DNA of 21,724 nt from Eubacteriales bacterium. Its GTDB lineage: Bacteria; Bacillota; Clostridia; Peptostreptococcales; Anaerovoracaceae. Each line of letters starts with the position of its first letter. The first letter of the stretch is position 1. The notes below the pieces were generated by a model that ran no database searches, was not told the DNA's origin, and was given only the letters and a program-made list of their open reading frames with translations. Position numbers and translations under genes: made by a program. This document shows, piece after piece, positions 1-21,724 of the stretch. The stretch covers positions 1 through 21,724 of the forward strand of contig JAQUYZ010000001.1 of the NCBI GenBank assembly GCA_028691625.1. The letters are read 5' to 3'.

Positions 1-1465
1 GTGTCATATCATCGTCCTTTAACTCTCCAACCATATACAGGTCACGCATCACAATCAATCTGGAACAGGTGCGCAGCATTTCCTCAATCTCGGACGAAAT
101 GAAAGTGATACTCATACCCTCGGATGCAAGCTTCAGCACAAGTTTTTGGATTTCTACCTTCGTACCAATATCAATTCCTCTGGTCGGCTCGTCAAGGATA
201 AGATAATCGGGATGTGTGAGCAGCCAACGTGCAAGAATTACCTTTTGCTGGTTGCCCCCGGACAACGAGTTGATGGGGGTGTCCGCGGAAGCGGTTTTTA
301 TGCCAAGCAGGCTGATATACTCATCGGCAAAGGCTTGCGCCTGCGCCTTCGTGAACGGTCTGAAGAAGCCCCTCATCACCTGCAGCGCAAGGATGATATT
401 CTCCCGGACTGACAGATCACCAATAATCCCGTCCCGCTTCCTGTCCTCGGAGAGATATCCGATCCCTTTCTTCATGGCTTTGATTGGCGATGTAATGTTG
501 ACCGTTTTGCCTTTGATGGTCAACTTGCCTTTCGTGACCTTGTCTGCGCCGAAGATTGCGCGCACACACTCGCTGCGGCCAGAGCCGAGGAGCCCGGCAA
601 AACCCGTTACCTCACCCTTGTACGCGGTGAAATGAAGCGGCTTTATTCCGGAAGTGCTTGATAGGTCTTCCGTTTCGATGATTACTTCTTTTAGGTCATT
701 GGTGTTCGATTGCGTCTTATTATGTATCTCAGCCAAGTCGCCAAGTTCCTTGCCCATCATTTTGGCAACAAGCTCTATCCGAGGCAAGTCCTTGATTTGA
801 TATTCCCCGACAAGCTCACCATTGCGCAAGACTGTAATTTTATCGCACACCTCATACACTTGCTCCAGAAAATGGGTGACAAAGACGATGCCTACTTGCC
901 TGCCTTTGAGTTCACGCATCAGTGCGAACAGCTTGGCGACCTCCGAATCATCCAATGAGGAGGTAGGTTCGTCAAGGATTAACACCTTGCAGTCCATATC
1001 AACGGCACGGGCAATCGCTACCATCTGCTGAACCGCTATGGAGCAGCTAGACAGTTGCTGGGCGGGCTTTGCCGGTATCCCCAGACCTTGCAGAATGCAT
1101 TCTGCCCTGCTGTTTCTCTTCTTCCAATTCACAAACAAATCGTTGGTTCTGCCAATAAATAAATTTTCGGCAACCGTCAGGTTCGGGCACAGTGTGATTT
1201 CCTGATACACCGTACTGATCCCCAGCTTTTGGGCTTCCTGAGGCGACTTAATGTGAGGTTTACTTATTCCTTTAATGCAGATTTCCCCTGCATCTTTCGC
1301 GTATACTCCGGTCAAAACCTTAATCAAGGTTGACTTTCCGGCACCGTTTTCACCCATCAGCGCATGGATTTCACCTTCACATAACGTGAAATCTACGTTT
1401 TGTAAGGCACGCACGCCGGGGAAGCTTTTATAAATACCCCGCATTGTAAGTACTGTGTCCTGCAT
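1..1465 (-). CDS. Sugar ABC transporter ATP-binding protein (YtfR/MglA/RbsA type), partial at C-terminus
   Basis: This is the double-ATPase subunit that powers import of a monosaccharide delivered by the binding protein encoded just upstream. The frame is open for 488 codons to the window edge, so only a few C-terminal residues should be missing from a family of about 500. The first half has Walker A GENGAGKST (residues 38-46), a degenerate signature (SIAVQQ) and Walker B ILDEPTSSLD. The second half has the usual degenerate P-loop GLLGSGRSE, then LSGGNQQK and LILDEPTRGID. The SIAVQQMVAIARAVD and FVTHFLEQVYEV stretches resemble E. coli YtfR (galactofuranose) more than RbsA. The ATG at 1465 has only a GGGGG 13 bases upstream. 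The frame stays open a further 56 codons to an ATG at 1633, but no ribosome site precedes that one. The permease gene should lie beyond the left edge. Confidence 0.93.
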   Translation of the reverse strand, partial: MQDTVLTMRGIYKSFPGVRALQNVDFTLCEGEIHALMGENGAGKSTLIKVLTGVYAKDAGEICIKGISKPHIKSPQEAQKLGISTVYQEITLCPNLTVAENLFIGRTNDLFVNWKKRNSRAECILQGLGIPAKPAQQLSSCSIAVQQMVAIARAVDMDCKVLILDEPTSSLDDSEVAKLFALMRELKGRQVGIVFVTHFLEQVYEVCDKITVLRNGELVGEYQIKDLPRIELVAKMMGKELGDLAEIHNKTQSNTNDLKEVIIETEDLSSTSGIKPLHFTAYKGEVTGFAGLLGSGRSECVRAIFGADKVTKGKLTIKGKTVNITSPIKAMKKGIGYLSEDRKRDGIIGDLSVRENIILALQVMRGFFRPFTKAQAQAFADEYISLLGIKTASADTPINSLSGGNQQKVILARWLLTHPDYLILDEPTRGIDIGTKVEIQKLVLKLASEGMSITFISSEIEEMLRTCSRLIVMRDLYMVGELKDDDMT

Positions 1466-1506
1466 AGTAATACTCAAACCCCCGTTCGTATACGATATCC
1501 GGCATA

Positions 1507-1533
1507 ATCCAAATCGACTTGTTCGATTTGGAT
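1507..1533 (-). other. Intergenic stem-loop between binding protein and ATPase
   Basis: A perfect 11-bp inverted repeat (ATCCAAATCGA and its complement) with a 5-base loop lies in the 178-base gap between the binding-protein stop and the ATPase start. No T-run follows it on the transcribed strand, so it does not look like a full terminator. By analogy with other binding-protein operons it may protect the upstream mRNA 3' end or attenuate read-through, keeping the binding protein more abundant than the ATPase. That role is inference. Confidence 0.6.
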
Positions 1534-1643
1534 CGCGCGGTGCACTGACGCCGTCGTTCATCACTTCTTTGATTAGATTAAATGCGCGGTACCAGGCTCT
1601 GCGGACGATATCCACATACTCGGCGCCGCGCATTTCAAATCAA

Positions 1644-2630
1644 TTAATAAGTACGCGCATCAACAATTTCTTGTGTGATGGTGTCGCAGTCAAACATTTC
1701 CTCATCAACATAGGCATTCTTCTCAACAGTCTCGCCAGCCTCAAGGCTATTAATCAGCTTAACAATACGCGGACCATGGAGAGGGTTGCACTCAACGTCA
1801 AGGTTAAATTCGCCTGCAAGAACTTTTTCAAGCGCCCACTTGTTTGCGTCAAATGCGATCACCGTTACTGCGCCGTCCTTGCCGTATGTAATACCTGCAG
1901 CATCCATCGCATCGCAGGCACCGCGAGCCATGTTGTCGTTCTCAGCGTAGACAACGTTGAATTCTTTACCGGAAGCAATAAGATCAGCAACTGCCTGCTT
2001 TGCAAGCGTTTCGTCCCAACCCTTCATGTTTTGATTGAACACAATATCCCAGCCGTTTGCGCCTGCGCCGTCTTCAATTGCCTTGGAACGGCCGAGCTGA
2101 GCGGAAGATCCTGTGTCACCGCCAAGTACAACAATCTTGCAATCATCGATCGCTTGGCTCTTCAACCAATCAACAGCCTTATTTCCTTCGGCTTCGAAAT
2201 CGGAGCACACCATCGCAGTGTAAAGATCCTCGGGCAGCTCAAGTTTTCGGTCAGCCATAATAAAGGGGATTCCTGCTTCCATTGAGGCTTTTGCCACATC
2301 TTCCCAGCCTGCCGACTGAAGACCCAAGACAACAAGGTAGTCAACCTCTTCTTGGATGAGCTGCTGTGCCTGGGAGATCTGTTTTGCATGATCGCCTTCA
2401 CCGAAAACCATTTTTGTCTCATAACCCGCTTCTGTGAAAGCTTCGTTGAATGATTTTGTGTTTGCCGTACGCCAGTCAGACTCGTTTGCGTTTGTCTGAA
2501 CAACGCCAACAGTAATAACACTGGGTTCGGCTGATGCCTCGCTGCCTTCGCTTCCGGCGGAATTCCCGCCACACGCCACAAGCGCGAGCATGAGCATCAA
2601 TACCAGTATAGAAGAAATCAGTTTTTTCAT
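1644..2630 (-). CDS. Sugar ABC transporter substrate-binding lipoprotein (YtfQ-like, periplasmic-binding type 1)
   Basis: This is the extracellular sugar-binding component of the importer. The chosen ATG at 2630 gives 328 residues and has GGAGGAG six bases upstream; an in-frame TTG at 2645 overlaps that site and is less likely. The protein starts with a lipoprotein signal (MKKL, hydrophobic core, LVAC) with Cys20 as the lipidation site, followed by a Gly/Ser/Glu-rich linker. The mature part begins ITVGVVQTNANESDWRT and continues with AGWEDV and a PFIMADR segment, matching the layout of YtfQ, the galactofuranose-binding protein, and related furanose/pyranose binders. It is the first gene after the operator-bearing promoter and precedes the ATPase. 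The exact sugar (galactofuranose, arabinofuranose or other) is not determined by the sequence. Confidence 0.92.
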   Translation of the reverse strand: MKKLISSILVLMLMLALVACGGNSAGSEGSEASAEPSVITVGVVQTNANESDWRTANTKSFNEAFTEAGYETKMVFGEGDHAKQISQAQQLIQEEVDYLVVLGLQSAGWEDVAKASMEAGIPFIMADRKLELPEDLYTAMVCSDFEAEGNKAVDWLKSQAIDDCKIVVLGGDTGSSAQLGRSKAIEDGAGANGWDIVFNQNMKGWDETLAKQAVADLIASGKEFNVVYAENDNMARGACDAMDAAGITYGKDGAVTVIAFDANKWALEKVLAGEFNLDVECNPLHGPRIVKLINSLEAGETVEKNAYVDEEMFDCDTITQEIVDARTY

Positions 2631-2659
2631 GGATATCTCCTCCAATCATTTTAACTCGC

Positions 2660-2687
2660 AATATACGAGCCTTACTTATGTGTACAA
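2660..2687 (-). promoter_or_regulatory. Candidate promoter of the sugar importer operon
   Basis: On the minus strand TTGTAC (2687-2682), a 16-base spacer and TATATT (2665-2660) form a sigma-70-type promoter, with the start site near 2653 and the ribosome site shortly after. The -35 lies inside one of the 16-bp operator-like palindromes, the same arrangement as at the regulator's own promoter, which supports both calls. Confidence 0.55.
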
Positions 2688-2689
2688 GT
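2674..2689. promoter_or_regulatory. AraR-like operator box A
   Basis: ACTTATGTGTACAAGT is an imperfect 16-bp palindrome overlapping the -35 of the importer promoter. It shares the pattern AMTTRTNNRTAYAAGY with three other sites in the window and resembles the TTGTAC/GTACAA-type operators known for B. subtilis AraR. Its position would let a bound repressor block RNA polymerase. Confidence 0.6.
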
Positions 2690-2696
2690 ATATTTA

Positions 2697-2712
2697 GCTT
2701 ATACGCATAAGT
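2697..2712. promoter_or_regulatory. AraR-like operator box B
   Basis: GCTTATACGCATAAGT (ACTTATGCGTATAAGC on the other strand) is a near-perfect palindrome whose centre is 23 bp, about two helical turns, from box A. The pair suggests cooperative binding of a dimeric GntR-family repressor upstream of the importer. Confidence 0.6.
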
Positions 2713-2719
2713 CTATAGA

Positions 2720-2735
2720 ATTTCTTTAACGAAAT
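2720..2735. promoter_or_regulatory. 16-bp palindromic element upstream of the importer promoter
   Basis: ATTTCTTTAACGAAAT is palindromic except for one symmetric pair and lies about 70-80 bases upstream of the inferred importer start site, just upstream of the two AraR-like boxes. It does not match those boxes or a CcpA cre site. It is in a position suited to an activator, possibly the adjacent AraC-type protein, but nothing in the sequence proves that. Confidence 0.35.
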
Positions 2736-2762
2736 GTACATTATCTTTAGTTTTTCATGTTG

Positions 2763-3491
2763 TCATTTTCTGCTGTTCAATTTTCTGAATTCGCAGGGCG
2801 TGATTCCGTTAAGTTTCTTAAAAAGACCGGTGAAGTAATGATAATCATTGTACCCGACCTCCTCTGCGATCTGTGCAATTCTTTTTGACGTGCAGCAAAG
2901 CAGTTCCTTTGCTTTCTTCATCCTTTCATTTGTCAAATACCCCACGAATGTTTCTCCAAGCTCCTTTTTGAAGAGGAAGCAAAAATGCGGGGCGCAGATA
3001 TTGACGGAGGCTGCAACGCTGCCAAGTGAGATATCAGGTTCGTGAAAATGTTCGGAGATATAGATTTTTGCCTGATTGATTGCAGTCTTGCTCGTATCGA
3101 TTCGTATCTTGCGCATCTCAACACATTTTTCAAGCAGGTCTATCATACAGTTTTTTGTACTTTCTTGTGTCCTGAATTGTTGAATCACAGTATCGGCGCC
3201 GCCCACCGCTGCAACATACGCTTCTTTCGATATGCCAATCGATTCCGCAAACATTTTAGCAGTCAGATAAATATCGGTTACTATGTAAAGGCGAAGCAGA
3301 GAGGATTTAAGCTGCTCATTTCCAATACGGGAAAACACCCCCTCTATCACACGCTTCGCTCCGCCGGTGGTACCGCTGTGCAGGAAAGTCTCAATCTCGG
3401 ATTTGTCGATCCAGTTGAGGTCCGAGACATGGCATTCCGCTATTTCCGAGCCGCTGAATAGTACACTTTCAAGCAATTCTGAACTGTTCAT
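2763..3491 (-). CDS. AraC-family transcriptional regulator (YesN-like without receiver domain)
   Basis: This 242-residue protein has a C-terminal AraC-type double helix-turn-helix (about residues 140-240): an ISEHFHEPDISLGSVAASV first helix pair, the FKKELGETFVGYL segment, and the family hallmark IAEEVGYNDYHYFTGLFKK with a GITPCEFRK tail. The N-terminal 130 residues are helical in character and resemble the linker region of YesN-type response regulators (RLYIVTDIYLTAKMFAESIG), but no phospho-acceptor receiver domain precedes it. Its ATG follows the last base of the GntR gene's stop codon, and its ribosome site GAGGTGA lies inside the final GntR codons, so translation is probably coupled. It presumably controls the importer genes directly downstream. 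No terminator is visible between it and the importer, so partial read-through is possible. Confidence 0.9.
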   Translation of the reverse strand: MNSSELLESVLFSGSEIAECHVSDLNWIDKSEIETFLHSGTTGGAKRVIEGVFSRIGNEQLKSSLLRLYIVTDIYLTAKMFAESIGISKEAYVAAVGGADTVIQQFRTQESTKNCMIDLLEKCVEMRKIRIDTSKTAINQAKIYISEHFHEPDISLGSVAASVNICAPHFCFLFKKELGETFVGYLTNERMKKAKELLCCTSKRIAQIAEEVGYNDYHYFTGLFKKLNGITPCEFRKLNSRK

Positions 3492-4607
3492 TTATTCTAT
3501 CACCTCTGATGGTTCGCATTCCTGCGGCGCAATGGGACCAGAGGAAGCCCTCTTGATCAGCTTTGGGATAAATAATGTGTCCTTTGCCTTAAATGTGGGA
3601 TTCGACATCTGCTCAAGCAGCGTCATTGCAGCGGTTTCACCAAGTTGCTGCTTCGGATGTTGGACTGATGTGAGCGGTATTTCGCATATTTTGGCCAATT
3701 TTGAGTCATCAATACCCACTACTGACAAGTCTCCGGGAACATTGCGGCCCTGATGCCTGCAAAACCCCAACAGTTCGACTGCTAGACTGTCGTTATAACA
3801 AACTACCGACGTACTGTCATCCAGAAGTGACGATAGTCCTGAGCCGGACTCGGCAAACAAAGCAGATTGTTCGCCTGCCGGGAACCATAATACTCTTTTT
3901 TCAGGCATGGGGATGTTATGTTCAATAAGACTGTTCATAAAGCCTTGATACCTTTTATGCCCCTGCATATTGTCAAAGACAAAAACCCCTGTGATTTTCC
4001 TGTGCCCAAGTGAAATAAGGTGCTCCGTCGCTATTTGCCCGGCGGCATAATCATCCATGGCTACCAAGGGACTGCCAGACCACGAATATTTCGCGTTAAA
4101 GAATACCAATGGAATATCTCTTGCCCGAATTTCGTTATAAAGAGCCATATTCGGGTTTGGCAGAGCGCTCTTAGAAGGCTCTACAATAAGTCCGCTGACA
4201 TTTTGCGCCAGCATTTTCTCAAGGGCGCGCGCTTCTTCTGCAACCTGATTGGACGTCGTCATCAGCTGCATTGACACGTTATTATTCGTCAGGACGCGCT
4301 CAATACCTGTCACAATGCTCGGAAAGATATAATCACTGAAATAGGTTGACACAATCCCCACTAAATTGCTGTTCTTCTCGACAGACATCGCGTTCGGGTT
4401 CTGAATAAAGGATCCGCTGCCCTGCTTGCGACTCAGAATTCCCTGCCGTTCCATATAAGCAAGAGCCTGCCTGACCGTCTGTCTGCTTACCTTGTGAATG
4501 TTGCATAGCTCTGTCTCCGACAAGAACTTGTCGCCGGCAGATAGATTCTTCTCTCTGATTACTTCTTTTGCCCAGTTAACGATCCCCAGATATTTATATT
4601 CATCCAT
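3492..4607 (-). CDS. GntR-family regulator with LacI-type sugar-binding domain (AraR-like)
   Basis: A 371-residue hybrid repressor of the AraR architecture (B. subtilis AraR is of similar length). Residues 1-70 form a GntR winged helix (SETELCNIHKVSRQTVRQAL, then an RKQGSGSFI wing). Residues from about 80 to the end form a periplasmic-binding-protein-like effector domain (LVGIVSTYFSDYIFPSIVTG, HRKITGVFVFD, LSVVGIDDSKLA, PLTSVQHPKQQLG). It should bind the imported sugar and release DNA. It starts at ATG 4607 with a GCGAGG ribosome site and has a strong promoter whose -35 is covered by one operator-like palindrome, with a second 32 bp away. Autorepression and repression of the importer are the inferred roles. 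The effector sugar is unknown. Confidence 0.9.
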   Translation of the reverse strand: MDEYKYLGIVNWAKEVIREKNLSAGDKFLSETELCNIHKVSRQTVRQALAYMERQGILSRKQGSGSFIQNPNAMSVEKNSNLVGIVSTYFSDYIFPSIVTGIERVLTNNNVSMQLMTTSNQVAEEARALEKMLAQNVSGLIVEPSKSALPNPNMALYNEIRARDIPLVFFNAKYSWSGSPLVAMDDYAAGQIATEHLISLGHRKITGVFVFDNMQGHKRYQGFMNSLIEHNIPMPEKRVLWFPAGEQSALFAESGSGLSSLLDDSTSVVCYNDSLAVELLGFCRHQGRNVPGDLSVVGIDDSKLAKICEIPLTSVQHPKQQLGETAAMTLLEQMSNPTFKAKDTLFIPKLIKRASSGPIAPQECEPSEVIE

Positions 4608-4642
4608 AAAGAAACCTCGCCTTTTAGTATTATTTGATTAAG

Positions 4643-4670
4643 ATAATAGCACAAAAAAACAAATTGTCAA
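4643..4670 (-). promoter_or_regulatory. Promoter of the GntR-AraC regulator operon
   Basis: On the minus strand a consensus TTGACA (4670-4665), a 16-base spacer and TATTAT (4648-4643) form a strong sigma-70-type promoter about 30 bases upstream of the GntR start codon. The -35 is entirely inside an AraR-like palindrome, indicating autoregulation. Confidence 0.8.
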
Positions 4671-4677
4671 TACAAGT
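4662..4677. promoter_or_regulatory. AraR-like operator box D
   Basis: AATTGTCAATACAAGT covers the -35 of the regulator promoter. It is less symmetric than the other boxes but keeps the TTGT and ACAAG half-sites with the same spacing. Confidence 0.5.
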
Positions 4678-4693
4678 TGCGAATAAATTTACA

Positions 4694-4709
4694 ACTTGTC
4701 CGTATAAGC
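4694..4709. promoter_or_regulatory. AraR-like operator box C
   Basis: ACTTGTCCGTATAAGC is nearly identical to box B read on its other strand (ACTTATGCGTATAAGC). Its centre is 32 bp, about three helical turns, upstream of box D, a geometry suited to cooperative or looped binding at the regulator's own promoter. Confidence 0.6.
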
Positions 4710-4734
4710 GGGACATGAAAATAAAGTAAACAAC

Positions 4735-4766
4735 AAAAAAGATGCGAAAGTTATCCTTCCGCGTCT
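4735..4766 (-). terminator. Rho-independent terminator of the TetR-hydrolase operon
   Basis: On the minus strand an 11-bp stem with one mismatch (AGACGCGGAAG pairing with CTTTCGCATCT) and a 5-base loop runs directly into a T-rich tail (TTTTTT). It lies about 50 bases after the hydrolase stop codon and insulates the regulator genes to its left. Confidence 0.8.
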
Positions 4767-4814
4767 GAATTAAGCTCATTTTATCAGCGTTTAAACTACT
4801 AAAATCTCAATATT

Positions 4815-5882
4815 TTAAGTTTGCAACAGGAATACTCGTTTTAAAAAATCTATTTGTGATTCAACAGCATTATTAAAAACCGCGCCACTATACATATCAA
4901 AGTGACCAACAGGGTATTTGATTACCGTTGCTTTTTCTCCTAGGATTTCCGCTACTTTCTTGTAGGAATCTGATGAAACTGTCGTATCTTTCTCACACAC
5001 AAGAATTAGCACAGGGCATTTGACATTCTGCGCCAGCTTAGTAACGTCAGGTCCTTGCATCATAAGCATACTCCTACCACAGATTTTATTTATAAAATAC
5101 TCTGATTCAGACGTCAAGCTTTGATAACCTTCAAATGCTTCGGGGGCATTCAGCAGCGCAAAGGATCCAGGTTTGCCAACTGCAGGAATGAAGTGAGCAG
5201 ATAATCCAAGCCTAGAACGCCCTTTATCCCTCTGTGCATGCACAAAGATCTTAAAAAAATAACCAATACCCTCTCTCTTCAATATCAACTTGTCATCTTT
5301 GCTATGGTCCAAGCTTGGACATTGGGATATAACCCCTGCTATTTTCTCATCTTCTGCCGCAAGAATAATCCCGTATCTTCCCGCAGCCGAAGTACTCCAT
5401 AGAACAATTTTGTCCGCATCAATATTTTCTTGGGTCCTGGCATATTCAATCACAGCTCTCAGATCTTCCATCTGCTTTATCCCGTTAAAAAGCTGCCTCG
5501 GCTCTCCACCACTTTCTCCAAAATAACGATAATCATATGTAATAGCAGCCACACCAACGTCTACAAACCGAAGGGCGTAATCCTCTAAAACAGCATCCTT
5601 TGTTCCGCAAAAGCCATTACTGAGAATTACACACGAGACCGATTCCCTTATGTCTTCCGGCAGATACAACCATCCACTAATCTGTGTATTGTCTACTGTT
5701 ATATTGATACTCTGGCGACATTTTGGAATCATTTTATCTTTTGGATTCCTGTTGATAACCTCAGCTTTTACTGATAAGAATGGACTAAAGATAACTACAG
5801 CTAGGTAACATAGGATTAACCCCAAAATAATTACAAAAACCTGAATTCCCACAAGCAACACCCTGCCCTTCCGATTATTCAC
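4815..5882 (-). CDS. Membrane-anchored alpha/beta-hydrolase
   Basis: A 355-residue hydrolase with an N-terminal transmembrane anchor (about residues 8-36) and the catalytic domain behind it, probably facing outside. The core resembles the dienelactone hydrolase/Xaa-Pro peptidase-like group: an LSNGFCGTKD oxyanion-type loop, YDYRYFGESGG, a nucleophile elbow LWSTSAAG with Ser165, the acid in CEKDT (Asp299) and the His in VGHFDMY (His327). The glycine two residues before the nucleophile, normally conserved, is Ser163. The start used is GTG 5882, directly after an in-frame stop, with only a weak ribosome site, so translation may be coupled to the TetR gene 32 bases upstream. The substrate is unknown; a local TetR partner suggests induction by a small hydrophobic compound. 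Confidence 0.82.
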   Translation of the reverse strand: MNNRKGRVLLVGIQVFVIILGLILCYLAVVIFSPFLSVKAEVINRNPKDKMIPKCRQSINITVDNTQISGWLYLPEDIRESVSCVILSNGFCGTKDAVLEDYALRFVDVGVAAITYDYRYFGESGGEPRQLFNGIKQMEDLRAVIEYARTQENIDADKIVLWSTSAAGRYGIILAAEDEKIAGVISQCPSLDHSKDDKLILKREGIGYFFKIFVHAQRDKGRSRLGLSAHFIPAVGKPGSFALLNAPEAFEGYQSLTSESEYFINKICGRSMLMMQGPDVTKLAQNVKCPVLILVCEKDTTVSSDSYKKVAEILGEKATVIKYPVGHFDMYSGAVFNNAVESQIDFLKRVFLLQT

Positions 5883-5914
5883 CTATAAAAGATTTCCGCC
5901 CGGTCTTATATTGT

Positions 5915-6487
5915 CTAAGGTTTTTTAACATCCAGCAAGCCATAAAAATATATTCTTCTTAATTGTTTCTGAAATTCACTGTACTCACTAAAAGTTTCCT
6001 TCCAGCTTCCATCCTTTATAATTTCATTAAGCTTTTCCGTCACAAGCCAGATCAATTCAGGCGACAAGTCATTTCTAACCTCTCCCTTTCTTTGCGCATC
6101 TTCGATATTCTTCAAATATCTCCTCTTCATTTCTTCAGTCGTATCTTCTACCGATAAAATATCTTCAATAAACTCGCTTTTTATGCTTGAGAAAAAGTCA
6201 ATTCGCCACTGTGTTATTAAATCTATCTTTTCTGGAAAGCCTATCTCAAGTTTATTTATTTCATCAAACTTTGAAAATCCCTGACGTATCAATTCATCTC
6301 TAATATGCCTTACCACCTCTTCTTTGTTTGAGAAATATTTATAGAAGGTAACCTTGCTTACATTAGACTTTTTGCAGATTTCTTCAATTGTTATTCTTTT
6401 CACTCCATGCCTAAAAAACAGGTCCTTTGCAGTTTCAATAAGATGAATGGCTTTTTTCGAGGTGTATTCCTTCTTTGTCTCTTTCAT
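5915..6487 (-). CDS. TetR/AcrR-family transcriptional regulator
   Basis: This 190-residue protein has the N-terminal TetR helix-turn-helix: ETAKDLFFRHGVKRITIEEI, followed by CKKSNVSKVTFYKYFSNKEE. The C-terminal ligand domain is divergent, as usual for the family. ATG 6487 is chosen because AGGAG lies eight bases upstream; GTG 6496 and ATG 6493 are in frame but too close to that site. It is the first gene of an operon with the membrane hydrolase and has a perfect 14-bp palindrome in its own promoter. The likely role is a ligand-released repressor of itself and the hydrolase. Confidence 0.92.
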   Translation of the reverse strand: MKETKKEYTSKKAIHLIETAKDLFFRHGVKRITIEEICKKSNVSKVTFYKYFSNKEEVVRHIRDELIRQGFSKFDEINKLEIGFPEKIDLITQWRIDFFSSIKSEFIEDILSVEDTTEEMKRRYLKNIEDAQRKGEVRNDLSPELIWLVTEKLNEIIKDGSWKETFSEYSEFQKQLRRIYFYGLLDVKKP

Positions 6488-6546
6488 GTACATCACTCCT
6501 ATATATTTATTAACTATATTATCATATGTTTACGTATTATGTTTAT

Positions 6547-6576
6547 ATATTACTATATAGTAAACTTATTTGTCAA
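6547..6576 (-). promoter_or_regulatory. Promoter of the TetR-hydrolase operon
   Basis: On the minus strand TTGACA (6576-6571) is followed after 18 bases by TAATAT (6552-6547). The surrounding DNA is very AT-rich, so other -10 choices exist. The leader to the TetR start would be about 50 bases. Confidence 0.55.
6550..6563. promoter_or_regulatory. Perfect 14-bp palindrome, candidate TetR operator
   Basis: TTACTATATAGTAA is a perfect palindrome lying between and over the core elements of the TetR promoter, where a TetR dimer would block transcription. Related GTTTAC half-sites occur nearby (GTAAAC on the minus strand around 6530-6535 and 6560-6565). Confidence 0.55.
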
Positions 6577-6630
6577 GCGTCAAATTTAATGTCGATAGAG
6601 ACACAAGTCAAACGTTGGTTTTTTATATAG

Positions 6631-6673
6631 AAAAAAGCCCTTGCTATGTCCACGCAGGCACTTATCAAGGGCT
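6631..6673 (-). terminator. Probable rho-independent terminator of the SLH/YVTN gene
   Basis: On the minus strand an 8-bp perfect outer stem (AGCCCTTG with CAAGGGCT) encloses a smaller GTGCC/GGAC helix and is followed by TTTTTT. It lies about 195 bases beyond the surface-protein stop codon, a long 3' leader, but no other minus-strand gene lies between. Confidence 0.6.
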
Positions 6674-6867
6674 GAAGAAGTTATTGATTGGCATCATATT
6701 TTGAGTTCATAAACATTTTGTGTTTTCATACTATCGGCAAGTGGCCCTATAAAACTATGGACCAGTCTTTGCATCCGATCATTTTTTCCATAGATAACCA
6801 ACATTGGGTATACAACGATACTATTACTATTCCCTCATTTTATCAAGTGCATTTTTATTGGCCCAAG
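6674..6867. other. Non-coding stretch downstream of the surface-protein gene
   Basis: About 190 AT-rich bases between the terminator and the surface-protein stop codon. I see no gene with a ribosome site, no repeat and no RNA family I recognise. Together with the terminator and the TetR promoter it makes up the 380-base gap between the TetR and surface-protein genes. Confidence 0.5.
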
Positions 6868-9800
6868 TTATTTTACCAATAGGTTGTACAGCACCTGTGC
6901 CATTTCCGCTCTGGTAGCTGTGCTCTCCACAGATAACTTATCGCCGATGCCGCTGATGATTCCTGCCTGTGCAAACAATTCCACCGCATCTTTTGCCCAG
7001 GAGTCTACCTGTCCCGCATCCTTGAAGCTTGAAAGAGTCTTTCCTCCTTCGCCTTCCGGCAACTCATCCGTTTGTTTCAGGGCATTGTACAGCAGGGCGA
7101 ACATTTCCTGTCTTGTGATTTTCTTAGCTGGTGCAAACATGCCATTGCCTACACCGTCGGATATACCGAGCCTTTTTGCCGCTGCCAGATAACCCGTAAA
7201 ATAGGTGTCTCCCGCATCCGCAAAGTTATCCTTCGGATTTGTATCAGGGGATATCTCATAAGCCCGCATCATCATTACAATAAATTCACTGCGGGTCAGT
7301 TTGGCTTCAGGGCTATAACACCCGTTCCCAGTGCCTGTGGAAATACCTCTTGCCGCTATAAATCCAACTGCTCTGCTATACCATATGGTTTCAGGCACAT
7401 CCTTGAAACTCACTTGGTTATATCCGATCCCATAATGGCTGAAATGAGTGATTGAGAAGCTTACGGTTTTGTCTGCGGGATGATATTGTCCGTTTGTAAC
7501 AGATGCTGCCTTTCCGCTGCCGTCAACATACCAGATCATGATGCTTTCAGGATTCTCAAGTTCTTCCTCTGAAGGAGCATATGGTATTTTTACTGTCACC
7601 GACGCATCCGGGTTGTTCCATTCTGTTTTCTCTCCGTCCATCGTGAATGTCAACTCGATCAACGGTCTGTCTCCGATTGCCTCCTTCACCTCACCGGGCA
7701 GGCTGGATTTGTCCCCTTTTCCAATGCTGATTCCAATCAGCCCGGCATCTTCCAATCCCGTGCCCTCCAGCATATTGCCGGGCAAGGTTACCGTTCCCGC
7801 TGCCGTTTCCAGTTCTATTTTCCTGTCCGGATTCTTCATGGCAAGCGCCGATGCCGGCAATTCCAGCACGTAATCATCCACTCCTTCCGCTTCCGGCATC
7901 TTGACGTTTACTGTTTTTGCCTCATCGCTGTCGATACCGTTCTCGCCGAAAGCTTCGTCCAGGGTGCTTGCATCCATCCTTGCTGATGCGACTCCCTTTT
8001 TTGTGTCAATCGTGATTGTTAGGCTTTCTCCATAGGCTCCTGCCGTCAGTTCCGCCGGAGCGCCGCTGTTGCTTGTCCTCTTTCTTCCTGAAGAATTGCT
8101 GGGAGGCGGAGGAAAAACAGTAAAAGCGTAACTGCTGATGCTCCCGATCACAGGATTTCCCATCCGTCCCGCATCCCGTCCATCGGTGGCAAAGGCATAC
8201 AGCACGTGTTCCCCCAGGGCCAACGCCTCACTGGTATAGCTTCCGCTGCTGCCGGAAGGCCTTGCTTTTTCCCACTCGCCTGTAAGAGAATCCACCCTGC
8301 ACCATATCTGCTGTACGGCAGGCGCTGCTGGTCCGGACATGCGTTCAGCCGAAAGCTGAAAGGAGGGGGTCGCGTCCCGGGTGATGTTTCCGGCCAGAGG
8401 GGCAATTGAAGTTTCCATGATCCCGGATGGAACGGCATGATCGGAAATAACCGTTACGGTATCGCTTTCACGATTGGGGACATAGACTTTGCAGGTGGTG
8501 GGGCTTGCCGCCACTGCAAAAGGTTCCGTTCCTGCACCTACTGTTTCAGTGGTATTGGTGGCTCCGTCGATCACGGTAACATTGTTGCCGCCTCCATTGG
8601 CTACGTAGATTTTATTGTTGGCAGTGTTCACGGCCACTGCGCAAGGACCGTCTCCTGTGTTTACTGTTTCAGTGGAGTTGTCGGCTCCGTTGATCACTGT
8701 AACAAAATCATCCCTGGTGGTCACATAGATTTTGTTGGTGACTGCGTTTACCGCCACTGCAGACGGTTCACAGCCGGTGCTCACTGATGTGGTAGCGTTG
8801 TCGGCCCCATCGATTACCGTTACATCGTCACTGTCAAAATTGACCACGTAGATTTTGTTGGTCACCGGGTTGATCGCCAATGCACGAGGCCGATCCCCTA
8901 CAGCGATTGCTGCTCCGGTACTATTGTCGGCGCCGTTGACCACGGAAACGGTATCACTTCCCTCATTGGCCACATAGATTTTATTGGTTACGGGGTTTAC
9001 CTCTACTGCGAGAGGTCCTTCTCCTACAGTGATTGCTGCTTCGGTACTGTTGTCGGCTCCGTTGATTACCGTTATGTTATTGCTTAAATAATTGGCCACA
9101 TAGATTTTATTGGTGACCGGGTTGACCGCTACTGCAAATGGGCCATCTCCTGCATCGACGATTTCGGTAGAATTGTCCGCGCCGTTGATCACCGTTACAT
9201 TGCCGCTAAAGGCATTGGCTGCGTAAATCTTATCCGTAACCGGGTTCACCGCCAATCCATATGGGCTATCTCCCGCAGCGACGGTTTCGGTGGTGCCTCC
9301 GGTATCGTCGATCACCGTGATACTGTTGTCAACCATGTTGGACACGTAGATTTTATTGGTCATCGGATTGACCGCCGCAGCGGAAGGAGCATCCCCGGCA
9401 GCGATCGTCTCGGTATGATTGCCGGCCCCGTCGATCACTGTTACACTGTTGCCTATATAATTGGCAATGTAGATTTTATTGGTCACCGGATTGACCGCCA
9501 CTGCATATGGATCATCCCCCACGCCAATTGTTGCCGCTGTGTTGTCGGCTCCGTCTATGACCGTTACACTATCGCTGTTACGATTGGTTACATAAATTTT
9601 GTTGACGAGTGGATTGACCGCCAAAGCATTCGGGGAATTTCCCACGTCGACCGTATCGGCAACAGTATCGTCGGCTCCGTCGATCACCGTGACGCTGCCG
9701 CTGTCACTGATACTTGCGGTACCTTGATTCACAACATAAATCTGGTTCGTGACCGGGTTCACCGCCACTGCACTGGGGGAATATCCCACATTGACTGTTC

Positions 9801-10563
9801 CGGTAACAGTATTGCTGGCTCCGTCGATTACCATTACGCTGCAGCCGACGCCTGATGCGCCTTGATTCGCTACGTAGATTTTATTGGTAACCGGGTTTAC
9901 CGCCAATGCAATCGGCCGATCCCCGACATTGACTGTCTCGGTTTGATTGGTGGCTCCGTCGATCACCGTGACACTGTTGTTTCTAATATTTCCAACATAG
10001 ATCTTGTTGGTTGCATGGTTTACCGCTAAAGGAGTGGGACCGTCGCCCACATCGATGGCTGCAGTGATCCTGTGATCGGCCCCGTCTAGCACAATGACAC
10101 GATCGCCGCCGTAGCTGGACACATAGATCTTGTTGGTAACCGTGTTGATGGCGAATTCATTGACATACATTCCCACATCGATTGTTTCAGGAGTGTTTGT
10201 TTCTCCGTCGATCACGGTTATGCTTTGGCCCATAACGTTGGCAACATAGACTTTATTGGCAGCCGGGTTCACCGCCGCTGCATTCGGCATCGACCCTACA
10301 GGAACTGTTTGAATTGTGTTGTCGTCCCCGTCTATCACTGTAACATTACTATCGTCCTTATTAACAGCATAGATCTTATTAGTGACCGGGTTCACCGCCA
10401 AAGCAGTTGGGCCGTTCCCTGTATCCACCGTTGTCGTTGCGGATTCAGCCCTTGCAGGCGTTATCCCAGGGAATATCGTAAACGCCATCACAAAAACCAT
10501 CATAAGAACGGGAATCCGCAGGATCCGTCTAGGCAATCCTTTCTTAGAAAATAATACAAACAT
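6868..10563 (-). CDS. Secreted YVTN beta-propeller repeat protein with three C-terminal SLH domains
   Basis: A 1231-residue surface protein. It begins with a signal peptide (RRILR, hydrophobic core, cleavage after ARA at residue 39). Residues 43 to about 715 are 16 tandem repeats of about 41 residues with the core AVNPVTNKIYVAN and VTVIDGADN, the YVTN type in which each repeat is one propeller blade. Next come an Ig-like segment (about 715-815, LGEHVLYAFATDG), a Pro/Ser linker, and a 230-residue beta-rich region common in clostridial SLH proteins (VKIPYAPSEEEL, ITHFSHYGIGY). Three SLH domains (about 1051-1231) follow, each with an FxD start and a TR(S/Q/A)E motif, for binding secondary cell-wall polymer. 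ATG 10563 has AGGAGG six bases upstream. The DUF2442 gene ends 27 bases before it. The likely role is a cell-wall-bound adhesin or scaffold; the ligand is unknown. Confidence 0.93.
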   Translation of the reverse strand: MFVLFSKKGLPRRILRIPVLMMVFVMAFTIFPGITPARAESATTTVDTGNGPTALAVNPVTNKIYAVNKDDSNVTVIDGDDNTIQTVPVGSMPNAAAVNPAANKVYVANVMGQSITVIDGETNTPETIDVGMYVNEFAINTVTNKIYVSSYGGDRVIVLDGADHRITAAIDVGDGPTPLAVNHATNKIYVGNIRNNSVTVIDGATNQTETVNVGDRPIALAVNPVTNKIYVANQGASGVGCSVMVIDGASNTVTGTVNVGYSPSAVAVNPVTNQIYVVNQGTASISDSGSVTVIDGADDTVADTVDVGNSPNALAVNPLVNKIYVTNRNSDSVTVIDGADNTAATIGVGDDPYAVAVNPVTNKIYIANYIGNSVTVIDGAGNHTETIAAGDAPSAAAVNPMTNKIYVSNMVDNSITVIDDTGGTTETVAAGDSPYGLAVNPVTDKIYAANAFSGNVTVINGADNSTEIVDAGDGPFAVAVNPVTNKIYVANYLSNNITVINGADNSTEAAITVGEGPLAVEVNPVTNKIYVANEGSDTVSVVNGADNSTGAAIAVGDRPRALAINPVTNKIYVVNFDSDDVTVIDGADNATTSVSTGCEPSAVAVNAVTNKIYVTTRDDFVTVINGADNSTETVNTGDGPCAVAVNTANNKIYVANGGGNNVTVIDGATNTTETVGAGTEPFAVAASPTTCKVYVPNRESDTVTVISDHAVPSGIMETSIAPLAGNITRDATPSFQLSAERMSGPAAPAVQQIWCRVDSLTGEWEKARPSGSSGSYTSEALALGEHVLYAFATDGRDAGRMGNPVIGSISSYAFTVFPPPPSNSSGRKRTSNSGAPAELTAGAYGESLTITIDTKKGVASARMDASTLDEAFGENGIDSDEAKTVNVKMPEAEGVDDYVLELPASALAMKNPDRKIELETAAGTVTLPGNMLEGTGLEDAGLIGISIGKGDKSSLPGEVKEAIGDRPLIELTFTMDGEKTEWNNPDASVTVKIPYAPSEEELENPESIMIWYVDGSGKAASVTNGQYHPADKTVSFSITHFSHYGIGYNQVSFKDVPETIWYSRAVGFIAARGISTGTGNGCYSPEAKLTRSEFIVMMMRAYEISPDTNPKDNFADAGDTYFTGYLAAAKRLGISDGVGNGMFAPAKKITRQEMFALLYNALKQTDELPEGEGGKTLSSFKDAGQVDSWAKDAVELFAQAGIISGIGDKLSVESTATRAEMAQVLYNLLVK
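8440..10440 (-). repeat. Sixteen tandem in-frame repeats of about 123 bp encoding YVTN blades
   Basis: Sixteen consecutive units encode the propeller. The most conserved DNA is the stretch for NPVTNKIYV (ATTTTATTGGTNACCGGGTT-like on the plus strand) and for VTVIDGADN. Units 5 and 6 carry short insertions, unit 14 is one residue short, and the last unit is degenerate (SPTTCKVYVPN). Identity between units is high enough for slippage or recombination to change copy number. Confidence 0.9.
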
Positions 10564-10590
10564 GTTTGACCTCCTTGATTTTTCTATTTA

Positions 10591-10845
10591 TCAGTCTCTC
10601 AGAGAGAATAAAATGGAATCGACACTGATCCTGAGCGGAAGATATTCGGGTTTTGTATCCGCTGCCTCCCAGTACAGGGATTTCTCGTCAAATTTGACGG
10701 CACGAAAACTTGCCGGATCCTTCAGTCTGACATATGGTATTGTTTCAACCAGCTTTTGCATATTGTACGTAATGCTGCTTCCATCCTCAAAATCTATGAA
10801 GAGTTTATAATCATCCCTTGCCTGGACATTTAATATCCTGCTCAT
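10591..10845 (-). CDS. DUF2442 domain protein
   Basis: An 84-residue protein, MSRILNVQARDDYKLFIDFE and onward, matching the DUF2442 layout: a short beta-rich domain with the F-DG-S-----L motif and a C-terminal LPLRISVDSIL segment. I start it at ATG 10845, with AGGTGG seven bases upstream, although the frame is open further upstream; that extension looks non-coding and overlaps the divergent promoter region. It lies 27 bases before the surface-protein gene in the same direction, so the two are probably co-transcribed. The function of the family is unknown. Members often sit next to DUF4160 proteins in toxin-antitoxin-like pairs, but no such partner is here. Confidence 0.85.
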   Translation of the reverse strand: MSRILNVQARDDYKLFIDFEDGSSITYNMQKLVETIPYVRLKDPASFRAVKFDEKSLYWEAADTKPEYLPLRISVDSILFSLRD

Positions 10846-10910
10846 ATTCCTGCCACCTTTCTTTTTCGCCCAATCTATGTTCATTTTAGAGTAACATCCT
10901 GCCGTTTTGT

Positions 10911-10928
10911 ATCCCCCATACGGGGGAT
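10911..10928. promoter_or_regulatory. GGGGGAT inverted repeat in the divergent regulator/surface-protein region
   Basis: ATCCCCCATACGGGGGAT is a perfect 7-bp inverted repeat with a 4-base centre, about 65 bases upstream of the DUF2442 start and about 60 bases upstream of the regulator's -10. MalT of enterobacteria recognises G-rich GGGGA(T/G)GAGG boxes, so this is a reasonable candidate target for the adjacent MalT-like protein. That link is inference. Confidence 0.5.
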
Positions 10929-10989
10929 TTATCCAAAACTCGCGCTTTTCCGCCAGGCAGTCCGGTATCATCAGATTTTTCTTCAATAA

Positions 10990-11018
10990 TTGGCATACAA
11001 CCAATCTTTTGATATAAT
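10990..11018 (+). promoter_or_regulatory. Promoter of the MalT-like regulator
   Basis: TTGGCA (10990-10995), a 17-base spacer and consensus TATAAT (11013-11018) form a strong sigma-70-type promoter. The start site should fall near 11025, leaving a leader of about 20 bases with an AAGGAGGGGG ribosome site. Confidence 0.8.
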
Positions 11019-11045
11019 AAAGATGCTGTAAAAGGAGGGGGAATT

Positions 11046-13541
11046 TTGAGGAATACCAGATTTTTGGAAAGAACACGGATCAACGAAGTCCTGTCTGCTG
11101 TTTATAATTATCCTCTTACCATATTGGAATCTCCTATGGGATATGGAAAAACCACCGCAGTGAAGCAATTCATTGAGGCAGAAAAATTAAAACCGTTCTG
11201 GTTTACCTTCCCGGATTTAAACAACTCAGAAGAGGTTTTTTGGGAGCAGTTCACAGACAGGGTCCTCCAGATGAATTCACAGGCAGGGATTGCACTGAAA
11301 TCTCTTGGTCTTCCTGCAGACGCACCGCAAACGGAAAAGGTTTTGCAGATTCTGTCCGACGCATTGTCGGAGAGGAATCTCCTCATGGTGCTGGACGATT
11401 ACCAGCTTGCCCGTGGCGCGAGTGTGAAAAAGCTGGTTCTACTCCTTGCCCGCGAGGAGCTGGACGGATTGCACATCCTCCTGATTACGAGAGACACCAC
11501 GGACATTGATTTTGTGGAACTGCTCGCAAAGGGGCTTTGCTGTATTCTGTCAAGGCAGCATTTAAAATTCACCGAATCTGAAATCCGGGATTATTGCCGG
11601 ATGATGCAAAGGGGAATCACGGATCGGGATCTGGATAAAATATGCAAATATACCGACGGCTGGATTTCGTTCATCTATATTATTCTTCTGGGCCTTGCAA
11701 ACGGGATTCCCGTAGGAATAAGCACCACCATGGAGGAAATGGTTGAGAAGACATTGTTCGCCCCCTACACCAGTGATATTCAGGACTTTTTGTTGAGGCT
11801 CTCGGTGATAGAGGAGTTTTCGACAGATCAGGCTGAATTTGTGACAAACAATGAAAATGCACCGGTGCTGTTAAAAAGATTGAAGAAAGAAAATGCATTT
11901 GTCTATTATGATGAAAGAAGCAAACGATATAAAATTCACAGCATTCTCCTTGACTACCTGCGGCTGAAGCAGAATTTTTCCCGGGAAGAAATCTGCGGAT
12001 TGTACAGCCGACTGGGTGACTGGCACCTCAAAAATCAGGAATTCCAGACGGCTTATGGATATTGGAACCGGGCAGGACAGGTCACGCGGATCCTCTCACA
12101 CTTAAATAATCCGGCGAATATCCGAAATGTCCTGATTCGGTTTGAAGGTGCAGATGAAATGTTTAACAGCACACCCCGGAGTATATTGTTACAATACCCT
12201 TTTGCTTATCTGCTGTTTATTTTTCATTCTTTCATACAGGGAAAGCAAAACCCGGTTTTGGGATGGGCCGAAAGGCTGGACGAGCTGTATCATATCTACA
12301 AGGAACAGAATGGTATTGATGAGACCTGCCGGAACCGGATTCTGGGCGAAACTTTGATCCAGCGCAAATTCATTCAGTTTAACCATTGGTCCGAAATGAA
12401 GGCTTCCGACAAAGAAATCATCCACCTTTTGAACGGGCAGAGTTCCTATCTCCTGCTTCGGGATTACACATTTACCTTTGGTTCCCTGCAATATCTTTTT
12501 ATTTACTTCCGGGATGTCGGAGGCTTCAGAGAACTGGCGGATGTACTTTCGGAATATGTTGAGTTTACCGAGTTTTCAAACGGGTGGGGAACCGGCAGTG
12601 ATTTTTTGGCCCGGGCGGAATATGCCTTGGAGACGGGGGACTTTGACAGAGTAGAAAAAAATATTCACCATGCCATCGCAAAAGCAGAGACCATGTCGCA
12701 AATTTATATCATCATCTGTGCAAAACTCTGTCTGATGAGATTGCGAATCGTCCAGGGCAGACTCTCTGAGGCGATTGAGATTCTGGAGAAACTTAAGCTG
12801 GAGGCAGAAAGAATCAACAGACCCTTCTACAATACAGCAGTCGATCTGTGCAGCGGTTATGTTTACTCATGCATCTGCCAGCCAGAACGCATTCCGTCAT
12901 GGCTGCAAATCGGCGATATGAAGTCCGCGACCTTCTACCATCAGGCAATGGCCTATTATTATCTTGTCTATGGCAAAGCGGTAATGGCATCAAAAAAATA
13001 TGCCAGGCTTGAGGTTTTGTCCAGAGAATTCAAGAAAATTTTCTCAATATACAGCAATCAGCTGGGCTTCCTGTACAATAAAATATTCGAAGCAGCGGCC
13101 AGGTGCAATTTGTATGGAATACCCTCCGGTGCTGACGTCCTTGAGGCCGCACTAAAGGAGGCCCGGTGTGACTGGCTGGTCATGCCCTTTGTAGAGTGTG
13201 CTCCGCACATCATGAGCATGCTGGAGCAGATTACCAAGGATAATCCAGGTGACGATTTTACGAACCGGATCCTGGATCTTTGCCGCAAATATATGCAAAC
13301 AATCCAAGGATTATCCTATCATCCGGCTTCCCTGACGCAGCGGGAAATCGACATACTGTCGCTGTCCGCCGAAGGACTCAGCAGAAAAGAAACCGCAGAA
13401 CACCTGTGCATTTCCGAAGAAACAGCAAAGACACACTTGAAAAATATTTACCAGAAGCTTGGAGTAAACAGTAAGATCTCAGCCGTTAAAATTGCACAGG
13501 ATCGTGGATATTTAGAGAGGTATCCTTCAATTCAGCAATAA
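11046..13541 (+). CDS. LuxR-family ATP-dependent transcriptional regulator (MalT-like, LAL type)
   Basis: An 831-residue STAND-type regulator. Its N-terminal NTPase has Walker A ESPMGYGKTT (residues 28-37) and Walker B LLMVLDDYQ, followed by a winged-helix region ending in KIHSILLDYLR. A long helical TPR-like sensor region spans about residues 320-740. The C-terminal LuxR helix-turn-helix starts near residue 763 (LTQREIDILSLSAEGLSRKE, then ETAKTHLKNIYQKLGV). By family, ATP plus an inducer drives oligomerisation and transcription activation. The start is TTG 11046, seven bases after AAGGAGG. No nearby in-frame ATG has such a site. It is divergent from the DUF2442/SLH unit, which it probably controls. 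Confidence 0.93.
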   Translation: MRNTRFLERTRINEVLSAVYNYPLTILESPMGYGKTTAVKQFIEAEKLKPFWFTFPDLNNSEEVFWEQFTDRVLQMNSQAGIALKSLGLPADAPQTEKVLQILSDALSERNLLMVLDDYQLARGASVKKLVLLLAREELDGLHILLITRDTTDIDFVELLAKGLCCILSRQHLKFTESEIRDYCRMMQRGITDRDLDKICKYTDGWISFIYIILLGLANGIPVGISTTMEEMVEKTLFAPYTSDIQDFLLRLSVIEEFSTDQAEFVTNNENAPVLLKRLKKENAFVYYDERSKRYKIHSILLDYLRLKQNFSREEICGLYSRLGDWHLKNQEFQTAYGYWNRAGQVTRILSHLNNPANIRNVLIRFEGADEMFNSTPRSILLQYPFAYLLFIFHSFIQGKQNPVLGWAERLDELYHIYKEQNGIDETCRNRILGETLIQRKFIQFNHWSEMKASDKEIIHLLNGQSSYLLLRDYTFTFGSLQYLFIYFRDVGGFRELADVLSEYVEFTEFSNGWGTGSDFLARAEYALETGDFDRVEKNIHHAIAKAETMSQIYIIICAKLCLMRLRIVQGRLSEAIEILEKLKLEAERINRPFYNTAVDLCSGYVYSCICQPERIPSWLQIGDMKSATFYHQAMAYYYLVYGKAVMASKKYARLEVLSREFKKIFSIYSNQLGFLYNKIFEAAARCNLYGIPSGADVLEAALKEARCDWLVMPFVECAPHIMSMLEQITKDNPGDDFTNRILDLCRKYMQTIQGLSYHPASLTQREIDILSLSAEGLSRKETAEHLCISEETAKTHLKNIYQKLGVNSKISAVKIAQDRGYLERYPSIQQ

Positions 13542-13651
13542 AAGTTAACAGCTTTCAGTGGCTTCCACTGCCAGAACATATGACCAGCCGATACTTCAGA
13601 ATTGGAAAAAGGGTTGAATATTTGTGAAGGCTTTGTTGGAAAACAAGAATG

Positions 13652-13682
13652 AAGTCCTGCCACTGTAAAGTGAGCAGGACTT
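13652..13682. terminator. Stem-loop between convergent genes, likely shared terminator
   Basis: AAGTCCTGC pairs with GCAGGACTT, with an inner CACT/AGTG helix, a GTAA loop and one bulged A. It lies between the converging MalT-like and flavoprotein genes. T-runs are weak on both sides, so termination efficiency is uncertain. A smaller inverted repeat (CAGTGG-CTT-CCACTG) lies at 13556-13570 right after the regulator stop codon. Confidence 0.6.
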
Positions 13683-13732
13683 TATATGGGTCAAAGCATT
13701 AGTAATTATTTGAGCAGGGTAACTCGAAAGAA

Positions 13733-15739
13733 TTACACTCTTCTTGCTGCATGGAAACCCTCGTGAGTCGCTTGCATAATCTTCCGAGGCTTATTGACGT
13801 CTCCCACCGGAATGATTTCTACTCCCTTGCAGCCGGCGCGCAATTCTTCCAATATGCTGCGGCAGGATTTGAGACCCAGCGCACAAACGACAGAATCCGC
13901 TTTGAAGACAGCGTGATTGCCTTCAAAGTCACAGGAAACAGATTCACCGGTCATTTCCGTGATTTTATGGTTTCCTTTCACTTTGACGCCCAGCTCTGCA
14001 AGCTTCCCTTCCAGAACCCATTTCGAGAACACGGTCATATCCGGCGCGGCAGAAGACAACATATCCACCATCGTTACCTCTTTTCCCTGCTCCGCCAGGA
14101 ACATTGCCACTTCACAGCCGACAAGCCCCGCTCCGCATACGATTACCGTATCTCCTGTGCTTTCCTTGCTGTCAAGCACTTTGAGCGGGTCAAGGATTTT
14201 TGCGTCCTGCGCTCCCGGAATTGCGGGAATGTAAGTAGCCGCTCCGGAAGCGACGATAACCGTATCAAAGCCGCCCTGCCGAATGATCTCCGGCGTCGCT
14301 TCGGTACCCGTTTTGATGACAGCTCCGCAACGTTTCACCGCTTCAATCATTTGCTTCGTATAATCCTTGTAATCCTCTTTAAAATCAGGGATGGAGACAT
14401 AGTAGAGCGCCCCGCCAAGTTCGCTGTTCTTTTCAAAAAGAGTGACCTTATGCCCCCGCTCTGTTGCAGTCAGAGCAGCCTGCATGCCGGCAGGTCCTGC
14501 GCCTATGATTGCGATATTTTTTATTGTTTGAGCAGGTTTTACCGTCGTATATCCCTCATATTCTTTGCCTGCCTCCGGATTGATCGCGCAGGAGATTCCA
14601 CAGTTGCGCATGACATCTCCAAGACATTCGTTGCAGCGGAGACATCTTCGAATTTCATTCGCCTTCCCTTCCTTGATCTTGTTCGGATAGTCGGGATCTG
14701 CGATGGTCTGGCGACCGATGGCAATAAAATCTGCATTGTTTCCTTCCAGGATTTCCTCTCCCATTTCAGGAGAGATGCCGCATACGGCGATGACTGGGAT
14801 TGAAACGGCTTTTTTTACCGCCGCCGCCAAATGGATCATGGTGCCTCTTGGGGTATAGTTTGGGGGAACCCAAGTGGAAATCCCAACACCGTGACTCAGG
14901 CCCATGCCTTCAGCTGACTTGCCCTCGAGCATTACGCTAAAATATTTTTCCATTCTGGAATCCCAGGTGCCGGCAGAAACATTGATCGCATCGACGCCAG
15001 CCTCTTGTGCCATCTTTGCAAATTGACACGCATCCTCGATTGTCAGACCATCCGGTACATATTCTTCACCGGAAAGACGGTAAATAATATTGAGATCCGT
15101 CCCTACGTATTCCCTGATTTTTTTAATGATTTCCAACGGGAAACGTGCGCGGTTTTCAAGAGAACCGCCATACGCATCTTCCCGCCGGTTCGTATACGGG
15201 GAAAGAAATTGCAGCGGCATATAGCCGTGTGCTCCGTGGATTTCTACCGCATCAAAGCCGCAGTCTCTTGCTCTTCTTGCTGCTTGGGCATATTTATCCA
15301 CAAGCTCGTGAATCTGTTCTACTGTCATTGTCCTGGGATTTTCATCGGGCAGGAGCATCGTTCCCACTCCGGAAGGAGTCAGTGGCGGTTCTCCTGTAAC
15401 ATGTTCACTTGCGAAGCAGCCTCCGTGGGCAAGCTGCAGACACGCTTTCGCCCCGCCGGAATGGATCGCATGGGGGATTCTGCTGAGACCGGGCATGAAA
15501 TAATCATAGGTGGCCTCGATTTCTCCCGGGATGACTCTGCCCAGAGGATCAGGACAGCATACCTCTGTTATGATCATCCCCACTCCGCCATTGGCTCTTC
15601 TCGCATAATAGTTTACGATGACATCGGAAACCGTTCCGTCCGCAGCGGCAAGATTTGTTCCCATACCCGGCATGATCATACGGTTTCGAAGCTCCATGCT
15701 TCCGATCCTGCCCGGTTCTAATATTTTTTCATACTTCAT
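13733..15739 (-). CDS. NADH:flavin oxidoreductase, 2,4-dienoyl-CoA reductase/enoate reductase type (FMN, 4Fe-4S, FAD)
   Basis: A 668-residue three-domain flavoenzyme of the old-yellow-enzyme superfamily that reduces or oxidises activated C=C bonds (relatives are FadH, BaiCD/BaiH and enoate/cinnamate reductases). Residues 1-365 form the FMN TIM barrel, with VEIHGAHGYMPLQFLSPYTN and NRREDAYGGSLENRARFP typical of the active site and FMN region. An iron-sulfur Cys group follows (Cys366, 369, 372, 380, 384). The FAD domain has IIGAGPAG (411-418) and the NAD(P)H domain VCGAGLVGCE (534-543). ATG 15739 is chosen for its AGGAGG site; an in-frame start six codons earlier has none. It has its own promoter with a 20-bp palindrome and sits downstream of a PucR gene that is separately terminated. 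The substrate is not deducible. Confidence 0.92.
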   Translation of the reverse strand: MKYEKILEPGRIGSMELRNRMIMPGMGTNLAAADGTVSDVIVNYYARRANGGVGMIITEVCCPDPLGRVIPGEIEATYDYFMPGLSRIPHAIHSGGAKACLQLAHGGCFASEHVTGEPPLTPSGVGTMLLPDENPRTMTVEQIHELVDKYAQAARRARDCGFDAVEIHGAHGYMPLQFLSPYTNRREDAYGGSLENRARFPLEIIKKIREYVGTDLNIIYRLSGEEYVPDGLTIEDACQFAKMAQEAGVDAINVSAGTWDSRMEKYFSVMLEGKSAEGMGLSHGVGISTWVPPNYTPRGTMIHLAAAVKKAVSIPVIAVCGISPEMGEEILEGNNADFIAIGRQTIADPDYPNKIKEGKANEIRRCLRCNECLGDVMRNCGISCAINPEAGKEYEGYTTVKPAQTIKNIAIIGAGPAGMQAALTATERGHKVTLFEKNSELGGALYYVSIPDFKEDYKDYTKQMIEAVKRCGAVIKTGTEATPEIIRQGGFDTVIVASGAATYIPAIPGAQDAKILDPLKVLDSKESTGDTVIVCGAGLVGCEVAMFLAEQGKEVTMVDMLSSAAPDMTVFSKWVLEGKLAELGVKVKGNHKITEMTGESVSCDFEGNHAVFKADSVVCALGLKSCRSILEELRAGCKGVEIIPVGDVNKPRKIMQATHEGFHAARRV

Positions 15740-15757
15740 AATGCACCTCCTGAACAT

Positions 15758-15777
15758 ATTGATAAAACTTTATCAAT
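15758..15777. promoter_or_regulatory. 20-bp palindrome in the flavoprotein leader, candidate operator
   Basis: ATTGATAAAACTTTATCAAT has perfect 9-bp arms around a 2-base centre and lies between the -10 and the ribosome site of the flavoprotein gene, a classical repressor position. A similar half-site (ATTGATGAA) occurs at 17522-17530 in the PucR leader. Confidence 0.6.
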
Positions 15778-15780
15778 TAA

Positions 15781-15809
15781 ATTATAGCAATGATGCATTT
15801 TTATAACCA
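15781..15809 (-). promoter_or_regulatory. Extended -10 promoter of the flavoprotein gene
   Basis: On the minus strand TGCTATAAT (15789-15781) is a consensus extended -10. The -35 position (TGGTTA) is poor, as extended -10 promoters tolerate. The start site is expected near the 20-bp palindrome. Confidence 0.65.
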
Positions 15810-15819
15810 TGACCCAACG

Positions 15820-15870
15820 AAAAAAATAAGCCGGCTTGATTGTGCAAATGAACAATCAAGCCGGCTTATT
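15820..15870 (-). terminator. Strong terminator of the PucR gene, containing its stop codon
   Basis: A perfect 19-bp stem (beginning AATAAGCCGGCTTGATTGT) with an 8-base loop is followed on the minus strand by a run of seven T. The PucR stop codon (15868-15866) is inside the first arm, so the hairpin begins within the gene's last codons. Confidence 0.9.
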
Positions 15871-17479
15871 CATACAGATCATGGGCCAAAATAGCAATAT
15901 GCAGATGAAGGCGGACCAGCGGATCATCAAAATCATCGTCAAGCAGACTGCGGACTTTGTTCAGGCGATAGTTGATCGTATTTCGATGGACAAAGAGCGC
16001 GGAAGCGGTTTGGGTCACGTTTTGATTGTTTTCAAAAAAGCTGCGCAGCGTATCGACATAAAGGCTCCCCGTGCTGGAATCCGCTTCAAGCAAAGTTTCC
16101 AAAGCCCTGCTTTTGAAGAAAAGCTTTTCCTCTGATTCGTACAATCTCGTAATCATATGATAGGGTACCATATTATGATACGAATACAACCGCTGTTTTC
16201 CGGGATTTTCTCTCAAAGATAAGGCATGGTTCATTGCGAGAACCTGTGAATAGCAGTTGCTGATCTGGGTCAGCTCTTCTGTAGGAAGACTCAATGTAAA
16301 AATGTAATGATTCTGTTGCGCCTGCTCCTGGAGGGCGGGATTCAGAATTTGTGCCCACGTGCTTTTCTCCCGGAAACTCAGGATAAAATATCCATAGGTT
16401 CCATCAAAGGCATAAAGGCAAAGGCTGCAATTTTTTTTGAGTATATAGGATAAATCCGGCAGTTCCCTCCCGATATAGCGATCCTTCTTATCCACGTAAA
16501 CACAAAGCACGGCATTCCATCTGGAAAAGGAGATTTGCAGACTTTTTGCTCTGGATAGAATCATTGCGCGGCTGGCCATATCGCCTTTCAGAATGTCCGT
16601 TGCAAAATCATTTCTCATTTGCCCCGTGGCTTTTGAAATGGCATCCTCTTCATTGAGCCTGGCGCTCAGCACCTCGGCCAGCATTTGTAGTATATATAAA
16701 TCGAGAGAAGTAATTTTGCGGTTTATTTCAAGCAGAGCAATATAGCCTTTCGTATTGGAACCGCTTTTCATTCTTGCTACGGCACGTTTGGTGCAGCCGC
16801 GAAAGGCGGTGTCGTCAACAAACAAGGGAAGGTTCGAATTATCAAGCCGCTTCCAGAACTGGTTGACATCGGTTTTGGAAACAAGCTCGGAAGGGCTGTA
16901 TTGATTTTTAATGATTTCTTCCCAGACCGGATCGGCTACACTATACTCCTGACTGTATGCAAGGACTGCAAAGGTCTCGTCGGTTATGATCATAGGGTTG
17001 TGAAGCAGCATGCTCCCGAATTTTTCGATTTCCCCAATCGTTGCACCTCTTGCCAGCAAGCTTACCAAATCAAGGTAATGCCTTTCTATCAATTCCCGCC
17101 GCCGTAGGTTTTGTGTTTCGATCTCCTGCATAATTCTGCAGTATATTTTATTCCTGTCCTCCGGTGGGGCTAAGATTGAAATGATGGTGCCGGAAAAGAA
17201 TGCGGCAGCCTCAGTGAGAAAGGAATCTAAAACCCTGTCGCCTATGATGACAAGCAACAGTTTTGATTCGGAGAGGATTGCCGGAGTCTTTGTGCAAAGA
17301 CAAAGATCCTCGTCTCCCATTAAGATGAGGCCATACCTGTGTGTTTTTTCGATGCAGAATTGTTGCGTTTCGATCCGAACCAGAAATTCCACAGCAAAAG
17401 GGTTCTCTTGAACTGCTCCGACACGATGCACGGTATAATCAATTTTAAGATTATGAAGCAGGATGTCTAAATCGATCAT
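15866..17479 (-). CDS. PucR/CdaR-family transcriptional regulator
   Basis: A 537-residue regulator. The N-terminal part has PucR-like features (residues up to about 130), the middle has the GGDEF-like CdaR domain (WNAVLCVYVDKKDR onward), and the C-terminus has the PucR helix-turn-helix, FFENNQNVTQTASALFVHRN followed by TINYRLNKVRSLL. ATG 17479 is chosen because GGAGAG lies six bases upstream; ATG 17500 has no ribosome site. Family members are usually activators that sense metabolites (purines, sugar acids, proline). Here it lies between, and points toward, the flavoprotein gene, and is divergent from a sigma-54 activator, so it likely controls one or both. The effector is unknown. Confidence 0.92.
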   Translation of the reverse strand: MIDLDILLHNLKIDYTVHRVGAVQENPFAVEFLVRIETQQFCIEKTHRYGLILMGDEDLCLCTKTPAILSESKLLLVIIGDRVLDSFLTEAAAFFSGTIISILAPPEDRNKIYCRIMQEIETQNLRRRELIERHYLDLVSLLARGATIGEIEKFGSMLLHNPMIITDETFAVLAYSQEYSVADPVWEEIIKNQYSPSELVSKTDVNQFWKRLDNSNLPLFVDDTAFRGCTKRAVARMKSGSNTKGYIALLEINRKITSLDLYILQMLAEVLSARLNEEDAISKATGQMRNDFATDILKGDMASRAMILSRAKSLQISFSRWNAVLCVYVDKKDRYIGRELPDLSYILKKNCSLCLYAFDGTYGYFILSFREKSTWAQILNPALQEQAQQNHYIFTLSLPTEELTQISNCYSQVLAMNHALSLRENPGKQRLYSYHNMVPYHMITRLYESEEKLFFKSRALETLLEADSSTGSLYVDTLRSFFENNQNVTQTASALFVHRNTINYRLNKVRSLLDDDFDDPLVRLHLHIAILAHDLYE

Positions 17480-17541
17480 GCGAATCTCTCCAACTTCCAT
17501 TTTCGTTTTATTTTAAATTTTATTGATGAATTCTTCATAAA

Positions 17542-17569
17542 ATTATCATAACATGCCCTGATTCGTCAA
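17542..17569 (-). promoter_or_regulatory. Promoter of the PucR gene
   Basis: On the minus strand TTGACG (17569-17564), a 16-base spacer and GATAAT (17547-17542). It is back-to-back with the promoter of the sigma-54 activator, so the two -35 regions abut. Confidence 0.6.
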
Positions 17570-17577
17570 TCAAATTG

Positions 17578-17586
17578 TGGTAGAAT
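17578..17586 (+). promoter_or_regulatory. Extended -10 promoter of the sigma-54 activator gene
   Basis: TGGTAGAAT is an extended -10. The -35 region is poor and abuts the divergent PucR -35, which suggests an activator may help or that the divergent promoters compete. Confidence 0.45.
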
Positions 17587-17627
17587 AATTCAAAAGAGTT
17601 TCACATGAGAAAGAGGAGGATGCCTGC

Positions 17628-19268
17628 ATGAAGGAGTATCAGAATATCTGGGAATGCTTTGTACAAGATATGGAGTTTGATCACAAGCTTATAAAAAAGG
17701 ATATCCTTGACTCTTGGCGGCGATGCAAGGAATATGGCGTTTCTCTTTATGGCTTTGATATCGACCTGCTGATGAAGCCTGAAGAGAAATACCGTTATGT
17801 GCTGAAATACCTTCCCGAATACAAGAACCCCCCGTATCGGGAATTCTGCACGATTGTTGAAAATGTGAATTTTAACATCAGTGTGTATGATCATAACGCA
17901 AAACTGGTGTATATTGTGAATTATGATGATACTTTTGATCAATTGTATCCACAGATCGGCTATTTTCTGGATGTCTCTGAATCGAAAATCGGGACGAATT
18001 CCACCTGCCTTGCGCTTATGGAAAACAAACCCTTTATGGTGATCGGGCCTGACCACTATAAGTACGTTTATCATCGTTTCAGCTGTGCGGCCGCACCCTT
18101 TTATGACAATAATAACGAAATTGCCGGAACGATAAACGCTTCCTTTATCAATACCGCAATAAACAACGATACCTTGAATATTATATACAGCCTGGCCAGA
18201 CTCTATGAAACATTGATTTTAAAAAGGCAGGCTTCCGTACAATCTAAAAGTCAGCAAGGAAAAAAGAAGGGGCAAGGTCAGGATTTTTATACCTTTCACA
18301 GTATCCTGGGACAGTCGGAAGAAATAAACCAAGCAAAAAAATTAGCGATGAAAGCGTCGGGAGTGGATGCCTCTATTCTAATCTACGGCGAAAGCGGCTG
18401 TGGGAAAGAGGTATTTGCACAAGCCATCCATCATGAAAGCCCCAGGAGGAAAAATCCCTTTGTAGCCATTAATTGCGGCGCGATCCCCAAGGATCTGGTT
18501 GAAAGTGAATTGTTTGGTTATGAAGCCGGCGCTTTCACCGGAGCGGTAAGCAGCGGCAAGAAGGTACTGCTGGAATATGCCTCCGGAGGCACTGTGTTTT
18601 TTGATGAGATAGAAAACATGCCCTTGCCTGCCCAGGTTAAAATATTAAGAGCCTTGTCCTCCTCAACGATAATGAGGATCGGCGGCAACGAACCAATTCC
18701 AATCAACATCAGGGTAATTGCAGCGTCTAAAAAGGATCTGGAGGAGGAAATCAAAAGAGGCAGTTTCAGAGAGGATTTGTTCTACCGCATCAATGTAATC
18801 CAGGTGAATATCCCGCCCCTCAGAGAAAGAAAAGAAGATATTAATCCAATTCTGGAACATTATGTTAAAACATTTTCAGATAAAAACAAAATTAAAATCG
18901 AACGAATCGAAGAGGAATTCATCAGATGTCTTGAGGCCTACCATTGGCCCGGCAACATAAGGGAATTGATCAACATTATTGAGCGTTCTCTGGTGCTGTC
19001 GGAAAACGGTACGATTGATAGCTCTGCGCTTCCTTCCGGAATAAAAGAAAGCTATCTAAAGTCAAAATTGAAACAGAGCCTCACCTGCGATTTGAAAGAG
19101 GCGCTGTCCGGAGAGAAGACCCTGCTGCAGCTTGCAGAGGATGCTGTCATTCAAAGCATATACAAGGAGGAACAGTGCAATTTGACAAAAACAGCAAAGC
19201 GGCTTGGACTTTCAAGGCCTACGCTCTATAAGCGGATAAAGAAACTGGACATGCCACGCTGTAAATAA
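17628..19268 (+). CDS. Sigma-54-dependent transcriptional activator, AcoR-like (GAF, AAA+, Fis HTH)
   Basis: A 546-residue enhancer-binding protein. The N-terminal sensor (about 1-200) resembles the AcoR GAF domain: SKIGTNSTCLALMENKP, then the GPDHY and FSCAAAPFYD segments. The AAA+ domain has Walker A GESGCGKE (254-261), an intact GAFTGA sigma-54 contact loop (301-306), Walker B TVFFDEIEN (322-330) and REDLFYRIN. The C-terminus has a Fis-type helix-turn-helix (TKTAKRLGLSRPTLYKRIKK). ATG 17628 follows GAGGAGG by eight bases. It ends just before a -24/-12 promoter, so its target is almost certainly the tautomerase-hydrolase operon immediately downstream. Being AcoR-like, it probably senses a small metabolite rather than phosphorylation, since no receiver domain is present. 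Confidence 0.95.
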   Translation: MKEYQNIWECFVQDMEFDHKLIKKDILDSWRRCKEYGVSLYGFDIDLLMKPEEKYRYVLKYLPEYKNPPYREFCTIVENVNFNISVYDHNAKLVYIVNYDDTFDQLYPQIGYFLDVSESKIGTNSTCLALMENKPFMVIGPDHYKYVYHRFSCAAAPFYDNNNEIAGTINASFINTAINNDTLNIIYSLARLYETLILKRQASVQSKSQQGKKKGQGQDFYTFHSILGQSEEINQAKKLAMKASGVDASILIYGESGCGKEVFAQAIHHESPRRKNPFVAINCGAIPKDLVESELFGYEAGAFTGAVSSGKKVLLEYASGGTVFFDEIENMPLPAQVKILRALSSSTIMRIGGNEPIPINIRVIAASKKDLEEEIKRGSFREDLFYRINVIQVNIPPLRERKEDINPILEHYVKTFSDKNKIKIERIEEEFIRCLEAYHWPGNIRELINIIERSLVLSENGTIDSSALPSGIKESYLKSKLKQSLTCDLKEALSGEKTLLQLAEDAVIQSIYKEEQCNLTKTAKRLGLSRPTLYKRIKKLDMPRCK

Positions 19269-19280
19269 TTTTTACATAAT

Positions 19281-19317
19281 AAAAAGTTGTAAATGATATT
19301 TACAGCTTTTTTTGTTT
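19281..19317 (+). terminator. Rho-independent terminator of the sigma-54 activator gene
   Basis: A 14-bp stem with one G-T pair (AAAAAGTTGTAAAT with ATTTACAGCTTTTT) and a 3-base loop, followed by a T-rich tail. The core TGTAAAT-GAT-ATTTACA is itself a palindrome centred about 98 bases upstream of the inferred sigma-54 start site and could also serve as an activator site. Confidence 0.85.
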
Positions 19318-19333
19318 TGTTTTTTCCAAGGCC

Positions 19334-19345
19334 TTGCAATTGCAA
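19334..19345. promoter_or_regulatory. Perfect 12-bp palindrome, candidate upstream activator site
   Basis: TTGCAATTGCAA is a perfect palindrome between the terminator and the -24/-12 promoter, centred about 54 bases upstream of the inferred start site. That is close for an enhancer site but usable. It competes with the palindrome in the terminator stem as the activator's binding site. Confidence 0.4.
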
Positions 19346-19367
19346 CAATCATGTGAAATAAGGAACT

Positions 19368-19383
19368 TGGCAAGCAACTTGCA
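19368..19383 (+). promoter_or_regulatory. Sigma-54 (-24/-12) promoter
   Basis: TGGCAAGCAACTTGCA matches the sigma-54 consensus TGGCACG-N4-TTGCA at all but one fixed position, with the exact GG-to-GC spacing. The start site is expected near 19394, with the ribosome site immediately after. It lies about 100 bases downstream of an intact GAFTGA activator gene, which makes the call firm. Confidence 0.92.
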
Positions 19384-19406
19384 ATAATGTAGGGAGAGGT
19401 GATTCT

Positions 19407-19745
19407 ATGCCGTTCATTGTGATCAGAACAAAAAAGCCAAATTGCAGGTATGATATCAAGGGTTTCGGTCAGGAACTTTCAGCGAAGATGAAAATTGATA
19501 TCAGGCGGATCAATATCATTATGGATTATTTTGACGAATCGGATGCCTTTTTCGGCAGTGAATCCGACAGCCTGATTATCACACTGAATCTCTCCGAAAC
19601 CAACACGCTTGATTTTAAGAGGCAGTTGATTCAGACTACGGCAACGCTCTCGGAAAAATATTTCTATAAAGAAAAAAAGAGCATAGCGGTGATCTGCAAT
19701 TTGATCAAGGAAGGGCACATGTTTCTTGATAATAATTTTAAATAG
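19407..19745 (+). CDS. Tautomerase-superfamily-like protein (DUF1904-like), function unassigned
   Basis: A 112-residue protein beginning MPFIVIRTK, so that removal of Met would expose Pro1, the catalytic base of the tautomerase superfamily. Apparent secondary structure is beta-alpha-beta twice, as in MIF/5-carboxymethyl-2-hydroxymuconate isomerase-sized members: strand MPFIVIRT, helix GFGQELSAKMKI, strand INIIMDYFD; strand SLIITLNLS, helix FKRQLIQTTATLSEKY, strand SIAVICNLI. The end KEGHMFLDNNF resembles the closing motif of DUF1904 proteins. A GAGAGGTG site precedes ATG 19407. It is the first gene of the sigma-54 operon, 11 bases ahead of the hydrolase. The fold assignment is by eye; it could also be a non-enzymatic relative. 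Confidence 0.62.
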   Translation: MPFIVIRTKKPNCRYDIKGFGQELSAKMKIDIRRINIIMDYFDESDAFFGSESDSLIITLNLSETNTLDFKRQLIQTTATLSEKYFYKEKKSIAVICNLIKEGHMFLDNNFK

Positions 19746-19756
19746 GAGGGGCAAAA

Positions 19757-20473
19757 ATGAGTAAAATTGTATTAATCCACGGCGCATGGCACAACGGACG
19801 CTGTTGGGACGGGGTTTCAAACTTGCTGAAAAAAGCCGGGTATGAAGTGGAAGCCTTGACGCTTCCGGGAAATGGCGAAGGGGACAGTAAGGATGTTTCC
19901 TATGAAGACTATGTGAATTATATTGCAAAGTCATTAAACGCGCAAAAGGATAAGGTCATTGTCGTTGCACACTCCAGTGCAGGCCATGTGACACAAATGG
20001 CAGTTCCAAAAGCCAAGGACAAGGTGGAAAAAATTATATTCAATAATGCCTGGATCTTGCCTGACGGAAAATCACAGTTTGACTTTGTCCCGGAAGAAAT
20101 TAAATCACAGATGAGAAAGATGGCAGTAGAAAGCGGTACCGGTGCAATTCCCATCGATCCCGGCTTCGTCAGAGGAATGCTGGCGACGCAGGCGGATGAG
20201 GAACAGTTTAAAAAATTGATGGATCTTCTGGTGACTCAGCCTCTGGTGATCATGGAGACCCCTGTAGATGCAAAGGCTTTTCAGGATCTGTCAATCCCGC
20301 TGGTTCTGCTCTATTGTACGAAGGACATGTCCGTCCCCCCTGGTGCATTTCTTGGAATGTTCAAGTCTCTGGGGGATAATCCGGTGGTTGAAGTGGAATG
20401 TGACCATGAAGGATTGTTTACAAATCCCGAAGCATATACCGAGGGGCTTGTTAAATGCATTGAAATGCATTAA
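19757..20473 (+). CDS. Alpha/beta-hydrolase (EstC/plant methylesterase-like)
   Basis: A 238-residue soluble hydrolase. It opens with the family signature IVLIHGAWHNGRCWDGV (oxyanion HG), then LTLPGNGEGDS, the nucleophile elbow VVAHSSAG with Ser73, the acid in CTKDMSVP (Asp190) and the His in CDHEGLFTNPE (His217). The layout matches the EstC/salicylate-methylesterase/hydroxynitrile-lyase group. The usual GHSxGG elbow is AHSSAG, with both flanking glycines replaced by Ala. A TAGGAGGGG site overlaps the upstream stop codon, so it is tightly coupled to the tautomerase-like gene under sigma-54 control. The likely reaction is ester or lactone hydrolysis or a C-C cleavage; the substrate is unknown. 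Confidence 0.88.
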   Translation: MSKIVLIHGAWHNGRCWDGVSNLLKKAGYEVEALTLPGNGEGDSKDVSYEDYVNYIAKSLNAQKDKVIVVAHSSAGHVTQMAVPKAKDKVEKIIFNNAWILPDGKSQFDFVPEEIKSQMRKMAVESGTGAIPIDPGFVRGMLATQADEEQFKKLMDLLVTQPLVIMETPVDAKAFQDLSIPLVLLYCTKDMSVPPGAFLGMFKSLGDNPVVEVECDHEGLFTNPEAYTEGLVKCIEMH

Positions 20474-20481
20474 GAGGAATC

Positions 20482-20520
20482 GGGTAGGAGGCTAATCATT
20501 ATTTGATTAGCCTGCCTCCC
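20482..20520 (+). other. Stem-loop after the sigma-54 operon
   Basis: GGCTAATCA pairs perfectly with TGATTAGCC around a 5-base loop, and the helix extends outward through GGGTAGGA/TGCCTCCC with small bulges. It starts nine bases after the hydrolase stop codon and lacks a T-run. It may stabilise the mRNA end ahead of the terminator that follows. Confidence 0.6.
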
Positions 20521-20531
20521 ACAACGAATCG

Positions 20532-20562
20532 GGCTGCCGGCTATCCGCCAGTAGCCTTTTTT
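20532..20562 (+). terminator. Rho-independent terminator of the tautomerase-hydrolase operon
   Basis: A 10-bp stem with one mismatch and one G-T pair (GGCTGCCGGC with GCCAGTAGCC), a 5-base loop, then TTTTTT. It separates the sigma-54 operon from the MFS gene. Confidence 0.85.
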
Positions 20563-20605
20563 GAATACGCGAGAATACCTCTCTTATCCTTATACCTGAA
20601 TGTCA

Positions 20606-20634
20606 TTGAAAACAGTGATTCCCTATGATATAAT
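20606..20634 (+). promoter_or_regulatory. Promoter of the MFS transporter gene
   Basis: TTGAAA (20606-20611), a 17-base spacer and consensus TATAAT (20629-20634) form a strong sigma-70-type promoter. The transporter is thus expressed independently of the preceding sigma-54 operon. The leader is about 30 bases. Confidence 0.8.
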
Positions 20635-20669
20635 TACTGACAGTTAAGACGATGAAAGCTGGTACATAA

Positions 20670-21724
20670 ATGACTGGATTATTAAGAAAATTCCGGAGCG
20701 ATCGGGACTTTAATCTTTTCTTAGTTGCGGGCCTGTTCGCCGGGATCGGGGCCGGCATTTATGCCTCAATATTTAACAACTACTTAAGCGATGTTTTCAA
20801 ACTGTCCGAAGAACTCAGAGGTTTCCTTGAGGTGCCGAGAGAGGCACCAGGCTTAATGATCATAATAGTTCTTGCGGTATTAAGCTTTATCGGTGATGTG
20901 CGGATCGCGATGCTCGGCATGGCGGCCGCGGGGCTGGGGATGCTCGGTCTCGGCCTGCTTTCTCCGACTTTTTCGATTATGATCATCTGGATGATGATGT
21001 ACAGCCTCGGAACACATATTCTTCTTCCCATTACACCATCCATCGGAATGTCCCTTTCCAATAGAAACGCTTTCGGAGCCAGGCTTGGAACGATAAGCGC
21101 TTTCGGTCTGCTCGGAAGTATCATCGCGTACACTTATATCCTTTTGGGGTTTCATTTCATGCAAATGAGCTATCAGACCGCATTTGTCACCGGCACCGTT
21201 TCCTATGTGCTGGCCGCTCTTGCAGTGGGCATGATGAAAAAGGGAGAACCGGAGACTCGAAAAGTAAAATTTGTTTTCAGAAGACGCTACTTGCTTTTTT
21301 ATGCACTGTCTGTCATCAGCGGCGCTAGAAATCAGATTTTTATGACGTTTGCCCCTTGGGTGCTGATCAAGGTTTTCGATGTGAGGCCTCAGATGTTTGC
21401 GATCCTGGGCATGATCATTGCCTTTGTCAGTATCGGCACTCGGAAATTGGTCGGTAAATTGATTGACAGCCGAGGCGAGCAGTTTGTCCTGACAGCGGAA
21501 GCGATTCTGCTCTTTGTTATCTGTCTCGGATATGCGTTCTCAGAAAGGATTTTCTCCGCCGGAATCGCCGTAGTGATCATTACCGGCTGTTATGTCATCG
21601 ATAACTCCATGTCCGTAGTCGAAATGGCGCGTTCTACCTATGTACGGAAAATTGCCGTCAATCTTGCCGACGTGACTCCAACGCTGTCTACGGGCATCAG
21701 TCTGCAGCACATCGCCTCAATGGT
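20670..21724 (+). CDS. MFS transporter, partial at C-terminus
   Basis: The frame is open for 351 codons to the window edge. The product is very hydrophobic, with about nine or ten apparent membrane segments, for example LFLVAGLFAGIGAGIYASIF, LMIIIVLAVLSFIG, AMLGMAAAGLGMLGLGLL and TISAFGLLGSIIAYTYILLG. A charged cytoplasmic loop (MKKGEPETRKVKFVFRRR) falls where the two six-helix halves meet. The stretch GTRKLVGKLIDSRGEQ resembles the MFS loop between helices 8 and 9. ATG 20670 follows an in-frame TAA directly and has no clear ribosome site. A five-codon mini-ORF (20652-20669) in the same frame ends on that TAA, so re-initiation is possible. Substrate and direction of transport are unknown; about 50 residues are probably missing. 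Confidence 0.88.
   Translation, partial: MTGLLRKFRSDRDFNLFLVAGLFAGIGAGIYASIFNNYLSDVFKLSEELRGFLEVPREAPGLMIIIVLAVLSFIGDVRIAMLGMAAAGLGMLGLGLLSPTFSIMIIWMMMYSLGTHILLPITPSIGMSLSNRNAFGARLGTISAFGLLGSIIAYTYILLGFHFMQMSYQTAFVTGTVSYVLAALAVGMMKKGEPETRKVKFVFRRRYLLFYALSVISGARNQIFMTFAPWVLIKVFDVRPQMFAILGMIIAFVSIGTRKLVGKLIDSRGEQFVLTAEAILLFVICLGYAFSERIFSAGIAVVIITGCYVIDNSMSVVEMARSTYVRKIAVNLADVTPTLSTGISLQHIASM

Follow-up and report, generated by a model that had tools for sequence, protein, structure and literature searches.

A candidate single-target sigma-54 regulon of a tautomerase-superfamily protein and an esterase-type hydrolase in Clostridia

In contig C389 of an Eubacteriales genome that is 74% complete, a gene for a sigma-54 activator (ACT) is followed by two small genes, TAUT and HYD, and is flanked on its other side by genes for a flavoprotein and a PucR regulator. 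Which of these genes form a unit, how is that unit controlled, and on what might its enzymes act? The whole contig (hereafter the window, 21,724 nucleotides) was analysed, and its relevant features are as follows.

13733-15757, - strand: OYE-type flavoprotein
15866-17500, - strand: PucR regulator
17628..19268, + strand: ACT, sigma-54 activator with DhaR-related sensor region, AAA+ domain and Fis-type HTH (PF00158, PF02954, sensor profile)
19260..19276, + strand: upstream palindrome copy 1, TGTAAATAATTTTTACA, candidate activator site (exact match to TGTAAANNNNNTTTACA)
19288..19304, + strand: upstream palindrome copy 2, TGTAAATGATATTTACA, candidate activator site (starts 28 bases past copy 1)
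19368..19383, + strand: -24/-12 promoter, TGGCAAGCAACTTGCA (motif search and comparison across loci)
19407..19745, + strand: TAUT, 112-aa tautomerase-superfamily protein beginning Met-Pro (predicted fold, invariant Pro, distant counterpart)
19757..20473, + strand: HYD, 238-aa SABP2/methylesterase-type alpha/beta hydrolase, Ser73-Asp190-His217 (fold, intact triad)
20539..20556, + strand: terminator-like hairpin with T run, between the TAUT-HYD operon and the next gene
20606-20634: sigma-70-like promoter, 11 of 12 matches, before the MFS transporter gene
20670-21724, + strand: MFS transporter, running off the contig

ACT and TAUT are separated by 138 bases, and TAUT and HYD by 11. The hairpin at 20539-20556 is weak (one found against 1.2 expected by chance); together with the sigma-70-like promoter at 20606-20634, it suggests that the MFS transporter gene is a separate unit. 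The flavoprotein and PucR genes lie beyond ACT, where the preliminary description of this DNA had placed them, on the strand opposite to ACT-TAUT-HYD and pointing away from it. The flavoprotein gene is downstream of PucR on the same strand; the best NCBIfam models for its product (BaiCD, mycofactocin OYE and bilirubin reductase) all score far under their cut-offs. Elsewhere on the minus strand, positions 6868-10563 encode a protein of 1231 aa that gives beta-propeller matches (Lactonase, YNCE) and carries S-layer homology domains at its C terminus.

In each of the 14 genomes with readable context (G000, G015, G329, G079, G112, G114, G140, G268, G356, G901, G987, G1046, G929 and G940), TAUT immediately precedes HYD. 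Membership in this set was defined by HYD at at least 50% identity; 13 genomes were reached through HYD and G015 through TAUT only. The 14 are not independent, as several share one genus or family, and they represent the HYD relatives with readable context, with approximately 120 HYD relatives known as proteins without context. HYD is 68-89% identical to the window protein in 11 of the 13 other genomes and 50-52% identical in two. The preliminary description had staked its proposal on conservation of the operon near an activator of the GAFTGA type, and this was found: in 11 of the 14 genomes, ACT lies directly upstream of TAUT with the promoter. ACT is 64-80% identical to that of the window in eight other genomes (the G329 contig has the last 160 residues only) and 31-33% identical in G929 and G940. 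The distant version of the unit (L049:7659-10905 and L050:598-3914) combines this divergent activator with a tautomerase-like protein of 16-17% identity and a hydrolase of 50-51% identity. No ACT lies directly upstream of TAUT in G268 or G1046, and in G356 a 445-residue protein occupies the ACT place on the contig. At L048:6236-7301, TAUT and HYD are surrounded by unrelated genes, without an activator or a -24/-12 promoter, in a genome that has rpoN.

Both proteins are sparsely distributed. In a database of 5.8 billion proteins, the single TAUT sequence matched 11 non-redundant proteins (that of the window included) and a 14-member TAUT profile matched 37. TAUT was present in 2 of 61 relatives, the window's own genome included, and scanning genome contigs for TAUT yielded five loci, in G329, G112 (Lutispora thermophila), G079, G015 and G901 (Alkaliphilus peptidifermentans). 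A class sample had HYD in 8 of its 391 genomes, a second class draw in 7 of 383 (the same genomes minus G000), and a phylum sample in 2 of 398, these being the window's own genome and one at 26% identity. Narrower samples gave 2 of 32 genomes in one family, 2 of 33 and 2 of 6 in two orders (all four already among the known carriers), and 6 of 335 in the order of A. peptidifermentans, one of these at 26% only. Of the 163 plasmid records matched by HYD, all were below 60% identity, with the best 15 at 27-31%. Two outgroup hydrolases at 26% identity (L022 and L046) have no TAUT or ACT within approximately 3.7 kb.

The flavoenzyme and PucR are absent from the loci of all 13 other genomes (tblastn, E 1e-10; L004, L007 and L050 are of about 4 kb), the sole ENE-like ORF match being 33% over 113 residues of a much longer Lutispora protein (L005/L021). 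Both genes were therefore dropped as members of the unit. The preliminary description had combined all five genes into a pathway in which hydrolase, tautomerase and ene-reductase act in sequence, with C=C reduction, on an unsaturated or lactone compound. That the genes adjoin one another in this window speaks for such a pathway; their distribution, and the opposite strand of the flavoenzyme and PucR genes, largely refute it, and we regard it as very improbable. What stands of the earlier interpretation is a sigma-54 operon that pairs a member of the tautomerase superfamily with a hydrolase of the esterase type.

ACT has the parts expected of its predicted role. It matches the sigma-54 interaction domain PF00158 at 215.6 bits and the Fis-type HTH PF02954 at 28.0 bits (cut-off 22), has the Walker A sequence GESGCGKE, and, as had been noted from the sequence, retains an intact GAFTGA loop. 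Across the 10 activators that cover this stretch, the loop reads GAFTGA in six (the window, L005, L007, L008, L047 and L049) and GSFTGA in four (L006, L017, L018 and L050); the L004 activator is cut before the motif and was left out of the count. The N-terminal region, where AcoR/DhaR activators have a GAF-type sensor, gave no match in a Pfam scan. As a single sequence the sensor region matched DhaR at an E value of only 0.09, and a profile of nine sequences matched it (4lrx) at 9.5e-6. The earlier label "AcoR-like" thus holds as far as this relationship to DhaR and not beyond. ACT is the probable activator of the adjoining TAUT-HYD operon.

The promoter reads TGGCAAG-N4-TTGCA and starts 39 bases 5' of the TAUT start codon. 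Positions 19368-19383 are the sole site in the window with one mismatch or none to TGGCAYRNNNNTTGCW. Sites with two mismatches are common (18 sites in all against 12.1 expected, with 4 of 100 shuffles reaching 18), so the motif is unconvincing by itself. Comparison across loci bears out the near-consensus promoter that had been proposed before the two small genes: TGGC-N7-TTGC sits between ACT and TAUT in all 11 ACT-bearing loci, with its GG and GC 10 bases apart and its place conserved. The same pattern appears in 0.6% of 2000 shuffles of the window's ACT-TAUT intergenic stretch (0.05-1% per locus). Its distance from the TAUT start codon, counted from its first base, is 39-41 bases in the nine loci with a close ACT (the window included); in the two distant loci it is 124 and 133 bases.

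A feature absent from the preliminary description is a pair of tandem palindromes: two exact copies of TGTAAA-N5-TTTACA at the 3' end of ACT, the first overlapping its stop codon. The promoter-proximal copy is exact in eight of the nine close loci, at 119-123 bases before the TAUT start codon, and has one mismatch, at 130 bases, in the ninth (L047). A second copy lies 27-28 bases further upstream: the window, L004, L006, L017 and L018 have it without mismatch and L047 with one, and exact matching gave no such copy in L005, L007 or L008. The distant loci L049 and L050 are without the shared palindrome at the corresponding place; L049 carries TGTTCCCATCTGGAACA instead, and in L050 a single TGTAAAACATTTTTACA lies 376 bases upstream. 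These palindromes are probably binding sites for ACT. Against this, the promoter-proximal copy is in most loci followed by a T run, and at several its outer bases pair even though they vary from locus to locus (both by eye), suggesting that this copy may double as the stem of the ACT terminator; the palindrome could in part be that terminator.

A genome search for the palindrome followed, after 55-85 bases, by TGGCA-N6-TTGCA found the combination exactly once in each of eight ACT-bearing genomes and not at all in G268 or G356. Ten genomes were covered (G987, G929, G940 and G1046 were left out), and the reversed pattern, as a control, gave no matches. As the pattern was derived from such loci, a single match per genome follows by construction; the news is that there is no second target. 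Judged from sequence, the ACT gene, tandem palindromes, promoter at a near-fixed distance and two-gene operon very probably constitute a self-contained, single-target sigma-54 regulon.

Two observations on sigma-54 itself count against the regulon reading. A search with PF04552 found rpoN in 11 of the 14 genomes, namely 10 of the 11 with ACT and G1046. It was not found in G140 (93% complete) despite the presence of ACT and the promoter, and G1046 has rpoN and lacks ACT. Neither G268 nor G356 yielded rpoN in this search.

TAUT had been called tautomerase-like, and by fold this is right, although no family in Pfam or NCBIfam matches the window protein. Among its 14 aligned members, the best match to a Tautomerase family had an E value of 0.051. 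The TAUT profile gave chance-level matches only to the sequences of solved structures (best E 0.072), and the fold had therefore to be predicted. The model shows a strand-helix-strand repeat that matches the tautomerase superfamily, with 5-19% identity in the listed fold matches; its confidence is moderate (pLDDT 76.9), which counts against our reading. A Pro after the initiator Met is invariant in all 14 aligned sequences, and a Pro directly after the start is also found in L047, L049, L050 and, following a TTG start, L048. The distant counterpart in L049 passes PF01361 (23.9 against a cut-off of 22) and that in L050 falls under it (12.8); the TAUT profile aligns collinearly with the L049/L050 profiles (E 3.8e-6, probability 87%). 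From the predicted fold, the Pro after Met and this distant counterpart, we place TAUT in the tautomerase superfamily. The L049 counterpart aligns with 4-oxalocrotonate tautomerase (4-OT) and fused 4-OT. In 4-OT, the substrate residues are Arg11 and Arg39; the corresponding columns hold Lys and Asn in the C-terminal half of the L049 counterpart, and column mapping to the window protein is unreliable. As far as the alignments go, the substrate arginines are not evident in TAUT, which is a further point against our reading. One TAUT relative (P0136) bears the source name PptA, a name that is no evidence of activity.

HYD matches PF12697, and its 238-aa ORF agrees with the alpha/beta-hydrolase earlier assigned to the second place in the operon. 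By fold it is a SABP2-type serine esterase over its whole length, with the positions of the Ser-Asp-His triad aligned; among solved structures, those nearest to it are esterases, SABP2 and pyrethroid hydrolase being examples. Hydroxynitrile lyases have a Thr in the oxyanion region and a Lys after the catalytic His. In HYD, the places of these residues are taken by the invariant Gly9 and Glu218 (the latter directly following His217), and assignment as a hydroxynitrile lyase was dropped. Taken together, the two folds make ester or lactone cleavage by HYD and keto-enol isomerisation by TAUT plausible.

The same two fold classes also occur together in aerobic aromatic breakdown, where 4-oxalocrotonate tautomerase and hydrolases of ring-fission products work as a pair. 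TAUT might by analogy make the keto form of a vinylogous diketone whose C-C bond HYD then hydrolyses, and the alignment of the L049 counterpart with 4-oxalocrotonate tautomerase and fused 4-OT agrees with this. We consider it improbable: HYD is closest to the SABP2/methylesterase group, and no ring-cleavage gene was noticed in the flanks (by eye, with part of the ORFs scanned against family libraries).

A hint as to substrate comes from the one genus that includes G268 and G356, in which the gene order is TAUT-HYD-Ptb-IorA-IorB-Buk (L020:1236-8283 and L019:2468-8805). In G268, IorA scores 726 bits (cut-off 650.9), IorB 274.7 (230) and Buk 379.6 (289.1), and the Ptb protein belongs to PF01515 and lies under the phosphate-butyryltransferase cut-off; the four G356 proteins are 84-92% identical to these. 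The 445-residue protein is encoded divergently from TAUT in this genus (the L019 copy is cut by the contig end), has no match in Pfam or NCBIfam, and is possibly a new type of regulator. The other 12 TAUT-HYD loci (among them all 11 ACT loci, that of the window included; L004, L007 and L050 are of about 4 kb) have no homologue of Ior, Ptb or Buk. The window's own genome encodes Ptb, IorA, IorB and Buk homologues (43-72% identical) on contigs C386 (L040) and C391 (L039), with IorA in two pieces at contig ends; IclR-like and HisC-like genes, named by eye, are nearby. Ior with Ptb and Buk homologues is described as part of an aromatic amino-acid oxidation route in Clostridia (PMC13285125).

We therefore have three indications: the Ior neighbours, the fold of TAUT, and the fact that SABP2-type esterases use aryl esters. 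From these, the substrate class that we tentatively take as most likely is an arylpyruvate or an aryl ester derived from the fermentation of aromatic amino acids. The weakest step is that this assignment draws on one genus (2 of the 14 genomes), and a gap of approximately 86 bases with a hairpin (by eye) between HYD and Ptb counts against the link, as does the lack of Ior, Ptb and Buk homologues at the ACT loci. A more specific and rather unlikely version is that TAUT-HYD is an unrecognised side branch of this fermentation, handling arylpyruvate enols or esters that Ior-Ptb-Buk cannot use, under its own sigma-54 activator in most lineages and under another regulator beside the Ior cluster in the genus that yielded no rpoN.

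Overall, the reading that we hold to be somewhat favoured is that of a sigma-54 regulon with a single, dedicated target, whose enzymes process one metabolite; this may be the enol of an arylpyruvate or an aryl ester. ACT would use its DhaR-related sensor region to detect a small metabolite, bind the TGTAAA-N5-TTTACA sites starting approximately 80-110 bases upstream of the promoter, and drive sigma-54 polymerase to transcribe TAUT and HYD. TAUT, with its N-terminal Pro as acid/base, may convert a 2-oxo or unsaturated acid between its enol and keto forms, and HYD, as a Ser-Asp-His esterase, may act on the same compound or a linked one by cutting an ester, thioester or activated C-C bond.

A competing explanation, which we find appreciably less probable than such a regulon with one metabolite, is clearance: TAUT and HYD would remove a reactive by-product or foreign compound (an enol ester, lactone or aryl ester) and would stand outside any energy-yielding pathway. 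The unit is indeed without a transporter, dehydrogenase or CoA enzyme, its flanks vary between genera (by eye), its distribution is patchy, and esterases such as pyrethroid hydrolase are near HYD in structure. The strong conservation of HYD, in contrast, suggests a fixed physiological substrate, and HYD adjoins the Ior cluster in one genus. If the dedicated regulon is correct, anaerobic fermenters have one more regulon of this kind and a tautomerase family that is invisible to Pfam and NCBIfam profiles. With one switch and two soluble enzymes, the unit is small enough for its substrate to be directly testable in the cultured L. thermophila and A. peptidifermentans.

TAUT shares the strand-helix-strand repeat and the Pro after Met with 4-oxalocrotonate tautomerase, fused 4-OT, cis-CaaD and MIF, and differs from the superfamily in its low identity, its lack of a Pfam or NCBIfam match, and substrate arginines that were not identified; by its model, it is a member of a tautomerase family beyond the Pfam and NCBIfam models. 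HYD resembles SABP2-type esterases (Paenibacillus 6tj2, tobacco SABP2 and MES16) in whole-length fold and aligned triad, and differs in having at most 26% identity and an invariant Glu after the catalytic His, where SABP2 has Met. A likeness to the HpdDEFG-HpdJ-HpdK oxidative branch of aromatic amino-acid fermentation (PMC13285125) lies in the genes for Ior, phosphotransacylase and kinase that adjoin TAUT-HYD in two relatives belonging to a single genus, whereas no such genes are adjacent in the window; a text search of the main text of that paper gave neither "tautomer" nor "hydrolase". No description of the TAUT-HYD pair was found in the open-licence papers searched, which does not prove its absence in print; the ACT-promoter-TAUT-HYD unit looks real and so far undescribed. 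The closest precedent is the catalogue of Clostridiales sigma-54 regulons, which has 39 activator groups whose targets are fermentation and amino-acid genes, including a ZypR group that controls tyrB-iorAB-butK (PMC6615313). The unit resembles these regulons in its enhancer-binding protein with a DNA motif and its sigma-54 promoter, and differs in controlling two genes of a kind, tautomerase and hydrolase, that is not among the targets in Table 1 of the catalogue. To judge from its sequence and that table, ACT-TAUT-HYD would be a further group beyond those catalogued (PMC6615313).
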